DNA from: an uncultured Desulfatitalea sp.
Lineage (GTDB): Bacteria > Desulfobacterota > Desulfobacteria > Desulfobacterales > Desulfosarcinaceae
Direction: 5' to 3'
NCBI GenBank assembly: GCA_937868765.1
Contig: CALMNL010000004.1
Coordinates: forward strand, 1,686,749 to 1,750,748
Length of the DNA stretch: 64,000 nt
Shown here: in pieces, positions 1-64,000 of the stretch
Numbering within the stretch: the stretch's first letter is position 1
How the letters are laid out: every line of letters starts with the position of its first letter
Translations under genes and position numbers: made by a program
Notes under the pieces: model-generated
Database searches by the model: none
What the model was told of the DNA's origin: nothing
Seen by the model: the letters and a program-made list of their open reading frames with translations, nothing else

Positions 1-843
1 GTCGTCGATGGCCATGGGCCCGAAATCGGTGCCGCCCCACTGCAGGGATGCCACCCGCAGGCTGCCTTGCATGGGCAGTTTCAGGGTCACGGCCGCCAGG
101 CCGTCCTCCCCGTGGCCCACGTCGAAGGTGGCCGGGTTACCTTCGACCATGGCCCCGACCTGAAACAGGCCGGTCATCTGCCAGGTGCCCGGGTCGGCCG
201 GGTCGCCGTCGTCGTGCAGGCCGAAGTGGATGCCGTTGGCGGCCAGGCTGTCGTTCAGGTCGTTATAGCTCAGTTTAAACGTATCGATGGAGAGGCGCGT
301 GCCGTACTCCCAGTCGATGCCGCCACTTTCATGTGCACCCACCATCCAGTAGAACGACGGCCGGTGGATGACGCCGATATCCAGCGTGCCCAGATCCTGG
401 CCGCAGAAGCGCAGGGTCTCGGCGTGCAGCGCGGCCTCCTGGAACCAGTCCAGGGCCTCGAGCACCACCCTCGCCTGGCCATAGGCCGGCGAGGCCGGAT
501 CGTCGATGGCCCCCACGTCCAGGGTCAGCGGCGTGATCAGGCCGTCGCCGTTCACGTCCCGGTCACCGGCGGCGAAGAAGGCCGGCAGCGAAGCGCCGTT
601 GGTGAGGGCCAGGTCTTCCAGGGTCAGGGCGTTGCCCGTATCGCTGTCGATGTAGCTGAACGAACCCGTGTGCATGAAGACCGACACCTCGTCGAGGGCG
701 ATGCTCAAGCCGCCGGTGCCGCTGACGGCCGCCAGTTCGGCGTTGTCCAGCGGCTGCAGGTCGGCCGGGCAGAGGCCGGGCCACAACAGCCAGAGCAGGG
801 CGCTTCCAAGCCGGATGAGGATATGAGCGTTCAGCAGTTTCAT
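1..843 (-). CDS. Exported protein with DUF6160-like N-terminus (3' end outside window)
   Basis: The frame is open from an ATG at 843 to the window edge, so the C-terminus is missing (281 residues visible). It starts with a signal peptide (MKLLNAHILIRLGSALLWLL..., cleavage near LCPA). The mature start LQPLDNAELAAVSGTGG is followed by a segment beginning LSIALDEVSVF. This motif recurs in the next two minus-strand genes and resembles DUF6160/FilA-type proteins (family call from memory). Around residues 95-105 there is an EF-hand-like loop, DRDVNGDGLITP, that could bind calcium. No enzymatic motif is visible. Most likely an envelope or extracellular protein of unknown role; paralogue of the two genes at 1102-2638. 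Confidence 0.7.
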   Translation of the reverse strand, partial: MKLLNAHILIRLGSALLWLLWPGLCPADLQPLDNAELAAVSGTGGLSIALDEVSVFMHTGSFSYIDSDTGNALTLEDLALTNGASLPAFFAAGDRDVNGDGLITPLTLDVGAIDDPASPAYGQARVVLEALDWFQEAALHAETLRFCGQDLGTLDIGVIHRPSFYWMVGAHESGGIDWEYGTRLSIDTFKLSYNDLNDSLAANGIHFGLHDDGDPADPGTWQMTGLFQVGAMVEGNPATFDVGHGEDGLAAVTLKLPMQGSLRVASLQWGGTDFGPMAIDD

Positions 844-1020
844 GCAGTGTCCCGAAGGGCCGCTCTTTTCGATAGAATCCTCCGGCCAGCGTGGCATTAC
901 GGGGCTCACGCATCGCTGTCTGGCATGCGATGCGCGCCCGCTATGCGTCCGCACCCGGAGCGGATCTTCGCTTTTGAATTGGGTACAGCTTCGAAGCCTG
1001 AAAACTATCAGAAGCGAACT

Positions 1021-1052
1021 CCGGGGGCCGCGTGCAACCTTATGGCCCCCGG
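1021..1052 (-). terminator. Hairpin downstream of the second exported-protein gene
   Basis: A perfect 9-bp inverted repeat, CCGGGGGCC / GGCCCCCGG, with a 14-nt loop lies 50 nt past the stop of the 1102-1827 gene on the minus strand. The downstream side reads AGTTCGCTTCTGATAGTTTTC, so the U-tract is weak. It may be a poor intrinsic terminator or a mRNA-stabilising hairpin. Confidence 0.45.
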
Positions 1053-1101
1053 ATTTCACTCTCAACAATTCATCGCAACATACAACTTATCCAGTTTACA
1101 A

Positions 1102-1827
1102 TCAGTGCGGTGCGATTTCAACAACGCCGTCCAGAACACCCATGGTCATGTTGCCGATGGAAATCCGGCCGTAGCTGTTGCTCAAGGGCATTCCGGTGCC
1201 CCCGCCGTTGAGCGCGCCGGCAGCGGTGATCGTAACGTCAAAGGTCAGCGCGGTCTGGTTGACTTCCATCGTGGGCAGGCCGATTCGCACGCCGGCCATT
1301 CTTGCCGCCGCATTTCCGGTATTGTTCACCGCGCCAGCGGTCAGAACTGCGAGGGTGCCGACATCGATGGTCAGCGCTTTGGCTTCGAAATGATCGTTAA
1401 TGCCATCCTCTCCTGCGGTGAGCTCGGTGGGATCGACAATCCCATCGTCATTTGCATCGGTCCAAATCTGAGCATCGACGTTGTTGTAATTAAACAACGG
1501 AGTACCGGAACCGTTATCCCAAACGCCTTGAACGGCGCGGTTGGGGCTTTCGGGCAGACCATCGGCATCCAGGCTGGTGATGGCGTTGATGTTGACCATC
1601 ATGTAGAGATTGCTGATATTCACCGAACCATCAGTTCCGTCGGTGCCGCCGACGTCCGTGTAGCGGATGTATTCAATATTCTGATAGATGATCGCGTCGT
1701 CGATGGCGATGCTCACGCCCGCCTGGCCGGTGATCTGGTCCATGTTGGCGTCGTTCATCGGCTGAAGGGCAAAGGCGTTCAAGGGGAGCAACATCAATAC
1801 GGCCAATACGATAACAAATCTCTTCAT
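1102..1827 (-). CDS. Exported protein, DUF6160-like, paralogue of its neighbours
   Basis: The protein has 241 residues and starts at the ATG at 1827, preceded by a strong GGAGGAGG site. Residues 1-20 (MKRFVIVLAVLMLLPLNAFA) form a signal peptide. The mature protein begins LQPMNDANMDQITGQAGVSI, the same motif as in the genes on either side. The remainder is rich in Asn, Thr, Gly and Asp, beta-prone, without Cys. It contains a calcium-loop-like stretch, DANDDGIVDPTE. This composition is typical of secreted or surface proteins. The longer upstream in-frame extension lacks a signal peptide at its own start and is rejected. Function unknown; probably co-expressed with the flanking paralogues. Confidence 0.75.
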   Translation of the reverse strand: MKRFVIVLAVLMLLPLNAFALQPMNDANMDQITGQAGVSIAIDDAIIYQNIEYIRYTDVGGTDGTDGSVNISNLYMMVNINAITSLDADGLPESPNRAVQGVWDNGSGTPLFNYNNVDAQIWTDANDDGIVDPTELTAGEDGINDHFEAKALTIDVGTLAVLTAGAVNNTGNAAARMAGVRIGLPTMEVNQTALTFDVTITAAGALNGGGTGMPLSNSYGRISIGNMTMGVLDGVVEIAPH

Positions 1828-2032
1828 TTTTCGATCCTCCTCCGATAGTAGTTGCATGCTTCCGACCCTCGGCGGTCGAACCATTTCGAGGCGCCGAGGG
1901 GATCCATGATGGATAAAAAACCTGCTTCGGTCGAACTGGATCTGGAACTCTGGCTGGCAGGTGCCCCGTGTCTGCCGTTTTCCGCTGGGGGCGGGCCCAT
2001 CACCTCCTTTCAAGGGTGTCAGGGGACGCCGG

Positions 2033-2638
2033 TTATTGACGCGTGGTGCCGTCTCCGAAGCGTACCCAGATGCCTCTGTAATCCCCCTCCAACTGTAATG
2101 AGAACGCGAATTCCGAGTTGTTGAAGGAGAAGGTCTGCACACCGAGGTTGGCGCGCCGGTCGTCCGGTTCGCCGTTGACGCCGATTTTGCTGAGGCTTTG
2201 GAAATTGGCACTCAGATTTCCCGACACCTGGTTGAAGCCGAAGAACACGCTGGTGAGCTTGCGGTTCGCGGTATCGGCCAGGTTGTCGAAGGTGGCCTGG
2301 ATGAAGAAGCCGCTCAGGGTCATATCCTGGGAAGCGGAGCCCATCTGGACGCCGGTCCAGTTCTGGTCCCAGGCGGTGCCGCCGCCGTCGTCCCAGTAGC
2401 CCATCTTGAGCGAGCCGATTTCGGTATAGGTGAGCGCCTGGATGTTGAAATCCGCCCGCACCGTGTTTCCGTCCACCGTGAATTGGGAGAACCCCGTGCC
2501 CGAGATCTGCGCCATCTGGGAGTCGGACAAGGGCACCAGATCCGCTGAAACCCCAAGCGGTGCCAGGGTCCAGAGGGCCGCCATCACTGCGAGGATTTTC
2601 AGGGCGCAGGAGATCATCACCGTGCGTGCACTTTTCAT
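2033..2638 (-). CDS. Exported protein sharing the N-terminal motif of its two neighbours
   Basis: The protein has 201 residues. The start at 2638 is supported by GGGGGAGGAAG eight bases upstream. A signal peptide (MKSARTVMISCALKILAVMA..., cleavage near GVSA) is followed by DLVPLSDSQMAQISGTGF, a match to the L-x-x-[LM]-[DNS]-[DNS]-x-x-[LM]...[SG]G pattern of the two genes downstream. The rest is beta-rich, with repeated phrases such as TYTEIGSLKMGYWDDGG. It is the first gene of the minus-strand trio and the most divergent. Function unknown. Confidence 0.7.
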   Translation of the reverse strand: MKSARTVMISCALKILAVMAALWTLAPLGVSADLVPLSDSQMAQISGTGFSQFTVDGNTVRADFNIQALTYTEIGSLKMGYWDDGGGTAWDQNWTGVQMGSASQDMTLSGFFIQATFDNLADTANRKLTSVFFGFNQVSGNLSANFQSLSKIGVNGEPDDRRANLGVQTFSFNNSEFAFSLQLEGDYRGIWVRFGDGTTRQ

Positions 2639-2776
2639 CGGGCTTCCTCCCCCAAAAGTACAGACAGCCGCCGCCTTGTATGTATACTTCAAGGCGTTTT
2701 CAGATATTTAAAACTATGGCAGTGAGATTTTTTAAGAGTACTAAAAGCTGTGCAATAATGATCTATTCACAGTTAC

Positions 2777-2801
2777 ATTTTGTAAATCAGATTTACAAAA
2801 T
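2777..2801. promoter_or_regulatory. Perfect 11-bp palindrome (putative operator)
   Basis: ATTTTGTAAAT, then CAG, then ATTTACAAAAT: an exact 11-bp inverted repeat around a 3-nt centre. It lies in the 382-nt AT-rich divergent region between the minus-strand exported-protein trio and the plus-strand cyclic-nucleotide-binding protein. No U-tract follows on either strand, and the short centre suits a dimeric regulator better than a terminator. The cognate regulator is unknown. Confidence 0.5.
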
Positions 2802-3020
2802 ATGACTTTGAAAAATCACATTTCGGATGGGGTGTCAAGCACATTTTTTTGCATCCTGGTCGGACGAACACCGGGTGTGGGAAGGCAGATGGGGCGGCAC
2901 CCTCCCCGGGCAGGCGCTAAAAGCTGGAATAAACTGTTGATCAAGCGGGAGGGGGACGCTAAGGTAAGAAGACCGTTTTCAAGCCCATGGGACGGCGATC
3001 GGAGATAAGGAGCCCAACGC

Positions 3021-3521
3021 ATGCGTACCACGGATAAACTCAAAGAGAGCGTCGATGTCATCGAAAAGATCAAAACCCTGCCGGCCCTGGAATCCTTCAA
3101 CGAAAAGGATCTCAAGGAACTGCTGCGCATCAGCAAGATCGTGCGCTACGAGCCCGGGGAGTTGATCGTCGATGAAAGCAGCTATGACGGCTGGATCTAT
3201 TACCTGATCGCGGGCCGGGTGCGCATTCTGAAAAATGGCGCCGAGATGGCGATCCTGCAGCGCACCGGCGATGTCTTCGGCGAAGTGGGCAGCATGAACG
3301 GCAGCGAACTCTCCGTCTCGGTATTCGCCCTGGACCAGGCCACCTGCCTGAAGATCGATATCTCCAACGTCGATGGACTGCCCAACGAAAACCGCTTCGT
3401 GTTTCGCTATGTCATTTTCCGGGGCTTTGCCGAGGTGCTGGCCAAGCGCCTGCGGATCACCACCGAAAAATACCTGCGCGCCAAGGAAGAGATCGAGCGC
3501 TTGCGATCCCGCCCCTCCTAG
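3021..3521 (+). CDS. Cyclic-nucleotide-binding domain protein (CRP/FNR sensor domain without HTH)
   Basis: The protein has 166 residues; ATG at 3021 is preceded by AAGGAG. Residues about 25-135 form a cNMP-binding (CAP_ED) beta-roll: ESFNEKDLKELLRISKIV, YEPGELIVDESS, a phosphate-cassette-like GDVFGEVGSM and a closing helix. The C-terminus ends in a short charged helix (EKYLRAKEEIERLRSRP), and no helix-turn-helix is present. It is therefore unlikely to bind DNA and may act as an effector-sensing regulatory subunit. The exact ligand cannot be read from the sequence. It stands alone, divergent from the exported-protein trio. Confidence 0.8.
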   Translation: MRTTDKLKESVDVIEKIKTLPALESFNEKDLKELLRISKIVRYEPGELIVDESSYDGWIYYLIAGRVRILKNGAEMAILQRTGDVFGEVGSMNGSELSVSVFALDQATCLKIDISNVDGLPNENRFVFRYVIFRGFAEVLAKRLRITTEKYLRAKEEIERLRSRPS

Positions 3522-3867
3522 CCGGCGGACAGGCCGTTGCGGGCCGCGCTGATAAGATTTGGTATGCGTTCCCCACGGTTACAAAGCCGCCCGCCCGTCT
3601 CGGCCTTGACACGTCGCATCCGCATGGCTTAAGAAGAATCTATCGCAGGTGCTCTCGTTGATCCGGAACGTTAACTGCTTCGGCCCGTACCCCTTGCCCG
3701 TGGACAGCCTATGATGGCCCGCTGCGTTTTGCTTCGATCCAAGCGCCCGACCGGGGGGCCTTCTCCTTCTCTTCCCTTCAGACCCCGGGACCTTGCCGAC
3801 CTTGCATTCAGCCCTGTTTCACCGCTCAATGCGGTGGATGCGGGGGTGTGGCCATATCATTGCGAAA
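3522..3867. other. Intergenic region, no supported gene
   Basis: About 346 nt between the cNMP-binding protein and the receiver protein. A TTGACA box at 3606-3611 has only a poor -10 (TTAAGA) 17 nt later. The in-frame extension of the next gene reaches back to a TTG at 3793, but its sequence is low in conserved features. No RNA gene or repeat was recognised. Confidence 0.4.
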
Positions 3868-4353
3868 ATGAGCGCAGCGCTGGCGGCGCCTTGTGGAGCG
3901 AGCGAACGATGCCAGGGGACCACGCGACGCTCAGAAGGGTGTGAGGCCGATATCGTTGCCAATGTCCAAATTGCCGTGGTGGATCACGAACCGCTGACGC
4001 GGGACTTCATCGCCAACGTGATGATGTACAGCGTCAACCGGGAGATTCTGGTTTTTGAGGATTACCAGGGCGTCAACGAGCACCTCGAGGCGGGCCGGGC
4101 GCTGCACCTGGTGATTTCCGAGGTCCATCTGCCGGACAAGAGCGGTTTCGCGCTGTTGCGCTTCTTGAAACAGCGTCGTCCCCAGGTCCGGTTCGTCACC
4201 ATGTCCGCCAATCCCGCCGACGAGATATCGGCTCTGTCGCTGGGCGCCGACGCCTTCCTGGCCAAACCGTTCGCCCTCAAGGATCTCTTCGCCATCGTGC
4301 AGCGGTTCGTGGTGGAAGACGACGCGCTTGTCGCGGATGCCACGGTGGCGTGA
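3868..4353 (+). CDS. Stand-alone response-regulator receiver protein
   Basis: The receiver domain starts around 3964 (VQIAVVDHEPLTRDFIANVM) and continues with the phosphoacceptor segment LHLVISEVHLPDKSGF and a Lys in LAKPFALKDL. The usual Asp of the phosphoacceptor motif (xxxxD) reads VISEV. Glu at that position would mimic constitutive phosphorylation or make the site inactive. There is no output domain. The start is uncertain: ATG 3868 is the nearest good codon, a TTG at 3793 is in frame, and no clear ribosome site is seen. A strong terminator follows at 4372. Confidence 0.65.
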   Translation: MSAALAAPCGASERCQGTTRRSEGCEADIVANVQIAVVDHEPLTRDFIANVMMYSVNREILVFEDYQGVNEHLEAGRALHLVISEVHLPDKSGFALLRFLKQRRPQVRFVTMSANPADEISALSLGADAFLAKPFALKDLFAIVQRFVVEDDALVADATVA

Positions 4354-4371
4354 GCGCCCCCAACAAATGCG

Positions 4372-4409
4372 GAAGGCGGAATCTCATATGATATGGAGAT
4401 TCCGCCTTC
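4372..4409. terminator. Bidirectional intrinsic terminator
   Basis: A 14-bp perfect stem, GAAGGCGGAATCTC / GAGATTCCGCCTTC, encloses a 10-nt loop and is followed by TTTATTTC on the plus strand. It lies 18 nt after the receiver gene and 23 nt beyond the ahcY stop on the opposite strand, so it can serve both convergent genes. Confidence 0.85.
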
Positions 4410-4432
4410 TTTATTTCTTGAACCCGAAGTGA

Positions 4433-5887
4433 CTAATAACGGTAGTGGTCCGGCTTGAACGGCCCTTTCACGGAGATGCCCAGATAGTCGGCCTGCTTCT
4501 GGGTCAAGCGGGTCAGCTTCGCCCCCAGGCGTTCCAGGTGCAGGCGGGCCACCTCTTCATCCAACGCCTTGGGCAGGGTGTAGACCTTGCGCTCGTGCGG
4601 CTCGGTGGCCAGGGCGATCTGGGCCAGGCACTGGTTGGTGAAGCTGTTGCTCATCACGAAGCTGGGATGGCCCGTGGCGCACCCCAGGTTCACCAGGCGC
4701 CCCTCGGCCAGCACGATGATGGAACGGCCGGATGTAAGACGCCAGCGATCCACCTGGGGCTTGATGTTCTCCCGGGTGCAGCCGGCGGTGGTCTCCAGGT
4801 AGCGCATGTCGATTTCGCTGTCGAAGTGGCCGATGTTGCAGACGATGGCCTCGTTCTTCATTTTTTCCATGTGCTCGCCGCGGATCACGTCGCAGCAGCC
4901 GGTGGCGGAGACGAAGATGTCGCCCACCGGGGCGGCGGCTTCCATGGTGGTCACTTCGTAGCCTTCCATGGCCGCCTGCAGGGCGCAGATGGGGTCGATT
5001 TCGGTGATCAGGACCCGGGCGCCGTAACCGCGCATGGAGTTGGCGCACCCCTTGCCGACATCGCCGTAACCGGCCACTACCACGATCTTGCCGGCCACCA
5101 TCACGTCGGTGGCCCGCTTGATGCCGTCGGCCAGGGATTCCCGGCAGCCGTAGAGGTTGTCGAACTTGGATTTGGTCACCGAATCGTTGACGTTGAAGGC
5201 CGGGAAGAGCAACTCGTTGCTTTTCTGCAACTGGTAGAGGCGGTGCACGCCGGTGGTGGTCTCCTCGGACACCCCGCGCACCCTGGCGGCGATGCGCGTC
5301 CAGAATTGCGGGTCGCGGGCATGGCTGACCTTCAGGCGGGCCATGAGCAGGCGCATGTCTTCGCTGTCATAGCTCTGGTTCAGCAGGTCGGGATTCTTCT
5401 CCACCGCCACCCCCTGGTGGATGTAGATGGTGGCGTCGCCGCCGTCATCCACGATGAGGTCGGGCCCGCCGCCGTCGGGCCAGATCAGGGCCTGCTCGGT
5501 GCACCACCAGTACTCCGCCAGGGTTTCCCCTTTCCAGGCGAAGACCGCGGCCGACCCCTTTTTGGCGATGGCCGCGGCGGCATGGTCCTGGGTGCTGAAG
5601 ATGTTGCACGACGCCCAGCGGATGTCGGCCCCCAGGATCTTGAGGGTGTCGATGAGCATGGCGGTCTGAATGGTCATGTGCAGACTGCCGGTGACTCTCA
5701 GCCCCTTGAGCGGCTGGGCGGGGCCGTATTTTTTGCGCACGGCCATCAAGCCGGGCATCTCGTTTTCGGCCAGGGCCATCTCCTTGAGGCCGAATTCGGC
5801 CTGGCCGATATCGGCGACCTTGTAGGGCAGTTTGGGATCCACCTCCAGGAAGGCCTGGCGGGTTTTCAGTTCGGTTGCTGCGGGCAT
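4433..5887 (-). CDS. ahcY: Adenosylhomocysteinase
   Basis: The protein has 484 residues. It hydrolyses S-adenosylhomocysteine to adenosine and homocysteine, using tightly bound NAD, in the cytosol. The NAD-binding glycine motif is GYGDVGKG, followed by the acidic end of the second strand (ITEIDPICA). The substrate-domain segments [16 protein letters not shown] and the C-terminal KPDHYRY typical of the family are present. The start at 5887 is fixed by AAGGAGG nine bases upstream; an in-frame ATG at 5962 lacks both a site and conservation. It lies 141 nt downstream of metK on the same strand, pairing synthesis and recycling of SAM. No SAH riboswitch was recognised in that gap. Confidence 0.97.
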
Positions 5888-6028
5888 TGCGTTGATTCCT
5901 CCTTTTCCCCTGCGCTGCGGGCGCATGCACGGGAATATCGTCCTCATAGGCCCCGGGGTCAAGGGCCCTGGGAAAATAGATCGAAAAGCGGAGCGTCCCC
6001 CGGGCGGGGACCAGGCTCAGAAACAGGA

Positions 6029-7198
6029 TCAGATCCCGGCTTTCTGACGAATGGCATCGACCATGTTGGTGCGCTCCCAGGTGAATTCCGGTTCGGTGCG
6101 GCCGAAGTGGCCGTAGGCCGACGTTTTGGCGTAGATGGGGCGCAACAGGTCCAGGTACTCGATGATGGCCGCGGGCCGCAGGTCGAACACCTGGGTGACG
6201 ATCTCCCGGGCGCGGCTTTCGGGTATCTTGCCGGTGCCCATGAAATCGATCATCACCGATACCGGCTGGGCCACCCCGATGGCATAGGCCACCTGCACCT
6301 CGCATTTTCTGGCCAATCCGGCGGCCACCAGGTTCTTGGCCACGTGGCGGCCCATGTAGCTGGCGCTGCGGTCCACCTTGGACGGGTCCTTGCCCGAAAA
6401 GCATCCGCCGCCATGGCTGCCCTGGCCGCCATAGGTGTCCACGATGATCTTGCGGCCGGTCAAGCCGCAGTCGCCCATGGGGCCGCCCACCACGAAACGG
6501 CCGGTGGGATTGATGTAGTAGCGCGTGTCGCCGTCGATCATCTGCTTGGGCAGTACTTTTTTGATCACCTCTTCGATGATGGCCTCGCGCAGATCGTCGT
6601 AGGTGACGTCCGGCTTGTGCTGGGCCGATATGACCACCGTATCCACCCGCCGGGGGACGCCGTTCTCGTACTCGATGGTCACCTGGGATTTGCCGTCGGG
6701 CCGCAGAAAATCCAGCGCACCGTTCTTGCGCACCTGGCTCAGGCGGCGGGTGAGCTTGTGGGCGTACATGATGGGCATGGGCATCAGCTCGGGGGTTTCG
6801 TCGGTGGCAAAGCCGAACATCAACCCCTGGTCGCCGGCGCCCTGCTCCTTGTAAAGGCCTTCGCCCTCGTTGACGCCCTGGGCGATATCCGGCGACTGGT
6901 GGCCGATGCTGGTGATCACCGAACAGGTCTGCCAGTCGAAGCCCATCTGGGACGAGCTGTAGCCGATTTCGCGAATGGTGTTGCGCACGATGGCGGGCAT
7001 GTCCACATAGCAGGCGGTGGTGATCTCACCGGCGATGAAGGCCAGACCGGTGGTGACCAGGGTTTCGCAGGCCACGCGGCAGCGGCGGTCCTGCGCCATG
7101 ATGGCATCCAGGATCGAATCGGAAATGGCATCTGCCACTTTGTCCGGATGACCTTCGGTCACCGATTCCGAGGTGAAGAGAAAACGTTCGTCGTTCAT
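6029..7198 (-). CDS. metK: S-adenosylmethionine synthetase
   Basis: The protein has 389 residues, normal for the family. It makes SAM from methionine and ATP. Family signatures are visible: [20 protein letters not shown] at the N-terminus and the [17 protein letters not shown] loop near residue 260. The ATG at 7198 has AAGGAGA upstream. With ahcY just downstream it forms a SAM-cycle pair, probably one transcript. No SAM riboswitch was recognised in the 116-nt upstream gap. Confidence 0.97.
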
Positions 7199-7284
7199 TC
7201 CAGTCTCCTTGGGGAGTTGATTTTAATCGTGCTTTCCTATCGTTGCGCCTGAAAAATGTCAAACGGCTTATAAATACGAGAATG

Positions 7285-7308
7285 GTTTTAGGTTTTAAAT
7301 CCTAAAAC
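7285..7308. repeat. 8-bp inverted repeat between nrdJ and metK
   Basis: GTTTTAGG, 8 nt, CCTAAAAC. It lies just beyond the nrdJ stop and about 90 nt before metK, on their shared minus strand. On that strand no U-run follows, so it is not a convincing terminator; on the plus strand it is followed by TATTTTTT. An operator for metK is possible. Confidence 0.35.
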
Positions 7309-7314
7309 TATTTT

Positions 7315-9483
7315 TTACGCACACTTGGAAAACCCGCAGTTGTAGCAGTTCAGGCAGCCTTCGCCGTGGGTCAGGGCGGCGCCGCAATCCGGGCAGACGC
7401 CGGCCGGCTGGGACGACGGATTGCTCTCGGTCTGGGTTACCCGCTGCAGCACCTGGGCCATGGCGTCGGGGCAGGAGAGCACCATCTTGCCGTTCTGCCA
7501 GATGGGGGACGGGCAGCGGATGCCGGTTAGCTGCTTGATGATCGCCTCGGGCTGGACCCCCGAGCGCAGCGCCAGGGAGACCAGGCGCCCGGCCGCCTCG
7601 ATCTGGGAAGAGGCGCATCCGCCGGTCTTGCCCATCTGGGCGAACACTTCGCACATGCCGACCTCGTCGGAGTTGATGGTCACATAGAGCCGGCCGCAGC
7701 CGGTGCCGATGCGCTCGGTGAGGCCGTAGGTGCGCTGGGGGCGCGGTCGGGGGGCGATGCGCTCGGCCTCTTCCCGGGTGCCGGCCACCGTGAGCACCTG
7801 GTGGTGGCGGCTGCCGGAGCGGTAGATGGTGACCCCTTTGCAGCCCATGCGGGCCGCTTCCAAAAAGACCTGGGCCACATCCTCGGCCGTGGCCTCGGCG
7901 GGAAAGTTGACGGTCTTGGAAACGGCGTTGTCGGTATGCTTCTGGAATGCCGCCTGGATGTTCACATGCCATTGGGGCGCGATGTCGTGGGCCGTGCGGA
8001 AGAGCGCCCGGACGTTTTCCGGAACCGCCTCGACGGCCTGCACCGACCCGTCGGCGGCGACCCGCGCCATGAGCGCTTCCGAGAAGAAGCCGTGCTTCCT
8101 GGCGATCTTGAGAAAGAGGGGGTGGACCTCGGACACGCTCTGATCGTCCAGCATGCGCCGTTGGTGGGCGATGGCGAAGAGGGGCTCGATGCCGCTGGAG
8201 GCGCCGGCCAGAATGCTGATGGTGCCGGTGGGGGCGATGGTGGTCACCGTGGCGTTGCGCATGGTTATGTTCGCCGCGCCGGCCAGGCGGCTCTGGTCGA
8301 AGGCCGGGAAGTTGCCCCGCTCTTTGCCCAGGGCGGCCGAGGCTTCCCGGGCCTCGCGCTGGATGAAGGCCATGACGGCTTCGGCCTGCTCCACGGCCTG
8401 CGGGCTGTCGTAGGGGATGCCCATCTGGATCAGCATGTCGGCGAATCCCATGACCCCCAGCCCGATTTTGCGCGTGCGCTTGCTGGCCGCCTCGATTTCG
8501 GGCAGCGGGTATCGGTTCACCTCGATGACATTGTCCAGGAAGTGCACGGCGGCCCGCACCGTGGCGCGCAAACGGCCGTACATCACCGCCTTGGCCGACG
8601 CCATGCGGGCCAGGTTGACGGCCCCCAGGGTGCAGGACTCCCAGGGCAGCAGCGGCTGCTCGCCGCAGGGGTTGGTGGCCTCAATGGGCCCCAGACCCGG
8701 TGTGGGGTTGTCCTGGTTGATGCGGTCCAGGAAGACGATGCCGGGCTCGCCGCTGCGCCAGGCGGACTGCACGATCAGATCGAACAGCTTGCGGGCCGGA
8801 ACCGAGCGCACGGCATCGCCGGTGCGCGGGTTGATCAGGTCGATGTCGGCGCCTGCCGCCAGGGCGTCCAGAAACCGTTGGGTGATGCCCACCGACAGAT
8901 TGAAATTGGTCAACCGGTTCAGGTTGGTCTTGGCCGTGATGAAGGCTTCGATATCGGGGTGATCCACCCGCAGAATGCCCATGTTGGCGCCCCGCCGGGT
9001 GCCGCCTTGCTTGACGGCCTCGGTGGCCACGTCGAACACCGTGAGGAACGACAGCGGGCCGCTGGATACCCCCGTGGTGGTGGAAACGGTGTCGTCGGCC
9101 GGTCGGATCCGGGAAAAGGAAAATCCGGTGCCGCCCCCGGATTTGTGGATCATGGCCGTGTGTTTGATGGCGTCGAAGATGCTCTCGATGGAATCGTCCA
9201 CCGGCAGCACGAAACAGGCGGCCAGCTGCCCCAGGTGCCGGCCGGCATTCATCAGGGTGGGCGAATTGGGCAGAAACCACAGATTGGAGAGCAGGCGGAG
9301 AAAGGTCTTTTCGGACTCGGCCGCCCGGGCCTTGCCGCCGAAGGCAAGATCGGCCTGGGCCACGTGGTGGGCCACCCGGCGCATCATCTGCTCCGGCGTT
9401 TCTTTCACCCGTCCGGCGGCATCCTTGATCAAATAACGCTTTTCCAGAATCATCCGGGCCGTGGCTGAAATGGGGATGGGCAT
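7315..9483 (-). CDS. nrdJ: Adenosylcobalamin-dependent (class II) ribonucleotide reductase
   Basis: The protein has 722 residues. It reduces ribonucleotides to deoxyribonucleotides with a B12-derived radical, with or without oxygen. Visible motifs are SGGGTGFSFSRIRP, NPCGEQPLLPWESC (substrate-site Cys and Glu region), TGTISILAGASSGIEPLF and the C-terminal zinc-ribbon-like CPDCGAALTHGEGC...CYNCG with the redox Cys pair. The ATG at 9483 has AAGGAG about ten bases upstream. It is transcribed toward metK but with a 116-nt gap. The class fits an anaerobe that makes or imports cobalamin. Confidence 0.95.
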   Translation of the reverse strand: MPIPISATARMILEKRYLIKDAAGRVKETPEQMMRRVAHHVAQADLAFGGKARAAESEKTFLRLLSNLWFLPNSPTLMNAGRHLGQLAACFVLPVDDSIESIFDAIKHTAMIHKSGGGTGFSFSRIRPADDTVSTTTGVSSGPLSFLTVFDVATEAVKQGGTRRGANMGILRVDHPDIEAFITAKTNLNRLTNFNLSVGITQRFLDALAAGADIDLINPRTGDAVRSVPARKLFDLIVQSAWRSGEPGIVFLDRINQDNPTPGLGPIEATNPCGEQPLLPWESCTLGAVNLARMASAKAVMYGRLRATVRAAVHFLDNVIEVNRYPLPEIEAASKRTRKIGLGVMGFADMLIQMGIPYDSPQAVEQAEAVMAFIQREAREASAALGKERGNFPAFDQSRLAGAANITMRNATVTTIAPTGTISILAGASSGIEPLFAIAHQRRMLDDQSVSEVHPLFLKIARKHGFFSEALMARVAADGSVQAVEAVPENVRALFRTAHDIAPQWHVNIQAAFQKHTDNAVSKTVNFPAEATAEDVAQVFLEAARMGCKGVTIYRSGSRHHQVLTVAGTREEAERIAPRPRPQRTYGLTERIGTGCGRLYVTINSDEVGMCEVFAQMGKTGGCASSQIEAAGRLVSLALRSGVQPEAIIKQLTGIRCPSPIWQNGKMVLSCPDAMAQVLQRVTQTESNPSSQPAGVCPDCGAALTHGEGCLNCYNCGFSKCA

Positions 9484-9556
9484 GACTTCACAGCTCCTTG
9501 CTTGGCAATCGCATGCATTTGGACCGCATCCACGATAAGCACAATATCGCTGGAAA

Positions 9557-10480
9557 TCAAAATGTCTCCGGCGCGAGCGCGGCCTCCAGACCCTCTTGTC
9601 GCCGCAGGAAATCCACGAAGGCGCTGCAGACCGGCGAGGGGGTGCGCTGGCGATGGCGGGTGAGGTAGAACCGGCGCTTCAGATCGAGGCCTTCGATGGC
9701 CACGCGTTTGAGCGCACCCGATTTGAGGTCGTCGGCCACGGCCAGGGCCGAAACCAGGGCGATGCCGGCGCCGTTCTTGATGCCTTGAAGCACGGCCTGG
9801 GTGCTGCCCAGTTCGGCCACGATGTGCAGCGTGCTCACCGGAATGCCGGCCGCCGCCAGGTGCTCTTCCACCGAGCGTTGGGTGCCGGAGCCCTGCTCGC
9901 GGACGATGAAAGGCTCGCCGGCCAGGGCGGTGACGGGAACCGAACGTTTGCGCGCCCAGGGATGGGCCGGCGGCACCGCCAGGCACAACCGGTCTTCGAC
10001 CACGGGGACCTGCCGCAGGCGCCGGTCGTCGCTCAGGGCGCCCACCATGCCGATTTCCAGTTCGCCTTCGGCGATGCGGCCCAGGATGTCGGCGGTATCG
10101 CCGACAATCAAGGCCACGCGCACCTGGGGATAGTCGCGGGCGAAAAGCCCGATCCAGCGGGGCAGGATGTAGCCCCCCGGTATGGTGCTGCCGCCGATGG
10201 TCAGGCGGCCTTTGATCTGCCCGAGAAATTCGGCCATGGCCGCTTCGGCCTCGTCCCGCAGCGCGGTGAGCCGCTGGGCATACTGGTACAGCAGCGCGCC
10301 GGCCTTGGTGGGCACGGCCTGGCGGGCAAGACGGTCCACCAGTTGCACGCCGAAATAGTTCTCCAGCTCTTTGACATGGCTGCTGACCGTGGGTTGGGAA
10401 AGCCGCACGGCTTCACCGGCTTTGGAGAAACTCTCGAGTTCGATGACTTTGCAGAAGACTTTGAGATGCCACAAGTCCAT
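9557..10480 (-). CDS. LysR-family transcriptional regulator
   Basis: The protein has 307 residues. The N-terminal winged helix reads MDLWHLKVFCKVIELESFSK, then AVRLSQPTVSSHVKELE, a standard LysR DNA-binding helix. The substrate-binding domain begins near residue 90 (GRLTIGGSTIPGGYILP). The sequence style is close to the LysR proteins that accompany selenium metabolism in Desulfobacterota, but this is recalled similarity only. It sits 43 nt after coaD on the same strand, and 73 nt separate it from nrdJ. No sel genes are in the window, so the target is unknown. Confidence 0.85.
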   Translation of the reverse strand: MDLWHLKVFCKVIELESFSKAGEAVRLSQPTVSSHVKELENYFGVQLVDRLARQAVPTKAGALLYQYAQRLTALRDEAEAAMAEFLGQIKGRLTIGGSTIPGGYILPRWIGLFARDYPQVRVALIVGDTADILGRIAEGELEIGMVGALSDDRRLRQVPVVEDRLCLAVPPAHPWARKRSVPVTALAGEPFIVREQGSGTQRSVEEHLAAAGIPVSTLHIVAELGSTQAVLQGIKNGAGIALVSALAVADDLKSGALKRVAIEGLDLKRRFYLTRHRQRTPSPVCSAFVDFLRRQEGLEAALAPETF

Positions 10481-10523
10481 GGCGGCCGTTTCCCTGGCGT
10501 CGGGCTTTCCGGCCCGATGGCGT

Positions 10524-11015
10524 CTAGCGCTTGTTGTTCTTCAGTTTTTCCTTTACCCGCTGGAAAACATGGGGCGGCACCATGTCGGAGATATCTCCGC
10601 CGAACAGCGCCGCCTCCTTGATGATCGAGGAGCTGGTGAAGAACCAGCGCATGCCGGTCATCAAGAAGACCGTTTCCACTTCACGGTTGAGCTTGCGGTT
10701 CATCAGGGCCAGCTGAAATTCGTGTTCGAAATCCGAAACCGCCCGCATGCCGCGCAGGATCGCCTGGGCCCCCTGTTTGTTGACATAATCCACCAGCAGA
10801 CCGTCGAACGAATCGAAGGCCAGGCCCGAAATATCCGCCATGCTCTCCCTGAGCATCTCCAGCCGCTCTTGCACCGGGAAAAGCGCCTTTTTAGCCGGGT
10901 TGTTGAGAATGGCCACGATGATCTTGTCAAAGAGTTTTCTTCCCCTTTGCACGATATCGATATGGCCATAGGTGACGGGATCGAAAGAGCCGGGATAGAC
11001 CGCAATGCGTTTCAT
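10524..11015 (-). CDS. coaD: Phosphopantetheine adenylyltransferase
   Basis: The protein has 163 residues. It transfers AMP from ATP to 4'-phosphopantetheine in coenzyme A synthesis. The nucleotidyltransferase signature is visible: RIAVYPGSFDPVTYGHIDIV (T/HxGH-type) at the N-terminus and the C-terminal ISSS-like loop FTSSSIIKEAALFGGDISD. The start at 11015 has AAGGAA upstream; a longer in-frame frame to 11105 has no conserved residues. It is the usual partner of rsmD, which lies upstream on the same strand with a 277-nt gap. Confidence 0.96.
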   Translation of the reverse strand: MKRIAVYPGSFDPVTYGHIDIVQRGRKLFDKIIVAILNNPAKKALFPVQERLEMLRESMADISGLAFDSFDGLLVDYVNKQGAQAILRGMRAVSDFEHEFQLALMNRKLNREVETVFLMTGMRWFFTSSSIIKEAALFGGDISDMVPPHVFQRVKEKLKNNKR

Positions 11016-11292
11016 GGGTTCCTTCCGTATCGCTGTGCTCGTTTCAGGCCGGGTAGGGGTTCCTTCGTTTGCAGTGCTTCTAGCATGTAAAGGCTCGGGA
11101 TGCAATGTTTCAGAAGTGGTTTCAGAAAGTTCAAGCAGGTTTGACCGCCGGCGGACCGCCTGGCTGGGCGTGTTCCCGGCCCGGTCGGCTGAAGCTGCCG
11201 AAAATGGGTCTGGCGCTGGTGGCCGTGTGGCGCATCGCGCCGTCGGCCCGTTTTTTGGATCCTCCAGCGCTGCATGGCCGATGGCGGGCGTG

Positions 11293-11847
11293 CTAGTTGG
11301 TTTTGGAGAAAAAACTCAACTGCGTCTGTCCGTAGCGGCGTTCGTCGACTTTTTCCCAGGCGGCAGATGGCGGGGCGATGCTTTCGGCCGGATCGTGCTC
11401 GGCGATTATCAAGGCCCCGGGGGCGGCCAGCGCCAGGGTCGCGAGGTGGGTCAGCGCGGGGGGGATCAGGCCGCGGTTGTAGGGCGGGTCGATGAAGATC
11501 AGGTCGAAGCGGCCGGCTTCGCCCCGCAGGCAGTTCAGGTTGTTCAGGATGTTCCACTGGACGACCCGGGCCTTGGCTTCCAGGCGGCACAACTGGATGT
11601 TCTTGCGGATCGCCTGGAGGGCCGCGGGGGCTTGGTCCACGAAGAGCGCTTCGCGCGCTCCCCGGCTCAAGGCCTCCAGCCCCAATGCGCCGGTGCCGGC
11701 GAAGAGATCCAGCACCACGGCGTCCACGGGCCGGGCGCCCAGGATGTTGAAGAGCGCCTCGCGCACGCGGTCGGCCGTGGGCCGGATGGCCATGCCGCGG
11801 ATGGCCGCGAGCTTACGGCCTCTGCATGTTCCGGAGATGATCCGCAA
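11293..11847 (-). CDS. rsmD: 16S rRNA (guanine-966-N2)-methyltransferase
   Basis: The protein has 184 residues. The N-terminal RIISGTCRGRKL and RPTADRVREALFNIL are RsmD signatures. The SAM motif is VLDLFAGTGALGLEALSRG, and the catalytic N6/N2-type motif is DPPY (FIDPPYNRGL). It starts with TTG at 11847, placing the conserved RIISG at residue 2, with TTTAGGAAC upstream. It precedes coaD on the same strand, a conserved pair. It methylates G966 of 16S rRNA in the 30S subunit. Confidence 0.93.
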   Translation of the reverse strand: MRIISGTCRGRKLAAIRGMAIRPTADRVREALFNILGARPVDAVVLDLFAGTGALGLEALSRGAREALFVDQAPAALQAIRKNIQLCRLEAKARVVQWNILNNLNCLRGEAGRFDLIFIDPPYNRGLIPPALTHLATLALAAPGALIIAEHDPAESIAPPSAAWEKVDERRYGQTQLSFFSKTN

Positions 11848-11883
11848 GTTCCTAAACCTGAAACTTAAAACCTGTAACCATCA

Positions 11884-13251
11884 TCATGCCTTCCCCTGGT
11901 CCAGCCTCTTGATGCGCCGGTGCAGGTAGCTGCGCTCCACGCCGATGGATTTGGCCGTGTGGGTGATATTGTGGTCGTTTTCGCGCAGCTTGCGCTGGAT
12001 GAAGTAGTGTTCGAAGAGCTGCCGGGCCTCCTTGAGCTCTTTCATGCCGAACAGCGCGTCCAGGGGCTGGGACTCGCCGGCGGCGATGCGGGGGTTGTAG
12101 GGCTTGGGCAGGTGGTCGGCGGTGATGACTTTGTCGGCGGTCATGATCACCAGGCGTTCGACCAGGTTCTTGAGCTCGCGCACATTGCCCGGCCAGGTGT
12201 ATTGCTGGAGCATGCTCACGGCTTCGGGGGCCATGCTCTTCTTGGGGGTCCGGCTCTTGTGGGCCGCCTCTTCCAGGAAGGCGTCCACCAGCATGGGGAT
12301 GTCTTCCTGGCGGTCCTTCAGGCTGGGCACCTCGATGGGCACCACGTTGAGCCGGTAGTAGAGATCCTCCCGGAACAGACCCTTGGTGATCTCTTCTTCC
12401 AGCTTCTTGTTGGTGGCGGCGATGACGCGCACATCGACCTGCAAGGTGCGGCTGCCGCCCACCCGCTGAAACTGCTTTTCCTGCAAAACCCGCAAAATTT
12501 TGGCCTGGGTCTTGAGGCTCATGTCGCCGATCTCGTCCAGAAAGAGGGTACCCTGGTCGGCCAGCTGGAATTTGCCGATCTTCTTGCTGTTGGCACCGGT
12601 AAAGGCGCCCTTCTCATGCCCGAAAAGTTCGCTCTCGATGAGCTCCTCGGGGATGGCGGCACAGTTCACGTCGATGAGCGGCTTTGAGGCCCGCGGGCTC
12701 AGGCTGTGGATGTTGCGCGCCACCAGTTCCTTGCCGGTGCCGTTCTCTCCCTTGATCAGCACCCAGCTCTCGCTGGGGCCCACCTTGGCGATGGTTTCAC
12801 GCAGACCCTGAATCATCGGGCTGGCGCCGGTGATGGCATTTTTGTCGATGGTCTTTTTGCGCAGGTAGCGGTTTTCTTCTTCCAGACGCCGGAAATTGAG
12901 GGCGTTGTTGATGGCCACGATGACCCGCTCGATGGAGAGCGGTTTTTCGATGAAATCGAAGGCCCCCAGCTTCGTGGCCTGCACCGCGGTTTCGATGGTG
13001 CCGTGGCCGGTGATCATGATCACCTGGATGTGCGGGTTGTTCTTCTTGATCTCCTTGAGGGTCTCCAGCCCGTCGATGCCGGGCATCCAGATGTCCATCA
13101 GCACCAGGTCGGGCGCCTCGGCCTCGATGTGCTGCAGCGCTTCGTAGCCGTTGGCGGCCGTGTTCACTTCGAAGCCCTCGTCGATGAGCAGGCCTTGCAG
13201 GGATTTGAGAATGGAGGGTTCGTCGTCCACGATCAAAATGGTTGGAAACAT
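11884..13251 (-). CDS. ntrX: NtrX-type sigma-54-dependent response regulator
   Basis: The protein has 455 residues with three domains. The receiver (residues 3-120) has phosphoacceptor Asp in LVLMDIWMPG. The AAA+ sigma-54 activator domain spans about 140-370. A Fis-type helix lies at the end (NITHTAKSIGVERSYLHRRI). The sigma-54 contact loop GAFTGA is intact. The Walker A box reads GENGTGKE instead of the common GESGTGKE. The ATG at 13251 has AAAGGAA upstream. It is 32 nt downstream of the kinase gene ntrY, its likely partner. Targets cannot be read from the window. Confidence 0.9.
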   Translation of the reverse strand: MFPTILIVDDEPSILKSLQGLLIDEGFEVNTAANGYEALQHIEAEAPDLVLMDIWMPGIDGLETLKEIKKNNPHIQVIMITGHGTIETAVQATKLGAFDFIEKPLSIERVIVAINNALNFRRLEEENRYLRKKTIDKNAITGASPMIQGLRETIAKVGPSESWVLIKGENGTGKELVARNIHSLSPRASKPLIDVNCAAIPEELIESELFGHEKGAFTGANSKKIGKFQLADQGTLFLDEIGDMSLKTQAKILRVLQEKQFQRVGGSRTLQVDVRVIAATNKKLEEEITKGLFREDLYYRLNVVPIEVPSLKDRQEDIPMLVDAFLEEAAHKSRTPKKSMAPEAVSMLQQYTWPGNVRELKNLVERLVIMTADKVITADHLPKPYNPRIAAGESQPLDALFGMKELKEARQLFEHYFIQRKLRENDHNITHTAKSIGVERSYLHRRIKRLDQGKA

Positions 13252-13283
13252 GCATCCGTTCCTTTCATCGCCCGCCTTTTGCT

Positions 13284-15515
13284 TCAGGCCGGCAGTTCGA
13301 TGACAAATTTGGCGCCCTGGGGGTGGTTGTCCTGAACCCTGATCATGCCGCCATGGTCGCTGATGATGCTGTTGACGATGGTCAAACCGAGTCCCATGCC
13401 GGTCTTCTTGGTGGAGAAGTTGGGTTCAAACAGACGGATCTTGTCATCATTGGAGATGCCCACCCCGTCGTCGGCCACTTCGATGCGTACCAGTTTGAGG
13501 ATCGGATCGTGGGAGACCGAGATGGTGATCGTGCCGTGGCGGCGGATGGCCGACAGGGCGTTGTCCACCAGGTTGATCATCGACTGCTTGATCTGCTGAC
13601 GGTCCAGGTTCATGGTGGGCAGCGTGTCCTGAATGCGCACCTGGAACTGGACGTTGGGATGGCCCTCCTTGTAGAGCGCCACGGTTTCTTCGATGATCGG
13701 CGCCAGGACGCACGGTTTGGGATCGGCCGTGGGAAAGCGCGCGAAGGTGGAGAATTCGTTGACCAGGTTGCGGATCAGCTCGCAATGGGTGATGATCGTC
13801 TGGGCGCATTCGTCGAAGACCGGCTCGTTGATCACCTTGGCGTACTTGCGCTTGAGCCGCTGGGCCGACAGGCTGATGGGCGTGAGCGGATTCTTGACTT
13901 CATGGGCGATGCGCCGCGCCACTTCGCGCCAGGCGGCCATGCGCTGGGCCTTTTCCAGCTCGGTGAGGTCGTCCATCAGCGCCACCAGGCCCATGTGCTG
14001 CCCCGCTTCGTCCTTGAGCACGTTGATGTAAACCAGGAAGCTGCGCGGACGGCCGTCGATGGAGGTTCGCAGCGGGATCTCCATGGTCGACTGTTTCGTG
14101 CCGCTCAGTGAATCCATGATCTCCTCGGCCATCTTGAGGCGCGGTCCGGAGAGCAGGGTTTTATAACTCTTCTGGAGAATATCCGCCGCTTTCAGGTTCA
14201 GCATCTTCTCGGCCGAGGTGTTGAAGGTGGTCACGATACCCTTGGCATCCAGGGTGATGACACCGGCCGACACGTTTTGCAGCACGATCTCCATGTAGCG
14301 GCGCCGAGCTTCGATCTCGATATTCTGTCCGCGCAGCATCTGGGCCGACAGTTCCAGTTGCTCCCGGCCGATGCGCAGATCGCGGGTCATCTTGTTGAAA
14401 GCGTCCACGAGGCTGCCGATTTCGTCGTCGGCCTGAACATCCAGGGCAAAGCTCAAATCCCCCTCGGCCACCCGGCGCGTGCCGTCGGCCAGGCGCATGA
14501 TGGGGATGGTGATGGTTTTGGCCAGGTAAAAACCGAGCCACACCGCGCAGAACACCACCAGCAGCGCCACCACCGACAAGGTGATGTAATAAAAGGTCTG
14601 GATCGGCCGCTTGAGCAGTGTAATCTGCTGGTACTCCTCGAAACCGCGCACGATGGAGCTCATGCTGTCCGAAAGCTCGGCCGGCACATAGGTGGAGATG
14701 ACGATGAAGCCTTTGGCTTCGGCGCCCCCTGCGCCGAACGGCACGGCCCCGATGGTGCGGAACAGTTCACCTTTTTTGAGGGCCGTGGAAATCGTATGCA
14801 CGCCGGCCTCGTTGGGCGGCTTGAGCAATTCGCCGGCGGAGATGCGCTCGAAGGGCTTGTCTTCCAGCCGGGGCGTCAGTGCATACGTTTTGCGATCGCC
14901 GCCGGTATCGTAGAATTCGATCGCATCCAGGTTGAACTCCCGCTGGACCACCTGGACGTAGTTGATCAAGGCGGTTTCCTTGCCGGCATCGAGCATGGCC
15001 CGTTTTTCCACCTGGTAGGCGACGCGCTCCAGCAGATAGCGGCTCTCGGTTTCGGCGCGCTGGTACATGGAGTGACCGACCCGCAGAGAGTTTTCCAGGG
15101 CTTGTTCCACCGGCACGTTGAACCAGAATTCGATGCTGCTGGTGATGAAGCTGATGGAGAACAAAAAGAGCACGGTGGTGGGCAACAGCGTCAACAGCAC
15201 GAAGGCCATGACCAGGCGCGTGCGCAATTTGGCGCCCAGGACCTTGCGCTTGCGGTCGTAGAGCAGCTTGACCAGGTTGCGGAACACCAGAAAGATCAAC
15301 AACAACAAGAGCAATAGATTGATGTTGATCAGAATGAACATCAGGATCTGGTTGGAAACCGGAAAATCGGCCCGGAAGTAAAGATGACGGTTCAGCCCGA
15401 GCGCCAGCAGGGTCACCACGGGGATGATCAGGCTGATGAGAATCAGCTCCCTTTTGCGTCGCCGCTTTTCTTCTACGCTCAGGGTGCTTTTTGTCTTTTT
15501 CTCGCGAGGGCTCAT
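13284..15515 (-). CDS. ntrY: NtrY-type membrane sensor histidine kinase
   Basis: The protein has 743 residues. The N-terminus holds TM helices (LILISLIIPVVTLLAL, ILININLLLLLLLIFLVF, LVMAFVLLTLLPTTVLF), then an extracytoplasmic sensor region of about 200 residues and another TM helix near YYITLSVVALLVVFCA. HAMP, PAS and histidine-kinase domains follow. The H-box is RRIAHEVKNPLTPISLSAQR, and the ATP-binding G boxes are VADDGVGIS and GMGLGLTI. The Shine-Dalgarno is weak. It is part of a minus-strand cluster with the DUF4390 gene upstream and ntrX downstream, a conserved arrangement in this phylum. Confidence 0.9.
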   Translation of the reverse strand: MSPREKKTKSTLSVEEKRRRKRELILISLIIPVVTLLALGLNRHLYFRADFPVSNQILMFILININLLLLLLLIFLVFRNLVKLLYDRKRKVLGAKLRTRLVMAFVLLTLLPTTVLFLFSISFITSSIEFWFNVPVEQALENSLRVGHSMYQRAETESRYLLERVAYQVEKRAMLDAGKETALINYVQVVQREFNLDAIEFYDTGGDRKTYALTPRLEDKPFERISAGELLKPPNEAGVHTISTALKKGELFRTIGAVPFGAGGAEAKGFIVISTYVPAELSDSMSSIVRGFEEYQQITLLKRPIQTFYYITLSVVALLVVFCAVWLGFYLAKTITIPIMRLADGTRRVAEGDLSFALDVQADDEIGSLVDAFNKMTRDLRIGREQLELSAQMLRGQNIEIEARRRYMEIVLQNVSAGVITLDAKGIVTTFNTSAEKMLNLKAADILQKSYKTLLSGPRLKMAEEIMDSLSGTKQSTMEIPLRTSIDGRPRSFLVYINVLKDEAGQHMGLVALMDDLTELEKAQRMAAWREVARRIAHEVKNPLTPISLSAQRLKRKYAKVINEPVFDECAQTIITHCELIRNLVNEFSTFARFPTADPKPCVLAPIIEETVALYKEGHPNVQFQVRIQDTLPTMNLDRQQIKQSMINLVDNALSAIRRHGTITISVSHDPILKLVRIEVADDGVGISNDDKIRLFEPNFSTKKTGMGLGLTIVNSIISDHGGMIRVQDNHPQGAKFVIELPA

Positions 15516-15561
15516 GGCATTCTGGAAGATGAGCGGATCGGCCGACCGCCTGTACGCTTAT

Positions 15562-16143
15562 TTAATAGATGAAATCGATGGTGTACCAATCGGTTTCGAA
15601 ATCCCAAAGGGAAACAAAGAAAAGAACATAGTGCAATTTAAAGGGCAGGGTCAGCTTGTCCAGCTTGGCTTTGGCGCGGATCTGGTACCGCTTGCCCCGC
15701 TCCAACCGGTCCAGAGACACGATGGGGAGGCTGTCCAGTTCGGCCATGCGCCTTTCGGCCTCTTCCAGGGTTTTGAAGGTCATCGGCGCGTTGCCGTCCC
15801 AGGAGCGCGTCACCGTATACTCTTTGCGCAGGATGTCGAATTTAAGCGTGTGATGGACCTCGACGGTGGTGATGGCTTTGTCCGGCCAGAACTGGCGGAC
15901 ACGGTAGAGGTTCAGGTAAAAAGAAAAGGTGGCAGGCACACCGCGCTGGATGGTATCCTCGATCTCGGGAGAGAATGCGTTCTTCACTGTCAGGTAAAGC
16001 AACAGGTCATCGCGCGTATTGGTCACGATGATGTTGGTCAGCACTGCATCCTGGGCGCCCATGGCCGGCAACGCCACCACCAGGATACCGAGAAACATCA
16101 TCGGGATTACGAATTTTGATATGCGTCTCATGCGCGCGATCAT
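15562..16143 (-). CDS. DUF4390 domain protein, exported
   Basis: The protein has 193 residues with an N-terminal signal or anchor segment (FVIPMMFLGILVVALPAMGA). It matches DUF4390 in layout: strands such as LTNIIVTNTRDDLLLYLTVKNAF, then a Trp/Tyr-rich C-terminus ending WYTIDFIY. It lies 46 nt upstream of ntrY on the same strand. Such genes regularly precede ntrYX, so a role in periplasmic signal input is plausible but unproven. ATG 16143 has AGAGGA upstream; ATG 16131 is an alternative. Confidence 0.85.
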   Translation of the reverse strand: MIARMRRISKFVIPMMFLGILVVALPAMGAQDAVLTNIIVTNTRDDLLLYLTVKNAFSPEIEDTIQRGVPATFSFYLNLYRVRQFWPDKAITTVEVHHTLKFDILRKEYTVTRSWDGNAPMTFKTLEEAERRMAELDSLPIVSLDRLERGKRYQIRAKAKLDKLTLPFKLHYVLFFVSLWDFETDWYTIDFIY

Positions 16144-16218
16144 GGTGACTGCAATCCTCTATAAACCGAAGGCATCGGGCGCCGTGCCAGGCGGGGAGGC
16201 ATCATAGAGGGGCGCCTG

Positions 16219-17133
16219 TTAGTTGGCAAGCTGTTTCAAGGGCGCCGCCGACCAGGTGTCGTTCGTTTCCAAGGTGCGGGTTTGCCAGGCGCCTTTTTGG
16301 AGAAAGAATTTTTCGAGGAAGGCGTGATTGAAGGCATGCCCGGAACAACGGGCCACCACATGCCCCATGATCGGCAGCCCGATCAAAGAGAAATCGCCGA
16401 TGCAGTCCAGCATCTTGTGCCGAACGAATTCGTCCTTGAAGCGCAAGCCGTCGGGGTTGAGCACCTTGTCCTGGTCGATGACCAGCGCGTTGTCCAAGGA
16501 GCCTCCCTGGCCGAGGCCGAACTTCTTCATGATTTCCACTTCCTGCAGGAATCCGAAGGTGCGTGCCGGCGCGATCTGCTTGGCGAAAACATCGGTGGTG
16601 ATGATCTGGTCCTGGGTCTGGGTTCGGATCAGCGGACACTGGCTATACTCGATGGTGCAGGTGATCCGGAAATAGGGCGCCGGGTAAACGCCGACGAACT
16701 TGCCTTTATCTTCGATCTCCACCGGTTCCTGGACGATGAAGAAGTGGCGGGGCGCGTCCTGGACCTGGGTGCCGGCCGATTTGAGCATCTTCACGAAGGG
16801 CAGGGCACTGCCATCCATGATGGGCAGTTCATAGTTATCCACCTCCACCAGGGCGTTGTCGATGTTGAGTCCGGCCAGGGCCGACATCAAATGCTCGATG
16901 GTGGAGATAATGAAACCGTCTTCTCCGATCACCGTGGCCAGGCTGGTGTCCACCACCTTGTTGAAACGGGCAGATACGGAAGGGCGGTTAGGCAGGTCGA
17001 CCCGCATGAACTTGATGCCGTGATTGATGGGCGCCGGCTTGACCTTCAAGTTGACTTGTTTGCCTGAATGAACGCCGACGCCAGAACAGCTTACTTCTCT
17101 GACGAGGGTCCGTTGCAGGTGATTTTGATTCAT
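16219..17133 (-). CDS. lpxC: UDP-3-O-acyl-N-acetylglucosamine deacetylase
   Basis: The protein has 304 residues. It carries out the committed step of lipid A synthesis, a zinc-dependent deacetylation. Zinc and catalytic motifs are present: STIEHLMSAL, MDGSALPFV, LDNALVID, then FVRHKMLDCIGDFSLIG (the HKxxDxxGD box) and SGHAFNHAFL with the general-base His. The ATG at 17133 has AAGGAA upstream. A lipid A enzyme shows the host is Gram-negative with an outer membrane. It runs toward the DUF4390 gene with a 75-nt gap. Confidence 0.97.
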   Translation of the reverse strand: MNQNHLQRTLVREVSCSGVGVHSGKQVNLKVKPAPINHGIKFMRVDLPNRPSVSARFNKVVDTSLATVIGEDGFIISTIEHLMSALAGLNIDNALVEVDNYELPIMDGSALPFVKMLKSAGTQVQDAPRHFFIVQEPVEIEDKGKFVGVYPAPYFRITCTIEYSQCPLIRTQTQDQIITTDVFAKQIAPARTFGFLQEVEIMKKFGLGQGGSLDNALVIDQDKVLNPDGLRFKDEFVRHKMLDCIGDFSLIGLPIMGHVVARCSGHAFNHAFLEKFFLQKGAWQTRTLETNDTWSAAPLKQLAN

Positions 17134-17621
17134 GGCTCTATATTTCCTTGCGGCTTGCTGCCAAGCCTGTTATTCACGTCTGCGTCGGCTGTCGCGGGGT
17201 CTGTTGGATCCCATTCACGAGCACCCCTTGCGCTGGCACGCCGGAACGGGAGCTACCCCCGACGATCTTCTCGACACACCGCTGTCCTCCAAATTCCACA
17301 TTTCGCTATCGCTCCGGCGCCGCTGGCTGCGCGCACTTGCCCGAAAGGTGCAAGCGGATCCGGCGTCTGGCCGGCAACTATACGCAAAGGCCGTGCCGTT
17401 TAGGCTATCCGCAACGTATCCGCTTAATTTGGAAGAAAATAATTTTTCGGTCCAGGGGCGCCAAACCATCTGCCCCCCACATTCCCCCAAAGGGATGTGT
17501 TAAAATCGACACACTAATATCCCATGATGCGTCCTTTTGACAACAAATTTGTTTTGTTCGGCGGACGGATCTTCTTTTGGGTCCATGCTCGAATTATATC
17601 TATAGCTAAAGGAGGCGCAAG
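17134..17621. other. Divergent region between lpxC and comM, no gene seen
   Basis: These 488 nt separate two divergent genes. No frame in it has a plausible start, ribosome site and conserved content. The last 20 nt include TATATCTATAGC followed by AAAGGAGG, so the comM promoter probably lies close to 17590. No tRNA, hairpin-plus-U-run or repeat was recognised. Confidence 0.4.
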
Positions 17622-19160
17622 GTGCTGGCAAAGGTATTGAGCAGCGCAGTTATCGGTGTGGATGCTTACCTGGTGGAAGTGGAGGTGGATATCGCCCCCG
17701 GCCTGCCGGCTTTTGTCACGGTAGGGCTGCCCGAGACGGCCGTCAAGGAGAGCAAGGAGCGGGTCAAGGCGGCCATTAAGAACTCCGGGTACAGTTTCCC
17801 CGATGATCGTATCACCGTGAACCTGGCGCCGGCGCACATCAAAAAGGAAGGCACCGGTTTCGACCTGCCCATCGCCCTGGGGATCCTGGCCGCTGGCGGC
17901 GTCGTGCCCCACGCGGCCCTGGCCCGTTTCCTCTTCCTGGGGGAGCTGAGCCTGGACGGACGGGTCAAAGCGGTGTCCGGTTCGTTGCCCATGGCCCTGG
18001 CTGCCAGACAGGCCGGTTTTCAAGGCATCCTGGTGCCCCATGCCAATCGCAAGGAAGCGGCGGTGGTGGATGCCATCGACGTGTACGGCATCGAAAATCT
18101 GTCCCAGGCCGTAGCATTTCTGCGCGGCGGCGAAACACTGCCGCCCGAGCAGGTGGATGTCGAGCAGCTGTTTTCTCCCCCTGCCTCCGGCCACGAAGAT
18201 TTCGCCGAAGTCAAAGGCCAGGAGCATGTCAAACGCGCTCTTGAAATTGCGGCGGCCGGCGGGCACAATCTTCTGATGGTCGGCCCGCCGGGCGCCGGCA
18301 AAACCATGTTGGCCCGGCGCCTGCCCTCCATCCTGCCGCCGCTGACTTTCGAAGAAGCCATCGAAACCACCAAGGTGTATAGCGTGGCGGGCATGCTGGC
18401 CCGGGAACAGGCATTGATTACCCAGCGCACGTTCCGGGCCCCGCACCACACCATTTCCGACGCCGGCCTGATCGGTGGCGGCGCGGTGCCGCGGCCGGGA
18501 GAGGTGAGTCTGGCCCACAACGGCGTCCTGTTCCTGGATGAGCTGCCGGAGTACAAGAAACATGTCCTGGAAGTATTGCGCCAACCCCTGGAGGACGGCC
18601 AGGTGACGCTCTCCCGGGCCAATTCGAGCATCACCTACCCCGCCCGGGTGATGCTGGTGGCGGCTATGAATCCATGTCCTTGCGGCTATTGCGGCGATTC
18701 CCGCCATCCCTGCCGTTGCTCGATGAAGCAGATCGAAAACTATCGCGCCAGGATTTCCGGGCCGTTGCTGGACCGCATCGATATTCACATCGAGGCGCCT
18801 GCCGTATCCTACGCCGACTTGCTGGGAGAGCGCCCGGCCGAATCCTCGCAGCGCATCCGCGACCGCGTGATGGCGGCCCGCCGGGTGCAGGCCCTGCGGT
18901 TCCGGCGCACGAAAATGTTCTGCAATGCCCACATGGGCAATCGCCAGATCAAGAAGCATTGCGCCATCGACACGGCCACCAGCCGATTTTTGGAGGCGGC
19001 CGTCAACCGGCTGGGGCTGTCGGCCCGCGCGCTCAACCGCCTATTGAAGATATCCCGTACCATCGCCGATCTGGCGGAAGAAGAAGCAATCTCCAACCAG
19101 CATGTGGCCGAAGCCATTCAGTATCGAGGGTTGGATCGACCTGCGGCCATGATGAACTGA
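17622..19160 (+). CDS. comM: YifB/ComM-family Mg-chelatase-like AAA+ ATPase
   Basis: The protein has 512 residues. The N-terminal Lon-protease-like fold (LAKVLSSAVIGVDAYLVEVE, GLPAFVTVGLPETAVKESKE) precedes a Mg-chelatase-type AAA+ domain with Walker A GPPGAGKT and Walker B LFLDELPEY. A Cys-rich loop, NPCPCGYCGD, and the C-terminal Mg_chelatase_C helical domain follow. ComM helicases act in branch migration during natural transformation in other bacteria; the role here is inferred by family. GTG 17622 is preceded by AAAGGAGG. Confidence 0.92.
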   Translation: MLAKVLSSAVIGVDAYLVEVEVDIAPGLPAFVTVGLPETAVKESKERVKAAIKNSGYSFPDDRITVNLAPAHIKKEGTGFDLPIALGILAAGGVVPHAALARFLFLGELSLDGRVKAVSGSLPMALAARQAGFQGILVPHANRKEAAVVDAIDVYGIENLSQAVAFLRGGETLPPEQVDVEQLFSPPASGHEDFAEVKGQEHVKRALEIAAAGGHNLLMVGPPGAGKTMLARRLPSILPPLTFEEAIETTKVYSVAGMLAREQALITQRTFRAPHHTISDAGLIGGGAVPRPGEVSLAHNGVLFLDELPEYKKHVLEVLRQPLEDGQVTLSRANSSITYPARVMLVAAMNPCPCGYCGDSRHPCRCSMKQIENYRARISGPLLDRIDIHIEAPAVSYADLLGERPAESSQRIRDRVMAARRVQALRFRRTKMFCNAHMGNRQIKKHCAIDTATSRFLEAAVNRLGLSARALNRLLKISRTIADLAEEEAISNQHVAEAIQYRGLDRPAAMMN

Positions 19161-19304
19161 TGCTGCCCTGTATTCCACTCCACACGCCCCTCGCAGCCTC
19201 CGGTGCGCGGCGGTTTGGCGGTGATCGCCCAGCGCAAGTGGCTTGCCCGGGCCACCCGGACGGTCTAGACATGAAAAAACCCGCTAAAAATCAACATTTC
19301 CCTG

Positions 19305-19333
19305 TTGACAAAGCCCGGAGCAGACTGTAAATG
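19305..19333 (+). promoter_or_regulatory. Sigma-70-type promoter of the HU gene
   Basis: A perfect -35 TTGACA (19305-19310) is followed after 17 nt by TAAATG (19328-19333), a weak -10. It lies 55 nt upstream of the HU start and is the only clear promoter-like pair in the gap. Confidence 0.5.
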
Positions 19334-19387
19334 CCTTTTATATGCACCATTGGCGGGTCTTTATAAACTTTCAAAGGAGGAGTTCAG

Positions 19388-19660
19388 ATGACTAAAGCGG
19401 AGATCGTCGAGAAAATGGCCACCGAGGCCGGGATTACCAAAGCCGCCGCCCAAACGGCTCTGGAATCTTTTATTGACAGCGTTACCAAGGCGCTCAAGAA
19501 GAAAGAAGGCAAAGTGACTCTGGTGGGTTTCGGCACCTTCTTGAAAGGCCGCCGCAAAGCCCGCAAAGGCAGAAATCCGCAGACCGGCGAAGCAATCAAG
19601 ATCAAAGCCTCCAATGTCGTCAAATTCAAGGCCGGCAAGAAGCTCAAAGACTCCATCTAA
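19388..19660 (+). CDS. HU-type DNA-binding protein
   Basis: The protein has 90 residues, the usual HU size. It shows the family signature GFGTFLKGRRKARKGRNPQT (DNA-embracing arm) and the N-terminal MTKAEIVEKMATEAG helix. Forms dimers that bend and compact DNA. AAAGGAGGAG sits eight bases before the ATG; a promoter precedes the gene and a terminator follows, so it is a single-gene unit. HU and IHF subunits are hard to separate by eye; HU is preferred because of the KGR-rich arm. Confidence 0.95.
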   Translation: MTKAEIVEKMATEAGITKAAAQTALESFIDSVTKALKKKEGKVTLVGFGTFLKGRRKARKGRNPQTGEAIKIKASNVVKFKAGKKLKDSI

Positions 19661-19679
19661 GGGTTTAAAGAGTATTTCG

Positions 19680-19713
19680 AAGGGCGGCGTTACCTCCGGG
19701 TAAAGCCGCCTTT
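19680..19713 (+). terminator. Intrinsic terminator of the HU gene
   Basis: GGCGGC-N-TTACC pairs with GGTAA-N-GCCGCC around a tight loop, and the stem is followed by TTTCTAATTT. It lies 20 nt after the HU stop. Confidence 0.8.
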
Positions 19714-19823
19714 CTAATTTCCGTGCAATGCCCATCCCATTCCAGCAAGCCGGCCTCCATCGAACCCTTCAACTGAATGCGTTCGGGCCCGGTCCGCGCC
19801 GGCGGAATTCAGGCCGTCACCCA

Positions 19824-20039
19824 TCAATTGCCGCTGGTATAAAAGGCCGCGCCCGCTTTCACGCCAATCTTCTTCAAAAGGATGGCCAGCGGACAAAAGC
19901 CGGTAAAAGCGGACTGAAACAGATTGGCCCCGACAAATGCCGTCAGCCAAAGCCAGTAGCCGCTGTGAAAATGCGCCAGCAGAAGAGAGACCAGAACCAT
20001 CATGCCGGCAAATGCCATGACGACGCGATCGATACTCAT
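19824..20039 (-). CDS. DUF2892 (YgaP-like) small membrane protein
   Basis: The protein has 71 residues. The layout [22 protein letters not shown], then [20 protein letters not shown] and [13 protein letters not shown] is the DUF2892 pattern: two TM helices with a conserved TGFCP at the membrane edge. AAAGGAGG precedes the ATG at 20039. In other bacteria this fold is fused to rhodanese domains or lies near sulfur genes; here no sulfur gene adjoins it. Function unknown. Confidence 0.85.
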
Positions 20040-20338
20040 GCAAACCTCCTTTATTTGAACAGGTCATCCGATATTCGTTGGTCAGAATAGCAACGGTTTG
20101 GCAAAACTCAAGTGGCCGGCGTGGCCGGTGGCCGCGACAAGGTTTTTTCTGCAGGCCGGGCAAAGGTCGGGCGCGTTGACAATACCGGATCCGGGCTTAA
20201 TTTGCCCATGCTATTTCGGGGCCCCCGGACCAGACGATTTCGACCCCTCCGCCGCTTTTGGATGTGGCGGCAGGTTTTAAAAACCAGCGCGTGGCCAGGG
20301 ACTCTAATCAAGATGCCGTAATGAAGGAGATGCGATCA
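20040..20338. other. Intergenic region, no gene seen
   Basis: About 299 nt between the divergent DUF2892 gene and the zinc-ribbon protein. Upstream in-frame codons of the latter (from 20258) lack a ribosome site and conserved content. No repeat or RNA gene was recognised. Confidence 0.35.
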
Positions 20339-21016
20339 ATGGCCATCGAGAGCAAGGAAGAGTACATGGAACGCGTGCTGGCGATGAAAAAGCCCAGCTG
20401 CCCCCACTGTGGACAGGAGATGAAGCTGTGGGAGGTTCCCCCTATCAGTTTTTCCGATGGACTGGGATGGGGCGAACCCCTCCTGTTCATGTGTTTCAAC
20501 GATGAGTGCCCCCTTTACATTCAGGGGTGGAAGGACCTGGAAGAGAACTTCTCCCAGCGCGCCTCGATGCGTTGTTTCAACTATCCGGGCACCGAACAGT
20601 TCGAATGCATGCCGGTCTTCAGTTCCATGGGCGGCACGGGGCAGATCATCGACGACGAGGTCATGGCCCGGGAAGAGATGCTCAAGGAGCAGACCAAGAA
20701 GGGCTTTTCGATCCTGGCCGACTGTTATGTCAATAAAGACGGCGTAACGGTGATGCGGTTGCTCAGCGACGCCTGCGAACCGGTGCGGGTCCGTCTCAAA
20801 GCCGCGGAGATGATCGGTGACATCGGCGAGTTGGAGGCCATCGAGCCGCTGCGCAGCATGAAGGCCGCGAATCAGAAGCTGCAGGAAGCCATCGAGGGGG
20901 CCGTGACCAAAATACACGAGCGCTATTTCACCCGCGAATGCCCCTTCTGCGCCGAGATCATCAAGCGCCGGGCCAAGATCTGCAAAAGCTGCGGAAGGGA
21001 AGTCGCCGGCGAATAA
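20339..21016 (+). CDS. Zinc-ribbon protein with HEAT-like segment
   Basis: The protein has 225 residues. It has two metal-binding ribbons: SCPHCGQEM near residue 18, with a second half CFNDECPLY, and a C-terminal ECPFCAEIIKRRAKICKSC motif. Between them is a short HEAT-like helical repeat (VTVMRLLSDACEPVRVRLKA, MIGDIGELEAIEPLRSM). AAGGAG lies nine bases before ATG 20339. No enzymatic motif is seen; the protein is probably a cytosolic adaptor or a conserved hypothetical. It converges on the HsdR-N-like gene with 15 nt between stops. Confidence 0.75.
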   Translation: MAIESKEEYMERVLAMKKPSCPHCGQEMKLWEVPPISFSDGLGWGEPLLFMCFNDECPLYIQGWKDLEENFSQRASMRCFNYPGTEQFECMPVFSSMGGTGQIIDDEVMAREEMLKEQTKKGFSILADCYVNKDGVTVMRLLSDACEPVRVRLKAAEMIGDIGELEAIEPLRSMKAANQKLQEAIEGAVTKIHERYFTRECPFCAEIIKRRAKICKSCGREVAGE

Positions 21017-21031
21017 CGGTGAAGCGTTGCG

Positions 21032-21574
21032 TCAGTCGGCCGTTGTGCCGCGATGAACGTTCATGCTGTCGTATGAGCGGAAAATCAACTGTAGGCGCGC
21101 CCGGCGCCCTTCTTCCAAAGGCTGGGGAGCCAGGCCGCCGCAAAGGGCTTCGGCCTGGCTGCGGGAGGGAATGGCGGAAAGACCCTCACCGAGCTGTTTC
21201 CCGCTGATGGCATCCCATACAATAGCGGTCTTGCCATCCGAGGCCACCGCCAGCGGTATCTGGCAGCTATCCAGCAGCCGGGCGGCCGCCACCACTTCTC
21301 TTTCCCGTGAGGCCAAAGAGCCCGCGGCACATTTGATCACCATGCAGCGACGGCCGCCCGCCGATACCACCAGATCCAGGCAGGATCGATAGATTTCGGC
21401 GCCCATATCCAGGGTGATGGGCGCATCCACCTCGATATCGCCCCTGGCGAACCCCTTCTCTTCCACCAGCAGCCGTTCGATGCGCTGGCGATTGGCTTCG
21501 GCGCCGGCGTCGGCCAGCCTGCGGCCGGTGACGAAGTCCGTGATGCGGCTATCCATGTCGCTGACCATCGGCAC
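21032..21574 (-). CDS. HsdR N-terminal-domain-like small protein
   Basis: The protein has 180 residues. It resembles the isolated type I restriction R-subunit N-terminal (PD-(D/E)xK-fold) domain proteins: IERLLVEEKGFARGDIEVDAP, then DLVVSAGGRRCMVIKCAAGS, where the D...(E/K)xK-like core reads D...IKC. Catalytic residues look incomplete, so nuclease activity is doubtful. The GTG at 21574 is chosen for GAGGAG seven bases upstream. It lies 32 nt after gpmI and probably shares its transcript. It is not part of a restriction locus. Confidence 0.65.
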   Translation of the reverse strand: MPMVSDMDSRITDFVTGRRLADAGAEANRQRIERLLVEEKGFARGDIEVDAPITLDMGAEIYRSCLDLVVSAGGRRCMVIKCAAGSLASREREVVAAARLLDSCQIPLAVASDGKTAIVWDAISGKQLGEGLSAIPSRSQAEALCGGLAPQPLEEGRRARLQLIFRSYDSMNVHRGTTAD

Positions 21575-21606
21575 CTTGTTTCTCCTCAAAAGTACTGCTG
21601 TTGGCC

Positions 21607-23151
21607 CTATCCTGTGACCAGCGACCGCCCGGTCATCTTGGTCGGCTGGGCAATGCCCATGATCGCCAGGATGGTGGGGGCGATATCTCCCAGGACGCCC
21701 TCTCTCAAATGCGCTTGTTTGCGCCGGTCGTCCACCAGTATCAGGTGCACCGGGTTGGTGGTGTGCGCCGTATGTACCTTGCCGTCGGGCGCGATCATGG
21801 TTTCGGCATTGCCGTGATCGGCCGTGATGAGCAAGGCGCCGCCTTTGGCCCGAACGGCCTCGACGATGCGCCCCACGCAGCGGTCGACGGTTTCACACGC
21901 TGTGATCGCGGCCGGGATGATGCCGGTATGGCCCACCATGTCCATATTGGCGAAGTTGAGCACGATCAGGTCGTAGCGGTCGGAAGCGATGCGCCGCAGC
22001 ACCTCCTCGGTGACCCCTTCGGCGCTCATCTCCGGCTTATGGTCGTAGGTGGGGACCTCCCGAGGCGAGGGGATCAGGCATCGATCCTCGTTGGGGAATG
22101 GCGTCTCTTCGCCGCCGTTGAAGAAGTAGGTCACGTGGGCGTACTTTTCGGTTTCGGCGATGCGCAGCTGGTGCAGGCCTTGCTTGCTGACGACTTCGCC
22201 GAGGATATCTGTGGGGCGCTCGGGCGGAAAGGCCATGGGTAGCGTGAAGGCGGCATCGTAGAGCGTCATGCAGACAAAGTCGCTCAGCCGGGGAAGCGCC
22301 TCGCGGGTGAAACCTTTGAAATCCGGTTCGGTGAAGGCCCGGGTCAGCTGACGGGTGCGGTCCGCGCGGAAGTTGAAGAAGATCACGGCATCATCGTCCT
22401 GGATCAGCGCCAGGGGCCGTTTTTGGGGGTCCGTCATCACCACCGGCTTGACGAATTCGTCGGTCTCGCCCCGGCCATAAGCCTCGCGGACGGCGGCCAC
22501 CGGATCCTGGGCAGGCGTGCCCTGGCCGCGGGTCAGCAGCCGGTAGGCTTTTTCGGTGCGGTCCCAGCGCGTGTCGCGGTCCATGGCGTAGTAACGCCCG
22601 CAGATGGTGGCGATGATGCCGGTGCCGATGCGGGTCATGTGTTCCTGTACGCGCGCCACGTATTTCTGGCCGCTATCGGGGGCCGTGTCGCGACCGTCCA
22701 GGATGGCGTGCAGGAATACCTGCTTCAGGCCCCGGCGTTTGGCCAGATCCAGCAGGGCCAGGATGTGGGTGAGCTGGCTGTGGACGCCGCCGTCGGAAAC
22801 CAGTCCCATAAGGTGCAAGGCGCTGTTTTTCTCCAGAACCCGGGTGACGGCCCGGTTGAGCGCGGGGTTGTCGAAGAAGGAGCCATCCTCGATGGACAGG
22901 TCGATGCGTGTCAAATCCTGGTAGACGATGCGGCCGGCGCCGATGTTCAGGTGGCCGACCTCGGAGTTGCCCATGACGCCGTCGGGCAGCCCCACATTCC
23001 TGCCCGAAGTCTTCAGGCGCGTGTGGCTGTATTCGGAAAGCAGCCGGGTCAGGTTGGGGGTGCGGGCCAGCGATACGGCATTGCCGGGTCCCGGCGGGTC
23101 GATGCCCCATCCGTCCAGTATCATCAGCATCACCGGTTTGGGCCTTTGCAT
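21607..23151 (-). CDS. gpmI: 2,3-bisphosphoglycerate-independent phosphoglycerate mutase
   Basis: The protein has 514 residues, normal for the family. It interconverts 3- and 2-phosphoglycerate with two Mn ions. Motifs are LMILDGWG (first metal Asp), the phosphoserine loop DGVMGNSEVGH, LHAILDGRDTAP and the metal site TADHGNAE near the C-terminus. The ATG at 23151 follows GGGAG by eight bases; upstream in-frame codons show no conservation. It is 86 nt downstream of rsfS in the rplU-to-gpmI cluster. Confidence 0.96.
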   Translation of the reverse strand: MQRPKPVMLMILDGWGIDPPGPGNAVSLARTPNLTRLLSEYSHTRLKTSGRNVGLPDGVMGNSEVGHLNIGAGRIVYQDLTRIDLSIEDGSFFDNPALNRAVTRVLEKNSALHLMGLVSDGGVHSQLTHILALLDLAKRRGLKQVFLHAILDGRDTAPDSGQKYVARVQEHMTRIGTGIIATICGRYYAMDRDTRWDRTEKAYRLLTRGQGTPAQDPVAAVREAYGRGETDEFVKPVVMTDPQKRPLALIQDDDAVIFFNFRADRTRQLTRAFTEPDFKGFTREALPRLSDFVCMTLYDAAFTLPMAFPPERPTDILGEVVSKQGLHQLRIAETEKYAHVTYFFNGGEETPFPNEDRCLIPSPREVPTYDHKPEMSAEGVTEEVLRRIASDRYDLIVLNFANMDMVGHTGIIPAAITACETVDRCVGRIVEAVRAKGGALLITADHGNAETMIAPDGKVHTAHTTNPVHLILVDDRRKQAHLREGVLGDIAPTILAIMGIAQPTKMTGRSLVTG

Positions 23152-23237
23152 GCTTTTTTCTCCCTGATGATCGATTTGAAAGGTTGAACGCCGAGTTGGG
23201 GGCATATTAAGCACCTCGGGCCGGCAGTCAAACCCGA

Positions 23238-23648
23238 TCACTCCACCACGATCTCTTCGCCGTCGAATTGCCTCGTGGGCGCTTGCTGCTGCTGTTTCAG
23301 GCTGGGAGTGACCACCCGCCGGGCGTCCACCCACAACCCCTCCAGATCGTAGAAGCGCCGGGTGCTCTCATAAAAGACGTGCAGGATCACGTGGCCGTAA
23401 TCCAGCAGAACCCAGTGGCCCTCGCCCTGGCCTTCCACGCTCAACGGTTTGATGCCCTGCTTGCGCAAAAAACGCTGGATGTTGTCGGCGATGGCGCTGA
23501 CCTGCCGGTTGGAGCGGCCGCTGCAGATGATGAAGGCATCGGCGATAGAGGTCTTGCCGCGTACGTCCAGTACCACCACCCCTTCGGCTTTCTTTTCCAG
23601 GGCGGCCTGGACATAGATATCCAGTTCATTGTCCCAATTTTCGTTCAT
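23238..23648 (-). CDS. rsfS: Ribosome silencing factor
   Basis: The protein has 136 residues. It matches the Iojap/RsfS family: VVLDVRGKTSIADAFIICSG, then SVEGQGEGHWVLLDYGHVILH and YYDLE-like FYDLEGLW. It binds ribosomal protein L14 and blocks subunit joining when nutrients are scarce. The start ATG at 23648 overlaps the nadD stop as ATGA, so translation is coupled. The C-terminal Gln-rich tail (LKQQQQAPTRQF) is a local extension. Confidence 0.94.
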   Translation of the reverse strand: MNENWDNELDIYVQAALEKKAEGVVVLDVRGKTSIADAFIICSGRSNRQVSAIADNIQRFLRKQGIKPLSVEGQGEGHWVLLDYGHVILHVFYESTRRFYDLEGLWVDARRVVTPSLKQQQQAPTRQFDGEEIVVE

Positions 23649-24340
23649 CGATACAATCCTCGCTGAGCAATGTATTCGGCCACGGCCGGCGCCACCCATG
23701 AGGTTATGGAACGGCCCTGCCGGATCAGGTCGCGGATCTGTGAAGAAGCCACCGCCACGGGGGTCACCGACGCCAGGTGAATCTCGTGCAGCGCCGGATG
23801 GGCCAGGTACTTTGCTTCATCATCCAGGCGGTACGCAGGTGAGATGCGCTGCTGGACATAGGACGCCACCTGGCGGCGCATTTCCGGCGTCCATTGGCCG
23901 CTTCCCGGACGAGACATGACGATGAAAGCCGCCTCCGCAAAGAGAAGATCGAAGGCGCGCCAGGTGTGGATCTCCATGAAGGCATCCAGTCCGACCATGA
24001 AGTAGATCCGTCCGTCCGGGCTGGCCGCCTCTTGGAAGTGGCGCACCGTATCGATGCTGTACGACGGCCCCTGGCGCTGGATTTCCACATCACAGGCCAG
24101 CAGTCGCGCGTGCCCGGACAGCGCCAGCTCCACCATCGTCAACCGTTCCCGGGCCGAAGCCAGCTGCCCCTGGCGCTTATGGGGCGGCAGCGCGCTGGGA
24201 ATGAAGTAGATCAGCTCCAGGCGGAATTGTGCCAGCACGTCCAAGGCTGCTTGCAGGTGGCCGCGATGGATGGGATTGAAGGTGCCGCCGAACAGGGCGA
24301 TCCGCCGGGCCGGATTCTTTTCGCGCTCACAGGGTTTCAT
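23645..24340 (-). CDS. nadD: Nicotinate-nucleotide adenylyltransferase
   Basis: The protein has 231 residues. It makes deamido-NAD from nicotinate mononucleotide and ATP. The nucleotidyltransferase signature GGTFNPIHRGHL is near residue 18, followed by YFIPSALPPHK, and the second signature ISSS-like is VASSQIRDLIRQG. It overlaps obgE upstream by 14 nt and rsfS downstream by 4 nt, showing a tight operon. Confidence 0.95.
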   Translation of the reverse strand: MKPCEREKNPARRIALFGGTFNPIHRGHLQAALDVLAQFRLELIYFIPSALPPHKRQGQLASARERLTMVELALSGHARLLACDVEIQRQGPSYSIDTVRHFQEAASPDGRIYFMVGLDAFMEIHTWRAFDLLFAEAAFIVMSRPGSGQWTPEMRRQVASYVQQRISPAYRLDDEAKYLAHPALHEIHLASVTPVAVASSQIRDLIRQGRSITSWVAPAVAEYIAQRGLYR

Positions 24341-25334
24341 CCAGCCGGTCTAAATGTCTTCGCATGTGGATTATCAATTCGTCGAGCCCCTTGTGGGCCG
24401 CGGCGCTGATGCGCAGCACGGCAAGATCGGGCAGTGCCTCGCAGAAGCGGTCGGCCATGAGATCGGCCCCGGTCACATCGAGTTTATTGAGTACCACCAA
24501 CTGCGGTTTTTCCGCAAGGGCGGCGCTGTGCATGGCCAGTTCATGGTTGACGATCCGATAGGGGGCCGCGGGGTCGGCCTCTTCCAGCGCGCCGGCATCG
24601 ATGAGGTGCACCAGCAGCCGGGTGCGCTCCACGTGGCGCAGGAAGCGGATGCCCAGGCCGGCGCCGGCGTGGGCCCCCTCGATCAGGCCCGGAATATCAG
24701 CCACCACGAACGGTTCAGCCCCATGGGCCGCTACCACTCCCAGGTTGGGGGTCAGGGTAGTAAACGGGTAGTCTGCGATCTTGGGGCGGGCCGAGGAGAT
24801 GGCGCTGATCAGGGTGGATTTGCCGGCATTGGGCAGGCCGATGATGCCCACATCGGCCATGGATTTAAGCTCCAGGCGCAGGGTGAAGCGCTGGCCGGGC
24901 TCTCCCGGCTGGGAAAATTTCGGAGCGCGGTTGGTGGAAGATTTGAAGTGCAGGTTGCCCTTGCCGCCCCGGCCGCCCCGGGCGACGATCACCTGCTGGC
25001 CGGGGGCCGTGAGGTCGTAGCGTCGTTCGCCGCTTTCGGCATCGAAGACCAGGGTGCCCACAGGCACCTCGATGACGAGATCTTCGCCACCGCGGCCGGC
25101 CCGCTGGCTGCCTTCGCCGGCTTTTCCGCTGGGAGCCTTGTATTCGCTTTTGAACTGGAGGTGATAGAGGGTGCGTTTGTTGGTGGCGGCCGTGAGTATT
25201 ACGTCGCCGCCCGAGCCACCGTCGCCGCCGTCCGGGCCGCCCCGGGGGATGAAGCGTTCACGTCTGAAGCTGACGCAACCGCGTCCCCCGTCGCCGGACT
25301 GCACGATGATAGTGGCTTCATCGATGAATTTCAC
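24327..25334 (-). CDS. obgE: Obg-family GTPase
   Basis: The protein has 335 residues. The glycine-rich Obg fold (residues 1-158) is followed by a G domain with G1 [10 protein letters not shown]3 [10 protein letters not shown] and G4 NKLD. It is involved in 50S assembly and growth control. It has no long C-terminal extension. Its start overlaps the rpmA stop as ATGA and its end overlaps nadD. Confidence 0.96.
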
Positions 25335-25585
25335 GCGGCATAAACGCTGACCTTTTTGCCGGTGCGGCCTTTGCGTTCAAAGGTGACGATGCCGTCGATC
25401 TTGGCAAAAAGGGTGTAATCCGTACCCATGCCGACATTTTCGCCGGGATGGATCTTGGTGCCGACCTGGCGCACGATGATGTTGCCGGCCTTGACGACTT
25501 CGCCGCCGAACCGTTTGGTGCCCCTGCGCTGACCCGCGCTGTCGCGACCGTTGCGTGAGCTTCCGCCCGCCTTCTTATGTGCCAT
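25331..25585 (-). CDS. rpmA: 50S ribosomal protein L27
   Basis: The protein has 84 residues. The family N-terminus [20 protein letters not shown] and the [13 protein letters not shown] segment are present. It contacts the peptidyl-transferase centre. AAGGAG precedes the start. It overlaps obgE by four bases and lies 35 nt after rplU. Confidence 0.97.
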
Positions 25586-25620
25586 GGTGATTTCTCCTTA
25601 CGATACGCGCAAACGGCGAT

Positions 25621-25932
25621 TTATGCTTCGATAGCGTCGATCTTGACCGCCGTGAAGAGCTGACGGTGGCCCAGCTTGCGGCGATAGCGTTTGCGACGCT
25701 TGAATTTGAAAACCAGAATCTTTTTGCCTTTGCCCTGCTCGACGATGTGGCCCTTCACGGTGGCGCCCGCTACCGTGGGCTGCCCCACCCGGATGGTTTC
25801 GCCGTCGGCCAGCAATAACACCTGGTCGAAGGCCACCTGGGCGCCGACATCGCCTTGCAGCTTCTCCACGCGCAGGATTTCGCCTGCTTCGACTTTATAC
25901 TGTTTGCCCCCTGTCGCAACCACCGCGTACAT
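25621..25932 (-). CDS. rplU: 50S ribosomal protein L21
   Basis: The protein has 103 residues, the usual length. It begins MYAVVATGGKQYKVEAGE and holds KFKRRKRYRRKLGHRQ near the end. The ATG at 25932 has GGGAGG upstream. It is the first gene of the operon rplU-rpmA-obgE-nadD-rsfS-gpmI, with a promoter-like pair 45 nt upstream. Confidence 0.97.
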   Translation of the reverse strand: MYAVVATGGKQYKVEAGEILRVEKLQGDVGAQVAFDQVLLLADGETIRVGQPTVAGATVKGHIVEQGKGKKILVFKFKRRKRYRRKLGHRQLFTAVKIDAIEA

Positions 25933-25976
25933 TGTAAACCTCCCTAAAATCAATGGCCTCTCTTGAAAAATGCGGA

Positions 25977-26004
25977 ATATTAAGCTTTCCGATTTTTTTG
26001 TCAA
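25977..26004 (-). promoter_or_regulatory. Sigma-70-type promoter of the rplU operon
   Basis: On the minus strand, TTGACA (26004-25999), 16 nt, then TAATAT (25982-25977). An A/T-rich stretch (TTTTATATTTTTC) lies just upstream of the -35, like an UP element. The predicted start is about 38 nt before rplU. Confidence 0.6.
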
Positions 26005-26100
26005 GAAAAATATAAAACGGTGTGGGGCTCGGCAACATTCACCCATGGACAACCAACCGGTTTTTATGCTCTATAAAAGCGTTCGGCAAGCTGTTTCTCA

Positions 26101-26931
26101 ATGTTAAAGAAAGGAAAAGCCCTTTTGAGCACGAGCCCACGCCCCATCACCCTCTGGCAGGATGCCCGATGCCGCTCCCTTGAGATGGAGATTCTGGACG
26201 AAGAGCCGCTGGCCATCCGGGTCCAGGGTCAACCCTACGCCGTGGTGATGCGCACACCCGGCGACGAGATCGCCCACGCCGCCGGTTTCTGCTTTACCGA
26301 GGGGATCGTCGACCGTCCCGAGGAGATCCTCCAGATTGCCACTTGCGATACCGAGCAGACCAATGTGGTCACCGTCACCTTGAGCCCCGAACGGCGGGCC
26401 GGCATCGACGGGTACCTGGCCCGCCGCGGCTACATCAGCCAGACCAGCTGCGGGCTGTGCGGCAAGACCGTGATTGAGGAGGTGGTGCAGGAACTGGCCC
26501 CGATGATCGATGATACCACCATCCCGCTGGAAGAAGCGGAAAAGGTCCTGCGCCGGTTGGATGCCCTGCAGCCCATGCGCCGCAGCAGCGCAGCCAGCCA
26601 CGCCGCAGCGATTTTCGACGCCGGTCTTGCGCCTCTTTCGGTGATGGAGGACGTGGGGCGCCACAATGCCCTGGACAAGGCCATCGGGCGTCTTTTCCTG
26701 GACTGCCGTCTTTCTCTGGCCAAGGTGGTGATGATGTCGTCGCGTATCAGCTATGAACTCGTGCAAAAGGCTGCCCGGGCGCGCATTCCCATCGTCATGG
26801 GCCTCTCGCGGCCCACGCGCCTGGCCCTGGACCTGGCGCAACGGCTCGGCATCTCCCTGGCCGGCCCGGCCAAACCCACCGGCCTTTACCTTTACTGTCA
26901 CCCGCGGCGATTCATGGAGCCCGGGCGATGA
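26101..26931 (+). CDS. fdhD: Formate dehydrogenase sulfurtransferase FdhD
   Basis: The protein has 276 residues. It delivers sulfur to the molybdenum/tungsten bis-MGD cofactor so that formate dehydrogenase becomes active. The catalytic Cys pair is in TSCGLCGKT, and family segments EEPLAIRVQGQPYAVVMRTPG and EDVGRHNALDKAIG are intact. The start is ambiguous: ATG 26101 has no ribosome site, whereas TTG 26125 has AAGGAA eight to ten bases upstream. No formate dehydrogenase gene is in the window. It overlaps the next gene by 4 nt (ATGA). Confidence 0.93.
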   Translation: MLKKGKALLSTSPRPITLWQDARCRSLEMEILDEEPLAIRVQGQPYAVVMRTPGDEIAHAAGFCFTEGIVDRPEEILQIATCDTEQTNVVTVTLSPERRAGIDGYLARRGYISQTSCGLCGKTVIEEVVQELAPMIDDTTIPLEEAEKVLRRLDALQPMRRSSAASHAAAIFDAGLAPLSVMEDVGRHNALDKAIGRLFLDCRLSLAKVVMMSSRISYELVQKAARARIPIVMGLSRPTRLALDLAQRLGISLAGPAKPTGLYLYCHPRRFMEPGR

Positions 26932-27962
26932 CGGCCGCCGTGCCTTCCGGCCTAGCGCAGTTGGTCAATCGGCCGCTGGTCATCGGCCGTCGCACCATAT
27001 CCGGACGCCTGGTGCTGGCGCCCATGACCCTGCTGGGACACGTGGCCTTCCGCCAGTTGCTGGACGAACTGGGCGGCTGCGCCCTGATGTTTTCAGAAAT
27101 GTGCAGCGCTGCGCGCATCCCCACCGAAAACCGCCACACCTCCTCTTATTTCCGTTGGCGGGATGAAGAGGCCGACCGGCTGACGGTTCAGATTCTGGGC
27201 TCCGACGGCGGCCGCATGGCCGCGGCGGCCCGGCGCATCGAGGCCGAGGGATTTTTCGGCGTGGACATTAACCTGGGATGCGCCGTCAAGGAGATCTGTA
27301 AATTCAACCAGGGCGCGGCCCTGCTCAAGGACCCCGTCGCCGCGGCCGACCTGGTGGGCCAGGTGCGCCGTGCCGTGCAGTGCCCGGTGACGGTCAAATT
27401 CCGCACCGGCTGGCGGGACGACCCGGCCATCCCGGTGGCCCTGGCCCGGCGCCTGGAGGATGCCGGGGCCGATGCCCTGACTTTTCACCCCCGGGTAGCG
27501 CCCGATTTGCGTACCCGGCCGGCGCGCTGGGAGTACATCGCCCAGGTCAAGGCGGCGGTATCCATTCCCGTGTTCGGCAACGGCGATGTCTTCGACGCCG
27601 AAGATTGCCTCAAGATGCTGGCCACCACCGGCTGCGACGGCGTGGCCCTGGGGCGGCTGGCCATCGCCCGGCCCTGGAGTTTCGCCCACTGGTCCGGCGG
27701 CGCGGCCCCGGGCGCCTCTATATATAAGGATGTGGCCCTGCGCCTGGCCGACCTGCTCGACCTGCATTTCGAGCCGGCCAAAGCCCTGCGGCGGTTCAAG
27801 CGCTACGCGGCCTACCTCGCCGCCAACTTCGCCTTCGGCAACACCCTTTACAACCGCATCCGCAATGCACCGGAAATGGCAGTGGCCCGGCTGGCGGCGG
27901 CGGATTTCTTCCGCGACCACCCATCCGAGCGGCGCCGTCCCAATCTGAACCTGCTGCGCTGA
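26928..27962 (+). CDS. tRNA-dihydrouridine synthase family protein
   Basis: The protein has 344 residues. It is an FMN-dependent TIM barrel that reduces uridines in tRNA. Visible are LVLAPMTLLGH at the N-terminal FMN site, FGVDINLGCAVKEICKFNQG with the active-site Cys, VKFRTGWRD and VFGNGDVFDAED. The usual NxGCP box reads NLGCA, a small deviation. It is translationally coupled to fdhD (overlap of four bases). The Dus subtype is uncertain. Confidence 0.88.
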   Translation: MTAAVPSGLAQLVNRPLVIGRRTISGRLVLAPMTLLGHVAFRQLLDELGGCALMFSEMCSAARIPTENRHTSSYFRWRDEEADRLTVQILGSDGGRMAAAARRIEAEGFFGVDINLGCAVKEICKFNQGAALLKDPVAAADLVGQVRRAVQCPVTVKFRTGWRDDPAIPVALARRLEDAGADALTFHPRVAPDLRTRPARWEYIAQVKAAVSIPVFGNGDVFDAEDCLKMLATTGCDGVALGRLAIARPWSFAHWSGGAAPGASIYKDVALRLADLLDLHFEPAKALRRFKRYAAYLAANFAFGNTLYNRIRNAPEMAVARLAAADFFRDHPSERRRPNLNLLR

Positions 27963-27966
27963 TCCG

Positions 27967-28149
27967 TCAATTCCAGCAGCGGCCTTCGAGAATGCACAGC
28001 TTGACAAATTTTTTTTCGGCGGCTTTGTAGTTTTCGATGGAATAATGGTTGGTATTTTCCGGAATCTGGAACATGCGGCGGCCTTCGCGTATTTTTCGCC
28101 GCAGGGCATCATCTTTCCTGTGTGCCGTGTTCTCCATGTTGGATTTCAT
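27967..28149 (-). CDS. Small hypothetical protein, 60 residues
   Basis: ATG at 28149 is preceded by GGGGGGA seven bases upstream. The protein MKSNMENTAHRKDDALRRKI... is basic and helical, with a conserved-looking FQIPENTNHYSIENYKAA segment and two Cys near the end. No family recognised. It converges on the Dus gene with four bases between stops. Confidence 0.5.
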   Translation of the reverse strand: MKSNMENTAHRKDDALRRKIREGRRMFQIPENTNHYSIENYKAAEKKFVKLCILEGRCWN

Positions 28150-28271
28150 CAATAATCCCCCCTGAATCAGTGTTGGTCGTGGTTTCGTTGGGGAGTTGAC
28201 CAGGAAGCCTGCCTGCAACCAGCGCAAGATAAGCGCCCCGACGGCCATGGCAAGACGGGAACCAAAAGGAG

Positions 28272-28302
28272 CGGCCGCCCCGTTGGCGTGCCGGGGCGGC
28301 CG
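28272..28302 (-). terminator. Intrinsic terminator of the acetate operon
   Basis: An exact 11-bp stem, CGGCCGCCCCG / CGGGGCGGCCG, with a 9-nt loop; on the minus strand it is followed by CTCCTTTTGG. It lies 28 nt after the SatP-type gene. The opposite strand has no T-run, so it acts on the minus strand. Confidence 0.75.
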
Positions 28303-28329
28303 TTGGGAGGGATCGCGGCGCTCACGCGA

Positions 28330-28953
28330 TCAGGAGGAGGTACTTTCCGCCAGCCGGGCGAGACGCTGTTTGGCGGCCGGATCGATCCAGGGGCGTCCCA
28401 CCGGCAGGATGTCGGTACCGAAAACTTGTAGGTAGATGACGTGGGCCATCATGTACCAGGCGCTGGCGGCGCAGAGGATCAGCACATAGGCCGCGGCGTG
28501 GGTCAGGCCCGGATACCCGAAGTGGGCCAGGTCCAGCAGGATGAACCCGATGAGCAGCAGGGTGAAGGTAATCGCCATGGCGCCGTGGATACGCATGGCG
28601 GCCACCCACATGATGGCCGTGTACAAAGTCCAGGCCACCAGGAACCAGCCGACATCGGTGCCGCTGGATTTGTAAATGCCGAAATGGTTCAGCAGGAAAA
28701 TCACGCTGAGGGAGATCCAGAAGGCGCCGTAGGAAACGAAGGCGCTGTAGCCGAAGTTGTTGGCGCATTTGAACTCCTGGTAGCCGGCGATCATCTGGGC
28801 CAGGCCGCCGAAGACCAGGCCCAGCGCCAGGATCGGTCCGATCTCGCAATAGCCCAGGTTGTGGATCTGCAGGATGAAGGTGGTCAATCCGAATCCGGCC
28901 AGGCCGACGACGGCCGGGTTGCCGGTGGGGGTGCTTGCTTTTGCATCTGCCAT
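28330..28953 (-). CDS. satP: SatP/YaaH (GPR1/FUN34) acetate uptake transporter
   Basis: The protein has 207 residues with six TM helices. The family signature NPAVVGLAGFGLTTFILQ is near the N-terminus (NPAxxGLxxFxxTT), followed by GLAQMIAGYQEFKCANNFG and SYGAFWISL. It imports acetate or succinate with protons in E. coli. ATG 28953 follows AAGGAGGG; the upstream in-frame ATG at 28989 has no site. It lies 48 nt after the acyl-CoA synthetase, so both form a short uptake-and-activation operon. Confidence 0.92.
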   Translation of the reverse strand: MADAKASTPTGNPAVVGLAGFGLTTFILQIHNLGYCEIGPILALGLVFGGLAQMIAGYQEFKCANNFGYSAFVSYGAFWISLSVIFLLNHFGIYKSSGTDVGWFLVAWTLYTAIMWVAAMRIHGAMAITFTLLLIGFILLDLAHFGYPGLTHAAAYVLILCAASAWYMMAHVIYLQVFGTDILPVGRPWIDPAAKQRLARLAESTSS

Positions 28954-29001
28954 GGGAATCCCTCCTTGGAATTGTTTGTTGGTGTGCAATCAAATGGCCC
29001 G

Positions 29002-30906
29002 CTAGTTGCGGGCTCTGGCGTAACCCATTGAAACCAGGGCCACTTCGATTTCCGGCAGGATGGCCGGATCGTCGATGGTGGCCGGTACTTTGTAGTCCTG
29101 ACTGTCGGCGATCTTCTGAATGGTGCTGCGCAGGATCTTGCCCGAGCGGGTCTTGGGCAGCCGCTTGACCACGGTGGCCTTCTTGAAGGCCGCCACCGGG
29201 CCGATCTGTTCGCGCACCCGCTGGACCACTTCGCGGACGATCTCCTGGGGATCGCGGGTCACGCCGGCGTTGAGCACCAGGAAACCCACCGGCACCTGGC
29301 CTTTGAGATCGTCGGCCACCCCCAGCACCGCGCACTCGGCCACGTCGGGATGGCCGGCCAGCACCTCCTCCATCGCGCCGGTGGAGAGCCGGTGCCCGGC
29401 CACGTTGATGATGTCGTCGGTGCGGGCCATCACGTAGACATAGCCTTCTTCGTCGATGAAGCCGGCATCCGCCGTCTTGTAGTACCCGGGGAACTCGTAC
29501 ATGTAGGCGTCGATGAAGCGCTGGTCGTTGTTCCAGAGGGTCATCAGGCTTCCCGGCGGCAGGGGCAGTTCCACCACCAGCGAGCCGATCTGGCCCGGGC
29601 GCGCCAGGTTGCCGTCATCGCCGATGACCTGCAGGTTCCAGCCGGGGACGGCTTTGGTGGGCGATCCGTATTTGACCGGGAAGCGTTGCAGGCCGACGCA
29701 GTTGGCGGCAATGGCCCAACCGGTTTCAGTCTGCCACCAGTGATCGATCACCGGCACCTGCAGATGCCGTTCCGACCACTGGATGGTGTCGGGATCGGAA
29801 CGCTCGCCGGCCAGAAAGAGCGTACGGAAGCTGGACAGATCGTACTTTTTCACCAGTTCGCCTTTGGGGTCTTCGCGCTTGATGGCGCGGTAGGCGGTGG
29901 GGGCCGTGAACATGGCCGATACCTTGTGCTGGGAGATCACCCGCCAGAAGGCGCCGGCATCGGGCGTGCCCACCGGCTTGCCTTCGTACAGGATCGTGGT
30001 GCAACCCATGAACAGGGGGCCGTAGACGATGTACGAGTGCCCCACCACCCAGCCCACATCCGACGCCGCCCACCACACATCATCCGGGCCGATGTCGTAG
30101 ATGGCCTTCATGGACCATTTGAGGGCCACCATATGGCCGCCGTTGTCGCGGACCACCCCCTTGGGCTGGCCTGTGGTGCCGGAAGTGTACAGGATATAGA
30201 GCGGATCGGTGGCCAGCACGGGCACGCACGGTTGCGGCTTGGCATTGGCCATTTCCCGGGCCCAGTCCAGATCCCGGCCAGGGATCAGTTCGGCTTCGGC
30301 CATGGGCCGCTGCATGATGATGCACCGCTCGGGGGGATATTTAGACAGTGCGATGGCCTGATCCAGCATGGGCTTGTAGGGGATCACGCGGTTGACTTCG
30401 ATGCCGCAGGAGGCCGAGACGATCACTTTGGGCTGGGCATCGTTGATGCGCGTGGCCAGTTCGTTGGGGGCGAACCCGCCGAACACCACCGAATGGATGG
30501 CGCCGATGCGCGCGCAGCCCAGCATGGCGATGACCGCTTCGGGGATCATGGGCATGTAGAGGATCACCCGGTCCCCCTTGGTCACCCCCTGGGCGGCCAG
30601 GACGCCGGCAAACAGGGCGGCCTGGTCCCGCAATTTCAGATAGGTGTACTTGCGGATGGTGTTCGTCACCGGACTGTCGTAGATCAGGGCGATCTTGTCG
30701 CCCCGGCCGGTGTCCACATGCAGGTCCAGCGCATTGTAGCAGCTGTTGACCTCCGCCCCCCGGAACCAGCGGGAGAATGGAAGGTTGCTGTTGTCGAGCA
30801 CCCGGTCCCACTTTCGATACCAGAAACAATCCTCCGCCGCCTCTCCCCAGAAGAACTCGGGATCGGCGATGGAGAGCCGATACGCTTCCACATACGGGTT
30901 GGTCAT
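29002..30906 (-). CDS. AMP-forming acetyl/propionyl-CoA synthetase
   Basis: The protein has 634 residues. It activates a short-chain acid with ATP and CoA via an acyl-adenylate. Motifs are YTSGTTGQPKGVV (P-loop), DVGWVVGHSY, WWQTETGW, YYKTADAG and the C-terminal acetylation motif PKTRSGK with the catalytic Lys. Its form resembles PrpE/ACSS3-type enzymes more than Acs, so propionate may be the main substrate; the sequence does not settle this. ATG 30906 has AAAGGA upstream. The neighbours (SatP transporter downstream, sigma-54 control upstream) support short-chain acid use. Confidence 0.93.
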   Translation of the reverse strand: MTNPYVEAYRLSIADPEFFWGEAAEDCFWYRKWDRVLDNSNLPFSRWFRGAEVNSCYNALDLHVDTGRGDKIALIYDSPVTNTIRKYTYLKLRDQAALFAGVLAAQGVTKGDRVILYMPMIPEAVIAMLGCARIGAIHSVVFGGFAPNELATRINDAQPKVIVSASCGIEVNRVIPYKPMLDQAIALSKYPPERCIIMQRPMAEAELIPGRDLDWAREMANAKPQPCVPVLATDPLYILYTSGTTGQPKGVVRDNGGHMVALKWSMKAIYDIGPDDVWWAASDVGWVVGHSYIVYGPLFMGCTTILYEGKPVGTPDAGAFWRVISQHKVSAMFTAPTAYRAIKREDPKGELVKKYDLSSFRTLFLAGERSDPDTIQWSERHLQVPVIDHWWQTETGWAIAANCVGLQRFPVKYGSPTKAVPGWNLQVIGDDGNLARPGQIGSLVVELPLPPGSLMTLWNNDQRFIDAYMYEFPGYYKTADAGFIDEEGYVYVMARTDDIINVAGHRLSTGAMEEVLAGHPDVAECAVLGVADDLKGQVPVGFLVLNAGVTRDPQEIVREVVQRVREQIGPVAAFKKATVVKRLPKTRSGKILRSTIQKIADSQDYKVPATIDDPAILPEIEVALVSMGYARARN

Positions 30907-31051
30907 GGAACGGATCCTTTCTTGCCGAATTATTTTTGTCCGTCGAACAAAAAGCCGAAAAGCTCCGGCTCAGGAGCCGCATATGAACATGATTCAGATG
31001 GTAATCGATATTTCTTTATTATAGACAGGAACAATCAGTTTAGTGTTCTAC

Positions 31052-31067
31052 AGCAAATGATATGCCA
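31052..31067 (-). promoter_or_regulatory. Sigma-54 promoter of the acyl-CoA synthetase operon
   Basis: The minus strand reads TGGCATATCATTTGCT, a near-consensus -24/-12 element (TGGCA...TTGCT) with the correct GG-to-GC spacing. It is 145 nt before the synthetase start, directly downstream of a sigma-54 activator gene and activator-like sites. Confidence 0.8.
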
Positions 31068-31090
31068 GAATGTTATGTTATTTAACATTC
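31068..31090. promoter_or_regulatory. Inverted repeat abutting the sigma-54 promoter
   Basis: GAATGTTA, 7 nt, TAACATTC: an exact 8-bp repeat that touches the -24 side of the promoter at 31052-31067. It may bind a second regulator or IHF-like factor; no U-run suggests termination. Confidence 0.4.
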
Positions 31091-31142
31091 AGTTATTATG
31101 GATTAATTATCGATTCATGAATTTCAGGGCAGGGATGTGGCT

Positions 31143-31156
31143 ACAATTTTTATTGT
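31143..31156. promoter_or_regulatory. Activator-site copy 1 (ACAA-N6-TTGT)
   Basis: ACAATTTTTATTGT, extended by flanking T/A to an exact 6-bp repeat TACAAT/ATTGTA. It lies about 100 bp upstream of the predicted sigma-54 start, the usual distance for enhancer-like sites. Confidence 0.5.
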
Positions 31157-31212
31157 AAGTTGCTGCGTGGAAGAGCCGGCGGCATCGGAGCGGCCTGCCG
31201 ATTTTCCTTCCC

Positions 31213-31226
31213 ACAACCTTTGTTGT
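31213..31226. promoter_or_regulatory. Activator-site copy 2 (ACAA-N6-TTGT)
   Basis: ACAACCTTTGTTGT, part of the exact 7-bp inverted repeat CCACAAC-CTTT-GTTGTGG (31211-31228). Same arrangement as copies 1 and 3, lying 70 bp and 18 bp from them. Confidence 0.5.
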
Positions 31227-31230
31227 GGCT

Positions 31231-31244
31231 ACAAATTCGGTTGT
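31231..31244. promoter_or_regulatory. Activator-site copy 3 (ACAA-N6-TTGT)
   Basis: ACAAATTCGGTTGT, within the near-palindrome GGCTACAA...TTGTGGCC. Copies 2 and 3 are 18 bp apart centre to centre, close to two helical turns, as expected for cooperative dimers. Confidence 0.5.
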
Positions 31245-31266
31245 GGCCCTGGGCGGCCGGCGATGT

Positions 31267-32670
31267 TCACTTGGGCTTGAGCCGTTTGCTCAACGCCTGC
31301 TGGGAGATGCCCAGCAGGGCCGCCGCGGCGGATTGATTGTGGCCGGCGCGCTGCATGGCTTCCTGAATAAGCAGTCGCGCCATCTCTTTGAGGGTGGGCA
31401 ATGGGTCGGGAAAGCGCAGCTCACCGACCCACGCGGCATCCGGGTTGGCGCTCCGGTCGCGCAAAGCCCGGGCCATGTGGTCGCGGATCACTTCCAACGG
31501 CAGCACGTTGCTCTTTTGCTGAGCCACGGCATCGAAGATCATGGCTTGCAGTTCGCGCACATTTCCCGGGAAGGGATGATCGGCCATGAGGCGCAGCAGC
31601 TCCGCAGGCACCGCCGGCTTTTCCTTGCCCAGGGAACGGGCGGCCTTTTCGGTGAAGAAGTCGGCCAGTACGGCCAGATCCTCCCTTCGGTCGCGCAGGG
31701 GCGGCAGCCGCAGCAGATGGGTGCGCAGGCGGTAGTGCAGGTCTTTGCGGAACACGTTGCGCTGCTGCAGATCCCATAAATCGGCATGGGTCGAGGCGAT
31801 CACCCGGGCATTGCTGATGCGCAGGCTGTCCTGGCCCAGGGGCATGTATTCGTGCTCTTGCAGCAGGCGCAGCAGCTTGACCTGGGAGCCCTGGCTCAGG
31901 TCGCCGATTTCGTCCAGAAACAGGGTGCCGTCGGCCGCCTTTTCCACCAGGCCGGGGCGCGCACTGTCCGCGCCGGTGAAGGCGCCCTTCACGTGCCCGA
32001 AGAGGGTGTCGGAAAAGACATTGTCGTCCAGGCCGGCCACGTTGACGGCCACGAACGGCCCGGTGCGGCCGCAGAGACGGTGGATGGCCCGGGCCACCAG
32101 CTCCTTGCCCACCCCGGTTTCGCCGCGGATCAGCACCGGCTGGGGCGAGGGCGCGATGGACTCGATGTAGCGGAAGAGGGCGGTCATTTTGGGGCTGGCC
32201 GTGACGATCTCGGCAAAGGCCTCGGGGTGGGCCAGCGGCTCCTCTTCCAGCTGCTGGCGCAGGGCGCGGTTTTCCTGGTGCAGCTGCCGGAAGCGCAGGG
32301 CCTGGTGAATGGCCGTGACCAGGCGGTTTTCATCCACGGGCTTGACCAGGTAGTCCAGGGCGCCGGCCTTCATGCACTGTACGGCGGTCTCCACGTCGAT
32401 GGTGCCGGTGATGATGATGACCGGCAGTTCCGGCCGGCTGGCGAGGATCTGGGTCAGCAGGGACCGCCCGTCCAGGTGGGGCATGTTCAGATCCAGCAGC
32501 ACGCAGCAGGGCGCGCGGCTTTGCAGCAGGTTCATGGCGTCGCGACTCTCCCGGCAGCAGATCACATGATTGAATCCGGCCAGCTGCAGGGTGGTGTCGA
32601 TGGCCAGCAGAATGGGCTCCTCATCATCGATCACCAGGATGGGCGCCGGGGGATGGAGTGCTTGGGTCAT
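31267..32670 (-). CDS. Sigma-54-dependent response regulator (NtrC family) of the acetate operon
   Basis: The protein has 467 residues. The receiver (phosphoacceptor Asp in CVLLDLNMPH, Lys in VKPVDENR) is followed by the AAA+ domain with Walker A GETGVGKE, the sigma-54 loop GAFTGA and LFLDEIGDLS. A C-terminal Fis-type helix is present (NQSAAAALLGISQQALSKRL). ATG 32670 overlaps the kinase stop (ATGA), so the two are a coupled pair. It ends just before three ACAA-N6-TTGT sites and a sigma-54 promoter; control of the downstream synthetase and transporter genes is inferred from that order. Confidence 0.9.
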   Translation of the reverse strand: MTQALHPPAPILVIDDEEPILLAIDTTLQLAGFNHVICCRESRDAMNLLQSRAPCCVLLDLNMPHLDGRSLLTQILASRPELPVIIITGTIDVETAVQCMKAGALDYLVKPVDENRLVTAIHQALRFRQLHQENRALRQQLEEEPLAHPEAFAEIVTASPKMTALFRYIESIAPSPQPVLIRGETGVGKELVARAIHRLCGRTGPFVAVNVAGLDDNVFSDTLFGHVKGAFTGADSARPGLVEKAADGTLFLDEIGDLSQGSQVKLLRLLQEHEYMPLGQDSLRISNARVIASTHADLWDLQQRNVFRKDLHYRLRTHLLRLPPLRDRREDLAVLADFFTEKAARSLGKEKPAVPAELLRLMADHPFPGNVRELQAMIFDAVAQQKSNVLPLEVIRDHMARALRDRSANPDAAWVGELRFPDPLPTLKEMARLLIQEAMQRAGHNQSAAAALLGISQQALSKRLKPK

Positions 32671-34208
32671 TCAGCCTCTCCTCTGGGGCCGCCGGTTGTC
32701 CCGTTGGCGGGCAGGATCAGGGTGGCCGTGGTGCCTTCGCCTTCACGCGATGCAAAGGTCAGGCGTCCGCCGTGGTCGCGCGCGATGGTATCCGAAATCG
32801 AGAGCCCCAGGCCGATGCCGCCGCTGTCGCGCCGGGTCGTAAAAAACGGGTCGGTGACGCGTTCCAGCACCTCGGGGGGCATGCCGGCGCCGGTGTCGCG
32901 CACGGCCAGCCAGACTTCATGTCGGCCGGCATCGTGGCCGGTGCTCACGAAAATGCCCTGGCGCCGGTCCGACAAGGCCTGGCAGGCGTTGACCAGCAGA
33001 TTGAGGACCACCTGCTCCAGGCGCTGGTCGTTGCCCGCGACCGGCGGCAAGCCGGGGGCCAGGGTCGCTTCGAAGGTGTCGGTGTTTTTCTTGATCATGT
33101 GCTCCACCAGGGCGATGGCCTTCTGGGCCATTTGGTTCAGGTCCACCCGATCCCGCAGGTCCGAGGGCCGCTGGCCGGCGAAATCCTTCAATTCCCCGAC
33201 GATCTGTTTGACCCGGGTGACCCCTTCGCGGGCGTCGCGCAGCAGTTGGGGCATGCGCTGGCGCAGCCCGTCGTAGCTCATGCCGCCGAATTGCAGGGTA
33301 CGGCCTTCGGCGCAATGGCCATCGAGCACCGGCAGGCTGCCCTGGAAATACTTTTCGAAAACCTGGATGTTGAGCAGCACCGAGGTGATGGGGTTGTTGA
33401 TCTCGTGGGCCACCCCGGAGACCAGGGTCCCCAGGGAGGCCATCTTGGCCGCCTGGAACAACTGCTCCCGCTGCAGGTCGGCCAGCTCCTGGGCTTTTTT
33501 CCGGCGGCTTTCCACGCCGGCCCCTTCCCAGACCACATACCCCACCAGCACGATCACCACCAGCAGAATGGCGGCGAAAATCAGCGACATGTGATGCACG
33601 ATGGCGCCGATCTGGGCGCGCACGTCTTCCACGTAGACCCCCGTGCCGATGATCCAGCCCCAGGGTACGAATTCTTTGACGTACGAGATCTTGGTCACGA
33701 TCTTTTTGGGGTTGTCCTGCCACTGCCATTGGTAGTCCACGAAGCCGGCTCCATGGCGCCGGGCCGTTTCCACGAAGGTGCGGAAGAGGTGCTTGCCGGT
33801 GGGATCGGTGAAATCGCTGACGTCCCGGCCTTCGAGGTCCGAGCGGTAGGGATGCATCACCATGCGCGGGTGCATGTCGTTGATCCAGAAGTAGTCCTTG
33901 CCGTCCGGGCCGTAGCGCAGGCCGCGCAGCAGATCGATGGCCCGCCGCTGGGCCTCGGCCAGGGGGAGGGAGCCGGCCTGGGCCTGATCGGCGTAGTGCT
34001 GGACCGTGCTCCAGACCACTTCGGTGAGGGCGCGGATCATCTCGCGTTTGCGGTCCATCAAATGGGCTTCCATGCGCGGCGGCACCAGCCAGAAAAAGGT
34101 CACGGCCAGCAGCGCCACGGCCGCCAGCGCCGGCAGGAAGATTTTGGTGGGCGCCGCCTGGATGCGCCGGATCTTCAGCCAGGCGCTCTTTTTCAACTCG
34201 GCCCGCAT
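32667..34208 (-). CDS. Cache-domain sensor histidine kinase
   Basis: The protein has 513 residues. TM1 is near residues 23-42 (IFLPALAAVALLAVTFFWLV). The periplasmic part looks like a single Cache domain: YGPDGKDYFWINDMHPRMVMHP, then SYVKEFVPWGWIIGTGVYVEDV. TM2 follows near 228-250. The kinase core has H-box SGVAHEINNPITSVLLNIQ and G boxes VRDTGAGMP and GIGLGLSI. Such Cache sensors often bind small carboxylates or similar ligands. It is coupled to the downstream regulator by a 4-nt overlap. The ribosome site is weak. Confidence 0.88.
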   Translation of the reverse strand: MRAELKKSAWLKIRRIQAAPTKIFLPALAAVALLAVTFFWLVPPRMEAHLMDRKREMIRALTEVVWSTVQHYADQAQAGSLPLAEAQRRAIDLLRGLRYGPDGKDYFWINDMHPRMVMHPYRSDLEGRDVSDFTDPTGKHLFRTFVETARRHGAGFVDYQWQWQDNPKKIVTKISYVKEFVPWGWIIGTGVYVEDVRAQIGAIVHHMSLIFAAILLVVIVLVGYVVWEGAGVESRRKKAQELADLQREQLFQAAKMASLGTLVSGVAHEINNPITSVLLNIQVFEKYFQGSLPVLDGHCAEGRTLQFGGMSYDGLRQRMPQLLRDAREGVTRVKQIVGELKDFAGQRPSDLRDRVDLNQMAQKAIALVEHMIKKNTDTFEATLAPGLPPVAGNDQRLEQVVLNLLVNACQALSDRRQGIFVSTGHDAGRHEVWLAVRDTGAGMPPEVLERVTDPFFTTRRDSGGIGLGLSISDTIARDHGGRLTFASREGEGTTATLILPANGTTGGPRGEAE

Positions 34209-34392
34209 GCCTGTGCACCGCTTTCGTTCATTCGCTTCGTGCCGAAGCGCAGATCATGCAAGGCAGGCAAAGGATCGGTGGGGGAAGCGTTTCTGCCTTG
34301 CCGCAGGAGAGCCAGTTTAGGCGGGGCCGGCAGCGGATGTCAAATGGCAATTGGCGACGAAGGCCGTCCCCTGGATGTTTCGAATCAGACGC

Positions 34393-35214
34393 TTACAGGA
34401 AAAAGTCCGGAAAAAGCGGTGTGCCCGGATCGACGGCGTACGGCTCGAAATCGGTCACACCGGTCTCGCGCAGCAGGGGTTCGTCGATGAAAAAGTTGCC
34501 CGTGCAGGCGCGGCTCTCCCGGGTGAGGATCGTATGGGCCGCATCGGCCAGGATTTCGGGCTTGCGGCTGCCGCGTACCACCGCTTCGCCTCCCAGCAGG
34601 TTGCGCACCGCCGAGGTGTCGATGGGGGTGCGCGGCCAGAGCGCATTGACGGCGATGCCCAGCGGACGCAACTCCTGGCTCATGCCCAGCACGCACATGC
34701 TCATGCCGTACTTGGCCATGGTGTAGGCCACGTGGGGTGCGAACCAGTTGGGGTCCATGTTGAGCGGCGGCGACAGGTTCAGGATGTGGGGATTGGGTGC
34801 CTTTTTCAAATAAGGCAGGCACGCCTGGGAACAGGCGAAGGTGCCCCGGGCATTGACCTGGTGCATCAGGTCGAAGCGCTTCATGGGCGTCTCCGCCGTG
34901 CCGGCCAGAAAAATGGCGCTGGCGTTGTTCACCAGGATATCGATGCCGCCGAAGACCGCGGCGGTTTTGGTCACGGCCGCCAAGATCTGATCATCGAAAC
35001 GGATGTCCATCACCACCGGCAACGCCCGGCCGCCGGCTTTTTCGATGGCCTCGGCCGCCGTATAGATGGTGCCCGGCAACTTGGGGTGGGGTTTGGTGGT
35101 CTTGGCCGCGATGGCCACGTTGGCGCCGTCCCGGGCGGCCCGCAGGCCGATGGCCAGGCCGATGCCCCGGCTGCCGCCGGTGATGAAGAGTGTTTTCCCT
35201 TTTAGATTTGCCAT
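34393..35214 (-). CDS. Short-chain dehydrogenase/reductase (HSDL2-like)
   Basis: The protein has 273 residues. The Rossmann motif TGGSRGIGLAIG and the NNAS loop (ILVNNASAIF) are standard. The usual YxxxK catalytic pair appears as YTMAKYG, and the Ser region as LNLSPPLNMDP, where the catalytic Ser is followed by PPL, the HSDL2-type variant. The cofactor is NAD(P)(H); the substrate is unknown. ATG 35214 follows AAGGAGA. It is monocistronic, divergent from the PIG-L-like gene. Confidence 0.88.
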   Translation of the reverse strand: MANLKGKTLFITGGSRGIGLAIGLRAARDGANVAIAAKTTKPHPKLPGTIYTAAEAIEKAGGRALPVVMDIRFDDQILAAVTKTAAVFGGIDILVNNASAIFLAGTAETPMKRFDLMHQVNARGTFACSQACLPYLKKAPNPHILNLSPPLNMDPNWFAPHVAYTMAKYGMSMCVLGMSQELRPLGIAVNALWPRTPIDTSAVRNLLGGEAVVRGSRKPEILADAAHTILTRESRACTGNFFIDEPLLRETGVTDFEPYAVDPGTPLFPDFFL

Positions 35215-35420
35215 GGCGTCGTCTCCTTTGTTGGGCGTACAATGGGGATGCCCGGGTCGGTTGGCAAGCGGCCGAACGCATTGGGAGCGGGCCGGGTGGC
35301 CGCTTCCGGGGTGGAATGGTTTTGACAACCCAGGGCTTTTTGCTTATTGTGCGGACCGCTCCGGCTATAATATGATTTGTTAAATTGGTGGGTTGTGGAT
35401 TCAGTGGAAGGGCGCGCGCG

Positions 35421-36389
35421 ATGAAGGCAGGCAAATGGGCGGGGATGCTGCTATGGCTCCTTGGGTCGGCCGTTGCGGTGCATGCCCACACCCTGGTGGT
35501 GGCGCCTCACCCCGACGACGATATCCTCACCTCGGCCGGCGTCATCCTCCAGGCCGTCCAGGCCGGCGAGCCGGTTACCGTGGTATATATGACCAACGGC
35601 GAAAACACCCGGACACCGGACGGACTGCTCCGGCAGGCCGAGGCGGTGGCCGGCCAGCGCCTCCTGGGGGTGTCCGAAGATCAGCTGATCTTTCTCGGCT
35701 ACCCGGATGCTTTCCTGACACGGATTCTCGTGGATTGCCCGTCGCCGGACGACCGGTTGGTGACGCCCTTCAACCGCTCGGCCACCTACGGCAACCGCGG
35801 TCTGGGGCGAAAAGATTATCACGCCTACCGCTTCGGTGCCTCCGCCGCCTACAACCGCCCCAATCTGCTGGCCGATCTCGAGGATATCCTCACGTCCAGA
35901 AGGCCGGAGAACATCTACGTCACCGCCGAATTCGACACCCATCCGGATCACGCCGCCACCTATCGCCTGCTCAGACTCGCCGTATCGGCCGTGCGTGCGG
36001 CCGACCCGGCCTATGCCCCCGTGATCCACAAGACCATCGTCCACTGGGACCACGTCGCCTGGCAGCATCCCCCCTGGAAACATCCCATGGACCCCACGGG
36101 CCTTTTCCAGGAGATCCCGGACCTGGCGCGGACCGGGCTCGTCTGGCGCCGGCGCGAAAGCCTCGAAGTGCCGCCGGCCATGCAGTCCACCGATCTTGCC
36201 GCCAATCCCAAGTACCTGGCCATCGCGGCCCACGATTCCCAGGGCGGCATCCGGGGCTATCTCAAAAACTACGTCCATCGCGACGAATTCTTCTGGGCCG
36301 AAAGCGTCGCCGGCACCGATCCGCCGCCGGTGGCAGCAACCGGGAGCGACCCGAATCGCCCCTGTCCGTGTGCCGCCAAGACCCCCTAG
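35421..36389 (+). CDS. Exported PIG-L family deacetylase-like protein
   Basis: The protein has 322 residues with a signal peptide (MKAGKWAGMLLWLLGSAVA...). The zinc-binding motif of LmbE/PIG-L enzymes is AHTLVVAPHPDDDILTSAG (HPDD), and the second metal His lies in DTHPDHAATYRLL. The fold hydrolyses N-acetyl groups from sugars such as GlcNAc-linked substrates; the real substrate is unknown. ATG 35421 follows GGAAGG. The exported form and the loose spacing to hrpB suggest an independent envelope enzyme. Confidence 0.82.
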   Translation: MKAGKWAGMLLWLLGSAVAVHAHTLVVAPHPDDDILTSAGVILQAVQAGEPVTVVYMTNGENTRTPDGLLRQAEAVAGQRLLGVSEDQLIFLGYPDAFLTRILVDCPSPDDRLVTPFNRSATYGNRGLGRKDYHAYRFGASAAYNRPNLLADLEDILTSRRPENIYVTAEFDTHPDHAATYRLLRLAVSAVRAADPAYAPVIHKTIVHWDHVAWQHPPWKHPMDPTGLFQEIPDLARTGLVWRRRESLEVPPAMQSTDLAANPKYLAIAAHDSQGGIRGYLKNYVHRDEFFWAESVAGTDPPPVAATGSDPNRPCPCAAKTP

Positions 36390-36443
36390 TCGCCCCGGGA
36401 TCGAATGGACCACAGCCGTTCAACCAAGGATCGATTGACACCG

Positions 36444-38963
36444 ATGCTTCCCGACCTGCCCGTTACCGAGGTGCTCGAAGCGCTCCAGGCGGCATTGGCC
36501 CGGCACAAGGCGGCCGTGCTGGTGGCGCCGCCCGGGGCCGGCAAGACCACCACCGTGCCTTTGGCGCTGCTGGCGGCCGACTGGCTGGCCGGCTGCCGGA
36601 TGTTGCTCCTGGCCCCCCGCCGTCTGGCGGCGCGGGCCGCGGCCCAGCGCATGGCCGATCTGCTGGGCGAGACGGTGGGACAGGCCGTGGGCTACCGCAT
36701 CCGCCTGGAGAGCAGGGTGAGTTCAGCCACCCGCATTGAGGTGGTGACGGAGGGGGTGCTCACCCGCCGGCTGCAATCCGATCCCGGCCTTACCGGCGTG
36801 GGCCTGGTCATCTTCGACGAGTTCCACGAGCGCAATCTGGACGCCGACCTGGGGCTGGCCCTGTGCCGGGAAGTGCAGGCCGCTTTCAACCAGGATCTGC
36901 GCCTGCTGGTGATGTCGGCCACCCTGGACCCGGCGCCGGTGGCCGCCCTGCTGGACCATGCCCCCCTGATCCGCTGCGAGGGCCGCGCCTTCCCCGTGGA
37001 GACCCGCTATGCGCCGCCGCGGTCGTCGCTTCCCATGGAACGGGCCGTGGCCGATGCCGTGCTGCGATCCGTAACCGCCGACGAAGGCAATATCCTTGCA
37101 TTTTTGCCCGGCGCGCCGGAGATCCGCCGGGTGGCCCGCCTGCTGGCGGGGGTCGGATTGCCCGGGAGCTGGCAGGTGGCACCCCTTTTCGGCAACCTCG
37201 CCCGGGCCGAGCAGGATGCGGCCATCGCGCCGCCGCCCCCCGGACGGCATAAAATCGTTCTGGCCACGTCCATCGCCGAAACCAGCCTGACCATCGAAGG
37301 CATCCGGGTGGTGGTCGACGGCGGCTTGCAACGGGCGCCGCGCTTCGATCCCCGGGCCGCCATGACCCGCCTGGTGACCCTGCCGGTCTCCCAGGCCTCG
37401 GCCGACCAGCGCCGCGGCCGGGCCGGCCGTCTGGCGGCGGGCATCTGCTACCGCCTGTGGAGCGAGACGGCCCACGCCACCCTGCCGGCCCACAACCGGC
37501 CCGAGATCCTCGACACCGATCTGGCCGGTCTGGCCCTGGAGCTGTCGTTGTGGGGCGCGGCCTCACCCGAATCCCTGGGCTGGCTGGACCCGCCGCCGGC
37601 CGGTGCCTATGAACAGGCCCTGGCCCTGCTGACCGACCTGGGGGCCGTGGACGACCAGGGCCGGATCACCGAACACGGGCGCCGCATGGCCCAACTGCCG
37701 GTGCACCCACGGCTGGCCCACATGCTGCTGGCGGCCCAGGGGGAGGGGCAGGAGGCCGCGGCCTGCGACCTGGCGGCCCTCCTGAGCGAACGCGATCCGT
37801 TACGATTCGGCGGCGGTCGGGCCGAGGCCGACCTGCGCCTGCGGCTGGAAGCGCTCCACGCCTTCGAAAGCCACCGGCCCCTGGCGCTTGCCGACGGCCA
37901 GGCAGACCCGGGCGCCCTGCGGCGCATCGTGCAAGTGGCCTCGCAATTGCGGCAACGCCTCGGCGTGAAGCAACGGCCGGAAGTCCCGACCCACGTGGGC
38001 CGGCTGCTGGCCTGGGCCTATCCGGACCGCATCGCTTTGGCCCGACCGGGCAGCCCGGGCCGCTACCACCTGGCCAACGGCCGCGGCGCCTGCTTCGATC
38101 CGCCCGACCCTCTGGGTGTTCACGACTGCCTGGTGGTGGCCGAACTGGACGGCGAGCGGCGCGAGGCGCGCATCTTTCTGGCTGCGGCCTACGACCGCGA
38201 CACCCTGCTGGATCAATTCGGCGGCCGCATCCGATGGCGGGAGGAGATCTCCTGGGACGACCAGCGCCAGATCCTGACCGCCGAGCGCCGTCAGGCCCTG
38301 GGCGCCCTCACCCTGCGAAGCGAGCCCCTGGCCGCGCCCGATTCCCGGGCCGTGACCGCCGCCGTGGTGGCGGCCATCCGCAGAATGGGCCTGGCGGTGC
38401 TGCCCTGGACGCCGGCCCTGCGCACCTGGCAGGCCCGGGTCGTGCTGCTGCAGCGCCTGGGGGCCGGCGACGAAGCGTGGCCCGATCTCTCCGATAGTGC
38501 GCTGCTGGCCGATCTGGAGCGCTGGCTGGAGCCGTACCTGGAAGGGGTCACCAGCCGCAAGGCATTGGGGCGCCTGGATCTTGCCGGCGCCCTGCGCAGC
38601 CGCCTCACCTGGCGCCAGCAGCAGCTCGTGGAGACGCTGGCCCCCACCCAAATCGTGGTGCCCAGCGGCAGCCGCCGGCCCATCGACTACGGCAGCGACC
38701 CGCCGGTGCTGGCCGTGCGCCTCCAGGAGTTGTTCGGCTGCACCGAGACCCCCGCCATCGCCGGCGGCCGGCTGCCCCTGCAACTGCACCTGCTCTCTCC
38801 GGCGGGCCGGCCGGCCCAGATCACCCGGGACCTGGCCGGTTTCTGGCGCAACAGCTACCCGGCCGTCAAAAAGGAACTCAAGGGCCGCTATCCCAAACAC
38901 TTCTGGCCCGACGACCCGCTGGCGGCCGCGCCCACGGCCCGGGCCAAGCCGCGTCGCCGCTGA
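36444..38963 (+). CDS. hrpB: ATP-dependent helicase HrpB
   Basis: The protein has about 839 residues from the ATG at 36444, which begins LPDLPVTEVL like other HrpB proteins; ATG 36405 is an in-frame alternative. It is a DEAH/RHA helicase: Walker A APPGAGKTTTV, motif II DEFHE, SATLD, motif V/VI ATSIAETSLTIEG and QRRGRAGR. The C-terminal HrpB-specific domain runs to residue 840. RNA substrate and role are poorly known in bacteria. It is followed by a 300-nt gap before the cytochrome operon. Confidence 0.93.
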   Translation: MLPDLPVTEVLEALQAALARHKAAVLVAPPGAGKTTTVPLALLAADWLAGCRMLLLAPRRLAARAAAQRMADLLGETVGQAVGYRIRLESRVSSATRIEVVTEGVLTRRLQSDPGLTGVGLVIFDEFHERNLDADLGLALCREVQAAFNQDLRLLVMSATLDPAPVAALLDHAPLIRCEGRAFPVETRYAPPRSSLPMERAVADAVLRSVTADEGNILAFLPGAPEIRRVARLLAGVGLPGSWQVAPLFGNLARAEQDAAIAPPPPGRHKIVLATSIAETSLTIEGIRVVVDGGLQRAPRFDPRAAMTRLVTLPVSQASADQRRGRAGRLAAGICYRLWSETAHATLPAHNRPEILDTDLAGLALELSLWGAASPESLGWLDPPPAGAYEQALALLTDLGAVDDQGRITEHGRRMAQLPVHPRLAHMLLAAQGEGQEAAACDLAALLSERDPLRFGGGRAEADLRLRLEALHAFESHRPLALADGQADPGALRRIVQVASQLRQRLGVKQRPEVPTHVGRLLAWAYPDRIALARPGSPGRYHLANGRGACFDPPDPLGVHDCLVVAELDGERREARIFLAAAYDRDTLLDQFGGRIRWREEISWDDQRQILTAERRQALGALTLRSEPLAAPDSRAVTAAVVAAIRRMGLAVLPWTPALRTWQARVVLLQRLGAGDEAWPDLSDSALLADLERWLEPYLEGVTSRKALGRLDLAGALRSRLTWRQQQLVETLAPTQIVVPSGSRRPIDYGSDPPVLAVRLQELFGCTETPAIAGGRLPLQLHLLSPAGRPAQITRDLAGFWRNSYPAVKKELKGRYPKHFWPDDPLAAAPTARAKPRRR

Positions 38964-39263
38964 TTTGTCGGTGGTTTTCAATGTCGCCAGTATGAATATT
39001 GCAGGCTGCTTATCCGGCTAAAGTTGCCCGGCTGCAAAGAGAGTGCACCAGCCTGCGATCCGAATACAATCAATTTCTTTCCGCTTACACGTGCGAGACC
39101 CGTGACTCTTCAACGGAGAGCGCAGGCGATGGTAACCCGGGTGCGAAGTAATACATATTTCGACAGGGTATGAATTACCCCCTGGGCCAGATTCTTGTAT
39201 CAATCCAGCGGAATTGATGTATAGTTTCATTATCATCTAAGAACCCTGAAAAAGGAGAAAAGA
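38964..39263. other. Leader region of the cytochrome-porin operon
   Basis: 300 nt with no supported gene. A -10-like TATAGT is at 39220-39225 without a good -35. Around 39199-39218 there is a near-palindrome, ATCAATCC-AGC-GGAATTGAT, which could be an activator site. A stretch near 39090-39150 (CACGTGCGAGACCCGTG, GGTAACCCGGGTGCG) can form hairpins but did not match a riboswitch I know. Confidence 0.35.
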
Positions 39264-40535
39264 ATGAGACGAATTATGTCTATGGCTGTTCTTTTTTGCC
39301 TTCCGCCGGTTCTTCTGATCGTAATTTTTCCAGACAACGCAAATGCCATTCCGGCATTTGCCAGAAAATACCAGACCTCATGCATGCTGTGTCATGCCCC
39401 CTTTCCCAAGCTGACAGCCATGGGGGAGTCATTCCGCCTCAATGGTTACAAACTGCCCGATGCCGACGAGATTTATGTCAAAGAGCAACCGGTATCCATG
39501 GGCGCCGAAGCCTACAAAAAGGTTTTCCCCAAAGCGGTCTGGCCGTCCAGCATCCCGGGCGTGCCGCCGATTTCCATCCGCGCCACGGGCAACGTGGCCT
39601 ACCACCCTTACGGGCCTCAGGACGGCAACAGCGATTTCAATTTTCCTTCCGAAGTAACGCTGTTAGGAGCAGGATCGTTTGAAAACGATTTTGCCTTCTT
39701 CGCCCAAATCGGTTTTGAAATAGAGGATGACACGACCACCACGACGCCGATGGCATGGCTGATGTGGCAAAATCTGTTTTCAGGAGTTATCGGCGAGCAT
39801 CACCTCGACCTCAAGGCCGGCAACGTGGGCAGACACGCGATTGCTCTGCCCAATGCCAGGAACGAAAATAACATTACCCTGGAAGACTACCTCTATGCCA
39901 CAGAACTGGACCTGGATAACCAGCCAGGATTCCAGGTGGTTGGCTATGGCCGGCATTGGCGCTATGGCGCCGGTGTTGTCGAGTCGGATCGGAAAAACAC
40001 CAATAAGGACTTTTATACGGCCTTTTCCATCAAATTCGGCGGGCTGGGCTATGACGGCTCCGGGCAGACGTCCGCCGCGGGCGGCGTCGGTACCAGCCCG
40101 GCGGGATACTGGCTGGACAATTCGGTCCAGCTCGGATTTTTTGCATACGAAGGTTATGTCGAGGAAAACGCGGACCGATTCGATCGAATCGGTGGCGATG
40201 CCCGCATCACTTATCAGAGCCTCTCTGTAGCCGGAGGATATATCACCGGTAACAACCGGCAGGCCAACGAGGACAAGCATATTTGGTTTGGCGAAGCGCA
40301 GTATTTTGTCTTCCCCTGGCTCATTCCTTACATCAGATACGAAGATATGACGGTGAAAAATGTCGATAACGCCGATCTGGCCCGATTTATCGTTGGTTCG
40401 GCCATGCTGGTGCGTGCCAACATCAGGGTCAACCTGGAGGGCAGAATATATACGACGGATCAGCCGACCGTGGCGGCTGACGGCGAAACCAAAGATGACG
40501 ATCAGATCGCCTTTTTAATCGATTGGGCGTTCTAG
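39264..40535 (+). CDS. Cyc2-like fused monoheme cytochrome c/outer-membrane porin
   Basis: The protein has 423 residues. A signal peptide (cleavage near DNANA) is followed by AIPAFARKYQTSCMLCHAPF: one heme-binding CxxCH at residues 40-44. Then comes PKLTAMGESFRLNGYKLPD, the pattern of Cyc2 iron-oxidase-type proteins (AxPxFAR...CxxCH...LxxxGxxFxxxGY). The remaining about 350 residues are beta-strand-rich with alternating aromatic residues and a C-terminal Phe (IDWAF), typical of an outer-membrane barrel. This suggests a heme plug inside a porin, moving electrons across the outer membrane. AAAAGGAG precedes the ATG. The donor (for example Fe2+) is unknown. First gene of a four-gene cluster. Confidence 0.75.
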   Translation: MRRIMSMAVLFCLPPVLLIVIFPDNANAIPAFARKYQTSCMLCHAPFPKLTAMGESFRLNGYKLPDADEIYVKEQPVSMGAEAYKKVFPKAVWPSSIPGVPPISIRATGNVAYHPYGPQDGNSDFNFPSEVTLLGAGSFENDFAFFAQIGFEIEDDTTTTTPMAWLMWQNLFSGVIGEHHLDLKAGNVGRHAIALPNARNENNITLEDYLYATELDLDNQPGFQVVGYGRHWRYGAGVVESDRKNTNKDFYTAFSIKFGGLGYDGSGQTSAAGGVGTSPAGYWLDNSVQLGFFAYEGYVEENADRFDRIGGDARITYQSLSVAGGYITGNNRQANEDKHIWFGEAQYFVFPWLIPYIRYEDMTVKNVDNADLARFIVGSAMLVRANIRVNLEGRIYTTDQPTVAADGETKDDDQIAFLIDWAF

Positions 40536-40553
40536 TAAAAGGAGGAGGATGGC

Positions 40554-41186
40554 ATGAAAAAGTCAATGAAAAGTATGGTCATCTCAGGGTTGGTTTGTAG
40601 CATCGCCCTGTGCCTCAGCTTGATTCCGCTGACGGGCCGGGCGCAACAGGACCCGGGTGGCACGATCAAGGGCACGGTCGATTCCCCCTTTGTCCAGCGA
40701 TATCAGGCGTTGGTCTATATAGACCAGGTAAAGGGAGACTTCACCCCTCCTAAAGAGAATCCCCACATGAGTCAGAAGGGATTGGTCTTCGAGCCGCACA
40801 TCTTGCCGGTCCTCAAAGGTTCCACGGTTGATTTCACCAATGACGACACCGTGTCCCACAATGTGTTTGCGCCCCCAGGCGCTGCGACCTCGTTTAATCT
40901 GGGGATATACGGGCCGGGGGTCAAAAAGACCGAGACGTTTGACACCCTGGGAGAGGTTCCCCTGCTTTGCAGTGTCCACCCGGAAATGTATGCTTACGTG
41001 ATTGTTCTGCAGAATCCCTATTTTGCCTTGACCGACGTCAACGGCGGATTTGAAATAAAAAACGTGCCGCCGGGAAGCTACCAATTGAAAATCTGGGATG
41101 AAAAACTCAAACCGGCCGCCAAACCGGTGACCGTGACGGCAGGTAAAATCACCACCGTGGAATTCAAGAATCTGGTTGAAAATTGA
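40554..41186 (+). CDS. Exported cupredoxin with type-1 copper ligands
   Basis: The protein has 210 residues; signal peptide ends near GRAQQ (residue 31). The plastocyanin-like domain has a full type-1 copper set: His102 (SHNVF), Cys139, His142 and Met145 (LLCSVHPEM). A second part (residues 155-210, ALTDVNGGFEIKNVPPGSYQL) is a carboxypeptidase-regulatory-like beta sandwich. It likely shuttles electrons in the periplasm. AAAAGGAGGAGG lies before the ATG. It starts 18 nt after the Cyc2-like gene, so they are probably co-transcribed and functionally linked. Confidence 0.85.
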   Translation: MKKSMKSMVISGLVCSIALCLSLIPLTGRAQQDPGGTIKGTVDSPFVQRYQALVYIDQVKGDFTPPKENPHMSQKGLVFEPHILPVLKGSTVDFTNDDTVSHNVFAPPGAATSFNLGIYGPGVKKTETFDTLGEVPLLCSVHPEMYAYVIVLQNPYFALTDVNGGFEIKNVPPGSYQLKIWDEKLKPAAKPVTVTAGKITTVEFKNLVEN

Positions 41187-41224
41187 AGACGGTATAAGAC
41201 ATGTTTGCTGGAAGCTTACCGGGT

Positions 41225-42040
41225 ATGACGGCCAGGAGGCACACACGTGCAGCAGTACTCCTTTGCCTGACCTTTTTGTTCGCACAGCCATGCCTTGCCG
41301 ATGAGATCGAGTTTCAAAATCCAAAAACGCCTCAAAACGGTGTCGTGGTCAAAGAGGATGCCGACAGCGTGACTATCCGGTTTCAACGACAGGTCATAAA
41401 ATCAATCACCCGGCGCGAAAGCGAGAGTTCGAGCGATCCTGGGGATCTGGTGATCTGGCAGCAGACAAAGGACTATCTTATCCTTAAAATTCCGCGCGGC
41501 AGCATTCAGATCGTGCCGCAGCAGGCCGTCCCTTCTGCCCTGCCGTCCCAACAAGAACCGGTGCCATCCGATCCATATCAAAGCAATGGCACCGGCACCG
41601 GGCATATTGGGCCGCCCGAACCCGTCGGTACCGCCGAAGCGGCTCCATCTTCGACCGCGGCAACAGATATGACGACGCAGCAATCATTGCTGCAGGAAGA
41701 GATGGGCAGTGTGCAAGGAGTGATCAAGTGGAAGAAAATGCCGCTGTCAAATGCCAGAGTGAAGATCGTTCTCGAACGCTACACGGGGTTTTCGATGGCC
41801 GCTGTTAAAAGATGGTATGAGTCCAAAGGCACCCTGCAACAGGAGGACCCATTTGCGCTGGAAACGTGCACCGACGCCACGGGGCATTATCTTTTCCCCC
41901 AGGCGCCGCCCGGATACTATCGCTTGCACTGGATGCCCGACGCAAGCACCGGCTGGGTGCACAGGCTCCGCGAAAATCCAGATCTGGAGGTAATTTCCGG
42001 AAATCGGACCATCGGAAATGTCCCCGAAAAAATGCAGTAA
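41225..42040 (+). CDS. Exported protein of the cytochrome operon, function unknown
   Basis: The protein has about 271 residues from the ATG at 41225 (with GGAAG upstream), giving a clean signal peptide, TARRHTRAAVLLCLTFLF, cleaved near CLADE; ATG 41201 is a weaker alternative. It has an SH3-like N-terminal part (NPKTPQNGVVVKEDADSVTI), a Pro/Ser/Thr-rich linker, and a C-terminal segment with a carboxypeptidase-regulatory fold (VQGVIKWKKMPLSNARVKIV, TDATGHYLFPQAPPGYYRL). No heme or copper site is seen. It may be a periplasmic scaffold or linker for its partners. The next gene starts 10 nt later. Confidence 0.6.
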   Translation: MTARRHTRAAVLLCLTFLFAQPCLADEIEFQNPKTPQNGVVVKEDADSVTIRFQRQVIKSITRRESESSSDPGDLVIWQQTKDYLILKIPRGSIQIVPQQAVPSALPSQQEPVPSDPYQSNGTGTGHIGPPEPVGTAEAAPSSTAATDMTTQQSLLQEEMGSVQGVIKWKKMPLSNARVKIVLERYTGFSMAAVKRWYESKGTLQQEDPFALETCTDATGHYLFPQAPPGYYRLHWMPDASTGWVHRLRENPDLEVISGNRTIGNVPEKMQ

Positions 42041-42050
42041 GGAGGAGATC

Positions 42051-43070
42051 ATGCGACTTAAAATGGCATCGATTTTCGGGCCGGTGTTGATTATTTGCCT
42101 GATACTGATCCTGGCCGGGATGAAACCGGCCCAGAGCCAATCGGCAGACAGACCCAAACCGGCCGCCGATGCACACGGCCACGGTCCGGGTTATGTGGTG
42201 ACCCCCGCCGTGGGTCCGGGCTGGCTCAAGCTGATCGGCATTTTCGACATCAGCATGACTCCGATGGGACAAATGGGAGGTGATGGCCCGCCTCCGGCGT
42301 CCACCAGAGTAGAACCTGAATTTCCGGTGGAAGGAGGCCCGCCACCCGGCGGCATGGGCATGGGCGGAATGATGGGAGGTAATTATTCAGGCGACCAATT
42401 CAGCGATTCGGAGTTGCGGCAGATGGGGGACGAAAAATTCGCTCTGGCCGGTTCAGATTTCTACCGTCTGGACTGCCGCGCTTGCCATGGGCCGGAAGGC
42501 CATGGCGCACCACCTGAGATCAATTCAGTAATCGGTCCAATACAGGCAACCGCTGCAGGGCTTGTCGAAGCGCGCATGAAGAAAATGGGAAGGCCGATCG
42601 GAGAAAAAATGGCCCAGGAGCTTGCCTCCCAGGCTTTGCAAAGCGTCCTTGAGCGCCTTCAAAAGGGTGGCAAGAAAATGCCCTCCTTCAGCCATCTGCA
42701 AGGCAAAGAAGTCGATACGCTGATCCAGTACCTTAAAATGCTTGTGGGCGCTCCCGCATCTCAGGCAAAATCGACTCTGGTCAGCGAAAACACCGGTCGG
42801 GTGGGCGAACACCTGGTCAAGGGCACCTGCCAGATCTGCCATGACGCAACGGGTCCGGGAATGCGGAGCGGCGGCATGATGCAGGGCATCATCCCCTCGC
42901 TTGCCAGCTTTCCCTTTGAACAGTCCATGCAAAGCATTGTCTGGCAGGTTGGATACGGATCACGCCACATGATGATGATGGGCGGGCAGCGAATGCCGGC
43001 CTACCCCTATATTACGGTGCAGGAAGCCGCCGCCGCTTATATTTATCTTGTGCGGTATCCGCCGATGTGA
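42051..43070 (+). CDS. Exported diheme c-type cytochrome
   Basis: The protein has 339 residues with an N-terminal signal or anchor helix (IFGPVLIICLILILAG). Two CxxCH sites are visible: Cys142-RA-CysHis146 and Cys260-QI-CysHis264, each in a mono-heme c domain. A Met/Gly-rich linker (GGMGMGGMMGG) lies between residues 98 and 110, and a Met-rich tail (HMMMMGGQRMP) may supply distal heme ligands or bind copper. AAGGAGGAG precedes ATG 42051; the gene ends the operon. It is a plausible periplasmic electron carrier between the Cyc2-like porin and the inner membrane. Confidence 0.85.
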   Translation: MRLKMASIFGPVLIICLILILAGMKPAQSQSADRPKPAADAHGHGPGYVVTPAVGPGWLKLIGIFDISMTPMGQMGGDGPPPASTRVEPEFPVEGGPPPGGMGMGGMMGGNYSGDQFSDSELRQMGDEKFALAGSDFYRLDCRACHGPEGHGAPPEINSVIGPIQATAAGLVEARMKKMGRPIGEKMAQELASQALQSVLERLQKGGKKMPSFSHLQGKEVDTLIQYLKMLVGAPASQAKSTLVSENTGRVGEHLVKGTCQICHDATGPGMRSGGMMQGIIPSLASFPFEQSMQSIVWQVGYGSRHMMMMGGQRMPAYPYITVQEAAAAYIYLVRYPPM

Positions 43071-43158
43071 TGGCGCTGGAGAAGTAAATGGCGTGCTTTA
43101 TGCTTTCGCTTCACCCCGATAGGAAGCGTCCATCCAAAACCGGAGAACAATTGCAATG

Positions 43159-43191
43159 CTCCCGCCACGGCAGTAAACAACGTGGCGGGAG
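43159..43191. terminator. GC-rich hairpin after the cytochrome operon
   Basis: A perfect 11-bp stem, CTCCCGCCACG / CGTGGCGGGAG, with an 11-nt loop, 89 nt past the diheme gene. No U-run follows on either strand, so it may terminate poorly or only stabilise the transcript. Confidence 0.45.
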
Positions 43192-43419
43192 GAACAGTGG
43201 GGATAGGGGCTTGGTGAAGAAAGCCGCCCCGCTCAAAGCACTTTCTGCAAAATAGCTGCGAAAATTCTTCCCACCTAATGCGCAATATCTAACCTATCGA
43301 TCCACTTGCTTCCCGGCCCATAATTCGAAAACTACTTTTATTCTGGCTGTTATCTTTGGCACAGAAGATGCTCTGCAGTCTATCGCAAGCACAATTAAGG
43401 AACCATGGAAAGGAGGCCG

Positions 43420-43964
43420 CCCAATGCCGACCGATCATTTTGTCCGGGTGGCTGACCTGACACTTCCCCGGTATCAACTGGTTCTCCCATGACAGCAGCC
43501 ATTTACTGCAAACTATGCTGGGTTGGAAGGGTGACGCCCATATCGGCCCCCTGCACATTGTCAGCAACTTGTTGATCATGGGCGGGATGATTCTGCTGGT
43601 TTCCGCCTGGCGGGTATTGTACCAGGCGCAGCGTCAGGGAACCTTGGCGGCCAGTGGCCCTTATGCCAGGATGCACCATCCGCAATATGTAGCGTTTATG
43701 CTGGTGATGCTCGGTTTTTTATTCCAATGGCCGACGCTCGTGACCCTGGTCATGCTTCCCGTGCTGGTATGGGTATATGTGCGGCTGGCCAAACGAGAAG
43801 AGAAAAAAGCGTTGCTGGCGTTGGGTGAAGTCTATGCCTGCTACGCCCGTCGAACACCGCGCTTTATCCCCAGAATAGGCAAACCGGGGAATAAAGGCGG
43901 TACAGGCGATTCCTGCCGGGGAGCAGATGATGGATCGCAAAAGCCGATCAATGGCATTATTTAA
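43420..43964 (+). pseudogene. Isoprenylcysteine-methyltransferase-like gene, N-terminus decayed
   Basis: The conserved part (43515-43964, LGWKGDAHIGPLHIVSNL... QGTLAASGPYARMHHPQYVAFML) is a standard ICMT/PEMT-like small membrane methyltransferase domain often found with copper and heavy-metal genes. The reading frame upstream continues in register (ILSGWLT, then HFPGINWFSHDSSH) but is cut by TGA at 43458-43460 and has no recognisable earlier start. In the intact family about 80 to 90 more residues precede this. Internal translation from ATG 43515 is possible, but the gene is probably broken. Confidence 0.65.
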
Positions 43965-44428
43965 GGGGGAAGAAGCACGGCAAGCCAGCCGGCGACCGCG
44001 ACCAGAGCCGCGGTACCCCAAAACAGGGCTCTGGGAAGTCTTCTCAAACCCCTGTAGGCGATGCGGTAGCGCCCGGGATCTTGAAGCCATACCAATCCTT
44101 CGGATACAATTTCCCACGCACCTTGTACCCCCATGACAACATACAAAATGAGCATTGGGCCGGACCTGCCCGCTGCGATGGCGCAACCCAGCATCCCAAG
44201 CGCATAGGCTAAAATGACAGGGACTGTCTGCAGATGAGCAAATTCGTGATCAAACCCCATGTCACGACTCAAAGGATCCGACAATCCTCGCCGCAGCAAC
44301 CAGTTTGCCACCGGCGGATGGGGGATGACCAAAGGACCGATACCGCTCCTGTGCATAAATCCGGGACCTATCGTTGCGCGGGCCGTTGGTCCGAACCAGA
44401 GTTTTTGGTATCGTGTTTCCTCTGACAT
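43961..44428 (-). CDS. Small membrane protein with a HExxH motif
   Basis: The protein has 155 residues. His61-Glu62-Phe-Ala-His65 (FDHEFAHLQ) is a HExxH zinc-metallopeptidase motif. It precedes a TM helix (about 68-86); a second helix (about 91-114) contains Glu106 and Glu110 (GAWEIVSEG), candidates for a third zinc ligand; a third TM closes the protein. No peptidase family was recognised. It lies 17 nt downstream of the ZraR-like gene on the same strand, so it is likely part of that regulatory operon. The ribosome site is weak. Convergent with the decayed ICMT-like gene. Confidence 0.6.
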   Translation of the reverse strand: MSEETRYQKLWFGPTARATIGPGFMHRSGIGPLVIPHPPVANWLLRRGLSDPLSRDMGFDHEFAHLQTVPVILAYALGMLGCAIAAGRSGPMLILYVVMGVQGAWEIVSEGLVWLQDPGRYRIAYRGLRRLPRALFWGTAALVAVAGWLAVLLPP

Positions 44429-44445
44429 AAAGACTACCTGTGGCG

Positions 44446-45822
44446 CTAGACGCCGTACTCCTTGAGCTTCAACTGCAGCGTGCGGCGGCTGATGCCCAGG
44501 ATGTTCGCCGTGCGGGTGCGATTGCCGTCGTTTTCGGCCAGGGTCCGCAGTATGGTCTCCTTTTCCAGCTGCTTTAACGAGCGATCGACGGGGGGATCTA
44601 CTGCTTGAGGCGACGCTTCTTGCACATCCGGCTCCGCCGAATCCGCCTCCGGTCCCCGCAGAGGCGAAGGGAATTCTTCCGGAGTTATCCGCTGACCGCG
44701 GGCCATGATCACGGCGCGCTCGATGGCGTTTTCCAGCTCGCGGATATTACCGGGCCAGTCGTGGCGCATGAGCAGGTCCATGGCCTTGGGGGTGAATCCC
44801 TGCAAGGCTTTTTTGTTTTTTTCCGCAAAGCGTTTGAGAAAGAAATCCGCAAGCAGGGGAATGTCATCGCGTCGCTCCCGCAGGGCCGGTGCCGTCAGGC
44901 TGACCACATTGATACGGTAGTAAAGATCTTCCCTGAAGCGGTTGGCCCGGATTTCTTCCTGCAGGTTTTTATTGGTGGCGGTGACGATGCGGGTGTTCAC
45001 CTTGATGGTCTTGGCGCTGCCCACGGGCTGGAATTCGCGTTCCTGCAACACGCGCAGAATTTTGGATTGCAGCGGCAGCGGCATTTCGGCGATTTCGTCG
45101 AGGAAAATCGTTCCCTCGTCGGCCTGTTGAAAGCGCCCCTGTCTGGCGCTGAGCGCGCCTGTAAAAGCGCCCTTCTCGTGGCCGAAGAGCTCGCTTTCCA
45201 ACAACGTTTCCGGCAAGGCGGCACAATTGATTTTGATCAGCGGATGGTTCTTGCGGGGGCTGTTCTGATGAATGGCGTTGGCGATGAGCTCCTTGCCGGT
45301 ACCGCTTTCGCCCAGAATCAATATCGTGGCATCGGTGGGGGCCACCAGGGCCACGGTCTCCAGCAGTTCCTTCATTGCTTTGCTGCGGCCGATGATGTTG
45401 GCGAAATCGAACCGGCTTCCCAGTTGCTCCTTGAGCAAAAGATTCTCTTTTTCAAGCCGGGTGTGCCGCAGGGCTTTTTCGATCGACAACAAGAGTTCTT
45501 CCACATCCAGGGGCTTGGTCAGGTAGTCGTAGGCGCCGGATTTCATGGCCTTGACGGCGGAATCCACCGAAGAGTAAGCAGTCATCATGATGATGGGGAT
45601 TTCGGGATTCAAGGTCTTGATTTTATCCAGGGCTTCGATGCCGCCCATGCGCGCCATCCGGATATCCATGAGAATCAGATCGTAGAAGGTTCCCACCACG
45701 GCTTCGACCGCCGCCTGGCCGTCAGGAACGGTGGCGGTTTCATACTTCTCGGCGCTCAGCACGGCCTGGAGCATCCGGCAGTGAGTATCATCGTCATCGA
45801 CAATCAGAATTTTGGTTTGCAT
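44446..45822 (-). CDS. ZraR-like sigma-54-dependent response regulator
   Basis: The protein has 458 residues. It has a receiver (Asp in LILMDIRMAR), an AAA+ activator domain (GESGTGKE, GAFTGA, IFLDEIAEMP) and a Fis-type helix (NRTRTANILGISRRTLQLKL). The sequence resembles ZraR/HydG proteins that respond to zinc, copper or envelope stress through a partner kinase. The kinase gene ends 17 nt upstream on the same strand. It probably binds the paired palindromes at 47647-47683 in the divergent intergenic region; this is inference. Confidence 0.9.
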   Translation of the reverse strand: MQTKILIVDDDDTHCRMLQAVLSAEKYETATVPDGQAAVEAVVGTFYDLILMDIRMARMGGIEALDKIKTLNPEIPIIMMTAYSSVDSAVKAMKSGAYDYLTKPLDVEELLLSIEKALRHTRLEKENLLLKEQLGSRFDFANIIGRSKAMKELLETVALVAPTDATILILGESGTGKELIANAIHQNSPRKNHPLIKINCAALPETLLESELFGHEKGAFTGALSARQGRFQQADEGTIFLDEIAEMPLPLQSKILRVLQEREFQPVGSAKTIKVNTRIVTATNKNLQEEIRANRFREDLYYRINVVSLTAPALRERRDDIPLLADFFLKRFAEKNKKALQGFTPKAMDLLMRHDWPGNIRELENAIERAVIMARGQRITPEEFPSPLRGPEADSAEPDVQEASPQAVDPPVDRSLKQLEKETILRTLAENDGNRTRTANILGISRRTLQLKLKEYGV

Positions 45823-45839
45823 GCTGTGGGCGCTCTTTC

Positions 45840-47591
45840 TTAGGTGGCCTTGGGGAAAACCGGGTCGGCCACCGGCACCACGACGGTTATCCGGCAGCCC
45901 CTGGTTTTTCCAGGGACCGGGCTCGAAACGTGAATTTCTCCCCCTTGGTTTTCCACGATCATTTGAGCGATGGCCAGGCCCAGGCCGGTTCCCTTTTCCT
46001 TGGTGGTGAAGAAGGGATCGAAAATCCGCTTGACCCGTTCGGGAGGAATGCCGGGACCGTCATCTTCCACGCAAAGTTCGAGAAACCCGCCCTCGATGCG
46101 CGCGGCCAACCGGACGCGGCCGCCGGCCCCCACGGCCTGCAGCGCATTTAAGACCAGGTTGAGCATCACTTGCGTCATCTGGTTGCCGTCGATTTTGACC
46201 TCTTGCAGATCCTGGTCCGTCGGCAGGTCGAGTCGAATGTCGATTTTGCGGGTTCTGGCATCTTCCTCGACCAGCCGAAGGGTGTGGCCGAGAAATTCGC
46301 GGATATCCGTGGGGGTCGGCTCGGGCTGCAATGGGCGCGCGAAGGAGAGCAGGTTGGTGACCACATTGTTGATCCGATCGACCTCTTTAACCATCAGGTC
46401 GGCATATTCGCCCTCTTTGGGGCGGTCCTTGAGCACCCGTTTCAGGAACTGGGCGAATCCGCGAATGGAGCTCAGCGGATTGCGGACCTCATGGGCGATA
46501 CCCGCAGCCAATTCGCCGATGGCCGCCAGCTTCTCGCTGCGGCGCACTTTTGCCTGCAGCCGCTTGATCTCGGTCAGGTCGCGCAGTATGACGACCGCCC
46601 CGCTGTACGGCGGTTTTCTACCCGCATCGACAATGGGAGAGGCGCTCAGCGAGAGCACGAGCCGGCCGGAAGGCTTTTCATAAACGATCTCCACGTCGGT
46701 TACGGGGGTGCCGTCGGTCAGCGCCCGATCGATGCCGGAAGACTTGAAATCGAAGATGGATTGCAGATTGAGCTGACTGATATCTTTGGCGTCGATTCCC
46801 AGCAGACGCTCGGCGGCATCGTTGATCGTGATGATGTTGCCCGTGGCATCGATACTCAACAGGCCGTTGGCCATGCTGGCCATGACCAGTTTCAAATAAT
46901 CGCGGCTCTTGTCCAGGGCCCTGTCCACCAGATAATAGTTCTGGATCACGAAAACAAAGAAAAGTGCACCGCTGCCCAGTACCAGCAAAATCGCGCCCAT
47001 GATGAACGCGTGCTGCAGATCCGCCCTGTGAGCCATTTCGACTTCCGCCATGCTCAATCCCAGCACTACCGTATCGCCCATGTGGTGAGAGCGCATCATC
47101 CCCAGGCCGCCGGCCTCCGGCAAACTTTGACCGTATGGGCCAACAGGCGGCGGCAAAAAACGTTTGGCCAGTTCATACACCTGGCGCCCGGCCGCGTTTT
47201 TATGCTGGCGGGAGATGATCTGCTGGTCATCCTCCAGTACCGGTCGCCATTCGGCCAATGTGCCCGCCAGGGAGGCGGGCGAAGCATGGGTAATTCGCCC
47301 ATCTGCGCCGAAGATATAGAGGTAGACAAGATTTTTGCTTTTACCGAACTCCTCGATCAGGACCTTTATAGCGTCCTGCGTCCACATAGGCGTATGGGTG
47401 CCCGCCAAAACAGCGGCCTCCAATGACTGCAATATCGTGACGCCCTGGCTGTTCAAAAAGGCCAGAGCGGTTTGCCGCTGGCGGGAAAGGGTCCTGACGG
47501 TCGAAACGGCGATGATCAGAATTAATGACAAAACAACGGCAATCAGCGTTAAGGCAGGTAGATAAAGTTTTTTATTGCTGAGGAATCGCAT
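45840..47591 (-). CDS. ZraS-like membrane sensor histidine kinase
   Basis: The protein has 583 residues from the ATG at 47591. TM1 spans about residues 11-28 (LTLIAVVLSLILIIAVST), the periplasmic sensor about 30-195 (with GMMRSHHMGDTVVLG, His/Met-rich and possibly metal-binding), and TM2 about 197-218. A PAS domain, then the kinase core with H-box IAHEVRNPLSSIRGFAQFL and G boxes VEDDGPGIPPE and GTGLGLAI, follow. The periplasmic architecture fits metal or envelope stress sensing. It is followed by the regulator and the HExxH membrane protein. Upstream in-frame codons to 47708 lack a ribosome site. Confidence 0.88.
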   Translation of the reverse strand: MRFLSNKKLYLPALTLIAVVLSLILIIAVSTVRTLSRQRQTALAFLNSQGVTILQSLEAAVLAGTHTPMWTQDAIKVLIEEFGKSKNLVYLYIFGADGRITHASPASLAGTLAEWRPVLEDDQQIISRQHKNAAGRQVYELAKRFLPPPVGPYGQSLPEAGGLGMMRSHHMGDTVVLGLSMAEVEMAHRADLQHAFIMGAILLVLGSGALFFVFVIQNYYLVDRALDKSRDYLKLVMASMANGLLSIDATGNIITINDAAERLLGIDAKDISQLNLQSIFDFKSSGIDRALTDGTPVTDVEIVYEKPSGRLVLSLSASPIVDAGRKPPYSGAVVILRDLTEIKRLQAKVRRSEKLAAIGELAAGIAHEVRNPLSSIRGFAQFLKRVLKDRPKEGEYADLMVKEVDRINNVVTNLLSFARPLQPEPTPTDIREFLGHTLRLVEEDARTRKIDIRLDLPTDQDLQEVKIDGNQMTQVMLNLVLNALQAVGAGGRVRLAARIEGGFLELCVEDDGPGIPPERVKRIFDPFFTTKEKGTGLGLAIAQMIVENQGGEIHVSSPVPGKTRGCRITVVVPVADPVFPKAT

Positions 47592-47646
47592 GCGGAAACC
47601 ATGCCTTGAACGAGATGGCTCGAGCCGGTCAAAACGCCATAACCGG

Positions 47647-47683
47647 TGTGAAAAAAATTCACAGTCTGTGTAAGAAGTAACAC
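47647..47683. promoter_or_regulatory. Tandem activator sites (TGTGNA-N5-TNACAC type)
   Basis: Site 1 is TGTGAA-AAAAA-TTCACA (47647-47663), an exact palindrome. Site 2 is TGTGTA-AGAAG-TAACAC (47667-47683), the same geometry with one change. Centres are 20 bp apart, about two helical turns. They lie about 45 to 80 bp upstream of the sigma-54 element at 47726 and 56 to 92 bp upstream of the kinase start on the other strand. Confidence 0.6.
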
Positions 47684-47725
47684 CGAACCTGCTTCGTTTC
47701 AACCCCAATTCGGGATGAGCCTTCC

Positions 47726-47741
47726 TGGCATATTCTATGCT
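47726..47741 (+). promoter_or_regulatory. Sigma-54 promoter of the receiver/HMA gene cluster
   Basis: TGGCATATTCTATGCT: a -24 TGGCA and -12 ATGCT at canonical spacing, on the plus strand. It is 173 nt before the receiver gene at 47914. A 6-bp hairpin (CCCTAT...ATAGGG, 47767-47788) lies in the predicted leader. The paired sites upstream match sigma-54 activator geometry. Confidence 0.75.
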
Positions 47742-47913
47742 TTTTTCAGGACATCAGGGACGAACCCTATCCGTTCCTGAATAGGGCTAACCGGGCATCG
47801 GAGGATTGGGCATGCTTTTTCGCCTTTGGACCGGCAGATCAAGCAATGGCAGCGTGCCAACCGGAAGATGGGATGGGTGCCGATATGGCCGTCGATTTGA
47901 AAAAGATATCCCC

Positions 47914-48312
47914 ATGAAAAGTACTCCGACCATATTGATTGTCGAAGACGATGAGAACCACCGGTTCATGCTCGATGTGATCTTGCGAAGCTGGGGCTGT
48001 GTCACCCAAAAAGCCCGAAATGGTCGCGGTGCCCTGCCCTTGATCCAACACAAAGAGGTGGACCTTGTTTTGATGGATATCAACCTGGCACAAGATACCG
48101 GCATTGATGTGCTGAGAAGGCTCAGATCCTTTGATCCATACCTGCCGGTCATCCTCATGACCGCGTATTGCCCTCCGGAGACAGCCAGGGAAGCCAGTGA
48201 TTTGGCCGGCGGCGAAATTTTGGTGAAGCCCATTCGCCTGGACCAGTTGGAGGAAGTGATTCACAGGGTCTTGGGACAGACCGTGATATCTTCGACCTCT
48301 GCCGGAGGTTAA
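47914..48312 (+). CDS. Single-domain response regulator
   Basis: The protein has 132 residues, all receiver: TPTILIVEDDENHRFMLDVI (acidic pair), phosphoacceptor Asp in DLVLMDINLAQ, Thr in ILMTAYCPPE, Lys in ILVKPIRLDQ. There is no output domain, so it may act by protein contact or as a phosphate sink. The start at 47914 is favoured because the frame upstream is unconserved; the ribosome site is weak. It is divergent from the ZraSR-like operon and downstream of a sigma-54 promoter. Confidence 0.85.
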   Translation: MKSTPTILIVEDDENHRFMLDVILRSWGCVTQKARNGRGALPLIQHKEVDLVLMDINLAQDTGIDVLRRLRSFDPYLPVILMTAYCPPETAREASDLAGGEILVKPIRLDQLEEVIHRVLGQTVISSTSAGG

Positions 48313-48438
48313 GGGCGCGACGTCTGGTCGGCTTCCGGCAGGAATTCCTGGCACGAATGATGCTTCGCTAAAAGCAAAAAAATGCCGGGAACGATCGGCA
48401 ATTGCTAAATACATATGATTTGTATCGAGGAGCGAAAG

Positions 48439-49272
48439 ATGAACCGCGTAACTCAATCCACGAAATCGGCAAGTGAATCCCCCTGCTGTCCTTCCGGCAC
48501 GCGGGCCGATATCCATGGAGATACCGCTGTGGAAGACGGGGCGGGGTCAGGCCGGACATTCGCTCTTACCATCAGCGGGATGCACTGCGGGTCCTGTGCC
48601 GAGCGCATCCGCCAGGCACTGATTCAGCAAAAGGGGGTCTTTGCTGCCCAGGTGCAGTTAGACGAATCGACGGCAAGGGTTCGTTTCGATCCGGAGAGTA
48701 CTGACATCGATAGATTAATCGCGGTAGTGACGGCGGCCGGATATCAGGCGGCGCCCGCCGGCAGGGCAGCGGCGCCCATACCCGACAGGCGGCCGATTAA
48801 CATTGGCAAAAAGCCCATTATGATCGGCTTGGCGACTGCGTTGGGCATCATCGGCTTTTATCTGGCCCTGCTCACCCTGACCTCGGGTTGGTCTTATGCC
48901 AGTGTCCAGTTCGAAGCGTATCGGTGGTGGGTCCTGGCTTTGGCCGCCGGACTCGGTGTGCAGGCCGGCCTGTTCACCACGCTTCGCGCGCACGCCGCCG
49001 GTGCGCGTCTTCGCGGGGCCGGATCGAGCATGGCGGCCTCGGGGGGCATGAGCACCATCAGCATGGCATTATGCTGCTCCCATTATGTGGCCGCTTTTCT
49101 GCCCGCCATTGGGTTGCCCTTTTTATCGGCCGCCGCCGCCGGCCTGGCGCAATACCAGGTGCAATTCTTTGCGCTCGGGGTGCTGTCCAACCTTCTGGGG
49201 ATCGGATACATGCTGCGCCTGAGAGTCAAAAGCGGTTTGAAATTCTCGCATCGAGTTCATCAACCCGCATAA
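48439..49272 (+). CDS. Heavy-metal-associated domain fused to a membrane domain
   Basis: The protein has 277 residues. A Cys-containing N-terminus (ESPCCPSGTRADIHG) precedes an HMA domain with the metal motif GMHCGSCAERIRQAL. About five TM helices follow, with a CCSHYVAAFLP segment that puts a Cys pair beside a helix. The layout is like MerT-type or copper-acquisition membrane proteins with an appended HMA, though no exact family is claimed. It could accept a soft metal from the HMA domain and move it across the inner membrane. GAGGAG precedes ATG 48439. Confidence 0.75.
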   Translation: MNRVTQSTKSASESPCCPSGTRADIHGDTAVEDGAGSGRTFALTISGMHCGSCAERIRQALIQQKGVFAAQVQLDESTARVRFDPESTDIDRLIAVVTAAGYQAAPAGRAAAPIPDRRPINIGKKPIMIGLATALGIIGFYLALLTLTSGWSYASVQFEAYRWWVLALAAGLGVQAGLFTTLRAHAAGARLRGAGSSMAASGGMSTISMALCCSHYVAAFLPAIGLPFLSAAAAGLAQYQVQFFALGVLSNLLGIGYMLRLRVKSGLKFSHRVHQPA

Positions 49273-49290
49273 CAAAAAGGAGACTTTAAG

Positions 49291-49713
49291 ATGAAAAGAC
49301 CATTTCTCTCCGTAAGGGGACTTTGTTTCCAGGCAGGATTGTCGGCCCTGCTCCTGTTCGCCACCCTTGCGATTGCATCCGGTTTTAAAACCGAGGTCAG
49401 CAATGACGGCGGTGTCATGGTGGAGGTGACGCCGGCCCAATTGGCCACCGGGCAGGCGCCCCGTTTCGAAGTGCAGCTCAATACCCACTCCGTGCCACTG
49501 GAACAGGATCTGACCACGGTGAGCATACTGCGGGACGACAAAGGGCGGGAGTATAAACCATTGGCCTGGGACGGCTCTCCGCCGGGCGGCCATCACCGCA
49601 GGGGCACCCTGGTATTTCCCGAACTGTCAGGACCCGTCACCTCCGTGACCCTGACCATACGGGATGTGGCCGGCGTAGCGGCCAGAGATTTCACATGGCA
49701 AATTACACCATAA
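49291..49713 (+). CDS. Small exported protein of the metal cluster
   Basis: The protein has 140 residues with a signal peptide (LSALLLFATLAIASG). The mature part is beta-rich (VEVTPAQLATGQAPRFEVQL, EYKPLAWDGSPPGGHHRRGT) with a PPGGHHRR segment that could bind metal. No family named. A ribosome site AAAGGAG lies upstream. It is 18 nt after the HMA-membrane gene and 54 nt before a soluble HMA protein. Confidence 0.65.
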   Translation: MKRPFLSVRGLCFQAGLSALLLFATLAIASGFKTEVSNDGGVMVEVTPAQLATGQAPRFEVQLNTHSVPLEQDLTTVSILRDDKGREYKPLAWDGSPPGGHHRRGTLVFPELSGPVTSVTLTIRDVAGVAARDFTWQITP

Positions 49714-49767
49714 CTGTCTGGATTTCATTAAAGGCCAGGCAATAGATGAATAATGGAGGTTGCCATC

Positions 49768-49974
49768 ATGGAGAAGCAGATATTTTTCGTCCCGAACATC
49801 TCCTGCGGGCATTGTGTGATGAGCGTTAAAAATGGTCTGAAAGGAATTGATGGCGTGAAGACCATCGATGGCGATCCCGCCGCAAAAACCGTTACGGTAC
49901 AATGGGATGCGCCGGCATCGGCAGCGGCCATCAAGGCCAAGCTCAGTGAATTGGGCTATCCGGCCGCGCAGTAA
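49768..49974 (+). CDS. HMA-domain metallochaperone (CopZ-like)
   Basis: The protein has 68 residues. It is a single HMA domain with ISCGHCVMSVKNGL, the Cys-x-x-Cys metal loop SCGHC, in the beta-alpha-beta fold of CopZ/Atx1. It would carry Cu+ or a similar soft ion. GGAGG lies eight bases before ATG 49768. It sits between two small genes of the metal cluster and may supply the P-type ATPase at 55668-58126. Confidence 0.9.
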   Translation: MEKQIFFVPNISCGHCVMSVKNGLKGIDGVKTIDGDPAAKTVTVQWDAPASAAAIKAKLSELGYPAAQ

Positions 49975-50055
49975 AATGCCCTTGCCCGCAACGGGATCCG
50001 GCTGGTGCCATCGGTTGCGGGCAGAGGCCTCCCTTTTGGAAGGAGGAAATCCATA

Positions 50056-50367
50056 ATGGCAATCGTGAATCCCAAGAAGCAAATCATGAAATTTCTGAGC
50101 GATCCGCGCGATCCGGCCTGTGGCGACCCACATGAACGCTCCGAAGAGGTCCCTGGAAAAGTGCAACAAATTCGGGACGGCATGAGTGCCGGAACGGCAG
50201 CGCTGATCATTCACGACGCCGTCAGCGAAAAATATGCCGGCAACTACCCCGTGGCGGATCTGGCCAACCGGGGACGCTACTACGCGGCGCGCCTGATTGA
50301 CAAAGAGGGCAATACCATCGAGCGCCTTTTGGTGGACAAGCAAACCGGAGAAGTTCGCTTTGTATGA
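50056..50367 (+). CDS. Hypothetical protein of the metal cluster
   Basis: The protein has 103 residues; AAGGAGG lies before ATG 50056. It is mixed alpha/beta and soluble, with HERSEEVPGKVQQIRDGMSA and an end resembling PepSY-like strands (GRYYAARLIDKEGNTIERLL, VDKQTGEVRFV). No family recognised. It lies next to the HMA chaperone. Confidence 0.55.
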   Translation: MAIVNPKKQIMKFLSDPRDPACGDPHERSEEVPGKVQQIRDGMSAGTAALIIHDAVSEKYAGNYPVADLANRGRYYAARLIDKEGNTIERLLVDKQTGEVRFV

Positions 50368-50395
50368 TTCGCCCGCACAAGTCGATACTATGGCC

Positions 50396-50773
50396 GAAAG
50401 TTTGAACTGCTGCGTCGGCAAATCGACCTCTAGGGAAGGCTTGTGGGCGTAGATCTGATTTCCCAGGCCGGTCGAAGGGATCATTTCAATTTTCGCGTTC
50501 AACGCTGGTGCCGGAATATGAAGCCGTGATCAGGCGGGCGGCCAAAGCGCTCGCCCCCGTGGGCGAACGGTCATCCTGGTCTTCAAGATGCCGACGGGAT
50601 GGCCGATGTGGCTGGTCAGGATATTTGCCCGGCTCACGAGGCCATTCGGGGTGACCATGGATCTGGCCGAACGTCATTTGTGGGAATCCATCGGGCACCA
50701 CCTCGAGATGGTGGCATTCAAAGAGCTTTACTTCGGAAGCATTTATATTTGTGCGGGCCGCGCGGCCGAGTGA
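50396..50773 (+). pseudogene. Relic of a class I SAM-dependent methyltransferase
   Basis: Pieces of a UbiE-like methyltransferase occur in different frames: FELLRRQIDL, a stop, GRLVGVDL (the end of motif I), then TLVPEYEAVIRRAAKALAP in another frame and, after a one-base shift near 50575, FKMPTGWPMWLVRIFARL... to GSIYICAGRAAE and a stop. The order matches an intact enzyme of this family with an internal deletion, a stop and a frameshift. No functional product is expected. Confidence 0.6.
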
Positions 50774-50824
50774 TGCATCCTGGCCATGGCACTTAGCAGT
50801 ATTTCATCGCAAGGAGGAACAACT

Positions 50825-51025
50825 ATGAAACATCATATATGGATGCTGCTTGCGTGCATATTGCCGCTCCTTTTAGTCTTTGTGCTGCCAGGTTTAGGGG
50901 TGAGTTCAAACGGGCTTTTCACATTGCTGATCATCGGCTGTTTTGCCATGCACATTTTCATGATGCGAGGCCACGGCCACGGCAATGGTAAAGGAGGGGA
51001 CAAAAATGACGAGCATCGACATTAA
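50825..51025 (+). CDS. DUF2933-like small membrane protein
   Basis: The protein has 66 residues; AAGGAGG precedes ATG 50825. Two TM helices (HIWMLLACILPLLLVFVLPG and LLIIGCFAMHIFMM) are followed by a His/Gly tail, MRGHGHGNGKGGDKNDEH. This form is typical of DUF2933 proteins in copper and mercury islands. The His-rich tail could bind metal. It overlaps the next gene by 20 nt. Confidence 0.7.
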   Translation: MKHHIWMLLACILPLLLVFVLPGLGVSSNGLFTLLIIGCFAMHIFMMRGHGHGNGKGGDKNDEHRH

Positions 51026-51290
51026 GCGTTTCGGCCTGGCCTGGGGAATCACCGGCGCCCTTCTTTACGTGGGATGTGCTTTTATCATGATGACTGCAGG
51101 AAGGGACGGTGTCGTCTTCTTTTTCAACTCTTTATTTCACGGTGTGGATTTCGCTGCTGTTTTGCGGACGGATATGCCCTGGTGGGAAATGGTTTTAGGC
51201 ATTTTAGAGACCTTCATTTTCGGTTGGCTGGTCGGGGCGACCATTGCCAGTGTCTACAATATTAGCATGAGAACCGGCAAACACGGCTGA
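51006..51290 (+). CDS. DUF5676-like small membrane protein
   Basis: The protein has 94 residues; AAGGAGGGG precedes ATG 51006, and the start lies within the previous gene. Two TM helices (LAWGITGALLYVGCAFIMM and EMVLGILETFIFGWLVGATI) match the DUF5676 layout (FGLAxGI...). Found in metal and redox islands of many bacteria; role unknown. It probably shares its transcript with the DUF2933-like gene. Confidence 0.75.
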   Translation: MTSIDIKRFGLAWGITGALLYVGCAFIMMTAGRDGVVFFFNSLFHGVDFAAVLRTDMPWWEMVLGILETFIFGWLVGATIASVYNISMRTGKHG

Positions 51291-51805
51291 ATCGATTTGA
51301 GAAACAAGATAGCAATGCATAGTCCTTGGAGCCAGTCTATATGGCAAATATTTAAGCTAAAATTACCTGTCTGGGATGCTGTTCAAAAGTCTGGCCAGTG
51401 ATATGCTACTATCGCGCCGGAATTATCCATGGAGGTATCGACCATCGCGTTCAATAAAAAACAGATTTATTACCGGAGTGCTGCGCACTACGATCTAACC
51501 GCCCTTTGGTCTCAGGGAATTCGCTTAACGAAATACCTACCAGGCCTGGCTGGCGTTTGAGATCAGAAGAGGCAGGCAAAGCGGCCGGCCCCGTCCGTTC
51601 GCTGTCGGAATGCACAGGAAAGTTCGGCCTTCTACTGGTCCTCATGAGTGCGGCAGGATACTGCTTCGGTCTGACCCTGGTGCGCTTGGATAAAGGGCAT
51701 ATATTCTGCCTGTACGCATTGCAGATTGTAATAGCCGTGGGCGTATTGCTATGATCTGTACGCGAATGAGAGTATCAGGTACGCTTTAATGTATTGGAGG
51801 AAACC
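51291..51805. other. Low-information stretch, no supported gene
   Basis: About 515 nt. A frame at 51506-51754 ends in one hydrophobic segment (GLLLVLMSAAGYCFGLTLVRL) but starts at an unconvincing non-ATG codon without a ribosome site, and a short frame from ATG 51429 ends after about 43 codons. They may be remnants. No terminator or RNA was recognised. AT-rich pockets occur near 51330 and 51450. Confidence 0.35.
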
Positions 51806-52216
51806 ATGAAAAATATAAAATATCTTTTGGTCATTGTCGCCGTCTCGATCACCTTTGGCTCAGCGCTGGGCGCAGAGCCGAACAAAACCGTAGCGACCAT
51901 TGACAAGGACGGCGTTCAGAATGTGGATATTATAGGCGGAAGCTATTTTTTCAAGCCGAACCACATCGTGGTAAAAGTCAACACGCCTGTGGAATTGAAG
52001 GTGTCCAAAGAAAGCGGCCTCATCCCCCACGACATCGTTGCAAAGTCCCCCGAGGCCGGGATTGAATTTAAGGCAGAGCTTAGCACTGACCCCAAGACCA
52101 TTAAATTTAAACCGACCAAAGTCGGGACATATCCTTTTTATTGCAGCAAAAAGCTTCTGTTTTTCAAAAGTCACCGCGAAAAGGGGATGGAGGGCGTTAT
52201 TGAGGTGGTTCCCTGA
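51806..52216 (+). CDS. Exported nitrosocyanin-like cupredoxin
   Basis: The protein has 136 residues. Signal peptide MKNIKYLLVIVAVSITFGSA is followed by a cupredoxin fold. The ligands are His in IPHDIVAKS, Cys in FYCSKKL and His in KSHREKGM; a Met lies three residues after that His. FYCSKKLLFFKSHREKG is the sequence style of nitrosocyanin/quinol-oxidase-associated cupredoxins. GGAGGAAACC precedes ATG 51806. It would be an electron carrier or copper binder in the periplasm. It is separate from the cupredoxin at 40554. Confidence 0.85.
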   Translation: MKNIKYLLVIVAVSITFGSALGAEPNKTVATIDKDGVQNVDIIGGSYFFKPNHIVVKVNTPVELKVSKESGLIPHDIVAKSPEAGIEFKAELSTDPKTIKFKPTKVGTYPFYCSKKLLFFKSHREKGMEGVIEVVP

Positions 52217-52264
52217 ATCCGATAATCGGCTCTGGCGTCGGAAGCTGGGCCGGCCGATTGGTCT

Positions 52265-52659
52265 CTTGATAAACTGAAGATAGTCTCTTTGATAGTGGCC
52301 ATGCTGGCCGGTCTATATATATTCCTGCTCGGATGGATATTCGGACTCCTGCTGGGCACGCCTCCCTCTTTGAGAATTAGGGTGGCATTCATTTTACTGT
52401 TTTCCTAAGGTTTTTCATGAGCGTGCCCTTCCCCCTGGGAATGATGCACTTGGAAGAAATAAGGCTGACTCAAATCGCTCCCCGCATGTGGGCGGTAAAC
52501 GGCATCGCTTCGGTTCTGGGCTCCACGCTGGCAATTGCTCCCGCTGTTGGCTTTGGCTTTTCCTACGCCATGCTTGCAGGCGTACTGATGCATATTTCGA
52601 TATTTATCCTTTTCTCGCTTGGATTCCGTGGTGCTCCGGGAACAGGCCGCGAAGGATAG
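52265..52659 (+). pseudogene. Relic of a spermidine-synthase-like membrane protein (C-terminal part)
   Basis: Two segments in different frames align with the C-terminal membrane part of fused MFS/spermidine-synthase-type proteins. The first, from about 52274, is SLIVAMLAGLYIFLLGWIFG and GTPPSLRIRVAFILLFS, then a stop. The second, one frame over at about 52396-52659, is FMSVPFPLGMMHLEEIRLTQ and RMWAVNGIASVLGSTLAIAP. The missing N-terminus and the frame change show a dead fragment; the ATG at 52417 could still yield a short product, but that is unlikely to be functional. Confidence 0.55.
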
Positions 52660-52866
52660 AACAAACGACGCATTTGGTATGAGCCAGTTCCCGCCGGGTA
52701 GGCAATCAAATACATACTGGAAAAAAAGAAAACGAATATTGCTTTTCCCATTTCCCCCAACTGAAAATCACGGACCAATTCACTCATCGGCAAAGCAGGA
52801 ACCGGCTCCAGGCACTTGGAACTGTTGGTTTCGCCATGTCGGGGATCGAGAATAATTATGAAAAGG

Positions 52867-53655
52867 CTAACAGCAAATACGGTTCCGACCGTTGCTTTTG
52901 GCATGATATAGACAATCGTCAGCCAATTTGATCAGATCATCTGCCTGCGACTGTCCTTCTACTTCAGGAAGCTGCGCACAACCGATACTAACGGTAATCT
53001 TGAAACTTTTCGGATTTCCATGGGTTTCAAAAAGGTGGTCTTGAATATCCTGCCGGATGCGCTCGGCCAGGTGGGCGGCCATTTCGATCCCCGTATCGGG
53101 CATTAGGATCACAAACTCTTCGCCGCCATAACGGCCGACCACATCGGTGCCGCGCGCCGTCCGGGCCAGATGCTGGGCAAAACTCCGCAACAGCCGGTCC
53201 CCCGCCAGGTGCCCGAAGGCGTCATTGTACTTTTTGAAATGATCGATATCGATCATGATCAGTGCCAGATCATTACCGTAGCGTTGCGCTCTGCGGATCT
53301 CACGCTCAAGGCTCTGGATGAAGTGGCGACGGTTGAACAGCCCGGTGAGTTCGTCGGTAAGGGACAGCTTTTTTACCTTCTCGTACAGGACCGCCGTGCG
53401 CTGCAGGTACAAGCCGTTCAAAAGCCCGAACAGCGCTCCGATAAAGGAGAAATATAGCGCCATCCAGCCATGGTCCGGTCTGAAAGCCGAAATTAAAGAA
53501 TCTATATGGGAAATGGATTGGTGCGTCGCCCTGTGAAATATGAAAACGGAAGCGGGGTGCAAAACACCATAGCCGACGATCACACCGATGAGCGTGTGAA
53601 GGAGCAATCGTGTGGCGAATTTGCATTTATACATGGGTTTCCGCTGGTTGGTCAT
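52867..53655 (-). CDS. Membrane-bound diguanylate cyclase
   Basis: The protein has 262 residues. Two TM helices lie near residues 17-36 and 64-83. The GGDEF domain follows: LTDELTGLFNRRHFI, then VVGRYGGEEFVILMPDTG with the intact GGEEF active site. It synthesises c-di-GMP from two GTP. No inhibitory RxxD motif is visible five residues before the active site (VVGRYGGEEF reads TDVVGR). The ATG overlaps the stop of the HSP90-like gene by 4 nt, so translation is coupled to it. Confidence 0.9.
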   Translation of the reverse strand: MTNQRKPMYKCKFATRLLLHTLIGVIVGYGVLHPASVFIFHRATHQSISHIDSLISAFRPDHGWMALYFSFIGALFGLLNGLYLQRTAVLYEKVKKLSLTDELTGLFNRRHFIQSLEREIRRAQRYGNDLALIMIDIDHFKKYNDAFGHLAGDRLLRSFAQHLARTARGTDVVGRYGGEEFVILMPDTGIEMAAHLAERIRQDIQDHLFETHGNPKSFKITVSIGCAQLPEVEGQSQADDLIKLADDCLYHAKSNGRNRICC

Positions 53656-55643
53656 TGGGCCATAGCTTTAATGACCGTTTGTTGCCACTCGTGCTGAAAT
53701 CCCTGGGCTTCGGCAATATCCAAGAGGTCCCGGCCGGGCGAATCCGATTTAGAGAGGCTTGTTCGCAGTAAGGCGCGCAACTGCTTCCGAAGCAGATCCC
53801 GGACACCCTGCGGCAATGCCTGAAAAAGGACATCGTCCATCGTCGTGATGTCGAAAAAAGAGGCCAGGGTCTGCTCCAGCCTTTGGCGGCTTGGCGGGAG
53901 CAGTTCATGCGGCGAAGCGGCATTGAGCAGTCGCCCCCCGGCCTGGGCGATGGCCGCCAGGACCGCCTGCCGGAAATAGCGCAACTGCTTCTGGGGCCAG
54001 AAGATCCGGTGGCGGTCCATGCTCAGCTCGCACACATGTTCGCCGGTCAAATCGAGCCGGCCGGTGACGAACTTTCTGGCTTTGGCGGGAAGAAGGTCGT
54101 CGCTCTGGTCAATGAAAATCCCGTTCTGGTAGATGGACAGGCCACCGGAGGACGTATCCAGCGCGATGGATCGTTCATCGTCCCCCCGGGTGCGAATCAG
54201 CACCCATCCCCGGGAAGGCGCGATCTCCAAGGGTGCCGAGAAATTGTGCGCTGACGCATCGTCACCGAACCGGTTCAGCGGCTCGCAGCCGATCACGGTG
54301 GTATGGCCCGCCGCGTCGGTGAATTGGATCGGGATGGATACAAAACGGGCGACGCTCTTCAAATACCCCAAATACTCCATGCCACGCCAGCCTTTAAGGC
54401 GGTTTGTCTTCAACTCCAGCAGCACCTCGGTTCCAGTGGGCAACGTATCGGGCGCCGGACGCACATCGAAGTAGTCCCCGATGTCGGTGATCGTGATCAG
54501 CAATCCGCCGGCGCCCTTTCTTCTGGTTTTGACCACGATTCGATCCGCAATCAGAAAAGTCGACAGAAACCCGATCCCGAAATTGCTGATAAAACTGCGC
54601 TGCAACGCCGGCTGAAGGGAGATGTCGCCGGCCTCGCCCGAGCGGTAAAAGGAGATGCCGACGTTGAGGAAGTACTTTTCCAGCCAGCGGCGGTCCATGC
54701 CGATGCCGTTGTCTCGGATGGTGATGCGGTTTTCTTCCCGGTTGAGTTGAATGGTGATCGCAGGCGTGTAATCCGGCTCCATCATGCTTCTCAAATGACA
54801 GGCATCCACGGCGTTCTGGACGAGCTCTCGCAGGAAAACACGCTTGTCCCCGTAAAGGGTGTGGCCCATGAAAAGTTGCAGTGCGGCGGCGCCGTCCACC
54901 CGAAACTTGTAATCCATGGGCTCATAGCCGCAGGCCTGGATTTCGAAGCGCACATGGTTGAACGCGAAGCGCGGCCGGACGGTCTTATTCAAGCTGGCCA
55001 GGAATCGCCCGATGTCGGTCTCGTAATGTTTCAAACCACTGTGCGCCGAGGCATTGCTGCATTGGATGCGCACCCGCACCGTATCGGCCCGTTCCGGCTG
55101 TGGCCCGATGCTTTGGACCTCAAAGGCCCGGGCCAGTACGTTGCCCTGAAGCACCGGTTGCTCCCGGATGCAATGACCGATTCGGTTCAGGGTGGCTGGA
55201 TGATGCAGTTCCAGCCGCTCGGCCAGTGCCAGCGCCGCGGCCAATAAGAGGATAGGGACACCTGAGTTGCGGAAATCGCCATCGGCCGACGGGTCCAGGC
55301 GGCCGTCTTGCGCGAATCCTTCGCAAGCCGCGATAATATCGGATATTGCCTTGGCCTCAATTGGATCATCGATGCCGCTATCCGGCCCATACCCGATGGA
55401 GCTGCCCGCTGGTTTAAGGTATGCGGCGGCTTCGAGATAGAACAAATATAGGGGAGTTCGTGCGACCACGGCTTTTTGCTCATCGTCGAGCAACCATGTT
55501 TCGACCCTGGCAATGATTCGCTCGGACAGCTCGCGTGATCCATTCCCACCGGCAAGCGCCGCCCGGACCCCGTCGATTCTGTGTTGCAGCTTGTCGGCCC
55601 GTTCCACAGGCAGGGGGGCCGAAGCGGCCAAAATCGCATCCAT
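53652..55643 (-). CDS. HSP90-like GHKL ATPase with unusual N-terminal domain
   Basis: The protein has 663 residues. The central part matches the HSP90 N-terminal ATPase: ELVQNAVDACHL (Glu273-Asn277-Asp280), DNGIGMD (311-317), NFGIGFLSTF (354-363), and a GTEV-like strand. The C-terminal half resembles the HSP90 middle domain with IYQNGIFIDQ. A roughly 240-residue N-terminal extension is added. It contains ILLLAAALALAERLELHHPA, faintly like an HD-hydrolase helix, but no catalytic HD pair is clear. It is coupled to a diguanylate cyclase by ATGA and is 24 nt downstream of the P-type ATPase gene. Function unknown; a chaperone or sensor role is possible. Confidence 0.75.
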   Translation of the reverse strand: MDAILAASAPLPVERADKLQHRIDGVRAALAGGNGSRELSERIIARVETWLLDDEQKAVVARTPLYLFYLEAAAYLKPAGSSIGYGPDSGIDDPIEAKAISDIIAACEGFAQDGRLDPSADGDFRNSGVPILLLAAALALAERLELHHPATLNRIGHCIREQPVLQGNVLARAFEVQSIGPQPERADTVRVRIQCSNASAHSGLKHYETDIGRFLASLNKTVRPRFAFNHVRFEIQACGYEPMDYKFRVDGAAALQLFMGHTLYGDKRVFLRELVQNAVDACHLRSMMEPDYTPAITIQLNREENRITIRDNGIGMDRRWLEKYFLNVGISFYRSGEAGDISLQPALQRSFISNFGIGFLSTFLIADRIVVKTRRKGAGGLLITITDIGDYFDVRPAPDTLPTGTEVLLELKTNRLKGWRGMEYLGYLKSVARFVSIPIQFTDAAGHTTVIGCEPLNRFGDDASAHNFSAPLEIAPSRGWVLIRTRGDDERSIALDTSSGGLSIYQNGIFIDQSDDLLPAKARKFVTGRLDLTGEHVCELSMDRHRIFWPQKQLRYFRQAVLAAIAQAGGRLLNAASPHELLPPSRQRLEQTLASFFDITTMDDVLFQALPQGVRDLLRKQLRALLRTSLSKSDSPGRDLLDIAEAQGFQHEWQQTVIKAMAQ

Positions 55644-55667
55644 GGTGCTGCTCTCCGGTGCCGCGCT

Positions 55668-58126
55668 CTACAGTTTGACTTTCCGCAGCCGCAGTGCATT
55701 GCCCACCACCGATACCGAACTGAAGCTCATGGCGGCGGCCGCGATCATGGGCGAGAGCAGCAGCCCGAACAGCGGGTAGAGCACGCCGGCGGCGATGGGG
55801 ATGCCCAGCGCGTTGTAGATAAATGCAAAAAACAAATTCTGCTTGATGTTGCGCATCGTGGCTCGGGAGAGCAGGCGGGCGCGCACGATGCCGCGTAGAT
55901 CGCCTTTGACCAGCGTGACCCGGGCGCTCTCCATGGCCACGTCGGTGCCGGTGCCCATGGCGATGCCCACCTCAGCCTGGGCCAGGGCCGGTGCGTCGTT
56001 GATGCCGTCGCCGGCCATGGCCACCACCTGACCTTCCCGCTGGAAACGCTTGACCGCTTCGGCCTTGTCTTCCGGCAGGACATCGGCCACGAAATCGTCG
56101 ATCCCCAGTTTGGCCGCCACGGCCTTGGCGGTGGTGCGGTTGTCGCCGGTCAGCATGACAATGCGAATGTTCTCGGCGTGCAGCCTTTCAATGGCCTCGG
56201 GCGTGGTGGCCTTGATTGGGTCGGACACGCCCACCAGCCCGGCGGCCTTGCCGTCTACGGCCAGATACATCACGGTGCGGCCGTCGGCCCGCAGCTGATC
56301 GGCCTTGGCTTCCAGTCCGTCCAAGGAGACATGGTGTTCATCGAGCAGCTGGGCATTGCCCAAAAGGACGCTGTGATTCTGAATGCTGCCCGAAACCCCC
56401 CGGCCCGTATGGGATTCGAAATCGGCAGCCTCACTCAGCGCCAGGCCTTTTTCCTGCGCGCCGCTGACAATGGCGGTGGCCAGCGGATGCTCGCTGGCTC
56501 GCTCGAGGCCGGCGGCCAGTTGCAGCACATCGTTGGCCTGCCATCCTTGGGCCGCGGCCACATCGGTCAGTCGCGGTTTGCCCTCGGTCAGGGTGCCGGT
56601 CTTGTCGACCACCAAAGTATTCACCTTGCGCAGGGTTTCGATGGACTCGGCATCCTTGAACAATACCCCGAACGCAGCGCCTTTGCCCGTCGCCACCATG
56701 ATGGACATGGGCGTGGCCAGTCCCAAGGCGCAGGGGCAAGCGATGATCAACACGGAGACCGCCACCACCAGGGCATAGGCCATGCGCGGTTCGGGGCCGA
56801 TGAGCGCCCAGACGACAAAGGCGATTGCCGCCGCGGCGACCACCGCCGGCACGAAGTAGGAAGCCACGAGGTCGGCCAGCTTCTGGATCGGTGCCCGGCT
56901 GCGCTGGGCTTCGGCCACCAGGTGCACGATCTGTGACAGCACGGTGTCGGCCCCGATCTTCTCGGCCTCGATGACCAGGGCGCCGGTCGTGTTGACCGTG
57001 GCGCCGATGACCCTGGCATCCTTTTTCTTTTCTACCGCAATGGGCTCGCCGGTGATCATCGACTCATCCACATGGCTGGCGCCTTCGACAACGGTGCCGT
57101 CCACGGGGATCCTTTCACCGGGCCGGACCCGCAGTTTGTCGCCCACCCGAACCTGCTCCAACGGCACATCTTCTTCCGTGCCGTCCGCTTTGATGCGGCG
57201 CGCGGTTTTGGGCGCCAGTCCCAGCAGTGCCTTGATGGCTGCGCCCGTACGGCTGCGGGCGCGCTGTTCGAGCATCTGGCCCAGCAGCACCAGGGTGACG
57301 ATGACCGCCGCCGCTTCAAAGTAGACGCCCACCGTGCCGTCTGCGGTTCTGAACGATGCCGGGAAGATCTCCGGGAACAACAGGGCCACCACGCTGTACA
57401 CGTAGGCCACGGCCGTGCCCAGTCCGATGAGGGTGAACATGTTCAGGTTCCAGGTGACCACCGATTTCCAGGCGCGCACGTAAAAGGTCCACCCCCCCAG
57501 AGCACCACCGGGGTCGCCAGAAAGAATTCCGTCCAGTGCAGCGTTTCGGGTCCGAAAAGCCGCTCCAGAACGCCTAATCCCAACATGTCCCGCATGGCAA
57601 TGAGCAACAGCGGCAGGCTCAGGACAACGCCGACCCAGAACCGGTTGCGCATATAAAGATATTCGCGGTTTTCCTCTTCTTCCGGCAATTCCGCGCCGCG
57701 CGGTTCCAGGGCCATGCCGCACTTGGGACAGCTGCCGGGCTCGTCCCGGATCACTTCGGGGTGCATGGGGCAGGTCCATTGGACCTTTCCCGCGGACGCC
57801 CGGGGCATTCGCGGCTCGAGCGCCATGCCGCACTTGGGGCAGGTGCCGGGCCCTTGCTGCTCTACTTCGGGGTGCATCGGGCAGGTGTAGACACCGGGCT
57901 CTTGGGCGTGCGTCTTGTGTACCCGGGGGTGTTCCGCTCCCGTGCTCTTCTTGATAAATTGCCCGGGCTCGGATTTAAACTTCTGCAGACAATGCGCACT
58001 GCAGAAGTAATAACTGTGCCCGTCCACTTCGTATGAGAGCTCATCAGAGGGATTGTCCACGGTCATGCCGCAGACTGGATCGATAACCGGCGCCTCAATG
58101 GTTTCTCCTGAATGTTGATGTTGCAT
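55668..58126 (-). CDS. P1B-type copper/heavy-metal ATPase, reading frame broken at a G7 run
   Basis: Start ATG 58126 (GAGGAGGAG upstream). The first part has a YHS domain ([28 protein letters not shown]) and two copies of a CPMHPEV...[10 protein letters not shown] metal-binding domain, then TM helices. At 57492-57498 the minus strand has seven G; adding one G would join the frame to the P-type core, which reads from the next frame: [13 protein letters not shown] (metal site), [41 protein letters not shown]. The whole would be about 819 residues and would export Cu+ or a related ion. Either a sequencing or mutational indel, or frameshifting at the G-run. Followed 24 nt on by the HSP90-like gene. 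Confidence 0.8.
57492..57498 (-). repeat. Run of seven G at the frame break
   Basis: On the minus strand the frame reads TGG GGG GGT GGA, then stops at 57443-57445. It also fits the -1 slippery pattern G-GGG-GGT. Eight G in place of seven would keep the ATPase frame open. Confidence 0.7.
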
Positions 58127-58178
58127 CACCACTCCTCCTCTCTGCGACCACACCGCCTGTCGACCGGACAGGGACGTC

Positions 58179-58215
58179 TTCATTGCCTTAAGTGGTAACC
58201 ATCTTAAAGTTCATC
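58179..58215. promoter_or_regulatory. Imperfect palindrome upstream of the P-type ATPase
   Basis: CTTAAGTGGTAACCATCTTAAAG is an imperfect inverted repeat centred on TGGTAACCA, 53 nt upstream of the ATPase start. It might bind a metal-responsive regulator, but no CueR/CsoR consensus was matched with certainty. Confidence 0.25.
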
Positions 58216-58300
58216 TCAACCCCGGCTGCCCAGCTCTTGCCCGCAAATCATTTTCTACAAGCGCCCACTCAATTCTACCTGTCAGGCCGGAATGCGCCTT

Positions 58301-58984
58301 TTATTTCAGGGCTTGCGCCTGTTCATGACCGTGGCCCATGGTGTCAAGCGCCTCCCGATGGTTGAGGAATCTCCCCAGTACCATCATGGCGGCGGCGATG
58401 GCCAACGCCGCGAACAAGTAATCGGTCTGTTTTATGGCGCCGCCCAACAGTATAAACACGGCCAGGCCCGGCAATGTGCCGACCAGGGAGCCCAAGGCAA
58501 AATCACGGTGCCGGACGTTGCATAAACCGGAAGAGTAGCCCACGAGATCGAAGGGCAGAAACATCAGGCGCATCGTGACGACCGCGATCATGCCGTTTTG
58601 CTGCAGTTTGCATTTGATCATGGATAACGCCCTGCCGCGGGCAGCCAGCCGGCGCAGCAAGTCCGCACCGAAATAGCGGCCGACCACGAAGGAGATGTTG
58701 GCGCTGATATTTTCCCCGATTACCGTGTAGACGAACCCCCAAAGCGGACCGAAAACCATGCCTGCAATGACGGCCAGCAAGGCTCCCGGGAAGAAGACCA
58801 GGGATCGCAGGGCGTAAATCGCGATGAAAAGCAGTGGCGCCAGGGCGCCCCATTGCACTATATGTTGGTGCAGGGTTTGGGCGATGGTTTGAATCGAGAG
58901 ATCGCTGGTCAGATAGAGATAGGCTGCAGCCAGGACGACACCGCTCCATAGCGTCAGCAGTATAATTTTGATGCGCCCGTTCAT
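58301..58984 (-). CDS. TVP38/TMEM64 (DedA-like) membrane protein
   Basis: The protein has 227 residues with about six TM helices. The SNARE-associated (VTT) domain motif is IYALRSLVFFPGALLAVIAG, with GPLWGFVYTVIGENISANISF and YSSGLCNVRHRDF later. Such proteins are transporters or scramblase-like proteins in the inner membrane; the substrate is unknown. AAGGAGG sits 13 bases before the ATG, slightly far. It lies 174 nt from the ATPase start, on the same strand. Confidence 0.85.
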   Translation of the reverse strand: MNGRIKIILLTLWSGVVLAAAYLYLTSDLSIQTIAQTLHQHIVQWGALAPLLFIAIYALRSLVFFPGALLAVIAGMVFGPLWGFVYTVIGENISANISFVVGRYFGADLLRRLAARGRALSMIKCKLQQNGMIAVVTMRLMFLPFDLVGYSSGLCNVRHRDFALGSLVGTLPGLAVFILLGGAIKQTDYLFAALAIAAAMMVLGRFLNHREALDTMGHGHEQAQALK

Positions 58985-59397
58985 CTTGATCTGCTAGCCT
59001 CCTTGACCGCCGTACATGGCGTTTTGTCAAAACCATTCGGCCCGATATGGCCCTATCCAGACTAAAAGCACTTTATGTGCCACGCCCTCGGCCTGCATGG
59101 CGGCTGCAGGGCCGGGGACCCGGTCATGCTTTGCCGCGTGGTTGCAGCGTGGGATCAGCGTCGGGAAAAAGCGATGTCGGGACTCATCTGCGGAAAGCCG
59201 ACTGCCGAACGCATTCAGGTGCGTAAGAATTTCATACCGGGAGAGCCCGTTTTCCAAGCATTGCCTTCAAAGTGTGAATATTTTACCCACCTGCTCTCTC
59301 CGGTCGGCCGCACCGGGCCTCCGGTCGAGGATAGAGCGGTCGGCGCTTCCTGGTTCCCGGACAAGCGGTGGTATTGGCGCGATGCGCAATTGCATGG
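58985..59397. other. Intergenic region, no supported gene
   Basis: 413 nt. Open frames in it have neither conserved segments nor good ribosome sites. The end of the NfeD-like gene begins at 59398. No repeat or hairpin with a U-run stood out. Confidence 0.35.
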
Positions 59398-59775
59398 TCA
59401 AGGTCCGACCCCCTGTTCCGCTGCGTCTGGTCCCTCGAGACGGCTCACGGTCAGGATCAGTTTTCTGGCGGCGACAATCCTCACCGGTTCTCCGGCAGGG
59501 ATTCTGCCGTTCGCCGAGACGGCCGACCATATTTCTCCACGCAGCTCGACTTTGCCCTCCGGATCGATATCCCTGATGGCCCTGGCTTTCTCACCGATCA
59601 TGGCATCCAGTCCGGTCCTGGGTGTGGCATGCATGGACCACATCATGAGATAGTGGCAGTAAGCCGCAATCATCAGGATCACGATATAGTAGATCAGGGC
59701 GTCGCCGGCAGGCAGATAATAGAACAGCAGCAGCCCCCAGAGCGGTGAAACCATGATGATGGGCATGAGTCCCAT
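59398..59775 (-). CDS. NfeD-like small membrane protein
   Basis: The protein has 125 residues; CAGGAGG precedes ATG 59775. Two TM helices (VSPLWGLLLFYYLPAGD..., IYYIVILMIAAYCHYLMM) are followed by a C-terminal OB-fold-like domain (MIGEKARAIRDIDPEGKVEL, GEIWSAVSANGRIPAGEPVR), the NfeD C-terminal pattern. Related proteins pair with SPFH (stomatin) proteins; none adjoins here. The exact role is unknown. Confidence 0.75.
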   Translation of the reverse strand: MGLMPIIMVSPLWGLLLFYYLPAGDALIYYIVILMIAAYCHYLMMWSMHATPRTGLDAMIGEKARAIRDIDPEGKVELRGEIWSAVSANGRIPAGEPVRIVAARKLILTVSRLEGPDAAEQGVGP

Positions 59776-60094
59776 AATAACCTCCTGATCCGGCAACGGC
59801 GCTCCTTGCCTGAACAGCGCCTTGGACCTGGTTCGGATGCGGTCGACCTGCTTCACCGGAACGATCGCGATAATGCCGTCACCGGCGATCCCGATAGATA
59901 CGAAGCATCTTTCATGCCGCTGTTGTGTGGCCACACCCTTTCGGCCCGAGGACCCCTTTGCGGCCGCGCCCGGACAAGCCTGAAATATCTTTCAGCGATT
60001 GAATCATCGGCATTGACAGAATCGAATTCAGTCGGATAGTACTGGCTGGTCGGTATTGGCGCCACGATCCGCCGCTTTCAATTACGGAGCAGCC
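59776..60094. other. Divergent region with the efflux promoter
   Basis: 319 nt between the NfeD-like gene and the TetR gene. Its plus-strand end holds a TTGACA (60013-60018) and the palindrome at 60040-60055. A run of GC-rich pseudo-codons further upstream has no supported gene. Confidence 0.4.
60013..60055 (+). promoter_or_regulatory. Promoter with overlapping TetR-like operator
   Basis: TTGACA (60013-60018), 18 nt, then TAGTAC (60037-60042). The 16-bp near-palindrome TACTGGCTGGTCGGTA (60040-60055) overlaps the -10 and follows the pattern TACYGRCYRGYCRGTA seen for TetR-type regulators. A repressor bound here would block the efflux operon, including its own gene. Confidence 0.5.
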
Positions 60095-60685
60095 ATGCAG
60101 GTGTTGGACCCCTTGAAACGACTGAAAATTCTCGATGTCGCGGCCGCGCTTTTTGCGGCCCAGCCATTTCACAAGGTGCTGCTCAGCGACGTGGCCGAGG
60201 CGGCCGGGGTGGGCAAGGGCACCCTCTACGTCTATTTCAAGAACAAGGATGACCTCTACCTGTCGGTGCTTTACAACGGCTTCTGCCAATTGATCGATCA
60301 ACTGCAGCAGAAGGTGGATCAAAACCAGCAGAGCCCTTTGGAAAATCTGCAGACGGTGGTGCGCGAAATCGTCCGTTTCGCCTGCCAGAATCCTTACTTG
60401 TATGAATTGATGCGCTCGGTGCCCTGGTGCCAGGTGACGGACAATGCCCTCTGGAACGGCAAGCGCACCGAGCTGCGGGCGCTGATCGAAGCCATCATCT
60501 GCCGGGGCGTCGCCCTGGGCGAGTTCGAGGACCCGCATCCCGAACTGACCGCGCGGTTCATCCCCCATCTGGTGCGGTCGGTGATGATGGATCGTGAGCT
60601 TTCGTCAACCCCTGAAACGATTTCGGCGCATATCCTGCGATTCGCCTGTGCAGCCCTGGTGCCGAAGCCGCTGGACCGGATGTGA
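60095..60685 (+). CDS. TetR-family transcriptional repressor
   Basis: The protein has 196 residues. The N-terminal HTH is ILDVAAALFAAQPFHKVLLS and DVAEAAGVGKGTLYVYFKNK, a classic TetR signature. The C-terminus is the ligand domain. ATG 60095 has GGAG upstream; a TTG at 60056 is an in-frame alternative. It overlaps the EmrA gene (GTGA) and probably represses the operon through the palindrome at 60040-60055. The inducing drug or metabolite is unknown. Confidence 0.9.
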   Translation: MQVLDPLKRLKILDVAAALFAAQPFHKVLLSDVAEAAGVGKGTLYVYFKNKDDLYLSVLYNGFCQLIDQLQQKVDQNQQSPLENLQTVVREIVRFACQNPYLYELMRSVPWCQVTDNALWNGKRTELRALIEAIICRGVALGEFEDPHPELTARFIPHLVRSVMMDRELSSTPETISAHILRFACAALVPKPLDRM

Positions 60686-61875
60686 CCTCTATGCCTCCTG
60701 AAAAAGAAGATCCGCAAACGCCGGTGCAACGCTCCCGGCTGAACGAGGCCGGCCAGCGGCCGAGCCATCGCCGGATCCTGTTCCGCCTGGGATTGGCGGC
60801 CATCATAATTTTGCTCGCGGCCCTGGGCGTGCCGTACTACCTGCATCTGGTGTCCCATGAAGCCACGGACGACGCCTTTGTCGACGGGCATATCGTGCCC
60901 ATTTCGCCGCGGATTTCAGGGCACGTGGCCCGGGTGTGCGTCACCGACAATCAGGCGGTGGTCGCCGGCGACCTGCTGCTGGAGATCGACCCCCGGGATT
61001 TCCAGGCCCGTCTGGATGCCTCCCAGGCCATGGTGCAGAACGCCCTGGCCCTCATCGATGTCGCGCTGAGCCAGAAACGGGAAGCAGAGGCCCAGGTGGC
61101 CTCGGTCCGATCGGCACTGGATCAGGCCCAAGCCGAATTGGCCGCCGCAGAAGCCAGATTTCAGCAGGGCGCGGCCGATCTGAAGCGCTACCAGGAACTG
61201 GCGGCCAGCCATACCATCACCCCCCAGCAGCTGGAGCATGCCGAGACCGTGGCCCAGACCGCCGCGGCCGATCGCGATGCGGCGCGCGGCAAGGTGGCCA
61301 CCCAGCGCTCGCTGGTGCAGCGGGCCGAGGCAGCCCTGGATACCGCGGATGACAATGTGCGCCAGGCCGAGGCTCAGGCCGCGGCGCGCAGAAGCCAGCT
61401 GGCCCAGGACGCCCTGAACCTCTCCTACACCAAGGTGGTGGCGCCCTGCGACGGCCATGTGGCCAAAAAGAGCGTCGAGCCCGGCGCCTTCGTACAGGTG
61501 GGCCAATCCCTGATGGCCGTGGTCGCGCCCGAGGTATGGGTCACGGCCAATTTCAAGGAGACCCAGTTGACGCATGTGCGCCCCGGCCAGCCGGTCTCGA
61601 TCGCGGTGGACACCTTCCCCGATGTGACCTTTCACGGCCACGTGGACAGCATCCAGCGCGGCACGGGGTCGCGCTTCAGCCTGCTGCCGCCGGAAAACGC
61701 CACCGGCAACTTCGTGAAAGTGGTGCAGCGCGTGCCGGTGAAAATCGTCTTCGACCGGCCTAAGGAACTGGCGGGCTATCTGCTGGTGCCCGGCATGTCG
61801 GTGGTGCCCGAAGTCAACATCAAGGCCGAACCGGCGACCGGCCTGGCTGAGCGCCGGCCCGATCCGCCCAGATAA
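60682..61875 (+). CDS. emrA: EmrA/HlyD-family membrane fusion adaptor
   Basis: The protein has 397 residues. An N-terminal TM helix (LGLAAIIILLAALGVPYYL) is followed by the biotinyl-lipoyl halves (DDAFVDGHIVPISPRISGHV and APCDGHVAKKSVEPGAFV) and a long coiled-coil hairpin between them (residues about 110-240). It links an inner-membrane pump to an outer-membrane channel. GTG 60682 overlaps the TetR stop; ATG 60691 is an alternative. Next gene is the pump. Confidence 0.92.
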   Translation: MTSMPPEKEDPQTPVQRSRLNEAGQRPSHRRILFRLGLAAIIILLAALGVPYYLHLVSHEATDDAFVDGHIVPISPRISGHVARVCVTDNQAVVAGDLLLEIDPRDFQARLDASQAMVQNALALIDVALSQKREAEAQVASVRSALDQAQAELAAAEARFQQGAADLKRYQELAASHTITPQQLEHAETVAQTAAADRDAARGKVATQRSLVQRAEAALDTADDNVRQAEAQAAARRSQLAQDALNLSYTKVVAPCDGHVAKKSVEPGAFVQVGQSLMAVVAPEVWVTANFKETQLTHVRPGQPVSIAVDTFPDVTFHGHVDSIQRGTGSRFSLLPPENATGNFVKVVQRVPVKIVFDRPKELAGYLLVPGMSVVPEVNIKAEPATGLAERRPDPPR

Positions 61876-61883
61876 GACCTCTC

Positions 61884-63482
61884 ATGAGTGACCCGCACAT
61901 GGATTCCACCAGCCTTAATTCGAAGCCGGCCCCGCCGGCGGTCAACAAATGGCTGATCACCGTGGCCGTGATGTTCGGCGCCTTCATGGCGGTGATGGAC
62001 ATCAGCGTGGTCAACGTCTCGCTGCCCCACATGATGGGCACCTTCAGCGAAGACATCTCGGCCATCACCTGGGTGGCCACTGCCTACAGCATCGCCGAGA
62101 TCATCATGGTGACCATGGCCGGCTGGTGGAGCGCGCTGATCGGCCGCAAGCGGCTCTACCTCTTCTCCTTCGGTTTGTTCACCCTCGGTTCCATGCTCTG
62201 CGGCACCGCCGTCTCCTTTCCCCAGATGCTGTTCTATCGTGTTATCCAGGGGATCGGCGGCGGCGCCCTGATCCCGGTCTCCCAGGCCATCCTGCGCGAA
62301 ACCTTTCCCCAGGAAGAACAGGGCATGGCCATGGCCCTGTGGGGCATGGGGGTGGTGCTGGCGCCGGCCACGGGACCGATCCTGGGGGGCTGGTTGACCG
62401 ACAATTACGGCTGGCCCTGGGTCTTTTACATCAATGTGCCGGTGAGCATTGCGGGCATTCTCATGGTGGCGGCCTACGTGCACGACCCGCCTTATTTGCG
62501 GCGGGGCATCAAGCGGGTCGACTGGCTGGGCATCTTCCTGCTCTCGGTGGCCCTGACCACCCTACAGATCGTCATGGAGCGCGGCGAGCAGGAGAACTGG
62601 TTCGATTCGCGCATGATCCAGCTGGGCGCGGCCGTTTGCCTGATTTCCATCGTCGGGTTGATCTACTGGGAGTTGAAGACCGACGAGCCGGTGGTCAATT
62701 TCCGCATCCTGCGCAATTCGGCCCTGAGTCTCGGGGCGACCATGGGCATCGTCTTCGGCATCGTGCTCTTCGGCAGCACCTTCATCCTGCCCCAGTTCAC
62801 CCAGACCCTTCTCGGCTATCCGGCCTTCGACGCCGCCCTGGTCCTGGCGCCCCGGGCCATGATGCTCATCGTCTGCATGCCGGTGGTGGGCCGGCTCTAC
62901 CGCCATGTGGAGGCCCGCCTGCTGGTGACCTTCGGCATCTTCGTCACCTGCTGGGCCTATTACGACCTGACCCAGCTGTCCCTGTCGGTGGGCATCTGGG
63001 ATATGGTGCCCACCCTGCTGGTCATGGGGGTCGGCCTGCCCTTCGTCTTCGTCACCACCAGCACCCTTTCCCTGAGCACCATCCCCAAGGTGAACATGAC
63101 CGACGCCTCCAGCCTCTACACCCTGGCCCGGCGCATCGGCGGCAACATGGGGTATGCCTTGACCGCCACCCTGGTCTCCCGGGGGGTGCAGGTGCACCGT
63201 GTCCAGCTGGTGAGCCAGATCACCCCCTACAATTTCAATTTCAACGACTTCCAGCAGCAGGCGGCCGCCTTCCTGGCCCACGCCGGCCTGAACCCTGCGG
63301 CCATCAAGCAGACCGGTCTGGCCCTGGTCAACCTGCTGATTTCCCGGCAGGCCGCCATGCTGGCCTACAACGACGTCTCCTGGATCATGGGCTTCATGTT
63401 CCTGGCGACCCTGCCCATGGCCTTCATGCTGCCCAGCCGCAAAAAGATCGCCCAGCGCCAGAAGGAGATGAATGCCGCGTAA
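61884..63482 (+). CDS. emrB: EmrB-type DHA2 major-facilitator efflux pump
   Basis: The protein has 532 residues with 14 predicted TM helices. The DHA2 motif C is GMGVVLAPATGPILGGWLTD, and the first helix shows MDISVVNVSLPHMMG. It exports hydrophobic compounds with protons. It is 8 nt after the EmrA gene, so both belong to one operon under the TetR gene. The ribosome site is weak (AGATAAGA region), consistent with coupled translation. Confidence 0.94.
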   Translation: MSDPHMDSTSLNSKPAPPAVNKWLITVAVMFGAFMAVMDISVVNVSLPHMMGTFSEDISAITWVATAYSIAEIIMVTMAGWWSALIGRKRLYLFSFGLFTLGSMLCGTAVSFPQMLFYRVIQGIGGGALIPVSQAILRETFPQEEQGMAMALWGMGVVLAPATGPILGGWLTDNYGWPWVFYINVPVSIAGILMVAAYVHDPPYLRRGIKRVDWLGIFLLSVALTTLQIVMERGEQENWFDSRMIQLGAAVCLISIVGLIYWELKTDEPVVNFRILRNSALSLGATMGIVFGIVLFGSTFILPQFTQTLLGYPAFDAALVLAPRAMMLIVCMPVVGRLYRHVEARLLVTFGIFVTCWAYYDLTQLSLSVGIWDMVPTLLVMGVGLPFVFVTTSTLSLSTIPKVNMTDASSLYTLARRIGGNMGYALTATLVSRGVQVHRVQLVSQITPYNFNFNDFQQQAAAFLAHAGLNPAAIKQTGLALVNLLISRQAAMLAYNDVSWIMGFMFLATLPMAFMLPSRKKIAQRQKEMNAA

Positions 63483-64000
63483 CCCCCGGGACAACGCCGC
63501 CTGGGGCGCCGGGGCGGCCATCGGCGCCTTCGGCCTCTGGGCGCTCTTTCCCATCTATTTCAACCAGTTTGGACCGAATGTGTCGGCCCTGGAGATCCTT
63601 TTGCAGCGCGTGGTCTGGGCCTGGTTCTTCCTGCTGGCCTTCGTTCTGGTCTCAGGGCGGTGGGGCCCGGTGCGCGCCCTGCTGCGACGCCCCCGGGCCC
63701 TGATGGCGCTGACCGCCAGCGCCCTGGCCATCAGCACCAACTGGGGCACTTTCATCTGGGCCGTCACCCATGGCGAAATCCTGCAGAGCAGTCTGGGCTA
63801 TTACATCAACCCGCTGCTCAATGTGCTGCTGGGGTATTGCTTTCTGGGCGAGCGGCTGCAACCGCTGCAGCGGCTGGCCATCGTCGCGGCCGGCGCCGGC
63901 GTGCTGTTCGCAGTGTTCGCATACGGACACGTGCCGTGGCTGGCGCTGTTGATGGCCACCACCTTCAGCCTCTACGGGCTGATCCGCAAGCAGGTGGAGA
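63472..64000 (+). CDS. rarD: RarD-like EamA-family permease (3' end outside window)
   Basis: The ATG at 63472 follows AAGGAGATGA and lies inside the last codons of the EmrB gene. The visible 176 residues (AAWGAGAAIGAFGLWALFPI, QRVVWAWFFLLAFVLVSGRW, TNWGTFIWAVTHGEILQSSL) match RarD, a multi-helix drug/metabolite transporter of unknown substrate. The frame stays open to the window end. Overlap with emrB suggests co-transcription. Confidence 0.85.
   Translation, partial: MPRNPRDNAAWGAGAAIGAFGLWALFPIYFNQFGPNVSALEILLQRVVWAWFFLLAFVLVSGRWGPVRALLRRPRALMALTASALAISTNWGTFIWAVTHGEILQSSLGYYINPLLNVLLGYCFLGERLQPLQRLAIVAAGAGVLFAVFAYGHVPWLALLMATTFSLYGLIRKQVE

Follow-up and report, generated by a model that had tools for sequence, protein, structure and literature searches.

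A Cyc2-type heme-porin gene adjoining a cupredoxin gene in an uncultured Desulfatitalea sp.: a candidate outer-membrane electron relay

The locus described here lies in a 64,000-nucleotide stretch of DNA (hereafter the window) from an uncultured Desulfatitalea sp. and comprises four genes, P1 to P4, all of which encode secreted proteins and lie on the + strand according to the open reading frame list of the window. The gaps separating them are 18, 38 and 10 nt, given a P3 start at 41225 and a P4 start at 42051. Upstream candidates are available for both genes (41201 for P3, which ends at 42040, and 42018 for P4, which ends at 43070); as judged by eye, 41225 and 42051 each open a plausible signal peptide. 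AGGAG-type ribosome sites were seen by eye 5' of P1, P2 and P4, and none was obvious 5' of P3. The shared strand, the gap lengths and the good ribosome sites before the first two genes and the last, all reported in a first-pass annotation, are thus confirmed, the former two by the coordinates and the latter by inspection. P1 and P4 are the only open reading frames of at least 100 aa in the window that contain CXXCH, and none of that size contains more than two.

P1 (39264..40535, + strand, 423 aa) displays, from its N-terminus, a signal peptide, the segment AIPAFARKY...CMLCHAPFPKL, a tryptophan-containing insert (about residues 70-100), a predicted 16-strand barrel and a C-terminal Phe (...AFLIDWAF); it carries AIPAFARKYQTSCMLCH and a single CXXCH. 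The available text of Keffer 2021 (PMC8406198) defines Cyc2 proteins by an AXPXFAR[Q/K][T/Y] motif, one CXXCH, a PXL four residues downstream and a length of at least 365 aa, and describes the porin as an OprP/OprO-like barrel of about 16 strands. In P1, a strict regular-expression search finds the motif just upstream of CXXCH (AIPAFARKY-QTS-CMLCH), PXL follows at the required distance (CMLCH-APF-PKL), and the length exceeds the minimum. AlphaFold2 predicts the fused 16-strand porin, the top porin matches of the model being OprP/OprO, level with OmpU; its heme-domain portion is of low confidence (pLDDT 60-67, residues 31-50). Pfam and NCBIfam gave zero matches for P1, and a plasmid search with P1 gave none. 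The motif, the length, the 16 predicted strands, for which the first-pass annotation had proposed structure prediction as a check, and the OprP/OprO match support its view of P1 as a Cyc2-like cytochrome-porin. P1 differs from the Cyc2 family at large in having the motif in its KY form, in the extra tryptophan-containing insert after the heme and in belonging to a branch paired with a cupredoxin.

P2 (40554..41186, + strand, 210 aa) exceeds the Pfam cut-off for Copper-bind and contains the four ligands His102, Cys139, His142 and Met145. Across 18 aligned P2 sequences the last three are invariant, while His102 is replaced by Asn in four (L014, L015, L016, L024). The AlphaFold2 model has a mean pLDDT of 89.6, and its PDB matches include amicyanin/plastocyanin. 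By sequence and predicted fold, P2 is therefore a secreted type-1 cupredoxin, followed by a C-terminal CarboxypepD_reg-like domain, and the full copper site noticed at first reading stands. P2 also occurs without P1 in two loci (L153, L154). The N-terminal extension of the L026 row of P2 in A3 is false; start codons were left uncurated.

P3 (41225..42040, + strand) encodes a secreted protein whose C-terminal CarboxypepD_reg-like region contains a GWVHRLRENPDLEV motif. Its sole domain match is to CarboxypepD_reg (E 0.007, below the Pfam cut-off). The secreted gene itself is real, whereas its earlier description as scaffold-like was a guess; P3 is perhaps a periplasmic spacer. P4 (42051..43070, + strand) is a secreted c-type cytochrome of class I whose N-terminal region is rich in Met, Gly and Pro. 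It contains two CXXCH and exceeds the Pfam cut-off for Cytochrome_CBB3, which bears out its assignment as a diheme cytochrome; its Pfam matches are limited to Cytochrome_CBB3 and Cytochrom_C, and NCBIfam returned general c-type models below cut-off. No P4 homologue was found in 394 other genomes of the phylum (1e-8) or in 96 other relatives (1e-5). Comparison with the octaheme proteins encoded near P1 in some relatives gave a phmmer value of 3.4e-5, blastp pieces at E about 3e-4 and a profile score of 18 bits. The idea that P4 is a cut-down octaheme cytochrome was dropped, as matches this weak may reflect generic class-I c similarity.

Conservation was assessed on 86 rows of the P1 family, a biased sample collected with one peptide pattern (the best 80 of 110 loci). 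P2 was nearby, that is within 4 kb (the largest gap observed was about 2.2 kb), in 22 rows and absent from 49, and 15 were undecidable. In the linkage counts, the duplicate contigs L012/L007, L013/L009, L022/L008 and L024/L157 were each entered once, while the near-copies L020/L021, L025/L083, L056/L065 and L066/L069 were kept as separate rows; genes of the relatives are longest-ORF calls, whose strand is wrong in places for high-GC loci. Several phyla contribute P2-linked P1 proteins, which share the tryptophan-containing insert after the heme and group together on the tree. That they form one clade was rejected in a first test (p 9e-5), which gave p 0.41 once L027, a row of unknown P2 state nested among the P2-linked ones, was added. 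Two other Desulfobacterota have P3 after P1-P2; the P3 profile has five positives, four of which are its own seeds. P1-P2 is thus the conserved core; a few relatives add P3 to it, and P4 was seen in this host only. The supposition that the four genes form a conserved unit is not borne out: the neighbourhood survey proposed for that set recovers P1-P2 repeatedly, and P4 from neither the relatives nor the rest of the phylum.

The surroundings of the core vary. Genes for a Rieske protein, a cytochrome b and an octaheme cytochrome lie in 10-11 of the 21 P2-linked loci (e.g. L151, L022, L023, L025, L028), as counted with profiles that, like that of P3, were built from loci also counted, and with contig ends uncorrected. 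In the DNA seen, they had no match in eight others (L012-L016, L018, L024, L156); in five of these (L014, L015, L016, L024, L156) sensor kinase genes follow P2, and sensing is therefore possible. A cytochrome with at least four hemes is encoded immediately upstream of P1 in one of the 21 linked loci versus 28 of the 49 unlinked ones; counted anywhere in the flanks, such cytochromes do not separate the two groups (12/21 versus 35/49). A small monoheme cytochrome family occurs in the flanks of at least six of 23 core loci; Pfam assigns its L151 and L022 members to class-I c. The earlier attribution of an electron-transfer role in the envelope thus gains from the respiratory genes found in about half of the linked relatives, whereas the fixed four-gene module attached to it does not hold.

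Among described systems, the rus operon of Acidithiobacillus comes closest in content: the available text of PMC10654088 and PMC5982212 lists Cyc2, rusticyanin/cup, the diheme Cyc1 (a c4 cytochrome) and an aa3 oxidase. A Cyc2-type porin, a cupredoxin and a diheme cytochrome are likewise encoded together here, and the statement that no set of this composition had been described was too strong. However, the P1-P4 cluster contains no oxidase genes, aa3 or other, P2 bears a CarboxypepD-like domain in addition, and a P3 gene is missing from the rus genes listed in those texts. The matches of P4, to Cytochrome_CBB3, Cytochrom_C and general c-type models, do not show it to be a c4 like Cyc1. No description of a P1-P2 or P1-P2-P3 module was recognised among titles and the starts of abstracts, which makes for a weak absence. 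In MtrAB, MtoAB and PioAB electrons also cross via an outer-membrane barrel; however, in those complexes, as described in the available part of PMC10654088, a decaheme-type cytochrome sits as a protein of its own inside a barrel of about 26 strands, whereas P1 combines a single fused heme with 16 predicted strands. Genes for Rieske/cytochrome b complexes with multiheme c subunits, which flank P1-P2 at about half of the P2-linked loci, are absent from this window.

Nor was a cytochrome b found elsewhere in the host: a PF00033 profile search of its own genome, with controls that responded, gave none. Searches with the L011 cytochrome b and the L151 octaheme protein also gave nothing (of these searches, only PF00033 had controls), and a quinone-linked complex elsewhere in the genome was discarded as a candidate. 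The host does have heme-copper oxidases, including a cbb3-like one; its three COX1 matches are on C7, on C9 and on the part of C4 outside the window.

I consider it probable that P1, P2 and P3 form the outer half of an outer-membrane electron relay, with P4 as the periplasmic acceptor or donor of this host. The small N-terminal heme domain of P1 would plug the barrel, where it would react with a redox ion in solution, Fe(II)/Fe(III) being the likeliest. P2 would dock on the periplasmic side, perhaps on the tryptophan-containing insert of P1, and would shuttle a single electron between the porin and a cytochrome of the periplasm; P3 may serve to hold the carriers or keep them apart. The inner part would be exchangeable between bacteria: in about half of the P2-bearing relatives it resembles a complex of Rieske, cytochrome b and octaheme proteins with a link to the quinone pool, and in this host it would be the diheme P4. 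Since P4 was found nowhere else, its role is argued from adjacency and heme content. Against the relay stand the low confidence of the modelled heme domain, the eight linked loci with no match to the respiratory genes and the loci that have P2 but no P1, and the heavy-metal genes downstream leave room for a role in metal stress. Inward flow, from an outside donor through P1, P2 and P4 to an oxidase, appears slightly more likely than outward flow because the host shows no cytochrome b and has a cbb3-like oxidase.

The opposite direction, from periplasmic cytochromes through P2 and P1 to dissolved Fe(III), Mn species or a shuttle, with quinol as the source in the Rieske/cytochrome b relatives, is possible but somewhat unlikely. 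The Rieske/cytochrome b/octaheme genes can work from quinol outward, and two strains of Geothrix, a genus known for Fe(III) reduction, carry them with P1-P2 (L025, L083). The lack of a cytochrome b match in the host speaks against outward flow, as does the usually high potential of cupredoxins, which suits an oxidase better. So do measurements on the Mariprofundus Cyc2, which found it to be an iron oxidase and its potential to be 208 mV (available text of PMC8406198).

That the unit is P1-P2-P3, P4 being an unrelated neighbour that serves another periplasmic pathway, would fit the absence of P4 from the other genomes and relatives searched, but seems unlikely in view of the 10-nt gap, the common strand and the ribosome site of P4 itself. 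The small monoheme cytochromes flanking other core loci argue in the same direction, and so does the faint octaheme likeness of P4, for what so generic a similarity may be worth.

According to a third alternative, P1 and P2 would bind or oxidise a metal at the envelope, for example Cu(I) or Fe(II), or signal to a sensor kinase, as part of a response to metal or envelope stress or of redox sensing, without energy conservation. A heavy-metal gene group (an HMA protein, a cupredoxin-like protein and a P-type ATPase) lies 5-15 kb downstream, and a heavy-metal P-type ATPase adjoins the L151 module too. Flanking genes include an NtrC-like regulator (E <1e-60 to that of the window) at 8/21 linked versus 3/49 unlinked loci and a kinase resembling that of the window (E <1e-15) at 10/21 versus 6/49; the regulator of the window also tops 137 matches of its own genome to the L018 regulator, with 518 bits against 479 for the next, although this margin is thin, NtrC proteins and kinases occur in large numbers, and a regulator gene next to a set of respiratory genes is nothing unusual. 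In the window, the genes preceded by sigma-54-like sites are those for HMA, ICMT and the regulator, P1 not being among them, and the overall number of such sites is at chance (68 versus 69 expected). Control of P1 by the neighbouring two-component system could not be shown, the best site 5' of P1 agreeing with the consensus at just 7 of 12 bases; among 19 scanned relatives, sites before P1 reach 10-11/12 in L022, L023 and L029 and 9 in L011. The two-component idea is kept as a rival because regulators and kinases are commoner near linked P1 genes, but with the Rieske/cytochrome b/octaheme linkage suggesting respiration, the stress or sensing role is improbable.

Returning to the relay, a broader hypothesis, which is speculative and which I regard as doubtful, is that a phylum-spanning branch of Cyc2 has a cupredoxin of its own as partner, coupled to it by a docking insert specific to the branch, and acts as a standard outer-membrane plug-in for varied inner parts, either a quinone-linked Rieske/cytochrome b/octaheme complex or, for this host, a novel diheme cytochrome feeding an oxygen reductase; in the other branch, a multiheme cytochrome would replace the cupredoxin. 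For divergent homologues of Cyc2, Cluster 3 in particular, the available text of PMC8406198 calls function most uncertain. A recurrent partner gene offers a handle on them: the cupredoxin marks one branch and a multiheme cytochrome often the other, and the nearby Rieske and cytochrome b genes tie the cupredoxin branch to the quinone pool. This bears on the reading of cyc2 matches in metagenomes as a sign of iron oxidation. If the plug-in hypothesis is true, the host would oxidise iron, although its family is better known for reducing sulfate.

The four genes under study lie on the forward strand and encode a Cyc2-type monoheme cytochrome-porin (P1, 39264-40535), a secreted type-1 cupredoxin (P2, 40554-41186), a secreted protein with a C-terminal CarboxypepD_reg-like region (P3, 41225-42040) and a secreted diheme class-I c-type cytochrome (P4, 42051-43070). 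Read by eye, each of the four opens with a basic, hydrophobic leader and a plausible cleavage site. P1 matches nothing in Pfam or NCBIfam; its single CXXCH lies within AIPAFARKYQTSCMLCHAPFPKL, and its C-terminal end is hydrophobic, with Phe as the last residue. P2 scores above the Pfam cut-off for Copper-bind and CarboxypepD_reg, and P4 for Cytochrome_CBB3 and Cytochrom_C; a sub-threshold CarboxypepD_reg match is the sole Pfam signal of P3. Among window ORFs of at least 100 aa, no CXXCH was found besides those of P1 and P4.

The first-pass annotation had proposed that these genes form a four-gene envelope electron-transfer module. By that annotation's own test, co-conservation outside the host holds for P1-P2 and, narrowly, for P3, for which a search at 1e-4 gave matches in three among 395 phylum genomes (the host's own, G177 and G131, the latter two both with the order P1-P2-P3); at two further loci (L011, L022) P1-P2 have a remoter P3-like protein in their vicinity. 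It fails for P4, which was found in the host genome only, neither the 97 relatives searched at 1e-5 nor the 395 phylum genomes searched at 1e-8 giving a match outside it. The four-gene set as such is local.

To follow the porin, P1 relatives were gathered from one single-pattern scan of named genomes (best 80 of 110 loci), from 97 near relatives (matches in 5 at 1e-3, own included) and from 395 phylum genomes (matches in 31 at 1e-5, own included). When 86 family members were scored with P1 and P2 profiles, 22 were linked, with P2 within 4 kb (window included), 49, with enough flank, were unlinked and 15 were undecided. Of the 21 linked relatives, 18 have P2 as the next gene downstream of P1; one gene intervenes in L020/L021, and in L018 P2 lies about 2.2 kb upstream. 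P2 adjoins four of the five non-self phylum matches below 1e-35, the fifth (G288) reaching a contig end, and three of the four non-self matches in near relatives (G024, of the host's family, G041 and G086), but not the weak match in G006. This genome, from the host's genus, encodes a Cyc2-like protein (L010:537-1880) whose motif is of the QT form (ARQTGMACNLCH); on the tree it stands far from P1, and no P2 lies nearby.

In a tree of 80 rows, P2 linkage as a character requires two changes among decidable rows. All 22 linked rows fall in a 26-row group (SH-aLRT 92) together with the unlinked L030, L032 and L053 and the undecided L027. A single clade of linked rows plus L027 is not rejected (p 0.41), whereas one without L027, which nests among them, is (p 9e-5). 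The genomes behind the linked rows are labelled as Desulfobacterota, Hydrogenedentota, Acidobacteriota, Ignavibacteriota, Zixibacteria and Bacteroidota. Trp-Pro or Trp-Asn occurs 25-75 residues past the heme in 22/22 linked P1 proteins versus 4/49 unlinked ones; a strict Cyc2 motif expression fits 12/22 and 24/49, and a looser one 22/22 and 46/49, respectively.

A protein with at least four hemes lies directly upstream of P1 in 28/49 unlinked loci (for example L033, L035 at 4206-5618, and L038) versus 1/21 linked loci; the three sampled match Cytochrome_C554 among other multiheme Pfam models. Given the cupredoxin at linked loci, the porin's periplasmic partner thus tends to be of one or the other of two types. 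Beyond P1-P2, the linked loci differ. In the nearest relative (L151 in G177; identity 54% for P1, 65% for P2), P1-P2-P3 are followed on the same strand by genes for a Rieske protein, cytochrome b, a protein with eight hemes and a monoheme cytochrome, beyond which lies a heavy-metal P-type ATPase. In profile searches whose counts include the profile seeds, Rieske and cytochrome b were each found in 10/21 linked versus 1/49 unlinked loci and the octaheme protein in 11/21 versus 1/49, the unlinked locus being L071 for all three. None of these profiles matched in eight linked loci (L012, L013, L014-L016, L018, L024, L156). Two of them, L012 and L013, encode a fusion of COX2 with a cytochrome as well as a large membrane protein, which matches Fer4_5 in L013 and nothing in Pfam in L012. 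A five-heme protein is encoded beside P1 in L018, and in the other five sensor kinases follow P2.

In four of those five (L014, L015, L016, L024; 4/18 aligned) the first copper-ligand His of P2 is replaced by Asn, so that their copper site may differ. Searched in its own right, P2 has relatives at 1e-8 in 25 of 395 phylum genomes, own included. Four of six non-self matches below 1e-40 adjoin P1 (G177, G190, G131, G264), and two do not (L153 in G184, L154 in G409). In L154 (G409:C70) the P2 relative closely follows, on the downstream side, two ORFs each assessed from its first 50 residues, one of 893 aa and oxidoreductase-like and one of 194 aa, a setting hinting that this type of cupredoxin also serves other systems.

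Regulators resembling the window's NtrC protein flank 8/21 linked versus 3/49 unlinked loci. In the window, the NtrC regulator/kinase pair (44446-47708) is near three forward-strand sigma-54-like sites, upstream of an ICMT gene (43356, 10/12 consensus bases), a response regulator (47725, 9/12) and an HMA-domain gene (48348, 11/12). Further along, a P-type ATPase region (55668-58183, reverse strand) holds a 721-aa ORF whose N-terminal part seems by eye out of frame and is overlapped by a 246-aa ORF in another frame (57443-58183), suggesting a frameshift or sequencing error.

PF00033 found no cytochrome b in the host genome (8/14 controls matched). Three heme-copper oxidase family matches are present: one adjoins a CyoA-like subunit, another a FixO/CBB3 protein, and the third is NOR-like, the CyoA-like and NOR-like assignments having been made by eye. 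In a host lacking a Rieske/cytochrome b complex, electrons could go by way of the cupredoxin and P4 to the cbb3-like oxidase, a route from P1 that would resemble the Acidithiobacillus chain, in which, according to PMC5982212, Cyc2, rusticyanin and a diheme cytochrome pass electrons toward an oxidase. For this reason I lean, without claiming it strongly, to inward electron flow in the host. Overall this is a real variation on a known system, a porin of the Cyc2 type that recurs with a cupredoxin partner and whose inner parts are exchangeable, and Fe(II) oxidation should not be inferred from the porin gene by itself.
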